DNA from: Bacteroidia bacterium
GTDB lineage: Bacteria; Bacteroidota; Bacteroidia; J057
DNA length: 49,933 nt
Reading direction: 5' to 3'
Assembly: GCA_019695295.1 (NCBI GenBank)
Contig: JAIBAH010000020.1
Span: forward strand, 1-49,933
In this document: positions 1-49,933 of the stretch, piece by piece
Layout: the number at the start of each line of letters is the position of its first letter
How positions within the stretch are numbered: position 1 is the stretch's first letter
Translations under genes and position numbers: made by a program
Notes under the pieces: model-generated
Database searches by the model: none
Told to the model about the DNA's origin: nothing
The model's input: only the letters and a program-made list of their open reading frames with translations

Positions 1-1498
1 TAGTGAGGGCGGCAGAGGCCCCAAAACCTAAGGCAGCATTTCCATTACCCGAAGTAGTATTACTTCCAGAACCTCCACCCATATAAGTATTCGTTCCGGT
101 AAAAAATTGAAGGTTTTTACTGCTTAATCGCATTGCTTCAGCCCCATTAATATTAAAACGGATTAAGTCTTCATTGGGATTCAACTCTGTATCTACAAAG
201 GTATTGTTGTCTGAGTCGTTGATTCGGGATCCGACACTGCCTCCCGGACCATTGTTAATGATTGTCCATGTAGTATCTTTCACAAAAAGAAAGGAATTGA
301 TATCAGTATCATAGACAAGTAACCCATTGACAAGAGTGGGGATAGCTAAACGTTCCGCAGAGGTCATACGGGGAATCAGGATGCCTTTGGTATTAGATAC
401 CAGTTCCATAAGGGCGGAAGGGTGTGCAGCAGAAGCACCAACTGCAACGGAAACCGCATCGCTGCCCGTACCTCCCAATACCATCATATCGGAGGCTGAG
501 ACTTTTGCATTACTTCCAATAGCGGTTGCATTCGTGAGAATATCTGTGGTACCGTCAGCCCTTGAGCCAAGAAAAGTATTCCGGTTACCAGTAGTATTTA
601 CACTTCCGGCAGAATCACCAATCATGACATTTCTTCCGCCGGTAGTATTAGCCCGGCCACTTAAGCTTCCTACCATTACATTCAGAATAGCACTTGTGTT
701 TAAACGACCTGCCTGATACCCCATCAGTACATTCCCACTTCCTGTATTGGCAACTCCTGCCGAGTCTCCAATGATTGTATTATTATTCCCTAATGTATTG
801 GCTCTCCCTGTCATTTCTCCTATAAAAATATTTCCTCCTCCATTCGTATTACTGAATCCGGACTGAAAACCGAGAAAGATATTGCCGGAGGAAAGGTTAC
901 TAAATCCTGCTGAATCTCCTATAGCGAGATTTTTGTTTCCTGTAATGTTGTTTCTGAGCGCCCTTTGACCTATCGCAATATTGCCTGTACCGGTTGTATT
1001 GAATAATGCCACTGAACTACCCACAAAAACATTGTTTCTTCCGGTAGTGGTGGATTGCCCTGCCGCATACCCCAATAAGGTGTTGGCAGAACCTGTAGTG
1101 ACTCCAGACCCACTCAGGTCTCCATAGAATGAATTTCTGAATCCCGTAGTATTACTTTGTCCGCTTGCTTCGCCAAAAAAGGCATTCTCGCTCCCAGTCG
1201 TATTGGCAGAACCTGCACTTGCACCCACAAAAGTATTAAAACTTGCCGATGTATTGTTTTGTCCGGCATTGCGTCCGATAAAGGTATTGGATGCGCCATT
1301 TGTATTGGCAAAACCCGAACGGTGTCCGAAAAAACTGTTGTTACTGCCTGTAGCACCCGTACTTCCGGCATTACCTCCTACAGCAGTGTTATTGCTGCCG
1401 GTTCCTGAATTGGATCCCGTACCGGCATTGTAGTTCTGAGCATGCATACAAACATACCCAGTAAAAATAAGCGCAAATAAAATTAATCTGTTTTTCAT
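1..1498 (-). CDS. YadA-head-like repeat surface protein, C-terminus off the window
   Basis: The frame is open from an ATG at 1498 to the left edge (499 codons, no stop), so the C-terminus is missing. Residues 1-21 look like a signal peptide (MKNRLILFALIFTGY... ending CMHAQ). Residues about 37-325 are 17 tandem units of about 17 residues with the pattern N-T-x-x-G-x-x-A/S-G-x-x-N-T-x-G-x-x, the beta-roll type seen in YadA/Hia trimeric autotransporter heads. A segment reading about ALMELVSNTKGILIPRMTSAER follows, a motif common in Bacteroidota tail-fibre-like surface proteins that often end in a peptidase S74 chaperone. After it come further unique sequence and one more NTTSGNGNAALG-type unit at the edge. 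Family known, role inferred: a surface or fibre protein, perhaps adhesive. The promoter is at 1527-1558. I cannot see whether it has a T9SS or S74 C-terminus. Confidence 0.8.
   Translation of the reverse strand, partial: MKNRLILFALIFTGYVCMHAQNYNAGTGSNSGTGSNNTAVGGNAGSTGATGSNNSFFGHRSGFANTNGASNTFIGRNAGQNNTSASFNTFVGASAGSANTTGSENAFFGEASGQSNTTGFRNSFYGDLSGSGVTTGSANTLLGYAAGQSTTTGRNNVFVGSSVALFNTTGTGNIAIGQRALRNNITGNKNLAIGDSAGFSNLSSGNIFLGFQSGFSNTNGGGNIFIGEMTGRANTLGNNNTIIGDSAGVANTGSGNVLMGYQAGRLNTSAILNVMVGSLSGRANTTGGRNVMIGDSAGSVNTTGNRNTFLGSRADGTTDILTNATAIGSNAKVSASDMMVLGGTGSDAVSVAVGASAAHPSALMELVSNTKGILIPRMTSAERLAIPTLVNGLLVYDTDINSFLFVKDTTWTIINNGPGGSVGSRINDSDNNTFVDTELNPNEDLIRFNINGAEAMRLSSKNLQFFTGTNTYMGGGSGSNTTSGNGNAALGFGASAALT
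530..1390 (-). repeat. 51-bp degenerate coding repeat array (17 units)
   Basis: About 17 consecutive 51-bp units encode the 17-residue head repeat of the surrounding gene. They are conserved at protein level (N-T, G, A-G/S-G and N-T-x-G positions) but strongly diverged in DNA, so the array looks old rather than recently expanded. Some units are 16 residues long, and the consensus weakens in units 8 and 9, where A-L replaces A-G. Confidence 0.85.
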
Positions 1499-1526
1499 AT
1501 TATTCATTTAAATTAACGTATGGAAA

Positions 1527-1558
1527 CAAAAGTATATTTTTAGCGGTAAATTTACAAA
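1527..1558 (-). promoter_or_regulatory. Bacteroidota promoter of the head-repeat gene
   Basis: Read on the minus strand: TTTG at 1558-1555, a 20-bp spacer, then TACTTTTG at 1534-1527. This matches the primary sigma consensus of the phylum (TTTG / TAnnTTTG). The ATG is about 30 bp further on. Confidence 0.7.
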
Positions 1559-1577
1559 TTCCCCTGTAAAAAATCAC

Positions 1578-1726
1578 TATATTTGGGGGGGGAGGCTGCG
1601 TCTGGCTATTCCTCAGGACAGGAAAATCAGCGCCCGGAAGGCTGAACTTTGAGGAAAACCAGTGGTGTGACAAGACAGAACTGTCAATTGTAGAAAAATT
1701 TCCCAAAAAACGGGTTTACCAGTATA
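1578..1726 (+). other. Gene-poor stretch: promoter-like box, G8 run and candidate structured RNA
   Basis: A plus-strand TATATTTG at 1578-1585 runs directly into a run of eight G (1585-1592). Downstream is a long foldback: CTGG (1602-1605) with CCAG (1659-1662), TTCCTCA (1609-1615) with TGAGGAA (1650-1656), and TCAGC (1627-1631) with GCTGA (1641-1645). A second hairpin follows, GACA (1674-1677) with TGTC (1682-1685), flanked by ACAA/TTGT. No -33 element is evident. The same stretch is open in one frame (roughly CVWLFLRTGKSAPG...VYQYIP) but has no start codon, so it may instead be a decayed coding fragment. I do not recognise a named RNA family. Confidence 0.35.
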
Positions 1727-1733
1727 TACCTTT

Positions 1734-1859
1734 TAGGACTTACGCAATTTAGTGTTTCTGGGTAATTGAGCGGTGGTTAGTGAGCGTAAGCCGAACTAAG
1801 TCGAAATGCCCCCAAAACACTAAATTACCAATAAAAAAGTGTTTTTTGCGTAAGTCCTG
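1734..1859. mobile_element. MITE-like element with 13-bp terminal inverted repeats
   Basis: Perfect 13-bp inverted termini, AGGACTTACGCAA at 1735-1747 and TTGCGTAAGTCCT at 1846-1858, enclose about 100 bp without coding capacity. Inside, AATTTAGTGTTT and AAACACTAAATT form a second inverted pair. The element is flanked by CCTTT at 1729-1733 and 1860-1864, consistent with a 5-bp target-site duplication. Removing the element plus one CCTTT restores a TATATACCTTTAATGC sequence that aligns with the region upstream of the gdh promoter (TATAAACCTTACGGC, about 5206-5220). It lacks a transposase, so mobilisation would need an IS elsewhere in the genome. Confidence 0.75.
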
Positions 1860-1867
1860 CCTTTAAT

Positions 1868-1913
1868 GCTTTTCCCTATCTTTGTGGCAGTTTATATTTT
1901 CACCCAAAAAACG
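1868..1913 (+). promoter_or_regulatory. Second copy of the gdh promoter block
   Basis: This segment matches 5220-5264 (upstream of the dehydrogenase gene) at about 41 of 46 aligned positions, including TATCTTTG at 1877-1884 and the downstream GGCAGTTT...TTTTCACC...AAAAAACG. Here the MITE ends 8 bp upstream of the block, so anything that acted further upstream has been displaced by about 130 bp. Whether it still drives the cargo gene at 2115 is unknown. Confidence 0.6.
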
Positions 1914-2081
1914 TCAACTATCAGAAACCCCAACCAGCCCCCTCTCACAGCAATTGAAGGCGCGTCCGGTAATTGTATAGAAACGCTTCGTACCCTACTG
2001 AAAGCCCCTGCCCCTGAAGGGTTTTGGACGGCTCCGGCTTACTATAATCTCCCACTTTCTACTTTTATTTTTCAAAAATAA
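1914..2081 (+). pseudogene. Remnant of an M6-like protein C-terminus
   Basis: The frame ending at the 2079-2081 stop has no start codon downstream of the promoter copy. The upstream ATG at 1866 lies inside the promoter block, so translation from it is doubtful. Its last ~30 residues (ET.R..L..AP....FW.AP.YY.LP...F) share spacing and roughly half their residues with the end of the 3829-4863 protein. It is followed, as there, by a short gap and a gene starting ATGAAATCACT. I read it as the leftover 3' end of a tandem copy of the 3829-4863 gene. Confidence 0.45.
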
Positions 2082-2114
2082 ACCCTAACTTGCTGCATCA
2101 AATCTACACGTACC

Positions 2115-3827
2115 ATGAAATCACTTTTTCTCTTCGTCCTGACCTGCTTTATGGTCCCCCTCGCTTGGGGTCAGATACCTGCCCCTACCTTCCGCTGGGC
2201 AGTACCGATTTCGGGGGCTTTGCAACTCTATGACATGGAGGTTACCCCTGCCGGAGATGTCTATGTATTTGGGTATTTTAAGGATTATATCTGTTTTGAT
2301 ACGGACTGGGACCATTGCCAGTATAGTCATGGAAAGGAAGATTATTTCTTGGCGAAGTATAATCAGAAGGGGGAGTTGGTGTGGGGGAAATGTATTGGGG
2401 GGAGACAACTTGATGGCGTACAGGAAAGTCGAATGAGTATGGATGAAAAAGAAAATCTATATCTGACACTCAATATCCAAGATTCCATTTGGATAAATAA
2501 TGTTCCCATTTCTGCCCGAAATGGCTCAAATGCAGTATGTAAAATAGACAAAAACGGGGGGATTATTTGGTTTGAACGTTGGCGGTATAACGAAGGGAAT
2601 GTCCAATTTGCCGTTCCTTTTCAAAATAAATTATACCTCTTAGGAGAACAATTAACAGATATGCCCCTATTTAATACCCTTATTCCTTATCAAGGAAGTG
2701 GTAATTTTCAAGAATATCTTTGTGTTATAGACCCAAATAAAGGAATAATAGATTTTACCGCATTTCAGGAAGCAGGCGGCGGCTCGAATGTTTTTGAGAG
2801 TTTCACCCATTTCCTCCCTCTCTCCAATGGCAATCTGTTAGTAGCAGGCAGGTTTGAAACTTCCCTTTCTGTACCTCCCTTGCTCTTCGAGGAGAATAAT
2901 TTCCCGGGAGGGGCTTCGTATATGCTGCTTTTAGACCCCAATTTGCAGCCAATTTGGGGAGAGGTGTATAATAGTAATAAAGTTGCACAAATCAGAGTGG
3001 ATGAGAGCCAAATCTATAGCTATATCAATTTAGTGGGCAACGATACAATAAAGGTATTCAAGGACACTTTATTTACTTTGACAAATGTCAATGAAAATAT
3101 CATATACAAAACGGATAGTAAGTTAAAAAGGAAAATGGCTAAAAGAAACACGAAATCCAGTAATAGCAGTTTATTTTTGGGAAGGAGATATTTCTTTACG
3201 AACACAAGTAAAGGGGCAGGAGAGATAGGAGACACTTTATTGTTTTATGACAATCCGATTATTGCTCAGGATTCTTTGTACTCTTATTATATGGTAAAAG
3301 CGGATACGAATATTCGATTAGCTTGGGCAAAACACACTTTTTCATTTACACCCAATCAATTACTTGACCGAAGTGTCGGCATTTATGGAGTAGATAGTAG
3401 CGGATATTTGTATGGACAGGGTCGAATGAATCAGTTTAGCATTTATTTAGACTCAATATTGGTCAAACCCCTATTCGTAACGATGGGAACGTATGGCGAG
3501 CAGTTTATTTGCAGCACCACAAGGGATAGTTTCCCGCCTGCCCCTGAGCCACCTCCGCCGCCGGTAGATACCTTGCCACCTTCAGGTACGGTCTATCCTA
3601 ATCCGTTTAACAGTGTTGTGAACTTGGTGGGCGATTTTGAGACAGGGAACATCGCTTTTGAGGTGATTGACACCAAAGGCAGCCTGGTATGGAATCAGTC
3701 ATTAGAGATACCCCAAGGTAGGCAATTATTCACTTTTGATTTATCCCGTTTGGCAGGTGGGATTTATTTTCTAAGAGTAAAACAAAACAACAAACAATCT
3801 TTCTATAAACTCATTAAAACTTCATGA
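2115..3827 (+). CDS. Secreted T9SS cargo protein, type A sorting domain
   Basis: A 570-residue protein with a signal peptide (MKSLFLFVLTCFMVPLAWG) and a repetitive, beta-rich body (LYDMEVTPAGDVYVFGYF, LYLLGEQ, GNLLVAGRF). Such bodies resemble SBBP/propeller-like secreted proteins of Bacteroidota. A proline-rich linker lies at about 475-492. Residues about 496-570 are a clear type A sorting domain: VYPNPFNS, then VIDTKGSLVW, then LAGGIYFLRV, then a basic end. Such domains direct export through the type IX system and anchoring or release at the surface. No enzymatic motif is seen. The next gene starts 1 bp after its stop, so the two are co-transcribed. Confidence 0.8.
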   Translation: MKSLFLFVLTCFMVPLAWGQIPAPTFRWAVPISGALQLYDMEVTPAGDVYVFGYFKDYICFDTDWDHCQYSHGKEDYFLAKYNQKGELVWGKCIGGRQLDGVQESRMSMDEKENLYLTLNIQDSIWINNVPISARNGSNAVCKIDKNGGIIWFERWRYNEGNVQFAVPFQNKLYLLGEQLTDMPLFNTLIPYQGSGNFQEYLCVIDPNKGIIDFTAFQEAGGGSNVFESFTHFLPLSNGNLLVAGRFETSLSVPPLLFEENNFPGGASYMLLLDPNLQPIWGEVYNSNKVAQIRVDESQIYSYINLVGNDTIKVFKDTLFTLTNVNENIIYKTDSKLKRKMAKRNTKSSNSSLFLGRRYFFTNTSKGAGEIGDTLLFYDNPIIAQDSLYSYYMVKADTNIRLAWAKHTFSFTPNQLLDRSVGIYGVDSSGYLYGQGRMNQFSIYLDSILVKPLFVTMGTYGEQFICSTTRDSFPPAPEPPPPPVDTLPPSGTVYPNPFNSVVNLVGDFETGNIAFEVIDTKGSLVWNQSLEIPQGRQLFTFDLSRLAGGIYFLRVKQNNKQSFYKLIKTS

Positions 3828-3828
3828 G

Positions 3829-4863
3829 ATGAACCGTTTTTATTTATTTGGGGTTGTAGTCCTGCTACTGCTGGGATTCCCCCTTTATGCGCAAAGTACT
3901 TGGCGGTGCGGGAATGACGGAAACCCTTCCCCACTTACGCCTACCACCACCGCCCGTTCCTACTTTGGGAAAGAGCATACCCCCAAAGGACATTTGCACA
4001 TGTTGGTGGTATATGTCCAGTTCGATGAAAACAGTTATGGGCAATACGTAAATACTTATCTCCCACCTGCAAATTGGGGGTATGACGCACAACAAGATTC
4101 TGCACATAAGCAAGAAATGTGGCAGTACAACGACCTCCCCACCATCGCCCAGCACTTCCCGGGCTACCCTGCGGGTCAGAATCGGATGTTTAATGCAGAC
4201 TTACCCATCGGCGGTGCAGGTCAGGTGCATAACCTGAGTGAGTACTACTATCAGCAGTCCAATGGGCAGTTTCAGGTAACGGCGGATATATTTCCAGTGC
4301 CGGTAACGTTGTCGTTTTCGGATATGGTGGCGTTGGCGCAGACACAGCCTTTTGATACGGCATTTGCGCCGGATGCCTTTGATTTTTATCATCATGTAAA
4401 TATAGCAGCATTGAATTGGATTAATACCCACCAAAACCTAATGCAGGGATTTGATTGGGCAAATTACGATAACCGAACCAATCACCCCGATTTTGAATCA
4501 GACAACTCCAATACCCCACCGGATGGCATTTTGGACTATGTGGTGTTTATGCACAGAAGATCAGCCCCTTTAGATGGAACGATTTTTCCGGGAAATCCGG
4601 AATTTATGAATGGACGTGCAGGAGGATTGGAGTATCCGATAGACGGAACGAACTGTAAAGCCGGTTTTTACGGACATCATACCGGTTCGGCAGGAAATAT
4701 ACCGGGTTGGAAATTTACGATTGATTGCTTTGAGAAAGAGTTTTTTCAAAATATTGATACGGAAACCTGCCGGAATACCCTTCACAACGCTCCGGTTTCT
4801 CCCTTTTGGAAAGCCCCTCAGTATTATGGTTTGCCAATTTTTTCTTTTCTCTCCGAAGAATAA
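3829..4863 (+). CDS. M6-peptidase-like secreted protein, probably inactive or truncated
   Basis: A 344-residue protein with a signal peptide (residues 1-21). Features resembling M6 (immune inhibitor A-like) peptidases are HMLVVYVQFDEN near residue 56, LSEYYYQQSNGQFQV near 137, and a D-rich segment ending DGILDYVVFMHR near 235. The M6 zinc motif HExxH is absent. Where it would be expected, residues 311-315 read T-E-T-C-R, which could be a decayed H-E-x-x-H. The protein stops about 30 residues later with an FWxAPxYYxLP tail instead of the rest of the catalytic domain, the third zinc ligand and a sorting domain. M6 assignment is by motif memory and is moderate. Loss of activity is inferred. Confidence 0.55.
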   Translation: MNRFYLFGVVVLLLLGFPLYAQSTWRCGNDGNPSPLTPTTTARSYFGKEHTPKGHLHMLVVYVQFDENSYGQYVNTYLPPANWGYDAQQDSAHKQEMWQYNDLPTIAQHFPGYPAGQNRMFNADLPIGGAGQVHNLSEYYYQQSNGQFQVTADIFPVPVTLSFSDMVALAQTQPFDTAFAPDAFDFYHHVNIAALNWINTHQNLMQGFDWANYDNRTNHPDFESDNSNTPPDGILDYVVFMHRRSAPLDGTIFPGNPEFMNGRAGGLEYPIDGTNCKAGFYGHHTGSAGNIPGWKFTIDCFEKEFFQNIDTETCRNTLHNAPVSPFWKAPQYYGLPIFSFLSEE

Positions 4864-4893
4864 TTTCTGTTTTGCACATCAAACTACTTTTTT

Positions 4894-5074
4894 ATGAAAT
4901 CACTATTTCTTTGCTTAATCCCCTGTCCTGAGCGTTAACTTTCAAATTCCCTATATTCCTGAATAGCAGAAACCATTGTTTGTTGTACTTCCGCCTTTGC
5001 CTTCGGGACTTTACTTTGTGAGGTTGCAGTCGGGCGAAACGGTGTATAGTGCTAAATTGTGGATAACAGAATGA
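4894..5074 (+). pseudogene. Collapsed T9SS cargo gene (start and sorting-domain end only)
   Basis: An ATG at 4894 encodes MKSLFLCLIPCPER then a stop. Its first residues and DNA match the start of the 2115 cargo gene (both begin ATGAAATCACT). Only about 50 bp further, 4988-5074 reads LPSGLYFVRLQSGE... and ends KLWITE-stop, which is the last third of a type A sorting domain. The body of the gene has been deleted. The rest of the 4864-5271 interval holds only the gdh promoter. Confidence 0.7.
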
Positions 5075-5219
5075 GGAGGAGAAATTAATCTTTTTCCGCA
5101 AAAGTAAAAAGGTATAGTCCCGCTGAATTGTGGGTTTGGGTTATTTTATCTTTGGGCTTATATAGAGAAAATTTCAGAAAAAATTTTGAAAAAATAGATT
5201 ATCGGGTATAAACCTTACG

Positions 5220-5264
5220 GCTTTTCTCTATCTTTGCGGCAGTTTTCATTTTCACCAAAAAACG
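5220..5264 (+). promoter_or_regulatory. gdh promoter
   Basis: TATCTTTG at 5229-5236 fits the TAnnTTTG -7 consensus, with the ATG 36 bp beyond. No good -33 TTG is seen at the expected distance. The block is duplicated at 1868-1913. Confidence 0.55.
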
Positions 5265-5271
5265 CCATACA

Positions 5272-6501
5272 ATGATTAGTAAATTAAAAGAATTTGAATC
5301 CCGACAACCGGAAATAGTATTTCACTGGACAGACAGAGAAACCGAAGCAGAAGGATGGGTAGTAATCAATTCTCTCAAAAACGGAGCTGCCGGAGGCGGA
5401 ACCCGTATGCGTAAGGGATGTTCAATGCACGAAGTATTGTCCCTTGCCAAAACCATGGAAATAAAGTTTTGTGTAGCCGGCCCTTCTATCGGAGGAGCAA
5501 AGTCAGGAATAAATTTTGACCCGAATGACCCCCGCAAAGAGGGAGTCCTTCAGCGTTGGTACAAAGCCGTTTATCCTTTGCTGAAAAATTATTACGGAAC
5601 CGGAGGAGACCTTAATGTGGATGAAATCAAGGAAGTGATTCCGATTACCTCTGCATTGGGGATATTTCACCCTCAGGAAGGAGTGGTTAACGGTCATCTG
5701 AGGCCTACCGAAGAAGGCAGAAAACAAATCATCCGTCAGTTACAGGACGGGGTATCTCAAAGGGTGACCGATATCCGATATACCCCGGATGTGAATGAAC
5801 ATATTACGCTTGCGGATATGATTACCGGATACGGAGTAGCAGAAGCGGTAAGACATTATTACAATATCTGGGGAAAAGCCTATCAGGGTAAAAGAGCGAT
5901 TATCCAGGGTTTTGGAAACGTGGGAGGTGCTGCTGCGTGGGTACTTACCCAAATGGGAATCAAAGTAGTAGGAATTATTGACAGAAGCGGTGGATTATTT
6001 AATAAAGAGGGATTCTCACTGGAAGAAATCACGCATCTGTTTCTTACCAGAGACGGCAATAAACTCAGTTCCCCCAACCTGATTGCATACGATCAGGCGA
6101 ATCTGGATATTTGGGGAATGGGAGCAGAAGTGTTTATTCCGGCTGCGGGTTCAAGGATGGTTACTCAGTATCAGCTGGATCAAATGGTTGAAGGCGGACT
6201 CGAAGTGGTTTCCTGTGGTGCAAATGTGCCTTTTAATGACCCGGATATTTTCCTTGGAGAGACAGGAGTCGATGCCGATAACAGAGTAGCAGTAATTCCG
6301 GATTTTATCGCCAATTGTGGTATGGCAAGAGCATTCGCTTATTTTATGCAGCCGGATACTTCCATGAAGGATGAAGATATATTTACGGATACATCTGAAA
6401 CGATTCGCAAGGCACTTCAAAAGACGTATGATTTTGCACCGGACTCTTCCGTTCAGTTGTGCCAGAATTCTTTTGAGTGGGTACTGGATGCGATAAAGTA
6501 A
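5272..6501 (+). CDS. Glu/Leu/Phe/Val dehydrogenase family protein
   Basis: A 409-residue cytosolic enzyme of the amino-acid dehydrogenase superfamily, which interconverts an L-amino acid and its 2-oxo acid with NAD(P). The substrate-side domain has GGGTRMRKG (near residue 42), a candidate lysine in K-x-C..AGPSIGGAKSGI (around 60-80) and GTGGDLNVDE (near 107). The Rossmann domain carries GFGNVGG at about 206-212. The GGTRM and GGAKSG motifs resemble leucine/valine as much as glutamate dehydrogenases, so substrate cannot be fixed. Monocistronic, with its own promoter and a downstream hairpin. Confidence 0.85.
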   Translation: MISKLKEFESRQPEIVFHWTDRETEAEGWVVINSLKNGAAGGGTRMRKGCSMHEVLSLAKTMEIKFCVAGPSIGGAKSGINFDPNDPRKEGVLQRWYKAVYPLLKNYYGTGGDLNVDEIKEVIPITSALGIFHPQEGVVNGHLRPTEEGRKQIIRQLQDGVSQRVTDIRYTPDVNEHITLADMITGYGVAEAVRHYYNIWGKAYQGKRAIIQGFGNVGGAAAWVLTQMGIKVVGIIDRSGGLFNKEGFSLEEITHLFLTRDGNKLSSPNLIAYDQANLDIWGMGAEVFIPAAGSRMVTQYQLDQMVEGGLEVVSCGANVPFNDPDIFLGETGVDADNRVAVIPDFIANCGMARAFAYFMQPDTSMKDEDIFTDTSETIRKALQKTYDFAPDSSVQLCQNSFEWVLDAIK

Positions 6502-6519
6502 TGGTAGAGAAAAACAGAG

Positions 6520-6560
6520 GAACCGGTATTTGACAACAATTTTAGACTTGCCGGTTCTTC
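6520..6560 (+). terminator. Hairpin after the dehydrogenase gene
   Basis: GAACCGG at 6520-6526 pairs with CCGGTTC at 6551-6557 across a 24-nt loop and is followed by TTCTTTC. The loop is long and the T tract interrupted, so this is a moderate terminator candidate. Confidence 0.5.
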
Positions 6561-6615
6561 TTTCACATAGCCGGAAACAGCGATTTTGCAGTAAAAAACA
6601 ATAAATCTTTTTTCG

Positions 6616-7317
6616 ATGATTTCCATTCAATTTGTTGGTACAGGAGGAGCATTTGATGTAGCTCAGGGAAACTCTGCTGCATGGATTACCTTTAAGGGAA
6701 AAAATATTCTGCTCGATTGCGGACACAGTGTTTACCCTCGGCTGAGAGAAAAAGGCCTTGCCGATAAAATGGATTATATTTTACTGACACATTTGCACGA
6801 TGATCATGCGGGGAGCCTTTCAACCCTGATTTTTCATCAGACTCATGTGGCACAACGCCGTTCCTCTTTACTGTACCCCACTGCAGATTTTGGAGACCAC
6901 CTGTTTGCATATCTGGCATTTTCACAACAGCAACCCGACGCTCACAGTGATTTTATCCCCTTATGGCAATTTCCGGGAAGAGGGATTTCATATTTGGAAA
7001 CAACCGGAATGCATGTGCCGGGAATGATGACTTTTGCCTACATTTTTGAAGATGATGACGAAATCCTGATTTACTCAGGTGATATGGGAAATCCTGATTT
7101 GATCTTGAATTATCTTGACGCAAATCCCTCTCCCAAAAAAATACGGATTTTTCACGAACTGATTTTTTACCCCGGAATCCGCGCTCATTGCTATTACAGA
7201 GCACTTGAACCGCTTGCTGAGAAATATTCTGTATATGGTTATCATATCAATCCCGAAACGGAACCCAAAGACAATAAAATCCCCCTGGTAGCGAACTTTC
7301 CGGAACTTTTGCTCTAA
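6616..7317 (+). CDS. MBL-fold metallohydrolase
   Basis: A 233-residue metallo-beta-lactamase fold protein. The zinc motif T-H-L-H-D-D-H-A-G is at about residues 57-65, a bridging aspartate is in YSGDMGNPD near 157, and a late histidine is in YGYHINPETEP near 213. The N-terminal ISIQFVGTGGAFD resembles RNase Z and class II cyclic-nucleotide phosphodiesterase relatives. The closest activity cannot be told from motifs. No signal peptide, so cytosolic. It lies 114 bp after the dehydrogenase gene, beyond its hairpin. Confidence 0.8.
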   Translation: MISIQFVGTGGAFDVAQGNSAAWITFKGKNILLDCGHSVYPRLREKGLADKMDYILLTHLHDDHAGSLSTLIFHQTHVAQRRSSLLYPTADFGDHLFAYLAFSQQQPDAHSDFIPLWQFPGRGISYLETTGMHVPGMMTFAYIFEDDDEILIYSGDMGNPDLILNYLDANPSPKKIRIFHELIFYPGIRAHCYYRALEPLAEKYSVYGYHINPETEPKDNKIPLVANFPELLL

Positions 7318-7334
7318 AACAGGAAAAAAAATGA

Positions 7335-7374
7335 GGATGATATTGTGCAACATCATCCCCGGGATTCACTTTTT
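7335..7374. terminator. Terminator between convergent genes
   Basis: GGATGAT at 7335-7341 pairs with ATCATCC at 7352-7358. A T7 tract (7371-7377) lies shortly after on the plus strand and an A8 tract on the other side (7323-7330). It could serve both the MBL gene and the paa operon. Confidence 0.6.
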
Positions 7375-7384
7375 TTACGAGAAA

Positions 7385-7870
7385 TTATCTGAGACACTTA
7401 AAATAATCGAATGGCTCGAGGCAGTCAAGGCACTTGAACAAGGCTTTACACGCCGTTGAGCCAAAAGGTGTCAGCATTTGAGTATGATTAGATTTACAAT
7501 TTGGACAAATTACCTGACGGGTTTCCCCCATAAGTGCTTTTTTGTCAGCAGTAGGACTAAGCGGAGGCGCAATCCCGTATTCCATTAGTTTCTTCTTCCC
7601 TTCTTCCGTCATCCAGTCTGTAGTCCAGGCAGGAGAAAGCACTGATTTTATCGTTACATTAGGGATACCGCGGGAGTGTAAGGCTTCCTGAATGTTTTTT
7701 TCGATTTCATTCATTGCCGGACAGCCCGAATAGGTCGGGGTGATAGAAATAAAAACGGACTCGTTCCGGATTTCTACTGCTCTTACAATTCCCATATCCA
7801 GGATGGAAAGTACAGGAATCTCCGGGTCAGTAACTTGCTGAAGGATGTTGAGTATCTGTAACTGTGTCAT
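7385..7870 (-). CDS. paaD: Phenylacetyl-CoA epoxidase maturation protein PaaD
   Basis: A 161-residue protein. Residues 1-100 form the MIP18/DUF59-type domain (TDPEIPVLSILDMGIVR, then TPTYSGCPA with the conserved cysteine near 54). Residues about 118-160 carry a zinc-ribbon-like pair, C-P-N-C and C-L-D-C, typical of full-length PaaD. PaaD helps assemble the iron-sulphur cluster needed by the PaaABCE epoxidase. Its start overlaps the globin stop by 4 bp (translational coupling). No paaE reductase gene is in the window. Confidence 0.9.
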   Translation of the reverse strand: MTQLQILNILQQVTDPEIPVLSILDMGIVRAVEIRNESVFISITPTYSGCPAMNEIEKNIQEALHSRGIPNVTIKSVLSPAWTTDWMTEEGKKKLMEYGIAPPLSPTADKKALMGETRQVICPNCKSNHTQMLTPFGSTACKALFKCLDCLEPFDYFKCLR

Positions 7871-8259
7871 GTCATTATAGGAAATTTGCGCTGATGAATT
7901 TTAACCTGAATCAGAGTAGCAATTGATATCGCAGATTGCTTTGCTTTTTCTGCTCTTTCTCCTTCAAACATTTCCTCTACAGTAGCATGAAAAATAGAAA
8001 GCCACCGTTCAAAATGTTCTGGTTTCAGGGCTTCTTTTTCGTTCAGCTGTATATGAGCGTGCATCGGATTGCCTCTGTAAACCGGATTCTGAAACAAAAT
8101 GCCTTCCCAGAAATCGGTGATTTTGGGAAAGTGGGTTTCGGGATTTACTTTGGCTACCTCAGTAAAGAAGTATCCAATCTCAGAATCGGCAAAAACTTTT
8201 TCATAAAATATTTTTACCAAAAGTTCTATATCTTCTCTTGATTCTATTGTTTTTTTCAT
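7867..8259 (-). CDS. Group III truncated haemoglobin
   Basis: A 130-residue globin-like protein. The family pattern is visible: YFF near 31, FWEGILF near 51, and a candidate proximal histidine in LKPEHFERWL near 83. It sits between paaC and paaD, with 33 bp to paaC and a 4-bp overlap with paaD, so it is part of the operon. PaaABCE uses O2, so O2 supply, O2 buffering or NO protection is a reasonable inference, but nothing in the sequence proves it. Confidence 0.85.
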   Translation of the reverse strand: MKKTIESREDIELLVKIFYEKVFADSEIGYFFTEVAKVNPETHFPKITDFWEGILFQNPVYRGNPMHAHIQLNEKEALKPEHFERWLSIFHATVEEMFEGERAEKAKQSAISIATLIQVKIHQRKFPIMT

Positions 8260-8292
8260 GGTTTCAGGGATTCTCTCAACATAGTGTTTTTG

Positions 8293-9045
8293 CTACCATT
8301 TTTGTCCCGGATACGCTCTTTGCATAAATTGCATTTCCGCAAGAATATATCCAAGGTGTTCGGTATGCCTTCCGGTTTTTCCACCGTACTGCATTCCCGC
8401 TACTTTGGGGTGCACAAGGGTAGCTTCTGCGAGAATATCCGATACTTTTTCATCCCAAAGTGGCTTTAATATGCTCAAATCCACAGCAATGCCTTCAGCA
8501 GCAAGTGCTTTTTCACGGTCGGTCATTTGAAAAAGTTCATCGGAGTATCTCCATACTTCATTTAGCCCTTCCTGCATTCTCCTTTTGCTTTCCTCCGTAC
8601 CATCTCCGAGACGCACCACCCATTCAGAACTCCAGCGGAGGTGATAGGTTGTTTCCTTAAGGGATTTCTCCGCAATTGCAGAGAGCATTTCGTCTTTACT
8701 TTTTTGCAATTCTGTGTAAAAAAGGTAAGCATATACATCATAAAGAAACTGCCGGGCTACCGTTTTTCCGAAATCACCGTTTGTTTGCTCTACCAATAAT
8801 ACATTATAGTAGTCCCAGCCGTCCCTGAGGTAGGCCATATCATCTTCCGTCCTGTCTTTTCCCTCGAGTTGAGCGGCATACTGATATAAACTCCTTGCCT
8901 GTCCGATTAAGTCCAGAGAAAGATTGGTCATTGCGATATCCTGCTCTAATACAGGACCATGTCCGCACCATTCCCCGAGGCGGTGACTCAGAATGTTTGC
9001 ATTGTCTGCAAGCTGAAGGGTATATTCAAATAAATGCTGTTTCAT
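8293..9045 (-). CDS. paaC: Phenylacetyl-CoA epoxidase structural subunit PaaC
   Basis: A 250-residue ferritin-like helical protein. LADNANILSHRLGEWCGHGPVLEQDIAM near the start and the segments LIGQARSLYQYAA and HLRWSSEWVVRLGDGTEES match PaaC, the non-catalytic partner of PaaA in 1,2-epoxidation of phenylacetyl-CoA. Length is normal. It starts 14 bp after paaB. Confidence 0.93.
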   Translation of the reverse strand: MKQHLFEYTLQLADNANILSHRLGEWCGHGPVLEQDIAMTNLSLDLIGQARSLYQYAAQLEGKDRTEDDMAYLRDGWDYYNVLLVEQTNGDFGKTVARQFLYDVYAYLFYTELQKSKDEMLSAIAEKSLKETTYHLRWSSEWVVRLGDGTEESKRRMQEGLNEVWRYSDELFQMTDREKALAAEGIAVDLSILKPLWDEKVSDILAEATLVHPKVAGMQYGGKTGRHTEHLGYILAEMQFMQRAYPGQKW

Positions 9046-9059
9046 GGATTATTAATAAA

Positions 9060-9347
9060 TTACATATGTTTTACTTCGTCAGGCAAGTCATAGAAAGTAG
9101 GGTGACGGTAAACCTTGTCATTTGCAGGCTCAAACAGCGACCCGGCATCATCCGGACTGGAAGCATGTACGTGTACGGATTCTACCACCCAAATACTCAC
9201 GCCCTCCATCCGGCGGGTATATACATCTCTTGCACATTCTATTGCCATCTGAGCATCCGCAGCATGCAGGCTTCCCGCATGCTTATGGTCCAAACCTTGT
9301 TTACTTCTGATAAATACCTCCCATAGAGGCCAGTCTTTCGGATTCAT
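9060..9347 (-). CDS. paaB: Phenylacetyl-CoA epoxidase subunit PaaB
   Basis: A 95-residue protein. WPLWEVFIRSKQGLDHKHAGSLHA and the ARDVYTRRMEGVSIWVV segment are diagnostic of PaaB, the small bridging subunit of the epoxidase. It lies immediately upstream of paaC, in the normal B-C order, but is separated from paaA by three unrelated genes. Confidence 0.93.
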   Translation of the reverse strand: MNPKDWPLWEVFIRSKQGLDHKHAGSLHAADAQMAIECARDVYTRRMEGVSIWVVESVHVHASSPDDAGSLFEPANDKVYRHPTFYDLPDEVKHM

Positions 9348-9371
9348 ATTTGTTGAAATATTTATGGATAA

Positions 9372-9836
9372 TTAATAAAAACTGATAAAATCACAATCAA
9401 AAATCAAAGTAGAATTCGCTGGAATCGTTGCTACTGTCTGTGAGCCGTATCCCATAGAAGGGGGAATCACGAGTACAAAACGGGAGCCGGGTTTCATTTT
9501 TTGAAAAGCAACCTGCCACCCTTTGATTACCGCACTTAACGGAAATTCAGTTGCCTGTCCTCTTTCAAACGAACTGTCAAATACATGTCCGTTTTTTAAC
9601 CTGCCATGATAATTTGCCAGAACTTTACTCGACAGGGTGGGGTAATTGCCTTCCCCTTCTTTGATGACATATACTTTCACCCCTCCCTCAAGATTCAGTA
9701 CTTTTGAGGAGTCTTTTACGGCAAAAGGCGGCTTACCGCTGTCATCTGTCTTCGTTTTACTCGTTGCTTTTTGTGTTTTGCAGGAGAAGACGGTGAATAG
9801 ACTGATGAGAACAAGAATAATAATTTTAAATTTCAT
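9372..9836 (-). CDS. FKBP-type peptidyl-prolyl isomerase lipoprotein
   Basis: A 154-residue protein. An N-terminal lipobox (LFTVFSC, Cys about 19) makes it a periplasmic-facing lipoprotein. The FKBP domain spans about 55-154, with VFDSSFERG, VIKGWQVAFQKMKPG, IPPSMGYG and IPANSTLIFDCD. Such enzymes assist folding of exported proteins. It starts directly after the HNH gene stop, with no intergenic base. Its link with phenylacetate breakdown is not obvious. Confidence 0.88.
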   Translation of the reverse strand: MKFKIIILVLISLFTVFSCKTQKATSKTKTDDSGKPPFAVKDSSKVLNLEGGVKVYVIKEGEGNYPTLSSKVLANYHGRLKNGHVFDSSFERGQATEFPLSAVIKGWQVAFQKMKPGSRFVLVIPPSMGYGSQTVATIPANSTLIFDCDFISFY

Positions 9837-10412
9837 TTATGAATTATGGTTAAAGTAAAAACGAATGAGTGAGAAGAATTCTCCCAGATTTTCTTTTATT
9901 TTTTCTTCTGAAAAGCCAGAATAATTACTAATATCTAAAATAGTTTGCATTCTTCGTTCTTTTAAACTTGAATGATTTAAGTTGAAGACTTCAATCGTTC
10001 TTTTTGCTTTTTCTGTTTTCCCGAAAATTTCTCCGTTTGCAAAACTGAATGAAAACGCATCTTTTGTCTCTTCTGATAATGGAGAAAGAATTTTATCGTA
10101 GAATTCTTTTTTTATTTTTTTGTCCTTGTTTTTTGCTCCCCATTTCTCATCATTATGCGCCACAAATAAATTGTCATAAGAAAAAGTAAGATTAGCAAAA
10201 TGATTCCGCATTTTAAAATGGTCAATGTGTGAATTATCCTCTCTTAAAAGAACTTCCGTATAAGCACATTGAGAGGCTTGCTCTTCTTTAAGGATATATT
10301 CTCTTAATTCTATTCTGATTTCACGACTCAATTCACTCCAATGTTGAGGCTTATTCTTTCGGATAAAGTTGGAATAAAACGGAGGAATTGTTTTTTTCTC
10401 AATGTATTTCAT
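9837..10412 (-). CDS. HNH-family nuclease, PtuB/TIGR02646-like
   Basis: A 191-residue protein. The HNH-type core is visible as CAYTE (C49), then H-I-D-H-F (H62, D64, H65), then Y-D-N-L (N81). This matches the TIGR02646/PtuB pattern, although the usual second cysteine (CxYC) is Thr here, so zinc binding on that side may be lost. It overlaps the upstream ATPase by 4 bp and ends flush with the FKBP gene. In Septu systems PtuB is the nuclease partner of an ATPase. That role is inferred from the pairing. Confidence 0.7.
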   Translation of the reverse strand: MKYIEKKTIPPFYSNFIRKNKPQHWSELSREIRIELREYILKEEQASQCAYTEVLLREDNSHIDHFKMRNHFANLTFSYDNLFVAHNDEKWGAKNKDKKIKKEFYDKILSPLSEETKDAFSFSFANGEIFGKTEKAKRTIEVFNLNHSSLKERRMQTILDISNYSGFSEEKIKENLGEFFSLIRFYFNHNS

Positions 10413-11515
10413 TGCTTCAATGCCTCTTTTTTAAGTCTTAATATCTCTAACCGAATCAATTTTAAATGATTGTCTTCGTATCCAATCAAATCTTCCAAGT
10501 CTTTGAGCTTATTCTTAAATGCTTCAGATTCGAATTCATTTTCTCTAAGTAGTGCATATAACTCCTCGAATAAAGCTTCAACCTCAGGCGTTCTAAGGTA
10601 TTTTACCCCAAGAATCTCCAAAAGAATCCGTTCCGTTCGCCATCCAAAAGACCCGTCAAGGGGCTTTATTGCCCGGATTATCCCTTCTTCCCTAACCAAA
10701 ATCCGGATATTTTCTTTACGAACAGAGCCAACGATAAAAGGAGAATGCGTTGCAAGAATGATTTGGTTATTGTTTTCTCTTGCGAAACGCTCATACACTT
10801 TGATTATTTGGTTTTGCCAGTTGGGGTGCAGGGAGAGTTCAGGTTCGTCAATCAATAGTACGCTATTTTTTATGTCTAAGAAATAAAGAGAAAAAGCATA
10901 ACTAATCAATCTTTTTTCCCCGCTTGATAATTCTTCTATAAAAATTCTTTTTTTTATCTCTTTGCCATCACTTCTTAAAAAAGGGAATTTATTTTGAAAA
11001 TAAATCTTACGCTCTTGTGTAACGCCGCCAAACTCTATTTCCAACCCCAACGTTTCAAATAGTTGATTACTTAAACGTTCAATATTTTCATAGGCTATAC
11101 GACTTGTTTTATTTTCCTCATAGATGATTTTATCAACATACTTAAGCAATGATTTTTCAACTTCTTGAATCCATTGATTGCTGATTTCATGTGTTAAAAA
11201 GGAAATCTTATCTCCCCACCAAAATTGAGCAAACTTACCGTCTTCAGTTCTTTTGAAGAATTGACCGGATTGATCCGAAGTAACTTCCTGTCCGTCATCG
11301 GTTTGAACTATGATGTAATCATTAAAAGAAGTATTGCCCAAAGCATAATCTTTTATGCATTGCAATAAAGTAGTTTTTCCGCTTCCATTTGCTCCCGTGA
11401 TTACGACCAAATCCAATGGTACTCCGTGTTTATCACAGAAATCAATGTCAAACTTAAAAAAAGCTTTTTCTTCTTCTATATGTACCGATTTAATCTTCAT
11501 CTTTAATTTATGCAC
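10409..11515 (-). CDS. ABC/SMC-like ATPase, PtuA-like (Septu-like pair)
   Basis: A 368-residue AAA_15/AAA_21-type ATPase. Walker A is GANGSGKT at residues 41-48, an ABC-type signature is LSSGEKRL near 200, Walker B is VLLIDEPELSLHP near 220, and the switch histidine is in ILATHSPFIV near 254. No transmembrane segment. A start at Met6 is also possible. Together with the overlapping HNH gene it forms the two-gene layout of Septu (ptuA-ptuB), although PtuA proteins are often longer. OLD/RecF-like ATPases of other defence systems are alternatives. It starts 14 bp after the paaA stop. Confidence 0.75.
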   Translation of the reverse strand: MHKLKMKIKSVHIEEEKAFFKFDIDFCDKHGVPLDLVVITGANGSGKTTLLQCIKDYALGNTSFNDYIIVQTDDGQEVTSDQSGQFFKRTEDGKFAQFWWGDKISFLTHEISNQWIQEVEKSLLKYVDKIIYEENKTSRIAYENIERLSNQLFETLGLEIEFGGVTQERKIYFQNKFPFLRSDGKEIKKRIFIEELSSGEKRLISYAFSLYFLDIKNSVLLIDEPELSLHPNWQNQIIKVYERFARENNNQIILATHSPFIVGSVRKENIRILVREEGIIRAIKPLDGSFGWRTERILLEILGVKYLRTPEVEALFEELYALLRENEFESEAFKNKLKDLEDLIGYEDNHLKLIRLEILRLKKEALKQ

Positions 11516-11529
11516 AAATTTTATGAAAA

Positions 11530-12486
11530 TCAGGCCACTGCTCCCACCTTCTCCGCTCTTTCCTTTTTCTTTTCGGCATGAGCCAAAGCGGCTTCTCTCA
11601 CCCAGGCTCCGTCTTCGTAGGCTTTTACTCTTTGTTCCAGGCGTTCTTTATTGCACGGGCCGTTTCCTTTTACCACCGCCCAGAACTCGTCCCAGTCAAG
11701 CGCACCAAAGTCATAATGTCCTCTTTCCTCATTCCATTTCAAGTCCTTATCCGGAACCTTTAGTCCGATAAGTTCCGCCTGAGGGACAGTAGCATCCACG
11801 AACCGCTGACGAAGCTCGTCATTGGACATCCGCTTGATTTTCCATTTAATGGACGCTTCAGAGTTTGTAGATTCAGAATCCGGAGGGCCAAACATCATCA
11901 ACGAAGGCCACCACCAACGGTTGAGCGCATCCTGAGCCATTCTTTTTTGTTCGGGACTTCCCTGAGCAAGCGTGAGCATGATTTCATATCCCTGACGCTG
12001 ATGAAAAGATTCTTCTTTACAGATTCTTACCATCGCTCTTGCGTAAGGCCCGTAAGAAGTGCGGCAAAGCATTACCTGATTCATGATTGCTGCCCCATCC
12101 ACAAGCCAACCGATTGCGCCCATATCCGCCCAGGTGAGGGAGGGATAGTTAAAAATAGAAGAGTACTTGGCCTTGCCACTGTGTAAATCATGGATTAATG
12201 TATCTCTGTCAATACCGAGGGTTTCGGCAGCACTGTACAGATAGAGTCCGTGTCCGCCTTCATCCTGCACTTTTGCCAGCAAAACCGCTTTTCGACGAAG
12301 GGAAGGCGCTCGCGTAATCCAGTTTCCTTCCGGCAACATCCCCACAATTTCAGAATGAGCGTGTTGGGAAATTTGACGGATTAGCGTTTTACGGTACGCT
12401 TCCGGCATCCAGTCTTTGGGTTCAATTTTGATTTCAGCATCAATTTTTGCCTGAAATTGTAATTCGAGTTGCTCCAGATTTTGCAT
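11530..12486 (-). CDS. paaA: Phenylacetyl-CoA epoxidase catalytic subunit PaaA
   Basis: A 318-residue ferritin-like di-iron protein. Recognised by [33 protein letters not shown] at about 23-55 and by the iron-ligand segments [14 protein letters not shown] and [14 protein letters not shown]. It catalyses 1,2-epoxidation of the phenylacetyl-CoA ring with PaaB, C and E. It is the first gene of the operon, preceded by a palindromic operator and a -7 element. Downstream order is unusual because two defence-like genes and an FKBP gene come before paaB. Confidence 0.95.
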
Positions 12487-12572
12487 ATTTACTAAATGTA
12501 TGAGAATAAATTTCTTGAATGTAGCTTTTTATAGTTAAGAAGAGGACACAAGAGCCCCCGTTATCCTTACTC

Positions 12573-12606
12573 AAACTAACGACCGTTAGTTTTGTTTACA
12601 AAGGTA
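12573..12606 (-). promoter_or_regulatory. paaA promoter with PaaR-like palindromic operator
   Basis: On the minus strand TACCTTTG (12606-12599) fits the -7 consensus. Six bases downstream, 12573-12592 is a perfect palindrome AAACTAACG-AC-CGTTAGTTT. Its core CTAACGACCGTTAG fits the CNAACGNNCGTTNG site I recall for PaaR, the TetR-family phenylacetyl-CoA-responsive repressor of Thermus. The position over the transcription start suits repression. No TetR gene lies in the window and no clear -33 element is seen. Confidence 0.75.
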
Positions 12607-12698
12607 AGAAAAAAAAGAGAAATAAATGTTTTTTAAGAAAGAATTCTCAAAAAAATACTGGAGAAAGTGTTCCTTCATTAAAAATTCATAAGAAAGAA

Positions 12699-12735
12699 AA
12701 AACCGATTCCCTATTATTGATAAGGAACCGGTTTT
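12699..12735 (-). terminator. Terminator downstream of the small-protein genes
   Basis: GGAACCGGTTTT (12724-12735) pairs with AAAACCGATTCC (12699-12710) apart from one mismatch. On the minus strand it is followed by TTTCTTTCTT. It ends transcription coming from 12757-13207. The rest of the 12487-12964 interval holds the paaA promoter and the small ORF listed next. Confidence 0.65.
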
Positions 12736-12756
12736 CTTTTAGAAACGGGATATATC

Positions 12757-12888
12757 TTAAGAACTCTGCTCAGGTTTACGAACGATAAGATAAATAATCA
12801 ATGTAAGCAAACCAAACAAAAATCCGCAATGACCACTAGGAGCAGACGTGAATCTTCTCGACCTAAACTCCATTGTAGATTGAAGCAT
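12757..12888 (-). CDS. Possible 43-residue single-span membrane peptide
   Basis: An ATG at 12888 opens 43 codons. A basic N-terminal half (FRSRRF) is followed by one hydrophobic span (GFLFGLLTLIIYLIV) and a polar end (RKPEQSS). It follows the 12965-13207 gene on the same strand at 76 bp and is closed by the terminator at 12699-12735. An in-frame ATG at 12873 is an alternative start. I see no ribosome-binding site and cannot recognise a family. Confidence 0.35.
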   Translation of the reverse strand: MLQSTMEFRSRRFTSAPSGHCGFLFGLLTLIIYLIVRKPEQSS

Positions 12889-12964
12889 TGTCACGATTTA
12901 AGGGAAATTAAACAATATCCCTTAAGCTATAATAGGCGCAGTATTCAACAAATACTTTATATAT

Positions 12965-13207
12965 TTACTTCATAATCTTCTTTTTTTCCTTGCTTATATA
13001 GTAATAAATGACATTTGGAATTAATAAGAGCCACCACCCAAAAAACAAAGAGATTAAAATATGACCAACTCCCGAAGCTTTATTTCGAGTTATTAAAAAA
13101 TATGTAGAAGTTTCGTCTAAAATTTCCCAACCGTTTGCCTGATACATTTTAATTTCTTCGAGAGCTTTTCGACGTGCTGCTTCGTTGTGGGTATTGAAAT
13201 TGTCCAT
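12965..13207 (-). CDS. Small membrane protein of unknown function
   Basis: An 80-residue protein. Residues 1-42 are polar (EAARRKALEEIKMYQANGWEI, then DETSTYFLITRNK, resembling a short alpha/beta head). Residues about 47-72 are strongly hydrophobic (GHILISLFFGWWLLLIPNVIYYYI), and the end is a basic KEKKKIMK. This is a common layout in Bacteroidota small membrane proteins, but I do not recognise a function. Confidence 0.6.
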   Translation of the reverse strand: MDNFNTHNEAARRKALEEIKMYQANGWEILDETSTYFLITRNKASGVGHILISLFFGWWLLLIPNVIYYYISKEKKKIMK

Positions 13208-13300
13208 AATTATTTATTAGTTTTAATGAAATAAATTAAGAGATAAATAGTTGTTGCAAAGTAAATAAATTTATTTATATAAAGTAAATGTTTTTAAAAA

Positions 13301-13338
13301 AAACTCCGGCATGATGTGTTAAACCAATACCGGAGTTT
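13301..13338 (-). terminator. Terminator of the RDD gene
   Basis: AAACTCCGG (13301-13309) and CCGGAGTTT (13330-13338) form a 9-bp perfect stem. On the minus strand it is followed by T-rich sequence, just past the RDD stop. Confidence 0.8.
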
Positions 13339-13364
13339 TCTACAATGAATCAAAACAATTCCTT

Positions 13365-13766
13365 TTATGCTTGTTCAGCCACTACTCTTGTTTTCGCCCA
13401 TTGGTCTCCAAGACGAGGCTTATTGGTAAATACCAGGTATAGTTCATAAAGGTTCAATAATGGAACAATAAGCGAAATCGCACGAATTGCGGACGCTCCC
13501 CAGTTATTGGCAACAGAATTTCCATCTTCCGTAACTACCCTGATTTTCATCAGTTTTTTACCGATACTTTGTCCTCCTAAAAAGGGAAGGGCTTCTTTGG
13601 TAAGGAAATAAATCAATGCAAGTAGTTGTCCGATGCCGGAATCCTGAACATTTCCCGTGATTGCGCCAACAATAGCTGCAAGCGCACCTCCAACTAAAGC
13701 ATCAATTAAATAAGCAAGTAAGCGATTTCCGGCGGTAGCCGGAGCTGAATTAGTATAATCTGCCAT
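13365..13766 (-). CDS. RDD-family membrane protein
   Basis: A 133-residue protein. The R-L-L-A-Y-L-I-D-A-L start (residues 14-23) is the RDD signature. Hydrophobic spans follow at about 22-42, 49-60 and 92-112, and GGQSIGKKLMKIRVV near 65 is the second conserved RDD element. RDD proteins are inner-membrane proteins, some of them ion exchangers. The role here is unknown. It follows coaD at 63 bp and ends at its own terminator. Confidence 0.8.
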   Translation of the reverse strand: MADYTNSAPATAGNRLLAYLIDALVGGALAAIVGAITGNVQDSGIGQLLALIYFLTKEALPFLGGQSIGKKLMKIRVVTEDGNSVANNWGASAIRAISLIVPLLNLYELYLVFTNKPRLGDQWAKTRVVAEQA

Positions 13767-13829
13767 AAAAAATAATATTTATAAATGGTGAATAAAAAAC
13801 AAATCGGGGTTAAACCAACAAAATATAAT

Positions 13830-14312
13830 TTAAAAAACCAAATTTTTCTGTAAAATATATTCGATTACGGGTTGAGGGACTAATTTTTGAAGATTTCCCT
13901 GATAACGAATAATTTCTCTTACCACTGTAGAAGAAATATGGGCGGTCTCGGGCTTGCTGAGCAGGCAAACGACCTCAATCGCCGGATTCAGGTGCTGATT
14001 AACGTAAGCAATGGGCTGCTCGTATTCTAAATCACTGGGAGCCCGAAGCCCCCTGAGGATAAAGGAAATATTCCGCTCTTTTGCAAAATCAACGGTAAGA
14101 GACTGATAAAAAGCAACTTCTATTCTGGGTTCCTTCTCAAAAGTTCGGGTAAGCATTGCCATTCTGTCCTCCAGACTAAACATATATTTTTTGTTGGCAT
14201 TGATTCCAATTGCCACAACGATTTTATCAAAAATCGCCAGTCCTCTTTCGATAATTTCTACGTGTCCTTCGGTTATCGGGTCAAAGGAGCCCGGAAAAAG
14301 TGCAGTTTTCAT
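13830..14312 (-). CDS. coaD: Phosphopantetheine adenylyltransferase
   Basis: A 160-residue enzyme converting 4'-phosphopantetheine and ATP to dephospho-CoA. GSFDPITEGHVEII at residues 8-21 contains the T/H-x-G-H nucleotidyltransferase motif, LRGLRAPSDLEYE is the phosphopantetheine-binding region near 88, and ISSTVVREI is the second nucleotide motif near 127. Normal length. It lies 69 bp downstream of gpmI on the same strand. Confidence 0.95.
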   Translation of the reverse strand: MKTALFPGSFDPITEGHVEIIERGLAIFDKIVVAIGINANKKYMFSLEDRMAMLTRTFEKEPRIEVAFYQSLTVDFAKERNISFILRGLRAPSDLEYEQPIAYVNQHLNPAIEVVCLLSKPETAHISSTVVREIIRYQGNLQKLVPQPVIEYILQKNLVF

Positions 14313-14381
14313 TTTATATAAAACTTTTTAAATCTATATATTTTTTCGTTAAACAGGTAAAGAAAAGGACTTTACCTGAAT

Positions 14382-15908
14382 TTATTTTTCTACCAGAATT
14401 TCCCCCTTCATCTCTTCGGGTACGGGAATTCCCATAATTGTAAGGATTGTAGGGGCTAAGTCACCGAGTTTACCGGTAATTTGCTTTAGCCTAAAGGCAT
14501 TATTATAAGGGAGAAAAACCAAGGGTACAAGGGCTAAAGTATGCGCCGTATGCGGACTTCCGTCGGGATTTTTCATTTTGTCAGCATTGCCGTGGTCAGC
14601 CGTAATCAATACATTGTAGCCGTTTGCAAGAGCGGCTTCTGCTACGGCTTTTGTGCAAGCATCCACAACCTCACAAGCCTGAATTGCAGCCTCCATTACC
14701 CCTGTGTGTCCGACCATATCCGGATTGGCAAAATTAAGGCATATAAAATCGGCTTCCTGTGTCTGTAGTTCCGGTATAATCGCATCCCGGATATCGTATG
14801 CGCTCATTTCGGGTTTCAGGTCATAGGTTGCCACTTTAGGCGAAGGGCACAGAATTCTTTTTTCCCCTTCGAAGGGCGTTTCTTTTCCCCCGTTAAAGAA
14901 AAAAGTAACGTGAGGATATTTTTCTGTTTCGGCAATCCGGATTTGCTTTTTGCCTTTTGAAGCCAGATATTCTCCCAGTACATTCAGCATCTCAGCTTTT
15001 TCATAGATTACATTTACCCCCTGAAATTTTTCATCGTACCGGGTCATTGTAGTATAATGAAGGGGTAAAGTATGCAAATTGTATTCATGATTATCCTGTT
15101 GAGTCAGTACTTCGGTGAGTTCCCGTCCGCGATCGGTGCGGTAATTATAGAAAAATACTGCGTCATCTGCTTCAATTTTTGCGCCACTGCCAATAATACA
15201 GGGTTTTACAAATTCATCGGTGATATGATTTTGATAGCTTGCAGTCAGGGCTTCGGTTGCGGTGGCAAAATGAGTACCGGTGCCGTTTACAAGCAAATCA
15301 TAAGCAATCTTTACTCTTTCCCATCTTTTATCCCTGTCCATGGAATAATATCTTCCGATGACAGATACAATTTTCCCTGTCCCTTTTTCCTGAATGAATG
15401 TTTCCAGTTCCTGTATATATTCCAGCCCTCCGTTTGGGTCGGTGTCCCTCCCGTCAGTAAATACATGGATATTTACTGACGGTAAATTATATTTTTTCAG
15501 TGCTGCAAGGATTCCCTTGAGGTGCTCAATATGACTGTGAACGCCTCCATCGGAGAGTAATCCGAGTAAATGAAGCGGTTTATTGTTTTCGAGGCAATAA
15601 TTTGCCATTTCCTGAAAGACTTTTTCTTTTTCAAAATCTCCGTTTTTCAGCGCAAGATTAATTCTTACAAGTTCCTGATAAACGACTCTTCCTGCGCCAA
15701 TATTCATGTGCCCCACTTCAGAGTTTCCCATCTGCCCTTCCGGAAGCCCTACTGCAAGTTCTGAAGCCATGAGTTTGGTATGAGAATGAGTCTCGAGGAT
15801 ATGATTGTAAAAAGGAGTGCGGGCATTATCAATTGCACTTACAGATTTGTCTTCTGCGATTCCCCATCCGTCCATGATAATGAGGATTAGTTTTGCGGTA
15901 TTTTTCAT
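14382..15908 (-). CDS. gpmI: 2,3-bisphosphoglycerate-independent phosphoglycerate mutase
   Basis: A 508-residue glycolytic enzyme interconverting 3- and 2-phosphoglycerate with two Mn ions. LIIMDGWG at 9-16 has the first metal aspartate, GQMGNSEVGHMNIGAG near 58-73 has the catalytic serine, TDGRDTDPNGG is near 150, and TADHGNADKM is near 443. Normal length. A canonical promoter lies 50-78 bp upstream of the ATG. Confidence 0.95.
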   Translation of the reverse strand: MKNTAKLILIIMDGWGIAEDKSVSAIDNARTPFYNHILETHSHTKLMASELAVGLPEGQMGNSEVGHMNIGAGRVVYQELVRINLALKNGDFEKEKVFQEMANYCLENNKPLHLLGLLSDGGVHSHIEHLKGILAALKKYNLPSVNIHVFTDGRDTDPNGGLEYIQELETFIQEKGTGKIVSVIGRYYSMDRDKRWERVKIAYDLLVNGTGTHFATATEALTASYQNHITDEFVKPCIIGSGAKIEADDAVFFYNYRTDRGRELTEVLTQQDNHEYNLHTLPLHYTTMTRYDEKFQGVNVIYEKAEMLNVLGEYLASKGKKQIRIAETEKYPHVTFFFNGGKETPFEGEKRILCPSPKVATYDLKPEMSAYDIRDAIIPELQTQEADFICLNFANPDMVGHTGVMEAAIQACEVVDACTKAVAEAALANGYNVLITADHGNADKMKNPDGSPHTAHTLALVPLVFLPYNNAFRLKQITGKLGDLAPTILTIMGIPVPEEMKGEILVEK

Positions 15909-15956
15909 GATAAATTAATTAGATGAACCTCTTCTCTATAGAAGAAAAAACATATA

Positions 15957-15986
15957 CAAAGGTAGAAAGAAAATAATATTCTCCAA
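15957..15986 (-). promoter_or_regulatory. gpmI promoter
   Basis: Minus strand: TTG (15986-15984), 19 bp, then TACCTTTG (15964-15957). This is a textbook match to the Bacteroidota primary promoter. Confidence 0.75.
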
Positions 15987-15994
15987 TAGAAAAA

Positions 15995-16029
15995 AAACGC
16001 CCCGTGAGCAATTTCACCGGAGCGTTTTT
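15995..16029 (-). terminator. Terminator of the lipoprotein gene
   Basis: AAACGC and GCGTTT arms with inner CCGGTGA/TCACGGG pairing (one bulge). On the minus strand a T8 run follows. It lies 28 bp beyond the 16057 stop. Confidence 0.75.
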
Positions 16030-16056
16030 GAAAAAACGGAAATTATTCAGGGAAAA

Positions 16057-16701
16057 CTACATTTTACTTAATTCCCCCCATTTTGCCGACTTTGCTACGG
16101 ATTTTACCGCATCGGTGTTTTCCTGACCGGAAGCATCCACAATCAACACAAAACGCTCCGCCGTACCAAGTACTACATTCGCATCTTTTTGTTTCTTCTG
16201 ATATTTTTCAAATCCCTTTACCTCTCCCATTTTGGGGTCCCAGCCTTTCATGATTTCCTGATCATTTTCTACTTCAAGCCCGCCCACACCAAACATTCCA
16301 AAAGCTGCGGTGTAGAGCATTCCGACTCCGTTATAGTCATGAAGCGTCACTTTCATCGTACTTTCTCCTTTTTTGTAGTTTTGAGTGATAGTAGAGAAAG
16401 ACATCCCTGCATTTTTTACCATTTCTCCTTTGGGCTCACCGTCCGGAGTGTAGCCTTGAAGGTCAGTTGGGAGGTAGGTTTTGAGTTTGTCATAATGCAT
16501 TGCTACGGTATCGCCTCTCTGACGGCGTTCCTGAATTTTTTTCTCTGCATTTTTGGTACTCTCTTCCATATTCTGAGCGATATCATCCACATTCTGGAGT
16601 ACATTTACGGTGTTTTTGGCATCCTGTGCTTTCTCACTGAGTTTATTACATCCTGAAAAAATACTGAGAATCAGAAGCCCTGTTAAAATTTTTGTTTTCA
16701 T
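16057..16701 (-). CDS. Putative lipoprotein of unknown function
   Basis: A 214-residue protein if it starts at the ATG at 16701. The longer frame from 16752 adds 17 residues that would bury the signal sequence, so the inner start is preferred. MKTKILTGLLILSIFSGC is a lipoprotein signal with the lipid-acceptor Cys at 18. It is followed by a helical, charged stretch (about 20-65) and an alpha/beta C-terminal part ending FVLIVDASGQENTDAVKSV. I do not recognise a family. Confidence 0.75.
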   Translation of the reverse strand: MKTKILTGLLILSIFSGCNKLSEKAQDAKNTVNVLQNVDDIAQNMEESTKNAEKKIQERRQRGDTVAMHYDKLKTYLPTDLQGYTPDGEPKGEMVKNAGMSFSTITQNYKKGESTMKVTLHDYNGVGMLYTAAFGMFGVGGLEVENDQEIMKGWDPKMGEVKGFEKYQKKQKDANVVLGTAERFVLIVDASGQENTDAVKSVAKSAKWGELSKM

Positions 16702-16899
16702 AACGTTAATATTTGATAAGATAAAACAAATGATGTGATTTTGAGGCTGCAATTTAATTATAAATTTTCATAAACTAAAAAACTTTTTATGAAATTATTC
16801 CTAAAAATGAAGTATAAGGTGTTCTGTGAATAAAAAATCAGGAAGATTTGTCTTTCCGGTTTATTTTCATCAATTTTGCTATCCAAATTTTCCTGAAAA

Positions 16900-19800
16900 A
16901 TGCAAAAATATCTATTATCAGTGTGGTTGTTTTTCTCTCTCTGTCTCTCTCTTTTCTCCCAAACAGCAGAGAAATCCATCACTGAACTTCAGAACGAATA
17001 CTATTCCCGGTTTCATTTTACGGAAGAACGGCAGTGGGATTCCCTGCATCTTGCCGAAGGAAATGTAGTGGAAAGCCCCTCTTACAGTCCTCTTAGGCCT
17101 CAGACATGCTCCCTCAATAAGGTAGTGTATGGCTGGCATCCCTACTGGAACAACAGCAGTAATTTTTATCTGGATTACCGCTGGGATTTGCTTTCGCATT
17201 TTACCTATTTTTCCTATGATGTGGATCCGGGTACAGGAAATGCGGTAACTACCAACAACTGGGCTACCGCTGCTTCGGTTACCTATGCATTGTCTCAGGG
17301 GGTAAAAGTGCACCTGTGTGCCACTCTTTTTGCCAATCATGCCACTTTTTTTGGGAATGCCACGGCTCAGCAAACCCTGATTACAAATCTGATCAATGCG
17401 GTTCAGAGTAGGGGAGCGCACGGCGTAAATATTGATTTTGAAGGAGTACCGGTTGCTCAGAGCGCCGCTTTTACTGCCTTTATGATTAACCTCTCCAATC
17501 AAATGCATGCAGCAATTCCGGGTTCAGAAGTAACAATTGCTTTGTACGCCGTTGACTGGAGCAACCTCTTTGATGAAGCGGCACTTGCGCCTTATGTGGA
17601 CATGTTCATCATTATGGGCTATGATTACTACTGGAGCGGGAGCACACAGGCGGGTCCGGTCGGGCCTTTGTATCCTTTTACATCCGGGGGACAGCATCTC
17701 AGCCGGTCTGTCAATTATTACCGGAATCAGGGAGTTCCTGCCAGTAAACTGGTGTTGGGACTGCCGTATTACGGACGGGAGTGGCAAACCGCTTCCAATA
17801 CGATTCCTTCCAATGTGACCGGAACAACGAGTTCCAGAACATTCAGTTACGTCAAAACTAATGCCTCGGGAAACTATTCCGCAGCCAACCGTCAGTGGGA
17901 TGCCAACAGCTTTACCTCTGCATATATTTATAATAATGGCAGCTGGAATCAGTGTTTTATTGATGACGCTTACAGTCTCGAAAAGCGACTGAATCTGATT
18001 CATCAGCGGGGGCTTGCCGGACTGGGGATATGGGCTTTGGGGTATGATGATGGCTACTCTGATTACTGGAATGTGATTGAAAAAGTGCTTTCGGATTGTG
18101 GAAGTGTACCTTGTCAGGATACAGTATATGATAGCGGAGGGCCGAATTTTAGCTATTTCAGCAATGAAAGTTATACTTATACGATAGCACCTTCAGGGGC
18201 GTCTCAGGTAAATATTCAGTTTCCGGCATTTAGTCTTGGAACGGGAGATAACCTGAAAATCTATGACGGAAACTCCACCTCGGCGCCGCTTATCGGAACG
18301 TATTCCGGCACCACCAATCCGGGCACAATTAATAGTGCGGGAAATGCGCTTACGCTTCAGTTTTTGTCAGACGCGTCTTCTCAGGGTACGGGGTTTTCCC
18401 TCCGGTGGCAGTGTGTTTCTGATAATACGCCTCCGGTTACGGTTGTAAATCCCGTTTCTGTCTGGCAAACCGCTAATTTTACCGCCACTTTTACGGATTC
18501 CGATGTCGGGAGTGGGGTGCAGCGGCGGTTTTACAGTATTTCAGATTACAATGGTACACAATGGAGAGCGAATGCCGCCAACGGTTTTTTCAGTGAGGAA
18601 TTTTCTCAGACTTCCCTTCACCCTGACTGGACACAAAACGGAGGTTCATGGAGTATTTCCTCAGGATATTTGCATCAGAGTGATGAAGTGAGCGGAAATA
18701 CAGGACTTTCTGCTTCTTTGACACAAACCGCCGGAAATGCCTTTATCTATCACTGGAAATCAAGAATTTCAGGTTCCGGAACAAACAGAAGAGCCGGAAT
18801 ACATATTTTTTGCGATAATCCTTCTCTTCCAAACCGGGGGAATTCCTATCTGATATGGTTCCGTGCCGACAATAGTAAAATTGAAATATACGACGTTGAG
18901 GCTGATGTGCTGAATCTGGTACATACGATTACGCCCGTAACCATTAATGTCAATCAATGGTATGATTGTAAAGTGGTTTACGTACCGGCTTCGGGCCTGA
19001 TTCAGGTATATCTGGATGATGTCTTTAAAGGGAGCTGGACGGATAATACCGGAAATCCTCCTCTTTCCTCAGGAAACAGTATTTCATTCCGGAACGGAAA
19101 CTGTGTATATGATGTGGATGATTTCAGGGTATATAAAAGCCGGACTACCAATTCTGTTCCGGTAAGTACAGGAACCGGGAGTCAGGATATCCGGTATCAG
19201 AACCCGGCTCCGGCTGGATTTAGCGGGAAAATCTATTCGCTGATTCAGGATAATGTTCAGTTGCTGTCTGCTCAGGCTCAGACGGAAGTAAAAACCGACT
19301 GGACTGCTCCTTTGGCTGTAATCAATCTGAATGACGGAATCGGAACGGACATTGACAATCAGGTGGATGATACACAACTTTCGGCAAACTGGACTGCCAC
19401 GGACGACCCTCACTCCGGACTGCTACGCTATGAATACTGTATCGGAACCTCTGCCGGTGCAAGCGATGTGGTAAACTGGACAGACAATGGCCTGGCGACC
19501 TCAATGACGCATCCCGGAAGTTTTAAAACAATGTCCGGTACTTATTATATTTCTGTTCGTGCAGTAAATGGAGCCGGGCTGACCTCTGCCGTTGCAACCT
19601 CAGACGGAGTTACGGTTACTTCTGTGCCGCTGCCGGTGGAGCTGATAAGTTTTACCGCCGAAAAGGTGGACAATGAGGTGTTTGTGAACTGGAGCGCACT
19701 CGAGATTTCTGTACAAAACTACCTTCTCGAAAAAAGTCGTAACGGACAGGATTTTTTACCCCTTGCAGAAGTAACCGCTACCAATAACGCAGGAGTCAAT

Positions 19801-20169
19801 CTGTACACCGTAAGGGATACACAGCTTTTCTATAAGAATTTTTACCGGTTACAAATGGTGGATTCCAACGGAGCGAGTACAAATTCAGAAATTATTCAGA
19901 TTTCAATGGAAGGAGAGAATCCAATAAAGATTTTTCCTAATCCTACCGAAACGGATAATTTTATTTATATGAAGTTTAATTATATTCCGAACGAACCCGT
20001 TTTCGTGGGGCTTTATGACTTGTCGGGAAAAATAATTTACGAAAATGAAGCCCTGCCTTCCAGTCATACCTTTACCCTCTCTTTGCCGCAAACCTTGTCT
20101 TCGGGACTGTATTACCTCCGGATTCAATGGGACGGAAATCAGGAAAGAGTGAAACTTTGGAAACGATAG
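16900..20169 (+). CDS. Multidomain GH18 chitinase-like T9SS cargo
   Basis: A 1089-residue exported protein with signal peptide 1-20. The GH18 domain is at about 72-395. Its catalytic motif reads HGVNIDFEG, keeping D179 and the acid E181 but with His at the first Asp of the usual DGxxxDxE. YDYYWSG and GIWALGYDDG further support GH18. A CUB domain follows at about 404-507, then a large beta module at about 530-795 shared with the amidase protein at 23787-28022, and an FN3-like region. A PVELISFTAEK domain occupies about 910-1003 and the type A sorting domain about 1006-1089 (IKIFPNPTE ... LSSGLYYLRIQW). Likely a surface or secreted hydrolase of chitin or peptidoglycan-like glycans. Confidence 0.85.
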   Translation: MQKYLLSVWLFFSLCLSLFSQTAEKSITELQNEYYSRFHFTEERQWDSLHLAEGNVVESPSYSPLRPQTCSLNKVVYGWHPYWNNSSNFYLDYRWDLLSHFTYFSYDVDPGTGNAVTTNNWATAASVTYALSQGVKVHLCATLFANHATFFGNATAQQTLITNLINAVQSRGAHGVNIDFEGVPVAQSAAFTAFMINLSNQMHAAIPGSEVTIALYAVDWSNLFDEAALAPYVDMFIIMGYDYYWSGSTQAGPVGPLYPFTSGGQHLSRSVNYYRNQGVPASKLVLGLPYYGREWQTASNTIPSNVTGTTSSRTFSYVKTNASGNYSAANRQWDANSFTSAYIYNNGSWNQCFIDDAYSLEKRLNLIHQRGLAGLGIWALGYDDGYSDYWNVIEKVLSDCGSVPCQDTVYDSGGPNFSYFSNESYTYTIAPSGASQVNIQFPAFSLGTGDNLKIYDGNSTSAPLIGTYSGTTNPGTINSAGNALTLQFLSDASSQGTGFSLRWQCVSDNTPPVTVVNPVSVWQTANFTATFTDSDVGSGVQRRFYSISDYNGTQWRANAANGFFSEEFSQTSLHPDWTQNGGSWSISSGYLHQSDEVSGNTGLSASLTQTAGNAFIYHWKSRISGSGTNRRAGIHIFCDNPSLPNRGNSYLIWFRADNSKIEIYDVEADVLNLVHTITPVTINVNQWYDCKVVYVPASGLIQVYLDDVFKGSWTDNTGNPPLSSGNSISFRNGNCVYDVDDFRVYKSRTTNSVPVSTGTGSQDIRYQNPAPAGFSGKIYSLIQDNVQLLSAQAQTEVKTDWTAPLAVINLNDGIGTDIDNQVDDTQLSANWTATDDPHSGLLRYEYCIGTSAGASDVVNWTDNGLATSMTHPGSFKTMSGTYYISVRAVNGAGLTSAVATSDGVTVTSVPLPVELISFTAEKVDNEVFVNWSALEISVQNYLLEKSRNGQDFLPLAEVTATNNAGVNLYTVRDTQLFYKNFYRLQMVDSNGASTNSEIIQISMEGENPIKIFPNPTETDNFIYMKFNYIPNEPVFVGLYDLSGKIIYENEALPSSHTFTLSLPQTLSSGLYYLRIQWDGNQERVKLWKR

Positions 20170-20220
20170 CGTAAAAGTAACTCTCTCCCTGTTTTTTCGT
20201 AATAAGTTGAAAAAAAGCAA

Positions 20221-20931
20221 ATGAAATTATCTTTGATTGTGTCTCTTTTCATTCTGACACTTTCTCTTAATGCACAGACGACCTATAATTATGCCCGTAT
20301 TTTCGGAGCGGATTTTCATAAAGCAGAGAAATATTTCGGGCATCATAAAGCAATGTTTTATCAGCGTTGCCAGCAATTCAATGTTTCTTATCCAACAGCG
20401 ATATCAGTGGTTTTTCCGGAATTAATTCGTTACAATCCGGAATCGGATATGCTGGAGACAATGTCTAACCGGGTTTTTTATGGAAATTTTGGAGGAAGTT
20501 ATGGCAGTTTTTCGATTGGGTGTTTTCAGATGAAGCCCCTTTTTATCGAAGAAATGGAGCGGTTTATTGAACTGAATCATACCGTTTTTCCTGAGTTCCG
20601 GTTTATTTCCGAGTATAAAACTCCTGAAAATGACTCTGCAGAAATCCGAAAAGCCAGAATCAGCAGAATGACTAAACCGGAATGGCAGATTGTTTATGTA
20701 TGTTGTTTTCTGAAAATCATGGAACATCGTTTCCCCCGGAAAAAAGATAGCCCGGAAGAATTTCAAATCCGTTTTCTGGCTACAGCGTATAACCGGGGTT
20801 TTTTATGTTCAGCAGAAGAAATCGAAAAATGGATGAAAATTGATGCTTTTCCGGACGGAGTGGATTCCCGCAGAAAACAGTATAATTACAGCGATATAGC
20901 GTATTATGCCTACAGGAGGCTGTTTAAATAA
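20221..20931 (+). CDS. Secreted lysozyme-like protein
   Basis: A 236-residue protein with a signal peptide (residues 1-19). AISVVFPELIRY near 60-71, a FGGSYGSFSIGCFQMKP segment near 90-106 and ATAYNRGF near 188 resemble transglycosylase/lysozyme-fold proteins, where the E after P is the catalytic candidate and the FQMKP loop lines the cleft. This is remembered resemblance, not a search result. It lies 51 bp after the chitinase-like gene on the same strand, so the two may act together on cell-wall glycans. Confidence 0.6.
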   Translation: MKLSLIVSLFILTLSLNAQTTYNYARIFGADFHKAEKYFGHHKAMFYQRCQQFNVSYPTAISVVFPELIRYNPESDMLETMSNRVFYGNFGGSYGSFSIGCFQMKPLFIEEMERFIELNHTVFPEFRFISEYKTPENDSAEIRKARISRMTKPEWQIVYVCCFLKIMEHRFPRKKDSPEEFQIRFLATAYNRGFLCSAEEIEKWMKIDAFPDGVDSRRKQYNYSDIAYYAYRRLFK

Positions 20932-20938
20932 TACAGGA

Positions 20939-21595
20939 TTACGCCTGTTGCATTAATCCGTCCTTGATATAAAGTACCCTGTCAGACTGAGCGGCCAATG
21001 CTGTATTGTGTGTAGCAATCAGAAACCCGACCCCGAATTCCCTTGCAAGATTCAGGAAAAGCTGGTAAAGAGATTCACTGTTTTGCGTATCGAGATTTCC
21101 GGTAGGCTCATCGGCAAGCACAAGTTTGGGACGGTTCATAAGTGCCCGGGCTACGCTTACTCTTTGCTGTTCTCCGCCGGAAAGCTGGGAAGGCTTATGA
21201 TGGATTCTGTCCTCCAGCCCCAACTTGCCGAGCAGTTCGGTCGCAAAAAGTCCGGCTTCCTGAAGCGAAAGTCCTTTGATAAGGGCCGGCATAGCTACAT
21301 TTTCCAGCGCAGTAAACTCAGGAAGAAGATGGTGAAACTGAAAAATGAATCCAAGACTTTTATTTCTGAAATGTGCCTTGGCGTCTTTGGAAAGTTGCTT
21401 AATATTTTGAGATTCAAAAAATATTTCTCCCTGATCCGCATCATCCAGTGTCCCCAATATCTGAAGAAGGGTACTTTTCCCCGCACCGGAACTTCCTACA
21501 AGTGCTACCACTTCTCCCTGTTCAAGAGAAAGACTCACGCCTTTTAATACCTCTACTTTTCCGTAGGATTTCCAGATGTTTTTTGCTTCCAGCAT
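20939..21595 (-). CDS. ABC transporter ATP-binding protein, LolD-like
   Basis: A 218-residue protein from the ATG at 21595. A longer open frame to 21745 is rejected because the added 50 residues have no ABC character and overlap the photolyase promoter region. Walker A is GSSGAGKST, the signature is [15 protein letters not shown], Walker B is [12 protein letters not shown], and the switch is IATHN. Best match is the MacB/LolD group that pairs with FtsX-like permeases, here probably in lipoprotein release. No permease gene is in the window. Confidence 0.85.
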
Positions 21596-21731
21596 AGTTA
21601 ATTTTTCCGGTATATCTACCCGGGTTTTAGATTCAGGCTTCAAAAATACAGCGTTTTCCAGAATACACCAACTTATTTTTTCACGATGGAAAACAATCTG
21701 GGGAAGAATACGTTTTTGTACCCAAAAAAGA

Positions 21732-23027
21732 ATGAAAATAAACATCTTCTGGTTTCGGAGAGACCTTCGCCTGAACGATAATGCCGGCTTCCATGCCGCT
21801 TTGCAGTCAGGAAATCCGGTGCTTCCGGTTTTTATTTTTGATACAGAGATACTTGCATCGCTTCAAAGAAAAGACGCAAGGGTGGAGTTCATTCACCGGT
21901 CGCTTCAGAATATGAGCAGGGAATTACAAAAATCCGGAAGCGATATTCTTATAAAACAGGGCTCGCCGGAGGCTGTATGGAAAGAGCTGACAGCAACCTA
22001 TGACATAGAGGCGGTATTTACAAATCACGATTATGAGCCTTATGCGCGTGAAAGAGATGAAGCAGTTTCGGCTTTTCTTTCCGCTAAAAATATTTCATTT
22101 TCTACTTACAAGGATGTAGTAATCTTTGAAAAACAGGAAATTCTGAACGGATCCAATTTACCTTATACGGTTTTCACTCCTTACAGCAGGAAATGGAAAG
22201 CGATGCTTGAAGAGAAAGGTCTTCCGGACTACCCTTCAGAAACCCTACTGAATCAATCCTGTAAAACTCCGCCTTTTTCTTTTCCGGATTTGGAGTCTTT
22301 GGGGTTTTCGCCTTCGGGTCTCTCTTTCCCGGAAGCAAAAGTGACCGACACGCTTTTACAAAAATACAATGAAACCAGAGATTTTCCCGGGATTGCAGGC
22401 ACGAGCCGACTGGGACTTCACCTGAGGTTTGGGACACTGAGTATCCGGAAACTCGTAGCAAGAGCGCTGGAAACCAATGAGATATTTTTGAATGAGTTGA
22501 TATGGAGGGAGTTTTATATGCAGATTTTATGGAACTTCCCGCATGTGGTGAGTCAGGCTTTTAAGCCGGAGTATGATAAAATTCAATGGGTGTGGGATGA
22601 AACGCTCTTCAGAAAGTGGTGCGAGGGAAAAACGGGTTATCCCTTGGTGGATGCCGGAATGCGGGAGCTGAATGCCACGGGATATATGCACAACCGGGTC
22701 AGAATGGTGGTCGCCAGTTTTTTATGCAAGCATCTTCTGATGGACTGGAGACTCGGTGAGGCCTATTTTGCAGAAAAATTGCTGGATTTTGAGCTTGCTT
22801 CCAATAACGGTGGATGGCAATGGGCTGCGGGAAGTGGCTGTGATGCGGCTCCGTATTTCAGGGTATTTAATCCTGAATTGCAAATGGAGAAATTCGATAA
22901 GCAGCGAAAATATATCCGGAAATGGATACCCGAATACGGAACGCCTTTGTATCCGCGCCCGGTGGTAGAGCACGTATTTGCCAGAAATCGTTGCCTTGAA
23001 GCCTATGGGATTGCCCTGAAAAAGTAA
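21732..23027 (+). CDS. phr: Deoxyribodipyrimidine photolyase
   Basis: A 431-residue protein from the ATG at 21732 (MKINIFWFRRDLRLND, the standard start). An upstream in-frame ATG at 21576 lies inside the ABC gene and is rejected. The N-terminal antenna domain is followed by the FAD domain: GTSRLGLHLRFGTLS near 272, WREFYMQILW near 312, TGYPLVDAGMREL near 358, NRVRMVVASFL near 378 and GGWQWAAGSGCDAAPYFRVFNP near 411. It repairs UV-made pyrimidine dimers with blue light. The upstream neighbour is divergent, with 136 bp between starts. Confidence 0.92.
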   Translation: MKINIFWFRRDLRLNDNAGFHAALQSGNPVLPVFIFDTEILASLQRKDARVEFIHRSLQNMSRELQKSGSDILIKQGSPEAVWKELTATYDIEAVFTNHDYEPYARERDEAVSAFLSAKNISFSTYKDVVIFEKQEILNGSNLPYTVFTPYSRKWKAMLEEKGLPDYPSETLLNQSCKTPPFSFPDLESLGFSPSGLSFPEAKVTDTLLQKYNETRDFPGIAGTSRLGLHLRFGTLSIRKLVARALETNEIFLNELIWREFYMQILWNFPHVVSQAFKPEYDKIQWVWDETLFRKWCEGKTGYPLVDAGMRELNATGYMHNRVRMVVASFLCKHLLMDWRLGEAYFAEKLLDFELASNNGGWQWAAGSGCDAAPYFRVFNPELQMEKFDKQRKYIRKWIPEYGTPLYPRPVVEHVFARNRCLEAYGIALKK

Positions 23028-23087
23028 TGCACCCAAATGGGAATTATGCCGGGTTTTCAATGAAAAATATGTCCGGAAGAAACAACT

Positions 23088-23783
23088 TTAAAATAAGGTC
23101 CATTCTTCCGGGTAATGATACGGCTGAATGAGTTCCGGGGCATTACAGCTAGTTTTGTTTATATCCGGATGCACATAAAATGAGCGCATTCGTTCTGCCG
23201 GAAAAGGAACTAAAAATGAGCGGATACTCTGATAGTCTTTGAGATTTTCATCGAGCCAGCTGATTTCTGTTTCCGGTGGCAGAATCAGGGGCATCCGGTC
23301 ATGTACTTTGCTCACAAGGCTGTTAGGTTCTGTCGTAATGACGGTACAGGTCAGGCGGCGGTCATTGGGATTGGAGGGATTCGTCCAGAGCGAATACAGC
23401 CCCGCAAAGAAAAACAACTCTGTGCCATTCACTTCATACCTTACCGGCCGTTTGGTTTTTCCGTGCTTTTCAAATTCATAAAATCCATCTGCCGGAATCA
23501 GGCATCGGTTTGCCTGAATAAGGTTACGGAATGCGGGTTTCTCGCCCAGTGTTTCTGACCGGGCATTCATCATTTTTACTGCGCTTTTCTCATCGCCGGA
23601 AAAAGCAGGAAGCAATCCCCACTGCATTAAATCACAATGCAACGCCTGATTGATTTTCCTTACTACCGGAACTTGCTTCATGGGCGATACATTATAATCT
23701 GCCCTCCATTTTCCGGCGGGGACTTTGACTTTTATCCTTTTTGCCAGTGCTTCTTCCTGAGCAAAAGAGTATCTTCCGCACAT
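23088..23783 (-). CDS. SOS-response-associated peptidase (YedK/HMCES family)
   Basis: A 231-residue protein. It begins MCGRYSF, with Cys2 becoming the catalytic nucleophile that crosslinks abasic sites in single-stranded DNA after Met removal. GFYEFEK near 99 carries the conserved Glu and KVHDRMPLIL near 165 the conserved His. It shields abasic sites during replication. It lies just upstream of the giant amidase gene's stop (3 bp apart, same strand) and next to the photolyase, both DNA-damage functions. Confidence 0.92.
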   Translation of the reverse strand: MCGRYSFAQEEALAKRIKVKVPAGKWRADYNVSPMKQVPVVRKINQALHCDLMQWGLLPAFSGDEKSAVKMMNARSETLGEKPAFRNLIQANRCLIPADGFYEFEKHGKTKRPVRYEVNGTELFFFAGLYSLWTNPSNPNDRRLTCTVITTEPNSLVSKVHDRMPLILPPETEISWLDENLKDYQSIRSFLVPFPAERMRSFYVHPDINKTSCNAPELIQPYHYPEEWTLF

Positions 23784-23786
23784 GTT

Positions 23787-26700
23787 TTATTTAAATTTTA
23801 CATTTACTTCCTGTTCGTCATCCTGAATCCATTTATCCGTTTTATCTCTGGAAATACTGTAGATTTTTCCGGCAGGAATATTGCCTGAATTTTCAAAGCG
23901 GATGAGTTTATCCGGTTTATTGCCAATCGAAATCGTAGCAGAAGGAGGCATTAACTGATATACTTTCAGATTATCAAAATCCGCTTTGGCATTACCCGTT
24001 CTGAATGAAATGAAATTTCCTCCTCCCGAAATGAGCGGGTTTGTATCTTTCCAGGAAAGGACTTTCTGGTTATTAATCCAGACAGTGATGAGGCCTGTGG
24101 CAGATTCCAGCACGATTTTCATATCATACCATTTTCCGTTTTCCATGCTGAAATTGGCGGAGCCTCCTGCTTTGAGTTCAGTGCCCGTTGAACGGTACAC
24201 CTCCAGTTTGTCAGCCATCCTGGGGTCTTCATACTGACGCATCCATACAAGATAGGATTCCCCCCGGTTAGGAAGCGTCCCGTCTGAAGAATAGATATGC
24301 AATCCGAAACGGCGGTTATCTCCTTTGGAAACCAGCTTTGTGCGGAAATGATAAAGGTAAGTTCCCCCTTTTTTCTGGTTTACAGGCAATGCAAGATTTC
24401 CATTAATGGCATTTTCATCCGTCTGACTGAGGCTTCCTTTTTCAGGCACCCATGTTCCGTTTTTTCGAATCCATTTTTCATATAACGTACCCGTCTCAAA
24501 CTCATCCATCGCAAACCCCGCACTTTCATTGGCGTATCTTCCTTTTCCGTTATAGTCCCCTACAAGATAAAATGTCTGAAGAATATTGCCTCCGCCGGGT
24601 GCTCTTAGTGTAAAGTCCTGAGAAATATAGGTTGTATTACCCCCACCAGTATTACTACCACCAGTATTACCCCCACCAGTATTACCCCCACCGGTATTAC
24701 CCCCACCAGTATTACCGCTGCCAAATACAATCACTGTGGAAACGGCGGCTTCTTTTGACCACTGATTTCCTTTATCCAGGACAAGCGAATGAACTCTTGC
24801 TGCAGGAACTTTTGAGCTAAGGCTTGCCACTCTGAAGTCTTTGTCCGCTTCTTTCCCGACTTTCACCTCTACAGAATTGGAGCGGCTTCTGTATATTTTG
24901 AGATTATCAAACTCTGCCATACTTCCACCTGTACGGAAAGAAATTCCTTTTCCGGATTTAAGCGGAGCGGGGTCTGTCCATGTATTCATCAGCTTATTAT
25001 TGAGGAAGACCGTGATTTTGCCATCGGAAGGAGAATACATGACCTTGATATTATAGGCCTTATTGCTTTCAAATTTTACGATTGCGCTATTTTTCATCTC
25101 GAATTTTCCGGTACTACCATCTGTTTTATAAATTTCGATTTTATCTTCTTTGTCGGTATCTCTTGCCCAGATAAAATAAGAATTCCCTCTGTTTTCCTTT
25201 TCGGGGTCATCAGAGAAAAAATGGAACCCGCAGCGTTTATTGGCAGAGTTACCGGTAGTACGGGCATCCCATTCATATAAATAACCGCTGTTTTCGTTCT
25301 GAATTACGTAGGAAGCAATATTGGCGTTATCGGCACTTGCGTCATTTTGAGTGAGCAAACCTTTTTTGGTGTCCCATTTACCCTTTACCGGCTTCCACTC
25401 GCTACTCAGGCCTTTTTCAAAATCGTCATAGTAAAACCCTCTTCCTGTATTTCCTTTCCAGTTTTCTTTTCCTCTGTTTTCAGCTATCAGATAAAACTGC
25501 TGCCCGATTCCTTTGCCACTTTTATCGGTGTCCTCAAAGGTAATGCTTCCATCCGCAGAATAAGTAGGCTTTACGCCGGGTTTGGTTACCGGTGCATTTT
25601 CAGGGTAAGTGATTTTGACCTCAAAGTTGCCTATTACCGGAGTATTTCCGCTACCGGTATTCCCACCACCACTATTTCCTCCACTGTTGTTTCCTCCGCC
25701 GGCATTTCCACCACTGTTGTTTCCACCACCCGTATTTCCACTCCCATTGTTTCCCCCACCGGCATTTCCACCACTGTTTCCGCCTGTTGTCGTATTATTA
25801 TTACTTACGATAATTCCACCGTTGCCTGTACCATTTCCGCCGATAGTTTCCCAGCTGGAGGTCCATCCTTTACCCTGCGTTTTACTGTCGGATGTGAAAT
25901 GAATCGTAAGGGCATTTCCGGTAGAGGTAAACTCTTTTTTGTCGGGATTACTTCCGGAGATTTCACCCAGCTTTTTGGCATTGCGGCTATCTCCGTCATA
26001 CAATGTGATTACATCGGTGGATTCTGTATCAAAGGATCCAAATTTAATTTTTACTTTTCCTCCATTAGCAGGAAGAATGCGGTAGGCATAATCCTCCTTC
26101 GCTGCGTAACCGTTGGCACTCCCTCCGGAGTCAAAGAATTTGCCGTTGTTAAGCGTTGTCGTATAAACGGAAGCGGCACCGGATTTACTCACAGCAGGAG
26201 TGGTAAAATTCCCGGACTCAGCGGCAGAAGTATCTTTACCCACCAGTGCTTTTACCCGGTACTGATATTTTTTCCCTGAGGTAAGCCCGGCTACTTCCAT
26301 CCCTTTTTCACCGGTCTCGTACATTACCCACTTCTCTTCAAGGGTATTTTTAATGTACACAAAATATTTGTCTGCACCGGGGTGTTTCCACGTAATTGCT
26401 GCACCCATCGGATAAATATTTTTGGAGTCAATATCCTCTACCGGAAGCGCAGCCACAGCGGCATTATTTGCGGCATAAGCAATCACAAATCCCCCCTGAT
26501 TAACCTGACAGTCGGAGATAAATTCCATATACACATTTCCGCCTTTTACGGTGATTTTTTGGGGAAGCGTTTTTCCGGAATATCTGCCGATAAACTCTCC
26601 GTCCGGGGTTTTTCCCTGATAGATATCAATATAATCATAGGGCTTACCCGGTTCAGCTTCGAGGTCCATTTCCTGAAAAGTAAGGGTAACAGAAGTAGCA

Positions 26701-28022
26701 CCCGGAGGCTGAATGAAATACCCGATTCTTTGCTGACTACCATAATTTTCGTTTTTGCCCCCATCATCCACCACTTCGCCGGAAGGGCTGTTGAGCATAA
26801 TTCTTTTTTCGGGCAGAAACCCATTCACGAGGCGGTAAAAACGATCCCAGTCCCAGTCTTTTCCCGGGTCAATATGGTCATTTTCAGGAAAATGCTGATG
26901 TCCTTTGATTTTACGGCAGGCATTTCCCAGCGTGAGTTTTCCGGAAGTTCCTTTACCTGAATACATTTTCAGCGGGTCAATTCCTCTCCGTGCACAGATA
27001 TCTTTTACCAGTGCGGCAGAGCTTTCGTACATCGCTGTAGTGTACCAGGTGCCTCCATCTTCGATAAACCCTTCGTGTTCGATTCCGATTGCTTTATCGT
27101 TGTCAGACCTTACATGATACGCCTTATCTTCCTCACAGACCATCTGAGTAATCTGACCATCAAAAGCACGGATAGCGTAATGAGCCGAAACCCTTGCTGC
27201 AGGATTTTTAAACCAGGAGATGCAACTTGCATAAGAACCCTGAATTGTATGAATTGTAATATACTCAATCTTAGCACTTCCCCGGCTACCGTAGTTACTC
27301 CGGTGTGCGGGGTTCCATATTGCCCCTTCAAAGTCGGTTTGACTTTTACTGCCGGAACATCCTTCCGCACTTCTTTCCTCGAGGTATTGACTTCCATCCA
27401 CGGAACGCACTTCGTTTTTGTTGACAGATACAGAACGGGCACTCAGTACTGACGCTTTATTTTTTCCGAAAATTTCCTCATAGTCAAATCCTCCGAGACT
27501 TCTTCCGCTTTTTTCCACCTGCTTTAAAACTGCGTAAAACTGCTGGTCTTTGGCGTATTCTGCCACTACAGAGCCATCATCCGGAATTTCACTCAGGGAT
27601 AAAAGCACATCCTGCTGCTCTTCCACTCCTCTGGAAGTCATATTTTGTTGCTGCTGCATAGTAGCATAGGCTTTGGCGTAAGCAAGGATATTAATTCTCG
27701 GGCTTTTTTTGATTTCTTCTTCGGAGTATCCTGATAATTTTGCTACAGATTTGAGGTTTTCCTTGAAATATCCTTTTCCGTTATCTACCAGTCCCATTAC
27801 CCCGTAAAAAGGAGGCATGCCTGAACAGGTAGATACATTGGGGTCAGGGACTAAGTGATGCATACGCGTATTGGTATAGGCTACTGATTCCAGTAATCCG
27901 AGAGGGATTGTAGGGTTCAGACGATAGGCCTCCTCAAAATATTCCGAGTAGTCCTTTTGAGCATAAGCGGTAGAAATAAAAAAGGATAGTATTATAATAA
28001 TTATAACCGATGGACTTCTCAT
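23787..28022 (-). CDS. Giant amidase_2 protein with CUB, FN3 and repeated beta modules
   Basis: A 1411-residue protein with signal peptide about 1-22. Residues about 25-180 resemble a lysozyme/peptidase-associated helical domain. The N-acetylmuramoyl-L-alanine amidase domain spans about 235-400 (zinc ligands plausible in ITIHTIQG, KGHQHFPENDHIDPG; catalytic Glu in GIEHEG). CUB 1 is at about 410-515, FN3 at about 525-610, CUB 2 at about 620-735, a GGN-rich linker at about 735-795, module A at about 815-1100, a second GGN linker at about 1100-1130, and module B at about 1140-1411. Modules A and B are homologous to the chitinase-like protein's module. There is no type A sorting domain at the end (it stops ...EVNVKFK), so its final location is unclear. 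Probably cleaves peptidoglycan stems. Confidence 0.85.
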   Translation of the reverse strand: MRSPSVIIIIILSFFISTAYAQKDYSEYFEEAYRLNPTIPLGLLESVAYTNTRMHHLVPDPNVSTCSGMPPFYGVMGLVDNGKGYFKENLKSVAKLSGYSEEEIKKSPRINILAYAKAYATMQQQQNMTSRGVEEQQDVLLSLSEIPDDGSVVAEYAKDQQFYAVLKQVEKSGRSLGGFDYEEIFGKNKASVLSARSVSVNKNEVRSVDGSQYLEERSAEGCSGSKSQTDFEGAIWNPAHRSNYGSRGSAKIEYITIHTIQGSYASCISWFKNPAARVSAHYAIRAFDGQITQMVCEEDKAYHVRSDNDKAIGIEHEGFIEDGGTWYTTAMYESSAALVKDICARRGIDPLKMYSGKGTSGKLTLGNACRKIKGHQHFPENDHIDPGKDWDWDRFYRLVNGFLPEKRIMLNSPSGEVVDDGGKNENYGSQQRIGYFIQPPGATSVTLTFQEMDLEAEPGKPYDYIDIYQGKTPDGEFIGRYSGKTLPQKITVKGGNVYMEFISDCQVNQGGFVIAYAANNAAVAALPVEDIDSKNIYPMGAAITWKHPGADKYFVYIKNTLEEKWVMYETGEKGMEVAGLTSGKKYQYRVKALVGKDTSAAESGNFTTPAVSKSGAASVYTTTLNNGKFFDSGGSANGYAAKEDYAYRILPANGGKVKIKFGSFDTESTDVITLYDGDSRNAKKLGEISGSNPDKKEFTSTGNALTIHFTSDSKTQGKGWTSSWETIGGNGTGNGGIIVSNNNTTTGGNSGGNAGGGNNGSGNTGGGNNSGGNAGGGNNSGGNSGGGNTGSGNTPVIGNFEVKITYPENAPVTKPGVKPTYSADGSITFEDTDKSGKGIGQQFYLIAENRGKENWKGNTGRGFYYDDFEKGLSSEWKPVKGKWDTKKGLLTQNDASADNANIASYVIQNENSGYLYEWDARTTGNSANKRCGFHFFSDDPEKENRGNSYFIWARDTDKEDKIEIYKTDGSTGKFEMKNSAIVKFESNKAYNIKVMYSPSDGKITVFLNNKLMNTWTDPAPLKSGKGISFRTGGSMAEFDNLKIYRSRSNSVEVKVGKEADKDFRVASLSSKVPAARVHSLVLDKGNQWSKEAAVSTVIVFGSGNTGGGNTGGGNTGGGNTGGSNTGGGNTTYISQDFTLRAPGGGNILQTFYLVGDYNGKGRYANESAGFAMDEFETGTLYEKWIRKNGTWVPEKGSLSQTDENAINGNLALPVNQKKGGTYLYHFRTKLVSKGDNRRFGLHIYSSDGTLPNRGESYLVWMRQYEDPRMADKLEVYRSTGTELKAGGSANFSMENGKWYDMKIVLESATGLITVWINNQKVLSWKDTNPLISGGGNFISFRTGNAKADFDNLKVYQLMPPSATISIGNKPDKLIRFENSGNIPAGKIYSISRDKTDKWIQDDEQEVNVKFK
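24636..24710 (-). repeat. 15-bp tandem repeat encoding a GGGNT linker
   Basis: Five consecutive 15-bp units (plus-strand unit ATTACCCCCACCAGT) differ by only one or two bases. They encode GGNTG-type residues between beta modules of the amidase protein. The near-identity suggests recent slippage, and unit number may vary among strains. Confidence 0.85.
25640..25830 (-). repeat. Longer GGN-rich linker repeat
   Basis: Irregular 12-15-bp units encode NGGGNTG/NSGGNAG-type sequence between the second CUB domain and module A. It is more diverged than the 24636-24710 array. It is a flexible spacer by composition. Confidence 0.75.
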
Positions 28023-28160
28023 ACAATTTTTTAATATAAATAAGTAAGATAGATTCTGATTTTTTCTTCAAAGATAAAGAAGAAATATTAAACTAAAACG
28101 TTTTTTGTAATAATCTGTTTTATAAACGCCTAAAAAAACCGATTATTAAAACATATTGTC

Positions 28161-28168
28161 TATATTTG
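28161..28168 (+). promoter_or_regulatory. Candidate -7 element for the glycosyltransferase gene
   Basis: TATATTTG, 43 bp before the ATG. No -33 TTG at the expected distance, so the call rests on the -7 box only. Confidence 0.45.
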
Positions 28169-28210
28169 TCTGATAAAAAGGTAAAAATCTTTTCGTAAAA
28201 TTTCTGTTAT

Positions 28211-29302
28211 ATGAAAATACTCGTTGCTCCGATGGACTGGGGGTTGGGGCATGCTTCGCGTTGTGTGCCGCTGATACAGGCACTGCAAAAAAACGGGGCA
28301 GAGGTCGTTTTGGCGGGAGAGGGGAGGTCAGGACACTACCTGCAACAGGTGTTTCCCGATTTAAAATATTATCCGCTTCCTCCCTACAATATTCGTTATA
28401 CCGATTCCACCTGGCTGATTCCCTATTTGTGTATGCAGATTCCGGGACTTATGCTTACTTTCCGGAAGGAGAAACAGGAAGTGGATAGCATTATAAAAAA
28501 AGAAAACATAAACGCTGTGATTTCGGATAACCGGTATGGCGTTTATTCTGAAAAAATTCCTTCCGTTTTTATTACCCATCAGATTGCGCCGATAGCTCCC
28601 TTCCGCTCCGTAGGGTACAGGATTCACCTCGCCTTTATGGGAAAATTTACTCATGTCTGGGTTCCCGATTTTGAATCCCCTCCTTTTCTTTCAGGAGGAT
28701 TATCCCATGATTATCCGCTTCCTCCTCACGCCCGGTTTATAGGTTCGCTTTCCAGATTTACTTCGTATGCCGCACCGGTAAAGCCCGAAAGCCAAACTCC
28801 CTGTTCCTTTGATATTGTAGCAGTTTTATCCGGAGTGGAGCCTCAGAGAACCATTCTGGAAAAACTACTGATAGAGAAATTCAAGGCTTTCCCCGACAAA
28901 AAAACGTGCATTATTCAGGGGAAATCGGAAATATCTGAATCCAGAACTGAAAGTAATGTATATATCCGGTCTTTTGCGGATAATGAAATGCTTTACGGCA
29001 TACTGAAAAACAGTAAAGTGGTGATTTCACGCGGAGGTTATAGCAGTCTGATGGATTTTGCCGCACTGGGAATAGAGAAAGTCATCCTGATTCCTACCCC
29101 CGGCCAGACAGAGCAGGAATATCTTGCAAAATATTTTCAAAAAAATAATGTGGCGGTCTGTACTTCTCAGGCGGAGATGAATCTGGCAAAAGCCCTGGTT
29201 GAGGTAGAAAACTGTACCGGATTTCCACAAAGAGAAAACGGAGCGTTAACTCAGTTTCTGAGCCGGTGGCTATCGGAAATCAGTACCGGAAAATCACGGT
29301 AG
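28211..29302 (+). CDS. MurG-like (GT28-type) glycosyltransferase
   Basis: A 363-residue protein with a GT-B fold. N-terminal MDWGLGHASRCVPLIQAL and AGEGRSGHYLQQ resemble the acceptor domain. The C-terminal SRGGYSSLMDFAALGIEKVILIPTPGQTEQEYLA is the classic nucleotide-sugar-binding segment of MurG/UGT-type enzymes. Bacteroidota carry many such paralogues, and the acceptor cannot be predicted. The reading frame runs 9 bp into the tail of the opposite-strand gene. Confidence 0.8.
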   Translation: MKILVAPMDWGLGHASRCVPLIQALQKNGAEVVLAGEGRSGHYLQQVFPDLKYYPLPPYNIRYTDSTWLIPYLCMQIPGLMLTFRKEKQEVDSIIKKENINAVISDNRYGVYSEKIPSVFITHQIAPIAPFRSVGYRIHLAFMGKFTHVWVPDFESPPFLSGGLSHDYPLPPHARFIGSLSRFTSYAAPVKPESQTPCSFDIVAVLSGVEPQRTILEKLLIEKFKAFPDKKTCIIQGKSEISESRTESNVYIRSFADNEMLYGILKNSKVVISRGGYSSLMDFAALGIEKVILIPTPGQTEQEYLAKYFQKNNVAVCTSQAEMNLAKALVEVENCTGFPQRENGALTQFLSRWLSEISTGKSR

Positions 29303-30745
29303 CTTCTCTTCCATCCATAAATCCAGCCGGATAAGTTCAAAGTCTGTCTTTTTAAAAGCGTGGGAAGCGTGAAACTGTTTGAGATTTTCGAGTACCGGAA
29401 GCAGAGATTTACGGGCTATTTCAAAATCGTATCCCGTTTTATGCCACTTTTGCAGTAACTTATACAATAGCTCCATTCTGAAAAACTCCTGTTCTTTGGG
29501 TAGCTTTTGCATAAAAGGACGGATATTCTGAATTTTAGAATCAAGGGTATCCAGCAGGCGCAATTCAAAGAGAAGCATCATCTCCAGCATTCGGATATAG
29601 ATATTTTTGCCGTATTTATCGGAAAGCAGAATAGATACTTCATTCAGCTGACGAAGCGAGGTTTTATACTCTTTTTTCTGAAAGAAAACACAGGCAGCAA
29701 AATAATTCCATTGGGCGTTCAGCATTTTGGATGCAAAAATCTGAGGATGTTTTAATGCTTTTGCGATAAGCTCAGTCGCTTTATTATAATCATTTTTATA
29801 AAAGGCAATCCGGAAAAGTACTTCCATTGAAACAAGATAATTCATTTCCTCCGGAGAAAAAAGAGAAAGAGCCATTTCTATATTTTTTTCAGACTCATCC
29901 ATTTTTTCCAGCTGTAAGGCCACCTGAGCAATTTGAATATAGGCGTTGGCCAGTCTTGGCTTGGTATAATAGGCAGGATTTTCCTGTACTAAAGCCAGAT
30001 ACTGCCTGTTGAAAAGGTAGGCCTGCTGATAATCCCCGATGGTTTGTAAATAATAAATCTCACTCAGGTAGTGCGCATTTTGTACAAGCGGATGCCGGGT
30101 TTCCTGCGCAATTTCCCCAATGATGTCAATTTTACTCCTTACGATTTTCAGTTCATCATGAGAAAGGGATTTATTTAAAAGGAGGTTGGAAGTAAAATAA
30201 TGAAGCGTAAGCGCTTTGTTGATTTCCGCACTTGTATTATTCAGGGATAAAATATACTCAGACTGAATCCCGTAATTGTCAGAAGAGGCCCGTACATTTT
30301 CATACCGGTATCTGAGAAAGTCAGCCTGAAAAAGCTCCTGATATAAATTATATCGCTTTGCCGTAGAAATACACTGAAGCAGCAGATTTCTACCGGCTTT
30401 GTAAGCCCCCCTTCCGAGCATGATTTCGGCCTGCAGTAATTTTTTTTTCAGTTGCAGTTGCTGATTGATAATTTCGGCTCCGTAGCCCGTCAGACTTTTA
30501 TCATTAAGGATGACATTTTCCAGGATTTTTTTTAATCTTGCTTTAGTAACCCGAAAAGTATTGTCGGCCGCTTTATTATAAATTTTTTGAGCATAAAAAT
30601 CCTCTTCTTTTTCCGGATACTGTGTAACCAATTCAAATAGTAACCCTACTTTTTCATACTCAAAAACAGCGGTTCCAAATAGCTGTTTTAATTGTCTAAT
30701 TTCCTGATTATTAAGTTTTTTATATATGTCGTAAATGAGCTCCAT
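29294..30745 (-). CDS. TPR-like helical-repeat protein of unknown function
   Basis: A 483-residue, almost wholly helical protein with no signal peptide. Repeated helix pairs (for example AQWNYFAACVFFQKKEYKTSLRQL and RLANAYIQIAQVALQLEKMDESEKNIEMAL) have TPR-like spacing. No catalytic motif is seen. Similar cytosolic proteins occur widely in Bacteroidota without assigned roles. It converges on the glycosyltransferase gene, sharing 9 bp of 3' sequence. Confidence 0.7.
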   Translation of the reverse strand: MELIYDIYKKLNNQEIRQLKQLFGTAVFEYEKVGLLFELVTQYPEKEEDFYAQKIYNKAADNTFRVTKARLKKILENVILNDKSLTGYGAEIINQQLQLKKKLLQAEIMLGRGAYKAGRNLLLQCISTAKRYNLYQELFQADFLRYRYENVRASSDNYGIQSEYILSLNNTSAEINKALTLHYFTSNLLLNKSLSHDELKIVRSKIDIIGEIAQETRHPLVQNAHYLSEIYYLQTIGDYQQAYLFNRQYLALVQENPAYYTKPRLANAYIQIAQVALQLEKMDESEKNIEMALSLFSPEEMNYLVSMEVLFRIAFYKNDYNKATELIAKALKHPQIFASKMLNAQWNYFAACVFFQKKEYKTSLRQLNEVSILLSDKYGKNIYIRMLEMMLLFELRLLDTLDSKIQNIRPFMQKLPKEQEFFRMELLYKLLQKWHKTGYDFEIARKSLLPVLENLKQFHASHAFKKTDFELIRLDLWMEEKLP

Positions 30746-30940
30746 CTGACTGTAAAGATTAAATATATTTAATATCCGGTGTAAAAATAAATAAAAATTT
30801 ATGTAATTAAAATTTAATTTCCGTATTTGCGGCCTTTAATTTTGTATTAGTTTTGAAATTGAAAAATAAGCCTGAATGAAAAGATTGCTTTATTACATAC
30901 CTTTTTATGTAGTAATCAAAAATATTCTTTCTCTAAATGC

Positions 30941-30970
30941 TTGATTATTAGAAATAATTTCTAAACTTTG
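30941..30970 (+). promoter_or_regulatory. Promoter of the TonB/T9SS/PorV operon with palindromic operator
   Basis: TTG at 30941-30943 and TAAACTTTG at 30962-30970 approximate the -33/-7 elements (one extra base in the -7 box). Between and partly over them, 30948-30964 is the perfect palindrome TTAGAAATAATTTCTAA (8+1+8). It has the layout of a PerR/Fur-type operator but not their exact consensus. The 30746-31055 interval between divergent genes otherwise shows only AT-rich DNA. Confidence 0.5.
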
Positions 30971-31055
30971 CAAAATTAGAAAGAAAAAATTTGGAGTAAT
31001 TCAACTTCATTTAGTATTTTTCGCCAATTTTACACCAAAACAATTTAGCCTATCG

Positions 31056-34000
31056 ATGAATATGCTACGAAAAATCAGTTTTATTGTGTTTTTCTTTACC
31101 GTTCTTGTATCCATTGCCGTGGGGCAGGATGGTAAAATTTCGGGACGTGTGTACGACGATAAGGGGAATCCCGTTCAGTACCCCACTGTCTCTCTCTTAA
31201 GAGGGGAGGAAGTGGTAAATGGTGCTTACGGAGATGACCAGGGATTCTACAGTATTCAGCCTGTGGATCCCGGAACCTATACCGTACAAGCAGACATTCT
31301 TGGGGGAACAATCAAAATCGAAAACGTATCTGTTGCCTCAGGTCAAACAAGGGATTTGGACATTCGCCTCCCTTCAGGGCAGCAAATGAGAACCGATTCC
31401 GTAATCATTGTTTCATTCCGTATTCCGGTTTTTGAAAAAGACCCGGGTGCTCAGGGAACAATCGTGGACGGAAAGCAGGTAAGAAACAGGGGCTCACGTA
31501 ATATCAATGCGATAGCTTCTACTACTCCGGGGGTATTCCAGTCGGATGAGGGAGACAATTCTCTTTCATTCAGGGGAGCACGCGAAGGAGGTACAATGTA
31601 TATAGTGGACGGGGTGAAAGTAAGGGGCTCCCCTAATCTTCCTCAGTCTGCTATCGGACAAATGCAGATTATTACAGGGGGTACACCTTCTGAGTACGGA
31701 GACTTTACGGGAGGGGTAGTTTCGATTACTACCGCCAATCCCGCAAACAAACTTTCCGGAGGGCTTGAACTTGTGACCAGTGAGTTGCTCGATGCTTATG
31801 GCAGAAACCTCGCAGGGGTAAATATTACCGGTCCGCTTATCAAAAAAACCATCACTGACCCTGAGCGTCCTGAACTTAGCTACAAACGCTCTGTCGTGGG
31901 CTTTTTCCTCAGCGGGGAGTATGACTACAATCGCGATGCTGACCCGGCCTATTTCGGCCTTTACAAACTGGATCCGGATAAACTGGCTGACCTTCAGGCA
32001 AATCCTATGATTTACAACCCTTCTCTTACTACATTTGTAAATACAGGAAACTACCTGAAAGGCTCGGATTTGATTCCGGTAAAAGCCAAAGCATATAATC
32101 AGGATGTAAATATCAGAGGGCTTGCCCGTATTGATATTCAGCCTGCTGACAATATCTCTATTAAATTAGGAGGTTCTGCTGAATTATTTAACAGTAATGC
32201 CGGTACATGGAGCTTAAGAAACATGTTGCTTTCCCCTAACCCGGGCGGAAGATATACCGGAGGTTCTTACAGAGCATACGCACGTTTCCAGCAATCCTTC
32301 AAAGGGGAAGCCAATGCTGCTTTGAAAAATTTCTTCTATACACTTCAGGCAGACTACTCTTTATTCCAAAGACAGTTTGAACACAGAACTTTTCAGGATA
32401 ATTTATGGGATTACGGGTTCATTGGAAAATTAACCTATGATAGGAATCCTGTATTCCGTTATATAGCTGACCCTATGGGAAGCCCTTACTCTTCCGGTCC
32501 TTACTGGGAAAATGTGGGATATGGTTTCTCTAACCTACAGTTTGACGGAACCGGAACCAACAATCAGGTGCTTGCCAATGCTAATCGCTATATCTTTGAT
32601 TACGTTGCCAATAATGGTATCTTCCTTCCTGATTTCGGAGTTACAATTAATGACCTTTCCAATCCTAACTTGTTGAGTTTCTTCAACGGATACAGAAATG
32701 GGGATGGTCCTGATCAGATTTATCAGATGTTCACAGGATTAGGTGCTCAGTATGGTACTTACCGTAACCGTAAACAGGAGCAATTCCGTCTTACAGGACA
32801 AGCTACAGCAGAAATCAAAAGACACAATCTGAAAATCGGATTTGAATTTGAACAAAGGGTGGAAAGAGACTATAATCTCGGCGCAAGTGCTATGTGGAAC
32901 TATGCTCGCCTTTACGCAAATCGTCAGCTTCAGGGGGTAAATCGGGATAATCCTACTTTCGTTACCAGAGATGGAGAATTTCAGGATACTATTATCTATC
33001 CTATCGCTTACGATGCTGCTTTACAAACACAGTTTGATAAAAAACTACGGGAAGCATTGGGTCAGCCAATGGACGGTACAAACTGGATTAATACAGATGC
33101 ACTCGATCCTCAGTTTTTTAATTCTAAGCCTTTAGGGTATTGGTTCACCGCTAGTGAAATGCTAAACAACGGTCAGGGATTTTTGGGAGGATATTACGGA
33201 TATACTTATGACGGAAAAATCGCAAAAAGAGTGGATCCTGCACAGTTCTTTACAGATACCCTGAACCGCCCTCAAAATGCGTTTTCTCCTACTTATATTT
33301 CTGCATTTATTCAGGATAAATTTGAGTTAGAAGACATTATCTTCAACCTTGGGGTACGTGTTGACCGTTTTGACGCAAATCAGCAGGTGTTAAAGGATAA
33401 TTATCTGTTGTATCCTGCTTACAGTGCCGCAGAAGCAGCAAATCGTGTAGGAGCATCTTTACCGTCATCTGTTAGTGCTGATTATATCCCTTACGTAGAT
33501 GATATTCAAAACCCTACCCGTATTATCGGATACAGAACAGGAGAAACTTGGTTTGACGCAAACGGAGCACCTACTTCTTCCTCTGCTATTGCCGCAGCAT
33601 CCGGCGGAAAACCGCTTCCGTATGTAAAAAGAACGGACAATGAGCCGGTGGGAATTGACGCATTTCAGGATTACGCACCGCAAACGGTTGTAATGCCTCG
33701 TATGTCGTTCTCTTTCCCGATTGCTGAAAACGCACTGTTTTTCGCTCACTACGATGTACTTGCTCAAAGACCGGGTCAGTTACTCTCCAATCAGTCTTCA
33801 TTCCTTGCAGGTCAGCTTTCAGATTATTTATACCTGAGAACGAACCCTACAATTGATATCATTAATCCGAATCTGAAGCCTGAGATTACTACTGACTACG
33901 AAGCGGGTTTCAGACAAAAAATCGGAACAAACTCCGCTATCTCTTTGTCTGCATACTATCGTGAAATGCGTAATATGATTCAGTATCGCCGCTATAATAA

Positions 34001-34802
34001 TGCTTATCCGATTACCTATAATTCTTATGACAATATTGACTTCGGAACGGTAAAAGGATTCTCATTATCTTATAATATGCGCCGGATTAAACAACTTGAA
34101 CTTTCGGCTTCCTATACCCTTCAGTTTGCTACTGCTACCGGTTCGGATTTCTCTTCCAGCCGTGGGGTAACCGATAACTTACAGGGCACTGCTTTATTGC
34201 GTACTCTCTTACCGGTAGGTACAGATCAGCGTCACAGAATTACCGCTTCTCTTGACTATCGTTTTGGAGAAGAGTTTGAAGGAGCCACCAAAGGCCCCGG
34301 TATCAAAATCGGCGAAAAAGTTTTCTATCCTTTTGCCAATGCCGGTGCTAATGCAACCTTCATCCTGGGTTCAGGTACACCTTATTCCCGTCAGCTTGGG
34401 GTGACTTCTATCCTTGACGGTCAGGTTACCGGTGGTCAGACGCTCGGAACACCCAACAGCAACAGATTACCATGGCAGTTCAGAACAGACCTGAGGATTG
34501 ATAAAAATCTGGTATTCGGTGGTAAGCCTAAAGCAGGAAGCGACGAGCCCGGAAGAGGTTATACAATGAATATTTATCTGTTGGCACTGAATGCATTTAA
34601 TACTCAAAACATTACCGGAGTTTACAGATTTACAGGACTTCCTTTTGATGATGGATTCTTACAAAGCCCTCAGGGTGCACAGTCTATCCAGAGCCAGATT
34701 AATCCTGAATCATTTGTGGATCTTTATCAGGCAAGATTGAGAAACCCCAACAATGTAGCGATGCCGAGAAGAATCAGACTTGGTATGATATTCAGTTTTT
34801 AA
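31056..34802 (+). CDS. TonB-dependent receptor-like outer-membrane protein
   Basis: A 1248-residue protein with signal peptide 1-23. A carboxypeptidase-regulatory-like domain spans about 25-105 (GKISGRVYDDKGNPVQYPTVSLL). The plug domain is at about 140-235 (NINAIASTTPGVFQSDEGDNSLSFRGAREGGTMYIVDGV, then GTPSEYGDFTGGVVSITT). A long beta-barrel follows, ending RIRLGMIFSF with the terminal aromatic typical of outer-membrane barrels. First gene of a three-gene unit with an exported giant and a PorV-family protein. The substrate is unknown, and it may be a surface-complex component rather than a nutrient importer. Confidence 0.88.
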   Translation: MNMLRKISFIVFFFTVLVSIAVGQDGKISGRVYDDKGNPVQYPTVSLLRGEEVVNGAYGDDQGFYSIQPVDPGTYTVQADILGGTIKIENVSVASGQTRDLDIRLPSGQQMRTDSVIIVSFRIPVFEKDPGAQGTIVDGKQVRNRGSRNINAIASTTPGVFQSDEGDNSLSFRGAREGGTMYIVDGVKVRGSPNLPQSAIGQMQIITGGTPSEYGDFTGGVVSITTANPANKLSGGLELVTSELLDAYGRNLAGVNITGPLIKKTITDPERPELSYKRSVVGFFLSGEYDYNRDADPAYFGLYKLDPDKLADLQANPMIYNPSLTTFVNTGNYLKGSDLIPVKAKAYNQDVNIRGLARIDIQPADNISIKLGGSAELFNSNAGTWSLRNMLLSPNPGGRYTGGSYRAYARFQQSFKGEANAALKNFFYTLQADYSLFQRQFEHRTFQDNLWDYGFIGKLTYDRNPVFRYIADPMGSPYSSGPYWENVGYGFSNLQFDGTGTNNQVLANANRYIFDYVANNGIFLPDFGVTINDLSNPNLLSFFNGYRNGDGPDQIYQMFTGLGAQYGTYRNRKQEQFRLTGQATAEIKRHNLKIGFEFEQRVERDYNLGASAMWNYARLYANRQLQGVNRDNPTFVTRDGEFQDTIIYPIAYDAALQTQFDKKLREALGQPMDGTNWINTDALDPQFFNSKPLGYWFTASEMLNNGQGFLGGYYGYTYDGKIAKRVDPAQFFTDTLNRPQNAFSPTYISAFIQDKFELEDIIFNLGVRVDRFDANQQVLKDNYLLYPAYSAAEAANRVGASLPSSVSADYIPYVDDIQNPTRIIGYRTGETWFDANGAPTSSSAIAAASGGKPLPYVKRTDNEPVGIDAFQDYAPQTVVMPRMSFSFPIAENALFFAHYDVLAQRPGQLLSNQSSFLAGQLSDYLYLRTNPTIDIINPNLKPEITTDYEAGFRQKIGTNSAISLSAYYREMRNMIQYRRYNNAYPITYNSYDNIDFGTVKGFSLSYNMRRIKQLELSASYTLQFATATGSDFSSSRGVTDNLQGTALLRTLLPVGTDQRHRITASLDYRFGEEFEGATKGPGIKIGEKVFYPFANAGANATFILGSGTPYSRQLGVTSILDGQVTGGQTLGTPNSNRLPWQFRTDLRIDKNLVFGGKPKAGSDEPGRGYTMNIYLLALNAFNTQNITGVYRFTGLPFDDGFLQSPQGAQSIQSQINPESFVDLYQARLRNPNNVAMPRRIRLGMIFSF

Positions 34803-34831
34803 TTCCGGATAATCACTATTTGTAATATTAA

Positions 34832-34871
34832 GGGTAAGAAAAAAAGGACTAACCTACTTTTTTTCTTACCC
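34832..34871 (+). terminator. Perfect 15-bp inverted repeat between operon genes
   Basis: GGGTAAGAAAAAAAG (34832-34846) pairs perfectly with CTTTTTTTCTTACCC (34857-34871) around a 10-nt loop. It lies 29 bp after the receptor stop and 29 bp before the next ATG. It lacks a T tract after the stem, so it may be an RNA-stability or partial-termination element rather than a full terminator. Confidence 0.6.
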
Positions 34872-34900
34872 CCCAAATAAGATAAAAAATTAATCAATAA

Positions 34901-37900
34901 ATGAAAATGAAGTACATACAAAGTATTCTTTTAGCTTATATCTTCCTCTTCCTTTCGGGAACGATGTATGCAGAACGGGTGCCGGGTCAGGGAGCACATC
35001 CCAATAAAGGCTTCCGAACCGCAGAGGCCTGCGTGCCTCCGAGTGCAAGCGCTCAGCTGGATATAAACAATGTAAGATGTTTGCTCCATAATGGCGGAGA
35101 TATGTGGTGGGACCTTGTAGGAAATCCTCGTTATGAAATTCCTAAAGGAAGCGGAAGACACTCCCTTTTTGCTTCTTCTCTTTGGATTGGAGGAACTGAC
35201 GCAGCCGGACAAATGAGGGTGGCTGCTTCTACCTATCGTCAGAGCGGATATGACTTCTGGCCGGGTCCTTTGACTCAGGGTAATGCAGAGGTGGACAATA
35301 GCATTTGTGAAAAGTGGAATAAAATGTATAAAATCACCAAAGCTGAAATCGATGCTTTTCGTGCTGATTTTGATGCCAACGGAGCCAATGTGGATTTGAG
35401 TAAATATCCTAACGTTGCTGCATGGCCCTGGACAGGAAAAGACCTTGACGGGAATGATGTACAGGCTCAGTGGAACGGAAAAACCATTTATATGGCCCCT
35501 TTCGTGGACGTAGATGGAAATCCGCTTGAATATAATGCAGGTCAGGGTGATTATCCCGATATCAGAGGAGACGAAGCCGTTTGGTGGGTAATCAATGATA
35601 AAGGAAATATTCATACCGAAACAGGCGGTGAGCCAATCGGGGTAGAGATTCATATGATGGCTTTTGCTTTTACTACTGCAAACTCTATCAACAATATGAC
35701 TTTCTACGATCAGTTGGTGATTAACCGCTCCAGTTTGTTGCTTACTGAAACCTATATGGGACAGTGGGTGGATGCAGACCTTGGATACTATAAAGATGAC
35801 TATGTAGGTTGTGATACTACAAGAGGATTGGGTATTTGCTACAACTCTGACAATGATGACAACCTCCCTACCGGTTACGGTACTAACCCTCCGGCTGTAG
35901 GGGTGGACTTCTTCCAGGGACCGCTCGCAGACCCCGGTGACGGAATTGATAATGACAAGGACGGAGTAACCGATGAGGATGGAGAAACCATCATCATGTC
36001 CAAGTTTGTATATTATAATAATGACTTCTCCCTTAAAGGAAATCCTGAAACTGCAATTCATTACTATAACTACCTCAGAGGTATCTGGAAAGACGGTACG
36101 AGAATGGTGGCTAACGGTAGAGATGCTTATGCACCTACTGCACCAGGAGATGCTACAGACTATATCTTCTCCGGTAATATCTGTACTCAGACAGGATGGA
36201 CAGAAAATGCAGCAGGAAATGCTGCGGACGACCGTCGTTTCTTACAAAGTGCGGGTCCCTTTACGCTTCAGCCTGGTGCTGTAAATCAGGTAATCACTGG
36301 AGTAGTTTGGGCAAGAGGTTCCAGTCAGTTCAATTCAGTTTGTCAGTTGATTATTGCTGACGATGTTGCTCAGGCTTTGTTTGATAACAATTTCCGTCTC
36401 CTTGAAGGTCCCGATGCTCCTGAAGTAGCAGTGGGAGAGTATAATAATGAAATTATTCTTACCTGGGGATATTCTAATCCGAATGACAACAACTTTAATG
36501 AAAGCTATGTTCAGGCTGACCCGGTATTGAAAGCCAATGGCTCTCCTGACTCCCTTTTCAAATTTCAGGGTTATGTTGTATATCAGCTTGCCAATGAAAC
36601 GGTAGGTTTGAATGACCTCTCCGACCCCGAAAAAGCAAAAGTGATTGCTCAATGTGATGTCATTGACGGTGTCTCCACGATTGTAAATCGGGTTGAATCC
36701 AATGTGGATGGTAATGTAGTAATCGAAGATAAGGTAATGGTTCAGGGGGAAAATAAAGGTATCTTCCATTCTATTCGAATTAAGGATGATGTTTTTGCTA
36801 ATAATGAATTTACGAACCTTAAAAACTATACACCTTATACATTTGCCGTAATTGCCTATGCTTATGGGGATACCTCTTCGGATGGACGTAGGTTTGTGCC
36901 GGGTAATGGTAAATTCTCCAGAGCTAAGGTGATAGCAACGCCTCACCCTGTATCTTTTGAACAGAATGGTATGGTGATTAGTAGTGAATACGGGGACGGT
37001 GTTCCGGTATCTCAAATCGGAGGTTATGGAAATGGTGGTAATTTCGTTCGCTTAGACTCTGTATCTGAAGCGGCAATTGTAGCTAATAACACTACGGATA
37101 AGATTACATATAAAGGCGGAGCCGCCCCTATCTCTGTAAAAGTCGTAAACCCTAAAGAGGTAAAAGGTTCTGATTACAAAGTGGAAGTAGTAGGCAAGCA
37201 ATTTGTTAGTGCTAAATACTTATATACCAACTTAAATGGCGTTGATGTCATAGATACTACCTGGGCAGACTGGGTACTGTATGAAGGAGGAACGAAGATA
37301 TACGAATCCAAATATATTATAAGGAATGATGGAAGTGCTCCAAGACCTAGCCCTCTTTCCGGAAACGAACAGGTTATTGACGGTCACGGCATTTCCATCT
37401 CTGTAAGGGATGTAGAGCAGGCCGGGGATACCGTCTCTACCAATGCCGGAATTATCGGTTCTGAACTGACTTTTGGAGATGTAAACAAAAAATGGCTTAC
37501 TGGTCTTCAGGATGATGACAGTGATCCTAATGCACCATGGAACTGGATTCTTGCTGGTTCTAAATCCAGTACCGGTGGTAGTGAAAACCGTGTGTACAGG
37601 AGTGCAGGGATCTATGATAAGTTCCAGAATTTTGAAAAAATTGTGGATGGGACGTGGGCTCCTTTCTGTTTTGCTCGTGAGTTTTCCAACAGTAGTGCTT
37701 CGGGCACAGACATTCGCCCGGGGTTACCGATGGGTACTGTACGCTCTTATCGTCAGATGTCTGCGGAAGAAGCACTCGGACTTCCCGAACTCACCGATTT
37801 TGACTTGGTTATTACACCTGATGAAAGCAAATGGACTCGTTGTGTGGTATTGGAAACAAGCCCGAATACTACCTTGGGTTCAGGTTCATGGCTGATGTCT

Positions 37901-38830
37901 GCTAAATGGATGGCCAATGTAGATAAAGCCGGAAATCCTGAATCTCTCGCACCTCAGTTGGGTAATCATGGGATGGGATGGTTCCCCGGCTATGCGATTA
38001 ATGTGAATACAGGACAAAGGGTATGTGTTTTCTTTGGTGAAAGTACTTGGGATCACGTAAACAGAGGGGACGATATGATGTTTAACCCTACAAGTAGTTA
38101 TGGTTCTAATCTTGACCGCGTAGGAGGAAGACACTATATTTACATCACTGACCTGCCTTATACCGGTACAAACGGAGGCGGACTGGATTCTCTCCGTAAA
38201 TATCTCCTGAATGACAATAACGCTGCTTACGGAAACTTCTCCGACGGTATCGCATTCCTCAAAGGGACTGATACACTCAATACGGCTTTCCTCTATAATC
38301 ATGTAGCCTGGACTTCAGTAGCAATGGCTTCTTTTGGATATGATGTGGATGATCCGCATGATTTCCCTTCTGACGCAAGAGTTTCAGTTCGTCTGAATCA
38401 GAAATATCAGAACAGAGTATTTAACAGTGCTGCTGCAAACGGAAATCCTACCTATACTTTCAGCACTACCTCTGTTGGGGTAAAAACAGAAGTACAGGAT
38501 ACCGCAGTTTCTGCACTGGATTTGATTCAGGTGGTACCGAACCCCTATTATGGTTATAGCGATTATGAAAACGGACAGTTGGAAAGCCTTGTAAAACTTA
38601 CAAACCTTCCTCAAACTTGTACGATTTCTATCTTCTCTATGAACGGTCAGTTAATCAAGACTTTCAATAAAGATTCCGATAGCCCCGAACAAACTTGGGA
38701 TTTGAAGAATCAGAATGGTGTACCTGTAGCAAGCGGGGTGTATATAGTACACATCAATGCACCGGGTATAGGAGAGAAAGTTGTAAAACTATTTGCAGTA
38801 ATGCGTCAGCTTGACCTGAACGGATTCTAA
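34901..38830 (+). CDS. Giant exported protein with T9SS-like C-terminal domain
   Basis: A 1309-residue protein with signal peptide about 1-24. The start of the mature part (LDINNVRCLLHNGGDMWWDLVGNPRYEIPKGSG, then LFASSLWIGGTDAAGQ) is a recurring but functionally uncharacterised Bacteroidota family. A Ca-binding-like DPGDGIDNDKDGVTDEDG segment lies at about 347-364. FN3-like strands follow. The C-terminus (VVPNPYYGYSDYE ... IFSMNGQLI ... VASGVYIVHINAPG) is a T9SS/FlgD-like sorting domain variant ending LDLNGF. It sits between a TonB-type receptor and a PorV-family gene. Role: surface protein, otherwise unknown. Confidence 0.8.
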   Translation: MKMKYIQSILLAYIFLFLSGTMYAERVPGQGAHPNKGFRTAEACVPPSASAQLDINNVRCLLHNGGDMWWDLVGNPRYEIPKGSGRHSLFASSLWIGGTDAAGQMRVAASTYRQSGYDFWPGPLTQGNAEVDNSICEKWNKMYKITKAEIDAFRADFDANGANVDLSKYPNVAAWPWTGKDLDGNDVQAQWNGKTIYMAPFVDVDGNPLEYNAGQGDYPDIRGDEAVWWVINDKGNIHTETGGEPIGVEIHMMAFAFTTANSINNMTFYDQLVINRSSLLLTETYMGQWVDADLGYYKDDYVGCDTTRGLGICYNSDNDDNLPTGYGTNPPAVGVDFFQGPLADPGDGIDNDKDGVTDEDGETIIMSKFVYYNNDFSLKGNPETAIHYYNYLRGIWKDGTRMVANGRDAYAPTAPGDATDYIFSGNICTQTGWTENAAGNAADDRRFLQSAGPFTLQPGAVNQVITGVVWARGSSQFNSVCQLIIADDVAQALFDNNFRLLEGPDAPEVAVGEYNNEIILTWGYSNPNDNNFNESYVQADPVLKANGSPDSLFKFQGYVVYQLANETVGLNDLSDPEKAKVIAQCDVIDGVSTIVNRVESNVDGNVVIEDKVMVQGENKGIFHSIRIKDDVFANNEFTNLKNYTPYTFAVIAYAYGDTSSDGRRFVPGNGKFSRAKVIATPHPVSFEQNGMVISSEYGDGVPVSQIGGYGNGGNFVRLDSVSEAAIVANNTTDKITYKGGAAPISVKVVNPKEVKGSDYKVEVVGKQFVSAKYLYTNLNGVDVIDTTWADWVLYEGGTKIYESKYIIRNDGSAPRPSPLSGNEQVIDGHGISISVRDVEQAGDTVSTNAGIIGSELTFGDVNKKWLTGLQDDDSDPNAPWNWILAGSKSSTGGSENRVYRSAGIYDKFQNFEKIVDGTWAPFCFAREFSNSSASGTDIRPGLPMGTVRSYRQMSAEEALGLPELTDFDLVITPDESKWTRCVVLETSPNTTLGSGSWLMSAKWMANVDKAGNPESLAPQLGNHGMGWFPGYAINVNTGQRVCVFFGESTWDHVNRGDDMMFNPTSSYGSNLDRVGGRHYIYITDLPYTGTNGGGLDSLRKYLLNDNNAAYGNFSDGIAFLKGTDTLNTAFLYNHVAWTSVAMASFGYDVDDPHDFPSDARVSVRLNQKYQNRVFNSAAANGNPTYTFSTTSVGVKTEVQDTAVSALDLIQVVPNPYYGYSDYENGQLESLVKLTNLPQTCTISIFSMNGQLIKTFNKDSDSPEQTWDLKNQNGVPVASGVYIVHINAPGIGEKVVKLFAVMRQLDLNGF

Positions 38831-38840
38831 TATTCCAATG

Positions 38841-38879
38841 CCGGCTTCCCTTTTTCCAAAGCGGAAGAGGGAAGTCCGG
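38841..38879 (+). terminator. Hairpin before the PorV-family gene
   Basis: CCGGCTTCCCT and AGGGAAGTCCGG arms with an inner TTCC/GGAA pairing form a long GC-rich hairpin. AAATTTTTT follows at 38881. The ATG of the next gene is 33 bp downstream, so it may attenuate or stabilise. Confidence 0.6.
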
Positions 38880-38911
38880 TAAATTTTTTAAAGCCAAATA
38901 AATTTTAAAGT

Positions 38912-39982
38912 ATGAAAAATAAAATACTGTTAATAAGTATATTCTTGATGGGTACAGCAACCGCTGTGTTTGCGCAACCTAATCGTATCGGGCAGTCAGG
39001 GGCTTCTGAATTACTGATGAATACCACTGCAAAAAGTAGCGGATTTAATGGAATCAATATTGGTAGTTCGGATGGAATTGAAAGCGCATCCGTAAACCCT
39101 GCCGGAGTGGCTACAACGATGGGAACTGAACTGGTTTTTGCTCATACCCGTTGGTTAATCGGTACAGGAATCTCTGTGAACTCTATCGGTTTATCTCAGG
39201 CTTTGGGAGAAGAAGGTTCTGGCGGAGTGATTGGAATTAATGTAAACTCTCTTAGTTTAGGAAAATTTTATCGTACCACCACCAATCAGCCGGATGGAAA
39301 TATCGGTACATTTTCTCCTTCTTTTGCCAATATTGGTGTAACATACGCAAAGAAGTTTACAGACCATATTTATGTGGGTGCTACTTTAAGAATGATTAGT
39401 CAGGCGACTCCGGATGTTTCTGCTTTTGGGGCTTGTTTTGATGCCGGAGTTCAGTACCGGGCTTTGGAAAATGACGCACTGAAACTCGGTATCACCCTCA
39501 GAAACGTAGGGCCTGCAATGAAATACTCCGGACAGGGACTGGAAAACCGTGCTCCCCTTCAGCTTACCAATCCCTATAATAACGCAGTGGCTATTCCTAC
39601 TGATAAGTTTGAGTTACCTTCTCTGCTTACAATGGGAGGATCATATGATATTCACGCAGGAGAAAACAATACAATTTCTCTTCTCGGAGGATTTATTTCC
39701 AACGCTTTTTACTACAATCAGCTAGGAGCAGGTGTGCAGTATCAGTTTAAAAATATTGTTGCTTTACGTGCAAGTTATTTATATGAAAAAGGAATTACCG
39801 GAGAGTTGGGTGTGGACAGATATTCTGCCTATACCGGACTTGCAGGAGGAGCTACCTTTCAGGTCCCTTTCAAGGCTTCCAAGAAAAGCGACCGTAACTC
39901 ATTGTTTGGGCTGGATTTAAGCTACCGTACTTCAAATCCTTTTGGGGGTACGCTTTCTTTTGGCGCAAGAGTAGATTTATAA
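38912..39982 (+). CDS. PorV/PorQ-family outer-membrane protein
   Basis: A 356-residue protein with signal peptide 1-21. The FadL-like barrel family of PorV/PorQ is suggested by GASELLMNTTAKSSGFNGINIGSSDGIESASVNPAGVA near 31-68, by YAKKFTDHIYVGATLRMI near 147, and by the barrel end GGTLSFGARVDL. PorV carries T9SS cargo from the translocon to the attachment complex and PorQ works in the same system. This copy could be a dedicated paralogue for its upstream neighbour, but that is inference. Confidence 0.75.
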   Translation: MKNKILLISIFLMGTATAVFAQPNRIGQSGASELLMNTTAKSSGFNGINIGSSDGIESASVNPAGVATTMGTELVFAHTRWLIGTGISVNSIGLSQALGEEGSGGVIGINVNSLSLGKFYRTTTNQPDGNIGTFSPSFANIGVTYAKKFTDHIYVGATLRMISQATPDVSAFGACFDAGVQYRALENDALKLGITLRNVGPAMKYSGQGLENRAPLQLTNPYNNAVAIPTDKFELPSLLTMGGSYDIHAGENNTISLLGGFISNAFYYNQLGAGVQYQFKNIVALRASYLYEKGITGELGVDRYSAYTGLAGGATFQVPFKASKKSDRNSLFGLDLSYRTSNPFGGTLSFGARVDL

Positions 39983-39990
39983 GATTTTCC

Positions 39991-40021
39991 TTGACATTTC
40001 AGAAAAATCGTTGTATATTTG
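39991..40021 (+). promoter_or_regulatory. greA promoter
   Basis: TTG at 39991-39993, a 20-bp spacer, then TATATTTG at 40014-40021: a consensus Bacteroidota promoter. Transcription should start near 40027, giving a leader of about 165 nt before the greA ATG. Confidence 0.8.
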
Positions 40022-40026
40022 CATCA

Positions 40027-40072
40027 TAATTTAAAAAAGTAAGGATTGGTAAGTGCCAATCCTGCTTTTTTT
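40027..40072 (+). ncRNA. Candidate short leader RNA of greA (GraL-like arrangement)
   Basis: Only about 15 nt after the expected start, AGGATTGG (40042-40049) pairs with CCAATCCT (40056-40063) around a 6-nt loop, followed by GC and seven T. This is a strong intrinsic terminator. It would release an RNA of about 45 nt from the greA promoter. E. coli greA also has a leader terminator producing small GraL RNAs of about this size (from memory). The sequence itself is not expected to be similar. Existence of the RNA is inferred. Confidence 0.55.
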
Positions 40073-40112
40073 AGTTTTAAAGGTTAGTTTTTACATTCAC
40101 AAAAATATTTTA

Positions 40113-40134
40113 AAAGACGCATGATTGCGTCTTT
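40113..40134 (+). terminator. Second hairpin in the greA leader
   Basis: AAAGACGCA (40113-40121), a TGAT loop and TGCGTCTTT (40126-40134): a 9-bp perfect stem followed by ATTATTTG. It lies 58 bp before the greA ATG and could be a second attenuation point. Confidence 0.55.
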
Positions 40135-40192
40135 ATTATTTGTTGTGAAGTATGTACTTTTTTTTTACAGGTTTTAATAATTATTATAAAGT

Positions 40193-40663
40193 ATGGAAAT
40201 TACTTATTTAACCCAGGAGGGATACGATAAACTGAAAAGTGAGCTGGAATATCTTAAATCCCATGAAAGAATTGAAATTGCAAAACAAATACAGGAAGCA
40301 AGAGAAAAAGGAGACCTGAGCGAAAATGCAGAATATGACGCAGCCAAAGACGCTCAGGGACTGCTTGAATTAAAAATATCAAAACTGGAAACTTTACTCA
40401 CAAACTGCCGGGTTGTGGATACTTCCAATATTGACCCTGATACGGTTTTTATTTTGTCAAAAGTGAAAATCAAAAATGTGCAAACCAATAAAGAAGTGAC
40501 TTATCAGCTCGTAGCAGAGCAGGAAGCAGACCTCAAAATTGGTAAAATATCCATAAAGTCGCCCGTAGGTGTTGCACTTTTGGGTAAAAAGGTAGGGGAG
40601 ATTGCACAAATCAATGTACCTGCCGGCGTAATGAATTTTGAGATTCTTGAAATTACCAGATAA
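40193..40663 (+). CDS. greA: Transcription elongation factor GreA
   Basis: A 156-residue protein of normal length. The N-terminal coiled coil (ITYLTQEGYDKLKSELEYLKS) ends in the catalytic tip GDLSENAEYDAAKD with Asp41 and Glu44, which stimulates cleavage of backtracked RNA in RNA polymerase. The C-terminal globular domain starts near 80 (VVDTSNIDPDTV). The gene is followed at 9 bp by a HIT gene, an arrangement I recall from other Bacteroidota. Confidence 0.95.
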   Translation: MEITYLTQEGYDKLKSELEYLKSHERIEIAKQIQEAREKGDLSENAEYDAAKDAQGLLELKISKLETLLTNCRVVDTSNIDPDTVFILSKVKIKNVQTNKEVTYQLVAEQEADLKIGKISIKSPVGVALLGKKVGEIAQINVPAGVMNFEILEITR

Positions 40664-40672
40664 TTACGGCTT

Positions 40673-41065
40673 ATGCCCACGATTTTTTCCAGAATTGTAA
40701 ACGGCGAAATTCCCTGCTATAAAATTGCAGAGGATGACCGCTATTTTGCTTTTCTCGATATTAGTCCCCTTAAGAAAGGTCATACCCTCGTAATTCCGAA
40801 AGCCGAAGTGGATTATCTCTTTGATATGGATGAGGAAAGTTATTCGGGGTTGTTCCTTTTTGCAAGGAAGGTGGCTGCCGCTATACAGAAGGCGATACCC
40901 TGTACGAAAGTAGGGGTTGCAGTGATTGGGCTGGAAGTACCGCATTGTCATATTCATCTTGTGCCTTTGCATAATGTTTCGGACCTGAACTTCAGTAATG
41001 CCAAACTCATGCTGGATAAAACAGAAATGGAAGCAATCGCTGAAAAAATAAAGGCCTCGTTTTAA
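40673..41065 (+). CDS. HIT-family nucleotide hydrolase/transferase
   Basis: A 130-residue protein. IFSRIVNGEIPCYKIAEDD near the start and the histidine triad HCHIHLVP near 99 identify the HIT family (Hint-like, nucleoside phosphoramidate or dinucleoside polyphosphate hydrolases). Cytosolic. Probably co-transcribed with greA and closed by the 41112-41147 terminator. Confidence 0.92.
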   Translation: MPTIFSRIVNGEIPCYKIAEDDRYFAFLDISPLKKGHTLVIPKAEVDYLFDMDEESYSGLFLFARKVAAAIQKAIPCTKVGVAVIGLEVPHCHIHLVPLHNVSDLNFSNAKLMLDKTEMEAIAEKIKASF

Positions 41066-41111
41066 TCGCCTTTTATTGCTGAATATTTGCGGATTGCTAA
41101 AAATACACCAT

Positions 41112-41147
41112 AAAAAAACGCTTCCTTTTTCCGGGAAGCGTTTTTTA
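41112..41147. terminator. Bidirectional terminator between convergent genes
   Basis: AAAAAACGCTTCC and GGAAGCGTTTTTT arms form a stem with A- and T-tracts on both sides. It serves the greA-HIT unit and the opposite-strand zinc-ribbon gene. Confidence 0.9.
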
Positions 41148-41166
41148 TATGGTTAGTCTGTATAGC

Positions 41167-41937
41167 TTAAATAGTGGTGAGATGCATTTCTGTGATTTCA
41201 GCATTTACTTCTTCAAAGAATGTCTCATCTACCAAAAGACGACCACAGTTTTCGCAGTGAATCAAACGGATTCTTTGCTTAAGCTCAATCAGTGTCTGAG
41301 GAGGAATTACCGCAAAACATCCGCCACAAGCCTCACGGTCAATGCTTACTACAGCAAGGCGGTTACGCATATTTTCACGGATTTTACGATAGCCTTTGAG
41401 TACACGTTCCTCGATTTGAGTAGAGGCTTCTGAACTGGCTTTCAGCAGCTTTTCCTCTTCCGTTTTAGTTTCCTGAATAATATGCTCAAGTTCTTTTTGC
41501 TTTTCTTCCAGGTTATGTCTTTTTTCAGCGATTTTTATTTCGGTTTCCTCGATGAGGTCTTTCTTTTGTTTAATCTGATCCTGATACTGACGGATTTTCT
41601 TTTCAGAAGTCAGGATTTCAAGATTGGAATATTCAATTTCTTTATTGAGAGCGTCAAACTCACGACTGTTTTTTACGTTATTTTGCTGCTCTGTATATTT
41701 TTTGATGTTTCCCTGAAAGGTTTCGATATTGGATTTACGCTGAAGAATATCACCCTGAAGTTTTTCTACTTCTGACTGAATACGGGCTTTACGGGTTTCG
41801 AATCCCTCTAAGTCATCCAGAAGGTCGTTTACTTCTTCGGGAAGGCTTCCGCGTAAACGGTGAATTTTGTCTAAATTGGAATCAATAATTTGTAAACGCG
41901 TTAAGGCACGAAGTTTTGCAGCGATTGCGTGTTCCAT
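41167..41937 (-). CDS. Coiled-coil zinc-ribbon protein (CT398-like)
   Basis: A 256-residue protein. Residues about 10-190 are a long coiled-coil hairpin rich in E, K and Q. Residues about 203-245 carry C-G-G-C and C-E-N-C, a C4 zinc ribbon. Relatives are described as putative nucleic-acid-binding or cell-cycle-associated proteins. It lies 30 bp downstream of the Nif3-like gene's stop, a pairing I recall as widespread in bacteria. Confidence 0.85.
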   Translation of the reverse strand: MEHAIAAKLRALTRLQIIDSNLDKIHRLRGSLPEEVNDLLDDLEGFETRKARIQSEVEKLQGDILQRKSNIETFQGNIKKYTEQQNNVKNSREFDALNKEIEYSNLEILTSEKKIRQYQDQIKQKKDLIEETEIKIAEKRHNLEEKQKELEHIIQETKTEEEKLLKASSEASTQIEERVLKGYRKIRENMRNRLAVVSIDREACGGCFAVIPPQTLIELKQRIRLIHCENCGRLLVDETFFEEVNAEITEMHLTTI

Positions 41938-41967
41938 ATCCGTATGATTTATTAAAAATGAATTGTA

Positions 41968-42768
41968 TTAAAAGTATTTTACTGGATTTGTTCTTGTTTC
42001 CGATAAACGGACTGCAAAATTAGGAATTTTTTTTATAATATAATTATAAATTAATTCTGATGTAAATTGTTCAGACTCATAATGCCCGATATCCAGTAGC
42101 CAAATCTTGTTTTCGTTGTCAAAAAACTTGTGATAAGTGATATCTGCGGTAATAAATGCGTCTGCACCTGACATCATTGCATCTGCCGTAAGAAAACTTC
42201 CTGAGCCTCCGCAAACAGCCACTTTCTGTATTTTTTCGGGGCTTGCAGCTGCATAACGGATTCCACCACACTCAAAAACCGTTTTTACCTTTTGCAAAAA
42301 AGACTCAGGAGAAAGTGCTTCAGGTAATATCCCTGTCATTCCGCTTCCCCACTCCTGTCCGGTTCGGCCTGGTACTTTGGGAACTAAAAATTTCGTATCC
42401 AATAGCCCCAGTTTATCGCAGATTTTTTGATTTACCCCTGTCTGAATATTGTCAAGATTGGTATGACAGGCATACAATACAATCCCGTACTCAATGGCTT
42501 TCATGATAATCCGGCTTACGTAATCTTCTCCGGTGAGCCGCTTCCGGGGCATAAACCATATCGGATGATGGGTTACAATCATATTGATTCCTGCTGATTT
42601 CGCTTCCTCCAGCAACTCCTCCGTTACATCCAGATTGATGAGTACACCTGTAACTTCGGTATCCCGCCACCCGACAAGCAGCCCTGCGTTGTCATAAGAC
42701 TCCGCAGCGGGTAGGGGAGCCCATTCCTCTATGATTTCTATAATATTTTGTACCGGTAATTTTTTCAT
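41968..42768 (-). CDS. Nif3-like dinuclear metal-centre protein
   Basis: A 266-residue protein from the ATG at 42768. The frame extends to 42819, but those 17 residues (MPGFCKTFPFLFPYKPI) precede the family's usual start MKKLPVQNIIEIIEEW. Metal ligands are visible in VTHHPIWF, YACHTNLDN and DIGHYESEQF. It is the short YbgI type without the inserted PII-like domain. Forms hexameric rings. A GTP cyclohydrolase I-type activity has been proposed for some members and is not certain. Operon with the zinc-ribbon gene. Confidence 0.9.
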   Translation of the reverse strand: MKKLPVQNIIEIIEEWAPLPAAESYDNAGLLVGWRDTEVTGVLINLDVTEELLEEAKSAGINMIVTHHPIWFMPRKRLTGEDYVSRIIMKAIEYGIVLYACHTNLDNIQTGVNQKICDKLGLLDTKFLVPKVPGRTGQEWGSGMTGILPEALSPESFLQKVKTVFECGGIRYAAASPEKIQKVAVCGGSGSFLTADAMMSGADAFITADITYHKFFDNENKIWLLDIGHYESEQFTSELIYNYIIKKIPNFAVRLSETRTNPVKYF

Positions 42769-43027
42769 GATGGGTTTATACGGGAAAAGGAAGGGAAAAG
42801 TTTTGCAGAAACCCGGCAATAAACAGCGTATTTTAAAAGAGAGGGAGGGGAAAAAGATAAGATGGATTCATGTCTCTGTTTGCTATCCTCTCCAAAATTA
42901 GCGGATACACCTGATATGTTTATCTTGAGGAGAAAGCTGCTTGCCTGCTTGTATTTTGTTTTACAGAAACGCTATCGGAAATAAATCAACATTCCGTAAT
43001 CATTTTTCCGCTCCCGCAACAGATCAT

Positions 43028-44479
43028 TTATTGAGGAAACGGGTAAGGTTGTGTTCTGAGATTCATCATCATCGCAAAATTTAAAAAGAAGAAAATTCCT
43101 ATTTTATCGGTTTCCACTAAATCATTGACAAGAAGGCAGGTTAGAATTACAATTTGAGCACAGGCAACCGCCATAATTAATCGTTTTTTGTTTTGGTTTG
43201 TGGTTTCATGATAGTATTTTTCGGCGTAAAGCAGAAAAGCAGCGCAAAGTGTAAGCCACAATATCATTGCCGGGAGCCCTTGTTCTATCGCAAGGGTAAG
43301 AGGATAGCAATGCACGCTTGATTGTTCAATATTGTTGCTCACATAGGTATAAAAACGCGCAAGTCCGTATTGTTTATAGTTTTGGTTAAATTGATTTGGA
43401 CCGAAACCGAGGAGGGGTTTATCCGCTATCATTCGCCCGCCTGCCACCCAGCGTTGTATTCGCTCCATAGAGGAAATATCTTTTCCCTGTGCTGTAGCGG
43501 TAATCAAGTCGTCAAAATTAGTGTGGGAAATCGTAGAGGAATAATCAGGGGCTAAAGAAAGGAAGCGATTATCCTGAATAAGATAGCCAAGGCCTGTGAT
43601 AGCCCCAATTCCGGTGATGAAGAGCATGTGTTTCATGTATCTGAAATGAATAATCGGATAAGTAAGCACGGCAACCAATACGGCTAAGTATGCAGCCCGT
43701 GTATAAGCAAGCAAAATAGCCAAAATACTTAAAATAGCTGTAATTCCTGCCAGGATTTTACCAGCCCCTAACGGAGAAACTTTGAAGAGATACAGAAAAT
43801 AAGGCAAACACAACGCGACAAAAACCGCATAATTTACATGATTCCGATAGAAGGGTTTTACGCAATCGTTTATATGGGAAAATGAAAAATGATAATCTGA
43901 ATGACGGAAAGTGACCCAAATTATGGTAAACATAAAGAGAGGCATTAATATCCAAAATAGTTTTTGTATTGCTTTTTCGTTCTTCAGTATTTCTACACCC
44001 AAACCGATACATACGGCAAAAAACCAACTTTTTGCCAATATCCATTTAATGGAAATGAGGGGGAATCCGTGATATGCTGTAACCAAAATCGCCCAGGTAA
44101 AGTGGATGCTGAGTAAAACAATAAATGGATGCCGAAGGATTTTGAAAATGTTGGGGTGGCGAAAGTGTATAAAAACCGACAGACAGTATAAGCCCGTTAG
44201 GCCTATCATTAACGGCTCAGTAGGCAAATCCATACCCAATGTAGGAGAAAAACTATATTCTACGGAGACGGGAGTCAGGGCAATCAGAAGATAAAAAACA
44301 GGAATATAATTCACTACCGCTTGCAAAGCAATGAGTATCAGTATCGGAATTATCAGTAAAAAGGGCATTTCAAACCCGATTGCAGCAATCAAGCTCAGAG
44401 TATTCAGCCCCACAAAGCACCAAACGTTTAGTGGAGATTGTAATAAAGATTTAGGGTGCAGAAGAAGGTGTTTTTTCAT
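43028..44479 (-). CDS. O-antigen ligase/polymerase-family membrane protein
   Basis: A 483-residue integral membrane protein with about 10-12 hydrophobic spans. The Wzy_C-type region (GGRMIADKPLLGFGPNQFNQNYKQYG, then SVHCYPLTLAIEQGLPAMILWL) contains the conserved GxGxxxF and periplasmic His found in O-antigen ligases and polymerases. It should transfer or polymerise a lipid-linked glycan at the outer face of the inner membrane. The ATG overlaps the stop of the Wzz-like gene (ATGA), indicating coupling. Ligase or polymerase cannot be told apart here. Confidence 0.8.
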   Translation of the reverse strand: MKKHLLLHPKSLLQSPLNVWCFVGLNTLSLIAAIGFEMPFLLIIPILILIALQAVVNYIPVFYLLIALTPVSVEYSFSPTLGMDLPTEPLMIGLTGLYCLSVFIHFRHPNIFKILRHPFIVLLSIHFTWAILVTAYHGFPLISIKWILAKSWFFAVCIGLGVEILKNEKAIQKLFWILMPLFMFTIIWVTFRHSDYHFSFSHINDCVKPFYRNHVNYAVFVALCLPYFLYLFKVSPLGAGKILAGITAILSILAILLAYTRAAYLAVLVAVLTYPIIHFRYMKHMLFITGIGAITGLGYLIQDNRFLSLAPDYSSTISHTNFDDLITATAQGKDISSMERIQRWVAGGRMIADKPLLGFGPNQFNQNYKQYGLARFYTYVSNNIEQSSVHCYPLTLAIEQGLPAMILWLTLCAAFLLYAEKYYHETTNQNKKRLIMAVACAQIVILTCLLVNDLVETDKIGIFFFLNFAMMMNLRTQPYPFPQ

Positions 44480-45489
44480 TTGTTTATTTCCTGCTCAAAA
44501 AAGGGTATATTTTCTCTTACCAAAAGAAAAAGGACGGTAGAGAAAAGCGAAAATAAAGTCGCCCCTATACACCAAAAAATCCTGTTCGGCCCTGATTTTG
44601 TCCATGCGACTCTTGGTGGCTCAATGATTTGTAGCGTTTTTATATCTGCTTCCAAAATGGATTGAATATTGAATAAATTATTTTTAATTTGAATATATTT
44701 AGCGTTTACATCGCTGCGGCGCGCATCCAAAACGCCGGCATCGTACATCTTCTCGGTGATAACAGACAACGAGTCTTTGGGGAGATTTTCTACATTTTGA
44801 ATTACGCCTAGTTGCGCCTCGTAGGACATTCCCGGAGAGGCTTGCGATAGAACCTGATGTTTCAGGCTCAAAGAAGAATAACGATAGGTTCGGTTTATGT
44901 TATTGATAATTTGGGTTAGGCTGTCCATTTCCCTTTGGCAGCTCGTAAGGCTTTTTTGAAGGATTTCAAGCATTGTTCTTAGGTTTCCTGTCGCAATTTC
45001 CCTGTCTTTCTGAATAATTTTAGCCATTGCCGCATTCGTCATAGCCATTGCAAGTGTATTATCCTTGTTCTCTATACTCAACTTCAGCCCTCCGTAAAGG
45101 TCTTTCGTTACTGTATAATTTTGCTTGAATTTTTTGAGAGTCCTGGCAATATCTTTAGGCGCTTTAGGATCAAAATCATAATACTGATACAGATGAAAAC
45201 TATCAATGAGCGCAAACGCCAATGCATCCGAATTTGCTATATTCTGAATCCTGTCCACATCGGTATTTCCCCCGAAAGGATAGTTTCCACCACCACCAAA
45301 TACAACTGAAGGCATTGTCTGAGACGCATTTACGGGAATAAAACGGCAAAAAGAAGTGTAATAATCCGGAACAAAAAAACTGATAACAGCTACGCATAAA
45401 GCGGGAATCAGCGTTGCGTAGCCAATTGTTTTTTTGTGGCGGGCAATTATTTTAAAGACAGGAAGAAGAGAGAAAGTGTCATATAGCAT
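44476..45489 (-). CDS. Wzz-like chain-length/polysaccharide co-polymerase protein
   Basis: A 337-residue protein from the ATG at 45489. The longer frame to 45519 is rejected because the -7 box at 45517-45524 overlaps it. One transmembrane span lies near residues 21-40, after VFKIIARHKKTIGYATLIP. A large periplasmic part with helical coiled-coil segments follows (REMDSLTQIINNIN, and DIKTLQIIEPPRVAW before the last span). A second span is near 310-330, then a short cytosolic tail. No kinase domain. It regulates glycan chain length with the neighbouring ligase-like protein. Confidence 0.75.
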   Translation of the reverse strand: MLYDTFSLLPVFKIIARHKKTIGYATLIPALCVAVISFFVPDYYTSFCRFIPVNASQTMPSVVFGGGGNYPFGGNTDVDRIQNIANSDALAFALIDSFHLYQYYDFDPKAPKDIARTLKKFKQNYTVTKDLYGGLKLSIENKDNTLAMAMTNAAMAKIIQKDREIATGNLRTMLEILQKSLTSCQREMDSLTQIINNINRTYRYSSLSLKHQVLSQASPGMSYEAQLGVIQNVENLPKDSLSVITEKMYDAGVLDARRSDVNAKYIQIKNNLFNIQSILEADIKTLQIIEPPRVAWTKSGPNRIFWCIGATLFSLFSTVLFLLVRENIPFFEQEINK

Positions 45490-45516
45490 ATAGATTGTTA
45501 ATGTTTTTTTACTCAA

Positions 45517-45524
45517 CAAAATTA
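45517..45524 (-). promoter_or_regulatory. -7 element of the Wzz-like gene
   Basis: Minus-strand TAATTTTG (45524-45517), 28 bp upstream of the chosen ATG. A weak TTTC at about 20 bp further upstream replaces the -33 TTTG. Confidence 0.5.
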
Positions 45525-45695
45525 CGAAAATTAGGCCTATTTACGAAAGGATATTTTTTAAGAAGAGTGTTTTTCTAAAAAGATAAAGGGAAAATTAATT
45601 TAATCCGTCTTTTAGGATGAAACTTGTTCAAATCAATTAAATACACTAAGAACAAAACCTGTCTCATGAATCATGGGACCTGATGAGTTGTATTA

Positions 45696-45726
45696 CGGCA
45701 GACAAGTATTGTAAACCTGTCTGCCG
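45696..45726. terminator. Hairpin in the 45490-45858 gap
   Basis: CGGCAGACA (45696-45704) pairs with TGTCTGCCG (45718-45726). It is the only structured element in this 369-bp gap and lies downstream of the TonB receptor gene. No T tract on the receptor's strand, so the role is uncertain. Confidence 0.45.
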
Positions 45727-45858
45727 CAAAATATAAAAGTATAGATTATCGGTGTTTTCAAGATAAAATCGGAGCAAAAACTCATGAAATGCGGTTGAGG
45801 AAAATGGGTTACATTTTTTCCGGATTTCACTTGTACGAATGTTTTTACGTTTATCTCA

Positions 45859-48696
45859 TCACCACTTATCAAACTCAAACGTCCAGGAGACGTATCCCAT
45901 TCTTCCGAGGAGTGGGGAGCCGAATGCGGTTCTGTACCGGTTATTCAGGAGGTTTGAGCCCCCGATTCTGAGTACGGAATGAAGCTTTTCGAAGGCGTAA
46001 TTTAGCTGAGCGTCGAGCGTTCCGTATGCGGGAATCCATCCGTTGGCGAAAGTGCTTTGCCAGTAAAATTTGTTCTGATGGCGGTAGTTTATATTAAACC
46101 CGAATCCTTTCCATACTTTATTGCCGCTGATTCCGACACTTATTTTGTGAGCCGGTGTATTGAAGCCTGGGATTATTCCATCTTTTACGATTTTGGAGGA
46201 GTCAATCCCTGAGTAAGTATAATTCAGGTTTCCGGCAATGCCTTTTCCGAAATAATAGGCAAGTCCGAGCGCAGCGCCGTAGGAAGTTACCGTCTGAGTG
46301 GAATTGATGGGAATCTGAAGCATTTCATAATTGCCGGTGATGAGGGCGTCGCTGCCACTTTCTTCGCCCGCTACTGCCCCTTTTGAAGTAGGGGAAATAA
46401 CCCGCTTTTCGCCGATAAAATTCTTGTAATTATTGAAATATCCTACCGCGTCAATGAAGAGTTTGTTTTCAAACGAAGTACGATATCCTACCTCGATGGT
46501 ACGCACCTGTTCCGGACGCAGTTTGGGAATCGTCAGGGTTTTGAGTAAAGCATCATTGTATTCGTAGGTAGAGTCATAAAGCTGAACAAAATCTTTGGCG
46601 GATTCCAGCTCATACAGATTGGTATGCCCCAGCAGATTGCCCTCTAACCGGAAATTCACAAACTCATCATTCCGGATAATAGGTACCTGCCCGAGCGTCA
46701 GGAGGATAAACTGATTCTGGAGAGTAGGGGTACGGAAAGCCGATTGGGCAGAAACCCGGAAAATATGATAATTTTGTTTGAATACGAGGGAAGCTCTGGG
46801 AGAAAGCTGAGGGAGAAAATTCTGATTTTTATCTGCACGTACAGAAGCAATCAGGTTGAGTTTATCCTTAAGGAATTTTGCAGAGGCCTGCGTATAAGCT
46901 CCGATTTCCCATACAGAAAGCGGTACAAATGCAGCAGAAAGGTCAGCCGCTCCGTTTTCCAGCGTATCCGCACGGTTGATGAGGGTATCTCTGAAAATAG
47001 TACCATAGGACTGCGGATTATACCTCCGGAAATTTCCTCCCGTAATCCAGTTAATGGATTTGCTTTTGAGGGGAATATTATATTGCCCCTCGACATGCTG
47101 AAGAGAAGAAGCATCCGTAAATTTAGCGCCTTTGCTCAGGTTGGCATTGGTTACAATTGCGTTATACTGATTCGTAAAAGCCTCCGTACCGGGTTTAAGC
47201 CACGCATTGGTGCCTGCCTGAGCGACGGCTGCGCTGTGTGCCCTTTCTATCATCCAGTCTTTGGCTTCTCCGGGAGAAACCGAGGGGTCAGTAGTTCCGC
47301 CTCTTGCATGATACAATAACGTATCAAAATAAGTTGTCAGATAATTTTTTACATAATTTTCTACTCCTTTTTTAGATAAATTCAGGGCAGTAAATACCAA
47401 ATCATAGGAATCTCCTGCATTTTCTATCGAATTATAGGCTCTCAGATTAAAGTTTTTTCCGGTAAGTTCCAGTTTTTGCTGATGAAAAGTAATATTATTA
47501 ATGCTGTAGCGGTTGGTACCCTGATATACAGCCGTACCGTTTCCGTATTTATAGGAAAGAGAAACCTGAAGGCTATCTTTTAATTTATACGCTACTTCTC
47601 CTCCCAGTTTTACACTTTTGGTGTTATAATCCGTAAGGTCTTTTTCCATATATCCGGGGGTTGTAATATCAATTTTGCCGGGATAAGCCTGTTTGTTGAA
47701 ATCCAGATAAGCCAGCAGATTGGTATATTTGACAGAGTCCGGACCATTTACCTGCCCCTGAACAATTGCGCTTAAGTCCTGATTGGTCGTGAAGTCGCCG
47801 TAGCGGTTGGTGATTTCGTCTGAGGCCTCAAAATCTTTTACGCTGGAATAGGAGCCGGAAAGTTTAAATGCGAGTTTCTTGTTTTTTCCTATGGCTTTTG
47901 CATACCGGAATTGTCCGTCCATCAGATTCCGGTTTCCTCCTTTTAGCTGTACCGTTAATCCCTGAAAATCAAAAGGATTTTTGGTAGCCATACTCACTAC
48001 TCCCTGAAAAGCGTTAGGCCCGTACAAGGCAGAGGCAGGTCCTGTAATAATCTCAATGCTTTGTAAATCAATATCCGTAGCGCCGACAAGGTTTCCAACA
48101 GGGAAATTGAGTCCGGGAGCCTGATTGTCCACTCCATCAATAAACTGTACCACCCGCACCGGAGAAGTACTGTTGAATCCCCGGGTATTAAAAGCCCTGA
48201 ACCCCAGACTGGAGGTTACGATATCTACCCCTTTCAGATTGGCAAGTCCCTCATAGAAGTCTCCTGAGGCGGTAGAACGAATGGAAAGCGTATTGATTTT
48301 CTGAATGGAAACAGGCGATTGCTGTACTGTTTCGGCTACCCTTGAACCCGTTACTACGACTTCATTCCCTTGCAGGAAAGAAGCCTCCATCAGGATTTCA
48401 CCCATATCAATCGTACTGGAAACCAGCAGAGTAACAGACTCTTTATGGTCTGCATATCCTAAATAACTGATGATGATATCAAAAGGAGGCGAAAGATTTT
48501 CTGTATTAACCGTAAACGCACCGGATGCATCCGTGATACTCCCAAAAGTGCCGGCTACCGTAACCGTTGCATCCGACAAAGCATCACCCGTTTTTTTGTC
48601 TTTGACAGTACCGGTAATAGTCAGCGATTGTGCTGATACGGTCAGGGACATCATACAACCAATCCCCATTGCAATTATCAGTAAAATTCTTTTCAT
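45859..48696 (-). CDS. TonB-dependent outer-membrane receptor
   Basis: A 945-residue protein with signal peptide about 1-22. A carboxypeptidase-regulatory-like domain spans about 24-105. A TonB-box-like EVVVTGSR is near 110. The plug domain spans about 115-240 (GLANLKGVDIVTSSLGFRAFNTRGFN, then SIEIITGPASALYGPNAFQGVV). The 22-strand-type barrel ends in an aromatic-rich WTFEFDKW. Likely imports a siderophore, cobamide or glycan. The substrate cannot be inferred from context. Confidence 0.9.
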   Translation of the reverse strand: MKRILLIIAMGIGCMMSLTVSAQSLTITGTVKDKKTGDALSDATVTVAGTFGSITDASGAFTVNTENLSPPFDIIISYLGYADHKESVTLLVSSTIDMGEILMEASFLQGNEVVVTGSRVAETVQQSPVSIQKINTLSIRSTASGDFYEGLANLKGVDIVTSSLGFRAFNTRGFNSTSPVRVVQFIDGVDNQAPGLNFPVGNLVGATDIDLQSIEIITGPASALYGPNAFQGVVSMATKNPFDFQGLTVQLKGGNRNLMDGQFRYAKAIGKNKKLAFKLSGSYSSVKDFEASDEITNRYGDFTTNQDLSAIVQGQVNGPDSVKYTNLLAYLDFNKQAYPGKIDITTPGYMEKDLTDYNTKSVKLGGEVAYKLKDSLQVSLSYKYGNGTAVYQGTNRYSINNITFHQQKLELTGKNFNLRAYNSIENAGDSYDLVFTALNLSKKGVENYVKNYLTTYFDTLLYHARGGTTDPSVSPGEAKDWMIERAHSAAVAQAGTNAWLKPGTEAFTNQYNAIVTNANLSKGAKFTDASSLQHVEGQYNIPLKSKSINWITGGNFRRYNPQSYGTIFRDTLINRADTLENGAADLSAAFVPLSVWEIGAYTQASAKFLKDKLNLIASVRADKNQNFLPQLSPRASLVFKQNYHIFRVSAQSAFRTPTLQNQFILLTLGQVPIIRNDEFVNFRLEGNLLGHTNLYELESAKDFVQLYDSTYEYNDALLKTLTIPKLRPEQVRTIEVGYRTSFENKLFIDAVGYFNNYKNFIGEKRVISPTSKGAVAGEESGSDALITGNYEMLQIPINSTQTVTSYGAALGLAYYFGKGIAGNLNYTYSGIDSSKIVKDGIIPGFNTPAHKISVGISGNKVWKGFGFNINYRHQNKFYWQSTFANGWIPAYGTLDAQLNYAFEKLHSVLRIGGSNLLNNRYRTAFGSPLLGRMGYVSWTFEFDKW

Positions 48697-48726
48697 AAAA
48701 CGTTAGTATTAATAGTGATTTGGGTT

Positions 48727-48734
48727 CAAATATA
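48727..48734 (-). promoter_or_regulatory. -7 element of the TonB receptor gene
   Basis: Minus-strand TATATTTG (48734-48727), 31 bp upstream of the ATG at 48696. No convincing -33 element. Confidence 0.5.
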
Positions 48735-48850
48735 TTAAACTTATTCTCAAAAAAAACAGAGACAGAAAAAAAAATAAAACAAGTTGTAATATTCAACAGC
48801 GAATAAACACAGATTATTCTAAATTCGGTGTTTAAGTAACAGATTTCATT

Positions 48851-49375
48851 ATGGAAAATTTTTCAGGCAGGCAATCCGTAGTGTATCATTGTAAAAAACA
48901 AAGTATGTGGAAAAATGATACCCGGATATTTGCAGGAGAAACATTGATAGCGGAGCTGCATTATACGAATAGTATGAAGACGCAGGCAAAACTAATTACA
49001 GATTCGGGGTCATGGACGCTGGAGAAGGCCTCTTTATTCTCAAGCGAGTTTTCAGTATTTTCGGATAAAACTCAGGAAGAAGTAGCCTTTCTGGAAAACT
49101 TGACCGGCTTTAACTACCGTCTGAGATTACGGTATCAGCCCGAGGTACAAATCAGGTTGGGAAGGAAGCTGAATTTATGGAATTTTGTGTTTCAGTGGGA
49201 AGACGAAAATCACTCTCCGCTGATGATATTCACTCATACATTGGGATGGAGCGGCTATCAGGCCAGTATAACGGCTTTCCCGGAAGCATGCACAGGGCTT
49301 GATGTGCCTTTTTTATGTGGATTAGGCGTTTATATCTCTGCAGTAATGAGGATGTATTCGGGTGCGGCTTCATAA
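48851..49375 (+). CDS. Uncharacterised 174-residue protein
   Basis: A complete frame with no signal peptide or strong membrane span. Predicted beta-rich: FAGETLIAELHYT, AKLITDSGSWTLEKASLF, NYRLRLRYQPEVQIRL and NFVFQWEDENHSPLM resemble successive barrel strands. The end (CTGLDVPFLCGLGVYISAVM) is hydrophobic. A tubby/LURP-like scramblase fold is conceivable, but I do not recognise a family. It stands alone between a divergent receptor gene and a convergent CYTH gene. Confidence 0.6.
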   Translation: MENFSGRQSVVYHCKKQSMWKNDTRIFAGETLIAELHYTNSMKTQAKLITDSGSWTLEKASLFSSEFSVFSDKTQEEVAFLENLTGFNYRLRLRYQPEVQIRLGRKLNLWNFVFQWEDENHSPLMIFTHTLGWSGYQASITAFPEACTGLDVPFLCGLGVYISAVMRMYSGAAS

Positions 49376-49387
49376 ACGAAAGTTACC

Positions 49388-49924
49388 CTAAATCCATTGA
49401 CTGTAATATTCCGCCAGTTCATATGTGCTCCAGTTTTTACAATCCTCCCGGGTAAATCCCAGAAGAGAGACTGTTTGATACAAAGATTCTAAATCAGGAG
49501 CCTCGATTTCCAGAAACAAAGGAATATGAGCCAATTCGTCCATGTATTTATCCAAAACAACCTTTACGTGATTCGTCATTACATATTCATCCCGGGTTTT
49601 ACGGGTAAATCGTTTTTCTGTAAAGCCGGCCCCTTTCAGTATTTTTCGCATGGCTTCAAAATCACTGACACGCACTTCGGTTTCATCCATGATTTTTGCG
49701 TCGGTCTGAATATGGGTTTTTTGCTTGAAAGCGCAAACCGTAACGTTGCCTTCTTTTCTCAGGCGCAACACTGACCCATTAGCCGCGAGGTCATTGTGGT
49801 CGTTATCGAAAAAAACGGCGGCCATTTCACCGGAAAAATGAAGGATAGCATTCGCATTTTTCAGCTTATGTTCAATAATACTCCTGTCAATTTCCAGAAT
49901 TTTGATTTCTATTTCGTGAGGCAT
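49388..49924 (-). CDS. CYTH-domain protein (class IV adenylate cyclase-like)
   Basis: A 178-residue protein. The defining E-x-E-x-K near the N-terminus is HEIEIKIL (E4, E6, K8). Conserved basic and acidic residues follow in LRLRKEG, AFKQKT, ETEVRV, RKTRDEYV and LEIEAPD. CYTH enzymes bind triphosphates: some make cAMP (CyaB), others hydrolyse thiamine triphosphate or tripolyphosphate. Which applies here cannot be told. Confidence 0.85.
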   Translation of the reverse strand: MPHEIEIKILEIDRSIIEHKLKNANAILHFSGEMAAVFFDNDHNDLAANGSVLRLRKEGNVTVCAFKQKTHIQTDAKIMDETEVRVSDFEAMRKILKGAGFTEKRFTRKTRDEYVMTNHVKVVLDKYMDELAHIPLFLEIEAPDLESLYQTVSLLGFTREDCKNWSTYELAEYYSQWI

Positions 49925-49933
49925 AGCAGAACG

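Follow-up and report, generated by a model that had tools for sequence, protein, structure and literature searches.

Does a defence-like gene pair inside a phenylacetate (paa) operon reflect an evolved link between catabolism and immunity, or an insertion that the operon tolerates? The question arises from a stretch of 49,933 nucleotides from a Bacteroidia bacterium (referred to here, at its full length, as the window), in which a ptuA-like and a ptuB-like gene lie between paaA and paaB. We consider it likely that ptuAB is a Septu type I anti-phage pair that was gained by this lineage, inserted between paaA and a gene for an FKBP-type prolyl isomerase, and is carried there as a tolerated passenger. 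As a defence system the pair appears ordinary; the novelty is its unusual location, not a new kind of system. It provides a clean before-and-after case of Septu gain within a metabolic operon, with an empty site in a genome of the same genus. In the part of the literature covered by a search of titles and abstracts, no paper describing such a pair within a paa operon came up.

Layout of the operon and identity of the pair

All genes of the paa unit, including the inserted pair, are on the minus strand (Table 1). The ORF coordinates confirm a same-orientation ATPase/HNH pair (368 and 191 aa, respectively) with a 4-bp overlap, as originally predicted. Two starts are available for ptuA, a GTG at 11515 and an ATG at 11500 (14 and 29 bp past paaA), and the ATG is probably the one used. 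The predicted spacing of 14 bp after paaA holds, but the gene that follows at 0 bp is FKBP and not paaB: the FKBP start directly abuts the ptuB stop, and paaB is a further 24 bp beyond FKBP. A truncated-globin gene between paaC and paaD was absent from the original prediction.

Table 1. Features of the paa unit and its control region, in positions of the window
Feature	Position	Strand	Basis or remark
TACCTTTG, -7 promoter element of the Bacteroidota type, ahead of paaA	12599..12606	-	pattern scan
CTAACGACCGTTAG (CTAACGGTCGTTAG), operator of the PaaR type, shortly downstream of the -7 element	12576..12589	.	exact match to CNAACG..CGTTNG
paaA	11530..12486	-	TIGR02156, E 1.5e-165
ptuA-like ABC-type ATPase	10409..11515	-	PDLC00289, E 5.2e-79; likely start ATG at 11500
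ptuB-like HNH nuclease	9837..10412	-	PDLC00326, E 4.9e-50; TIGR02646
FKBP-type prolyl isomerase, putative lipoprotein	9372..9836	-	PF00254, E 2.9e-23
paaB	9060..9347	-	TIGR02157, E 9.1e-43
paaC	8293..9045	-	TIGR02158, E 3.4e-89
bacterial-like (truncated) globin	7867..8259	-	PF01152, 22.9 bits (cut-off 21)
paaD	7385..7870	-	TIGR02159, E 6.3e-58
intrinsic-terminator-like hairpin ending the unit	7333..7360	-	terminator scan; 12-bp stem and T run

On sequence profiles, matches to solved structures, and predicted folds, the pair is assigned to the PtuA-PtuB proteins of Septu and retron I-A. Both proteins match PADLOC defence families (the PtuA and PtuB profiles listed in Table 1), in agreement with the call first made for them. 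For the ptuA product, the best sequence match among solved structures is the PtuA of PDB 8ee4 (E 7e-14), and its moderately confident model (mean pLDDT 73.6) has the E. coli Septu structure 8eea as its top Foldseek match. Across the 13-14 homologues aligned, its residues N38, G39, G41, K42, L191-S192-G194, D218-E219, and H252 are invariant, so that this PtuA-family AAA/ABC-type ATPase has a Walker A motif (K42), a signature (L191-S192-G194), a Walker B motif (D218-E219), and an H motif (H252). The ptuB product also passes TIGR02646 (71.5 bits against a cut-off of 52.15) and has the PtuB of 9n69 as its best solved-structure sequence match. Its model (pLDDT 89.9) has PtuB as each of its 11 best PDB matches, with the retron structures 9n6b, 9n69, and 9u9y heading the list, and PtuB chains are the sole ones matched at E <= 0.001. 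The conserved His and Asn of this PtuB-family HNH nuclease, H65 and N81, are likewise invariant (13-14 homologues aligned). Where many homologues have zinc-finger-like cysteine pairs, it carries CxYT and GAxxKD, an arrangement that it shares with L081 and L082, the two relatives nearest to it.

The adjacent, co-directional ptuA-ptuB order without a reverse transcriptase, among paa and FKBP neighbours, is that of Septu type I. The pair shares its two-gene order of ABC-type ATPase and HNH protein with E. coli Septu type I (8eea/8ee4; Septu EcB88, PMC13096335). Defence by EcB88 is reported to need the Lys of Walker A and the Asp of Walker B in PtuA, as well as the His and Asn of PtuB (PMC13096335), and the equivalents of these defence-essential residues (Walker A/B; H-N-H) are conserved here. 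In contrast, structural alignments give a low overall identity (15-20%), the PtuA of 8ee4 has 465 aa whereas that of the window has 363-368 aa, the CxYT...GAxxKD arrangement replaces the usual cysteine pairs, and the pair is placed in a catabolic operon. The PtuAB effector of retron-Eco7 (Ec78)/Ec83 has the PtuB fold and HNH motif in common with the window protein, but the window operon has no adjacent reverse transcriptase gene. The NCBIfam equivalogs for Ec78-specific PtuA and PtuB (NF041760 and NF041761) stay well below their cut-offs (107.6/500 and 93.8/150 bits), and function is therefore assigned by family analogy.

By that analogy, we infer both the defence activity and the target of ptuAB. 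PtuA would act as an ATP-binding scaffold and sensor, as in characterised PtuAB, and PtuB as a nuclease that attacks nucleic acid upon infection. The target in studied systems is tRNA-Tyr for retron-Eco7 PtuAB (PMC11555353) and for Septu EcB88 (PMC13096335); an earlier-studied Septu is cited in PMC11555353 as targeting DNA.

Probable gain of ptuAB in this lineage

The search covered 60 relatives. In the two other genomes of the genus the pair is absent from the paa operon, and it is thus not a conserved component of it. In G002 the order is paaA-FKBP-paaB-paaC-globin-paaD (87, 64, 94, 78, 62, and 77% identity to the window, respectively), with 21 bp separating paaA from FKBP, and a PtuA/PtuB search of this genome, which is 86% complete, gave no match. 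G001 lacks both FKBP and ptuAB at this position and has the order paaA-paaB-paaC-globin-paaD. All three genomes of the genus thus have the globin in their paa operons, and two of them have FKBP; FKBP is an operon member that preceded the insertion. Given the G002 operon without ptuAB, the most likely event is insertion of the pair at the boundary of paaA and FKBP, a direction drawn from comparison with two relatives. That both of these lost the pair is less likely, although the incompleteness of G002 and the small number of genomes for the genus (two others) leave some room for it.

Base composition suggests that the arrival was recent. The GC contents of ptuA and ptuB are 0.349 and 0.302, the two lowest among the ORFs compared, against 0.427 +/- 0.026 for the 29 other window ORFs of at least 150 aa. 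The module is therefore as AT-rich as had been noted, and composition and the empty G002 site together support the original reading of the pair as transferred. PtuB relatives are sparse, with matches at E <= 1e-5 in 17 of 395 genomes of the phylum (the window's own included) and a nearest other PtuB at 43% identity. Further searches gave no PtuB match in phage records, a best match of 31% identity to PtuA by tblastn against plasmids, and one weak PtuA locus (28% identity) in a scan of genome contigs. At the junctions of the insert, a candidate target-site duplication came down to an 8-bp AT-rich match (TTCATAAA), which we judged unremarkable.

Nine matches to the PtuB profile occur in G001 (L058, L108, L110, L113, and L116-L120), several of them behind same-strand genes. 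One of these, the ptuAB before tgt in L116, was considered as a second clean insertion at a housekeeping gene and rejected for lack of a clean empty site: in G000 and G002 tgt is preceded by another gene, and the ptuAB of L116 follows a gene that is not conserved.

Expected control from the paaA promoter

The control region upstream of paaA contains a match to TANNTTTG, which we take to be the Bacteroidota -7 element. On the minus strand, a scan that began ahead of paaA and ran to paaD gave this match as the sole one apart from those inside ptuA (11449-11456 and 11230-11237), and in G002 the same element stands at an equal distance from the operator. The minus-strand TANNTTTG scan from the paaA promoter to paaD thus reveals no obvious promoter ahead of ptuA, although the motifs within ptuA could serve as ptuB promoters. 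The terminator scan found no minus-strand terminator-like site between paaA and paaD; one hairpin is just past paaD (Table 1), and the only other on the minus strand of the scanned stretch (12737-12697) is upstream of the promoter. Because neither a terminator nor a separate promoter is seen, co-transcription with the operon is likely, and the pair, for which no separate promoter is visible, probably shares the operon's switch.

That switch is predicted to be of the PaaR type. The PaaR-like operator of the original prediction is present at the promoter from which ptuAB should be read. The exact pattern has one further copy in the genome, on contig C157 ahead of a tetR-paaE pair, whose PaaE matches TIGR02160 (E 1.4e-149). 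A reversed control pattern occurs five times per strand and is thus commoner than the PaaR-type pattern, so the operator count alone means little. It is the location of both exact sites at paa promoters that is the evidence for putative PaaR-type control, and the site before tetR-paaE makes shared control a sound prediction. The half-sites (CNAACG and CGTTNG) match those reported for Thermus thermophilus TTHA0973/PaaR, which regulates paa operons (PMC6651687), and the window genome, like that system, has a TetR gene beside paaE. Unlike the Thermus operons, that of the window carries ptuAB, FKBP, and globin genes, and its repression by TetR is putative. If ptuAB is read from the operator-bearing paaA promoter, its level should follow that of the paa operon. 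The empty site in a relative and the predictable inducer open both expression and phage protection to tests with phenylacetate as the variable.

Passenger insertion or selected coupling

We measured the gap between paaA and paaB in 76 loci with both genes on one stretch, after removal of loci fetched twice. The genes are adjacent in 68, and the gap is at least 350 bp in the other eight: the window (ptuAB and FKBP), G002 (FKBP), and six more, of which three, in as many genomes, have a 23S_rRNA_IVP protein (PF05635; L197:1244-1741, L200:4440-4951, and L232:4418-5006), two have ORFs without a Pfam match, and one has no ORF above the size limit. This suggests that the junction tolerates unrelated inserted genes. 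We considered and rejected the idea that Septu pairs are unusually often placed close behind a gene on the same strand: 27 of 61 Septu-like pairs lie within 100 bp of the upstream gene, compared to 126 of 270 controls, and a same-strand upstream neighbour at any distance is found for 52 of 61 and 196 of 270, respectively. The placement is best read as a tolerated passenger insertion and not as an evolved link between catabolism and immunity, since ptuAB occurs in one of the 76 loci (the window), other passengers use the same junction, and tight neighbours are not in excess. Of the two explanations originally offered, a cassette that landed where readthrough does no harm therefore fits best. 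The embedding in the operon is supported by its layout and by the promoter and terminator scans, and inducibility by phenylacetyl-CoA is likely to be a side effect of it, but selection for inducibility is unsupported.

Such selection would mean that PaaR keeps ptuAB low, that phenylacetyl-CoA releases it, and that the coupling was retained because immunity rising during use of phenylacetate or related aromatics is helpful. The phage resistance of this bacterium would then depend on its carbon source. The operator, with its match to the PaaR consensus and its two exact occurrences at paa promoters, and the lack of anything obvious between ptuAB and the paaA promoter would fit this idea, yet we regard it as improbable, given the single occurrence among paa loci, the unrelated genes at the same junction, the absence of the pair from the site in both other genomes of the genus, and a composition that suggests recent arrival. 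Still less probable, at a small fraction of the weight we give to passenger insertion, is a retron I-A effector module working with a reverse transcriptase and msDNA. The nearest solved structures do include PtuA and PtuB of retrons Ec78/Ec83, and the genome has one RT-domain gene; that gene, however, is on another contig (C61) beside unrelated genes and not next to ptuAB in the operon, and the retron-specific equivalogs are far below cut-off.

A non-defence role in the operon, e.g., nucleic-acid quality control during growth on phenylacetate, would agree with the tight packing of the pair among operon genes, but relatives' operons lack it and the profiles and folds are specifically those of Septu and retron I-A, so that we find this role very hard to credit. 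The least probable explanation is an artefact of assembly or binning in which a foreign fragment was joined to the paa contig. The draft genome does consist of 223 contigs; however, both flanks follow the G002 operon order, a stop codon precedes the insert, a start codon follows it directly, and all frames are intact.

Several other loci came to light during these searches. The single RT-domain gene of the genome (L240:1276-2292, 338 aa) has as neighbours an ORF of 151 aa and another that is leucine-rich-repeat-like. In L087 (178-11331), L127, L130, L132, L136, and L137, which come from several genomes, ptuAB directly precedes a DUF1156-type gene with a 4-bp overlap, a recurring larger defence-like operon; L087, the one locus in which PF06634 and helicase domains were checked, has a helicase gene upstream of ptuAB. 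In another genome of the phylum (G070, L138:1837-7127), a PtuAB-like pair (2812-5303) is between a cmr1-like gene, called by eye, and a Cas10/Cmr2 gene (PF22335 and PF12469). It is 15 and 3 bp from these neighbours, which places this Septu-like pair within an operon of type III CRISPR genes.

Follow-up and report, generated by a model that had tools for sequence, protein, structure and literature searches.

In P. gingivalis, PorU and PorZ retain their sorting domains (CTDs), which stay attached to PorV and PorQ; a review has suggested that cognate PorV-like barrels may shield CTDs from cleavage (PMC10202324). Type A CTDs are all said to use PorV, and proteins with type B CTDs have dedicated PorP/SprF barrels, the genes for which lie immediately downstream (PMC12618676). 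In the literature searched on PorV paralogues, dedicated shuttles and links between TonB-dependent receptors (TBDRs) and the T9SS, with preprints and most subscription journals lying outside its scope, a triad of TBDR, T9SS cargo and PorV paralogue is not described. The parts are known, but their combination and its wide distribution seem to be undescribed.

The window, a stretch of 49,933 nucleotides that corresponds to contig 16 of the host assembly (4.9 Mb, 97% complete), carries such a triad at positions 31056-39982. It consists of three uninterrupted open reading frames on one strand, with intergenic gaps of 98 bp between the TBDR and cargo genes and 81 bp between the cargo and barrel genes, and N-terminal signal peptides can be seen by eye in the encoded proteins. 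Two 9-pair terminator-like hairpins found by a consensus scan (40042-40134, assigned to neither strand), one of them with a T run, sit between the last gene of the triad and greA (40193); over the whole scanned region, the number of terminators was not above that in shuffles. A plasmid search gave no match. Elsewhere in the window, a 1411-aa exported protein (23787-28022, minus strand) contains long Gly/Asn-rich repeats and weakly resembles AmpD-like amidases (35 bits against a cut-off of 143), and a second, unrelated TBDR (45859-48696, minus strand) is nearest to heme and siderophore receptors, below every cut-off.

The first gene of the triad (31056-34802, plus strand) encodes a 1248-aa TBDR, confirming the outer-membrane TonB-type barrel that the initial annotation had read from the sequence. 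Its architecture comprises a signal peptide, a CarboxypepD_reg-like N-terminal domain (PF13620, 49.2 bits, above its cut-off), a TonB-box-like stretch, a plug (PF07715, 33.9 bits, cut-off 23.9) and a barrel (PF00593, 53.6 bits, cut-off 27), and the family profile matches TBDRs of known structure. The TonB-box-like stretch, DSVIIVSFRIPVFEKD, precedes the plug and can be aligned across the family, which retains it along with the plug and the barrel, as would be expected of an active transporter. None of the SusC/RagA models in NCBIfam matched the protein, which is therefore not of the SusC type.

The second gene (34901-38830, plus strand) encodes a large exported T9SS cargo of 1309 aa, which its homologues and their conservation profile divide into a novel conserved domain (about residues 50-500), an FN3-like region (about 505-690), a variable part and the CTD, the CTD and parts of the N-terminal domain being the best-conserved stretches. 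The N-terminal domain matches no Pfam family, Pfam detects no SusD domain in the cargo, and domain and profile searches found no classification beyond the CTD and the possible FN3 region; among the homologues, Pfam gave only weak fn3 and FlgD-Ig matches, with fn3 seen in one of them. The CTD spans residues 1205-1309 (38513-38827, plus strand). The type A model TIGR04183 matches residues 1230-1289 with 26.9 bits (cut-off 23) while Por_Secre_tail (PF18962) reaches only 20.0 bits, under its Pfam cut-off of 27, and for this reason the earlier description of a variant sorting domain is apt. The domain is type-A-like, or FlgD-Ig-like, and ends in an additional conserved tail (...LDLNGF); no protein of the window matched the type B CTD or PorP models. 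A profile of this CTD type shows it to be single-copy in its own genome (147 bits, runner-up 50), and the closest solved structure to the profile is the C-terminus of PorZ (E 0.003), followed more weakly by PorU. As to the Ca-binding-like loops, also attributed to the cargo at the outset, the loop DNDKDG is present near residue 350, but a DxDxDG motif is not invariant; roughly half of the homologues carry one, and we rejected it as a defining feature. Structure predictions were too poor to use, with a pLDDT of 29 for the barrel on its own and of 26 for the N-terminal domain of the cargo, given two sequences.

The third gene (38912-39982, plus strand) encodes a 356-aa outer-membrane barrel whose annotated membership in the PorV/PorQ family holds, with 109.5 bits against NF033709 (curated cut-off 90). 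The barrel falls outside the PorV clade (NF033710, 42.9 bits, cut-off 250), the PorQ clade (NF033711, 70.1 bits, cut-off 220) and the PorV2 clade, for which NF052325 (cut-off 325 bits) gave no match at E 0.01. The host genome has six PorV-family genes, namely PorV (C19), PorQ (C1), PorV2 (C42), unnamed members on C180 and C76, and the triad barrel. The idea that the triad barrel is the only PorV of its genome is rejected by the clear PorV elsewhere, and with a true PorV, a PorQ and a PorV2 encoded apart from the triad, the barrel is not the general shuttle. In the same genome, PorU2 (NF052324) adjoins PorV2 as a pair of CTD protein and PorV paralogue (L045:3657-9846, on C42), and the two PorV-family genes that, besides the triad barrel, are none of PorV, PorQ and PorV2 lie at L044:9205-10221 and L046:8989-9852, the second scoring under the family cut-off. 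In a phylogeny with the housekeeping PorV and PorQ, the barrels of the triad loci form a clade of their own (39 rows, SH-aLRT 97), separate from PorV (99), PorQ and its relatives (100), PorV2 (99) and the barrels of other triads. The subclades within it largely track class, which points to a mainly vertical descent of the barrel.

The triad depends on T9SS genomes. Cargo homologues were found in 195 of 395 sampled Bacteroidota genomes, and SprA is present in 194 of these 195, the lone exception being a weak cargo match. Among SprA-positive genomes, the cargo occurs in 183 of 211 from other classes (174 strong) and in 11 of 92 from its own class (8 strong). Its own order gives a match in 21 of 22 genomes, 18 of them strong by our reading of the table and the rest weak, CTD-only or partial, so losses of the triad do occur. 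G401 and G408, from the same genus and family, have CTD-only matches without a real cargo homologue. The closest named relative, a Bacteroidia metagenome assembly, shows 54% in the cargo.

To survey gene neighbourhoods, we took about 60 loci and called their open reading frames, the counts being based on the 53 cargo genes that are flanked by a gene at each end, away from contig edges. A TBDR lies directly upstream of the cargo gene in 48 loci and a PorV-like gene directly downstream in 47, with both neighbours present on the same strand in 46 of the 53. The gene order is thus conserved far beyond chance; these counts reject the converse, a lack of conserved order, and bear out the proposal that the three surface-directed genes form one unit. 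No fourth gene conserved in all lineages was found among the surveyed loci. In own-class loci, two genes sized like the window's greA and HIT-family gene commonly come after the triad. A GWxTD-domain protein (TIGR04514) is encoded directly after the PorV-like gene at L093:12562-13926 and beside the triad in L080, L082, L084, L087, L092, L097, L100 and L064. Four loci (L077, L101, L072 and L090) have the triad or the cargo gene repeated in tandem, which suggests that the module has been duplicated locally.

The tie between this CTD type and an adjacent PorV-family gene extends beyond the orthologous triad. In a profile search for this CTD type across 13 genomes, a same-strand PorV-family gene followed within less than 700 bp in 37 of the 45 strongest matches, against 8 of 66 weaker ones. 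Six of those eight precede the highest-scoring PorV gene of their genome and are apparently PorU-PorV pairs. We then read 20 CTD-PorV pairs other than the orthologous triad, from five genomes, and found a TBDR of the same broad family directly upstream in 19. Together, the adjacent PorV genes and upstream TBDRs establish TBDR, CTD protein and PorV paralogue as a recurrent module, and the triad of the window is one member of a class of such triads that is multicopy in other classes of the phylum. The cargos of the further pairs range from about 620 to 1300 aa, the shorter ones sharing little besides the CTD, and BNR repeats occur in one distant pair, which is without a TBDR.

Our best explanation of these data, to which we give about an even chance as a whole, is that the three gene products form one outer-membrane complex. 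The T9SS translocon would carry the cargo across the outer membrane, where the dedicated, adjacent PorV paralogue would take its special CTD, keep it uncleaved and anchor the cargo, in the manner of PorV with PorU and PorQ with PorZ. The large N-terminal body of the cargo would lie on top of the TBDR and serve as its capture subunit outside the cell. The triad would then resemble a SusC-SusD pair, except that its lid would reach the surface through the T9SS and be held there by a barrel instead of a lipid. Taken separately, it is likely that the barrel receives the CTD of its cargo and anchors the protein, because PorU and PorZ CTDs stay barrel-bound, the triad CTD is nearest to that of PorZ, and type B CTD proteins offer a precedent. 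That the cargo sits with the TBDR is fairly probable, and the chance that it acts as a capture lid for uptake, resembling SusCD, falls just short of even. The initial annotation had suggested a dedicated export or surface-assembly complex. The conserved triad, the separate true PorV and the barrel's own clade strongly support a dedicated unit for surface assembly that is based on a PorV paralogue, and we favor a permanent CTD receptor and anchor over a moving export shuttle.

Among the alternatives, the one that survives best, although we consider it unlikely, is that a large adhesin or surface-layer-like protein is mounted on a static platform made of the barrel and the TBDR-like protein, with no import. 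The cargo is indeed large, conserved over the phylum as a single-copy orthologue and equipped with an FN3-like region, and type B CTD proteins, which have dedicated barrels, are known or predicted adhesins (PMC12618676). However, a TBDR family that keeps its plug, barrel and TonB-box-like stretch argues against a purely structural role, as does the retention of the TBDR in 19/20 paralogous triads.

Covariation among the components supports a linked unit of cargo body, TBDR and barrel, although a similar signal would be expected if the cluster had been transferred as a whole. In partial Mantel tests on 31 genomes, with the housekeeping PorV as control, the cargo N-terminal part correlated with the TBDR (partial r 0.59-0.61 given the others) and the TBDR with the barrel (0.52-0.55), whereas the value for the TBDR and the housekeeping PorV was about 0. 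The CTD gave a partial r of 0.10-0.15 with the triad barrel when PorV was included (p 0.04-0.08), down from 0.22 (p 0.003) without this control, and of 0.23 with the housekeeping PorV (p 0.01); we dropped CTD-barrel covariation as evidence of binding. Because the CTD is tied no more to the barrel than to PorV, the cargo might be delivered by the ordinary PorV, acting first at the translocon. These tests also weigh on a rather improbable reading in which the PorV paralogue is a dedicated shuttle that only ferries the CTD from the translocon, without a stable complex, and the co-transcribed TBDR works separately: type B CTD and PorP/SprF pairs, with the shuttle gene directly downstream, are a close parallel (PMC12618676), but the TBDR stands upstream in 48/53 and 19/20 cases and co-varies with the cargo body and the barrel. 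Very unlikely is a third gene encoding a FadL-like channel for hydrophobic molecules beside a cargo that is an ordinary type A substrate of the general PorV, for although PorV is a FadL homologue (PMC12578637), the barrel profile touches the FadL proteins TodX, TbuX and CymD and the CTD co-varies with the housekeeping PorV too, those FadL matches are weak (~1e-4) next to that with the solved PorV 6h3i (2.4e-24), and the barrel genes go with the special CTD type, not with CTDs in general.

The preferred three-protein complex, with its CTD anchored by the barrel and its cargo as the TBDR lid, invites comparison with the distribution of SusD. Five triad-rich genomes have 0 SusD genes, whereas two genomes of the own class that lack the cargo have 38 and 41. 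Few SusD genes are also found in some mainstream genomes (G017 has 1), and an inverse relation between PorV-family and SusD counts in 13 genomes was not significant (rho -0.33, p 0.27). Only tentatively, and leaning somewhat towards doubt, do we extend the model to phylum-wide machines in which a TBDR works with a T9SS-exported lid anchored by a PorV paralogue through an uncleaved CTD, an ancient parallel to SusCD that would be multicopy in other classes and represented by one orthologue in a few Bacteroidia lineages. If true, this would overturn the working rule of one PorV shuttle for all type-A-like CTDs, account for the expansion of the PorV family, which reaches up to 18 genes in one genome, and assign a probable partner to several orphan TBDRs and to very large surface proteins of unknown function. 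The triad also offers a direct test of the suggested protection of CTDs by cognate PorV-like barrels (PMC10202324).

Four described systems share features with the triad. The PorU-PorV and PorZ-PorQ pairs of the attachment complex have, like the proposed triad, a PorV-family barrel that holds the CTD of its partner protein; by profile, PorZ and PorU are the solved structures closest to the triad CTD, and PorU-like CTD genes also adjoin PorV. Unlike these pairs, the triad includes a TBDR, its cargo lacks the PorU peptidase or any other recognised domain, and its barrel belongs to a different clade. PorU2-PorV2, a pair also present in this genome, likewise combines a PorV paralogue with a CTD protein, but its cargo is a predicted peptidase, it has no TBDR and its barrel forms a separate clade. 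Type B CTD proteins and PorP/SprF share with the triad a barrel dedicated to one cargo, with its gene immediately after the cargo gene, and a cargo-specific CTD type, whereas the triad CTD is type-A-like, its barrel is of the PorV family and a TBDR is part of the unit. Finally, SusC-SusD resembles the triad in pairing a TBDR gene with a large surface protein and in being multicopy in some genomes. The triad TBDR, however, is without the SusC signature and the cargo is not SusD; in place of the lipoprotein signal of SusC-SusD, export and anchoring in the triad would proceed through a T9SS CTD and a barrel.

Follow-up and report, generated by a model that had tools for sequence, protein, structure and literature searches.

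The secondary channel of RNA polymerase is contested between GreA and other proteins, so the amount of GreA matters; what is known of its regulation is partial and comes mainly from Escherichia coli. GraL and the greA leader of E. coli were reportedly described by Potrykus in 2010. The terminator in this leader yields GraL (Dylewski 2019, PMC6829880), through which E. coli GreA turns down expression of greA in cis, an effect that needs the catalytic residue D41 but not the promoter. The effect of GreA on the leader was seen in vivo only and requires an unknown factor (PMC6829880). Attenuators of greA and rnk have further been predicted in Proteobacteria, Bacilli, and Clostridia (Naville & Gautheret 2010, PMC2965389), in a study that leaves Bacteroidota unmentioned.

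Within Bacteroidota, 64 structured 5′ regions are catalogued in a transcriptome study of Flavobacterium psychrophilum, which uses a TAnnTTTG box (PMC9723704). No discussion of greA was found in its main text, and its supplementary lists may hold a greA entry; nor was any found in the main texts of two B. thetaiotaomicron transcriptome papers. In the main texts of the literature, supplementary tables aside, we found no report of greA leader attenuation in Bacteroidota. The candidate attenuator described here would be new for this phylum, greA attenuators as such being already reported in others.

We analyzed the greA locus of the window, a 49,933-nucleotide stretch of DNA from a Bacteroidia bacterium; all features given below lie on the + strand. 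The only greA of the genome (40193-40663, 156 aa) belongs to the GreA family TIGR01462/NF001263 and retains the catalytic-loop residues D41 and E44 (GDLSENAEY). A HIT-domain (HinT-like) gene follows immediately (40673-41065) and is probably co-transcribed with it, so the leader may meter both genes. Of 214 Bacteroidia loci, 190 have the HIT gene as the next gene 3′ of greA, and the same test did not find this adjacency in 20 sampled loci from other classes. On the 5′ side, a PorV/PorQ-family gene (38912-39982) has its stop codon 8 nt before the greA promoter; between 34901 and 39982, a 1309-aa protein with a weak match to a T9SS sorting tail precedes the PorV/PorQ-family protein. From the PorV-like gene to greA, the order of elements is promoter, 16 A-rich nt, hairpin 1, T7 tract, hairpin 2, and start codon.

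The earlier note, made from the sequence of the window, had claimed a consensus promoter followed by an early terminator with an 8-bp stem and T7 tract, and then by a second 9-bp hairpin. Its coordinates and its description prove correct, apart from a small refinement of the stem. The promoter (39991-40021) is an exact match to the Bacteroidota sigma-A type, with TTG (-33) at 39991-39993, N20, and TATATTTG (-7) at 40014-40021, and it also matches the sigma-70 consensus in 11 of 12 positions at 39991-40019. A homologous promoter (TTGACTTTTGAAAAAAAAGGTTGTATATTTG) is kept in the closest relative, L002. Since the TAnnTTTG box was mapped to -12 to -5 in F. psychrophilum (PMC9723704), the greA start is predicted at A40026, 16 nt before the stem of hairpin 1. 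Across the phylum comparison described below, an exact -7 box lies 45-200 nt 5′ of the start codon in 142/217 leaders. Among 13 sampled members of the GTDB family of the window, the fuller -33/-7 pattern occurs in only 4, and an exact -7 box was not seen near the hairpin in 7.

The 16-nt, A-rich lead-in is unstructured and runs into hairpin 1 (40042-40063), which is identified by its folding energy and by covariation in the family. Both the early position and the T7 tract were as claimed; the stem, given as 8 bp, has 8 Watson-Crick pairs plus one G-U wobble, closed by a 4-nt loop (-11.9 kcal/mol, or -18.2 kcal/mol when pairing of the flanking A-tract and T-tract is included). The T7 tract (40066-40072) follows a GC spacer and is the predicted release site, based on its sequence and on the T-tract profile across leaders. 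Counting from the predicted start to the last T of this tract gives a putative promoter-proximal, GraL-like RNA of about 45-47 nt (40026-40072). The second hairpin (40113-40134; 9 bp, -11.5 kcal/mol) is terminator-like with a weaker T-tract in its tail (ATTATTTG). It is real and lineage-specific, as a second T-tract hairpin is found in 8/13 members of the family; within the genus, counterparts occur in L002 and L003. In L002 both hairpins are kept, with hairpin 1 weaker (-8.6) and hairpin 2 stronger. In the family of the window, as noted from leaders L012, L011, L008, L249, and L250, a second T-tract hairpin accompanies mostly long leaders and no short ones.

Taken alone, one AT-rich sequence is weak evidence, and the comparison across genomes decides. 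Promoter and terminator scans of the single sequence were set aside as near chance in this AT-rich region, the terminator scan giving 4 terminator-like sites compared to 3.9 in shuffles. When the intergenic region was shuffled 300 times, no shuffle reached -18.2 kcal/mol, and stems of -12 kcal/mol appeared in 2% of the shuffles. A repeat element was rejected as an explanation, since the exact hairpin sequence occurs only once in the genome, and neither the window nor any of 15 relatives gave an Rfam match at the gathering score. We conclude that the hairpin exceeds chance because its stem covaries and because it is nearly universal 5′ of greA and not of the neighboring genes.

To follow the stem among relatives, we aligned 12 greA leaders from the GTDB family of the window over hairpin 1. 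The arms align as GGGTTGGC...GCCAACCC in the family and as GGATTGG...CCAATCC in the window. RNAalifold, run unguided, returned a 13-bp helix with 94% of cells paired, and 8 of its 13 pairs show compensatory changes on both sides. No shuffle out of 500 was as good, and controls with slid partners scored far lower. Stem covariation in related greA leaders was the check that the earlier note had proposed, and a stem that relatives did not share was to count against its reading; the stem is conserved.

We then collected greA leaders from relatives, named genomes, 60 stretches no longer than 20 kb each, and further families, and searched them with an energy-based hairpin detector that includes bulged and long-loop stems missed by an ungapped-stem search. 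Leaders with a T-tract after a hairpin folding at -8 kcal/mol or lower were called positive. By this measure, 199 of 217 distinct greA leaders from the class Bacteroidia are positive, as are 56-58 of the 60 GTDB families in that class (58 by automatic calling and 56 after correction, since two calls fall inside the upstream porV-like gene) and 10/11 families from other classes. Stem sequences vary by lineage (GAGUCCC...GGGAUUCUUU, AACGG...CCGUU, and GCAAGACUAU...AUAGUCUUGU), so what is conserved is the layout. The GAGUCCC...GGGAUUCUUU stem recurs in many lineages, with one inner pair being G-U, A-U, or G-C; this recurrence might point to a bound protein or simply to repeated selection of a strong stem. 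In most exceptions, greA sits right behind the porV-like gene or the hairpin lies farther upstream. The leader is absent, with greA directly behind the porV-like gene, at L005, L019, L021, L023, L226, and L228, which are natural losses and a useful contrast. The hairpin is also absent from several metagenome-assembled genomes (five) labeled Bacteroidales.

The genes neighboring greA within the 20-kb stretches served as controls, their starts being those of the open reading frames. At loci whose upstream gene is divergent and thus leaves no transcript to be ended there, the hairpin is present at 16/17 greA genes versus 20/143 control genes (p 2.7e-11); where it is co-directional, the counts are 21/21 versus 83/245. 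Requiring the hairpin within 25 nt of the -7 box gives 11/17 greA versus 4/143 control genes in the divergent class and 17/21 versus 20/245 in the co-directional class. The combination of an exact TAnnTTTG box and a hairpin is found at 18/38 greA genes and at 1/388 controls (p 2.6e-20). The greA-type arrangement was not found in three GreA/Rnk-like paralogues, a count that leaves out one paralogue whose start codon was not located.

Hairpins chosen by energy alone 3′ of an exact -7 box reach -8 kcal/mol in 133/140 cases, with a median of -18 kcal/mol. After the stem of these energy-chosen hairpins, T makes up 69-77% at positions +1 to +5 and about 30% beyond +8, where the sequence is A-rich. 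At least 5 T among the 8 nt after the stem are found for 75% of greA hairpins compared to 17% of hairpins in control leaders. The 3′ ends of convergent genes served poorly as a positive control for the T-tract, because stems picked by energy take up A/T tracts and a terminator may be missing at many of these ends. Because the T-rich tail stops sharply after about 8 nt and is rare in control leaders, the greA leader hairpin is, judged by its sequence, of the terminator type and not a generic stem.

The space 5′ of the stem is small. Over 120 leaders, the RNA preceding the stem has a median length of 2 nt (10 nt or less in 78%), and the RNA predicted to be released is 44 nt long at the median. 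The RNA preceding the 3′ arm has almost no structure (0.0 kcal/mol for the window), and neither an alternative fold nor a short open reading frame was found 5′ of the terminator stem in the window or in the 120 leaders. About half of the predicted starts lie no more than about 2 nt from the stem, a distance that accommodates neither an antiterminator nor a leader peptide or aptamer. As there is almost no RNA before the stem, release or read-through would therefore be set by the strength of the terminator and by factors bound to the polymerase. Our main reading, to which we give a probability of roughly 0.6, is that the greA leader is a promoter-proximal attenuator that yields an RNA of about 45 nt and at which read-through is decided at the polymerase, plausibly by GreA.

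Several other explanations for the hairpin can be weighed against these data. Masking of translation was rejected, as the stem ends a median of 31 nt before the ATG and is too far off. A co-directional PorV-like gene ends just 5′ of greA in the window, as at roughly half of the Bacteroidia loci, with nothing else intervening before the hairpin and greA, and the hairpin could accordingly be just the 3′ terminator of this PorV/PorQ-like gene, preceded by the greA promoter by coincidence. As a general explanation this is ruled out by the divergent loci, for example Flavobacteriaceae-like loci and Spirosoma, which keep the hairpin in nearly all cases against 14% of control genes. The usual order of stop codon, terminator, and promoter is moreover inverted here; the greA promoter lies 5′ of the hairpin, and transcription of greA must therefore pass through it. 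We consider the coincidence improbable for the window as well, where hairpin 1 probably also ends transcripts of the PorV/PorQ-family gene and dual use, as the end of that gene and as the greA leader, is likely.

A stem at the extreme 5′ end of the message, outside the ribosome-binding region by the same distances, would equally suit an ompA-type stem-loop that shields greA mRNA from RNases and is no terminator. A stabilizer of this kind requires no T-tract, yet the T enrichment spans five positions after the stem and ends abruptly after about 8, and such tails are rare after the hairpins of control leaders; we find this explanation unlikely. It is less easy to set aside a constitutive terminator that merely fixes a low basal level of greA, with neither feedback nor signal, since a leader without space for an antiterminator or sensor could be read through at a fixed fraction. 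This we regard as doubtful: conservation in 56-58 of 60 families despite turnover of the sequence would be puzzling were a weaker promoter able to serve equally well, and in E. coli the early greA terminator is indeed under the control of GreA (PMC6829880).

Under the attenuator reading, RNA polymerase would initiate near 40026, transcribe about 16 nt, and reach the conserved intrinsic terminator, where a fraction of the complexes would free the 45-47-nt RNA and the remaining complexes would pass the second, weaker hairpin into greA-hinT. GreA, acting through transcript cleavage on the complex paused at the U-tract, would favor release and close a negative loop on greA-hinT, as E. coli GreA does with GraL. 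We hold the components of this model with different confidence. Actual termination at the leader hairpin is likely, and a regulatory role for the leader is somewhat favored. Control of the leader by GreA, argued from analogy, is a reasonable possibility that falls short of an expectation. The layout suggests that most greA messages may end after about 45 bases, with the frequency of read-through by the polymerase possibly setting GreA output, as in E. coli GraL. Still more tentatively, the leader could be a sensor-free attenuator in which GreA itself is the signal, acting on polymerase that has paused at a U-tract whose terminator is formed by the first nucleotides of the GreA message itself, with a layout that spans the phylum, a sequence that was repeatedly replaced, and a parallel in GraL.

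If GreA itself is the signal, promoter-proximal termination would be a general bacterial way to meter GreA. The minimal RNA before the stem would exclude antiterminators, peptides, and ligands and leave the polymerase and its factors, making the Bacteroidota leaders natural minimal versions for the study of GreA feedback in vitro. Under this model, laboratory Bacteroidota that already have dRNA-seq data should produce a short 5′ RNA.

Compared to described systems, the leaders share with the F. psychrophilum structured 5′ regions a Bacteroidota host and the TAnnTTTG box (PMC9723704). With the attenuators of Naville and Gautheret, they share a terminator-like hairpin between promoter and greA that recurs in many species. 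Those attenuators have an antiterminator in each case (PMC2965389), whereas the Bacteroidota leaders have none and no space for one; that study also predicted attenuators for rnk, while the Rnk/GreB-like paralogues checked here lack the arrangement.

GraL is the closest parallel, and its terminator in E. coli K-12 was recovered by the same hairpin detector. Both systems place an intrinsic terminator some 16-19 nt after the greA start and have a predicted RNA of 40-60 nt, a position in cis in the greA leader, and a GreA with its catalytic residues. The earlier note had likened the window to GraL on the strength of a promoter, a short lead-in, an early terminator, and a predicted RNA of about 45 nt, a layout that holds up and is conserved across Bacteroidota. 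The Bacteroidota leaders differ in their sigma-A promoter, in pre-stem RNA that is often 0-5 nt, in having greA co-linear with a HIT gene, and in being known by sequence alone; the family of the window differs further in its tandem second hairpin (8/13 members). Because the hairpin sequences are unrelated to GraL in a comparison by eye, yet attenuators are predicted in Proteobacteria, Bacilli, and Clostridia, the layout may have arisen repeatedly or may be old with turnover of its sequence. For the same lack of sequence relationship, we describe the leader of the window as one that would work like GraL and not as a member of the GraL family.
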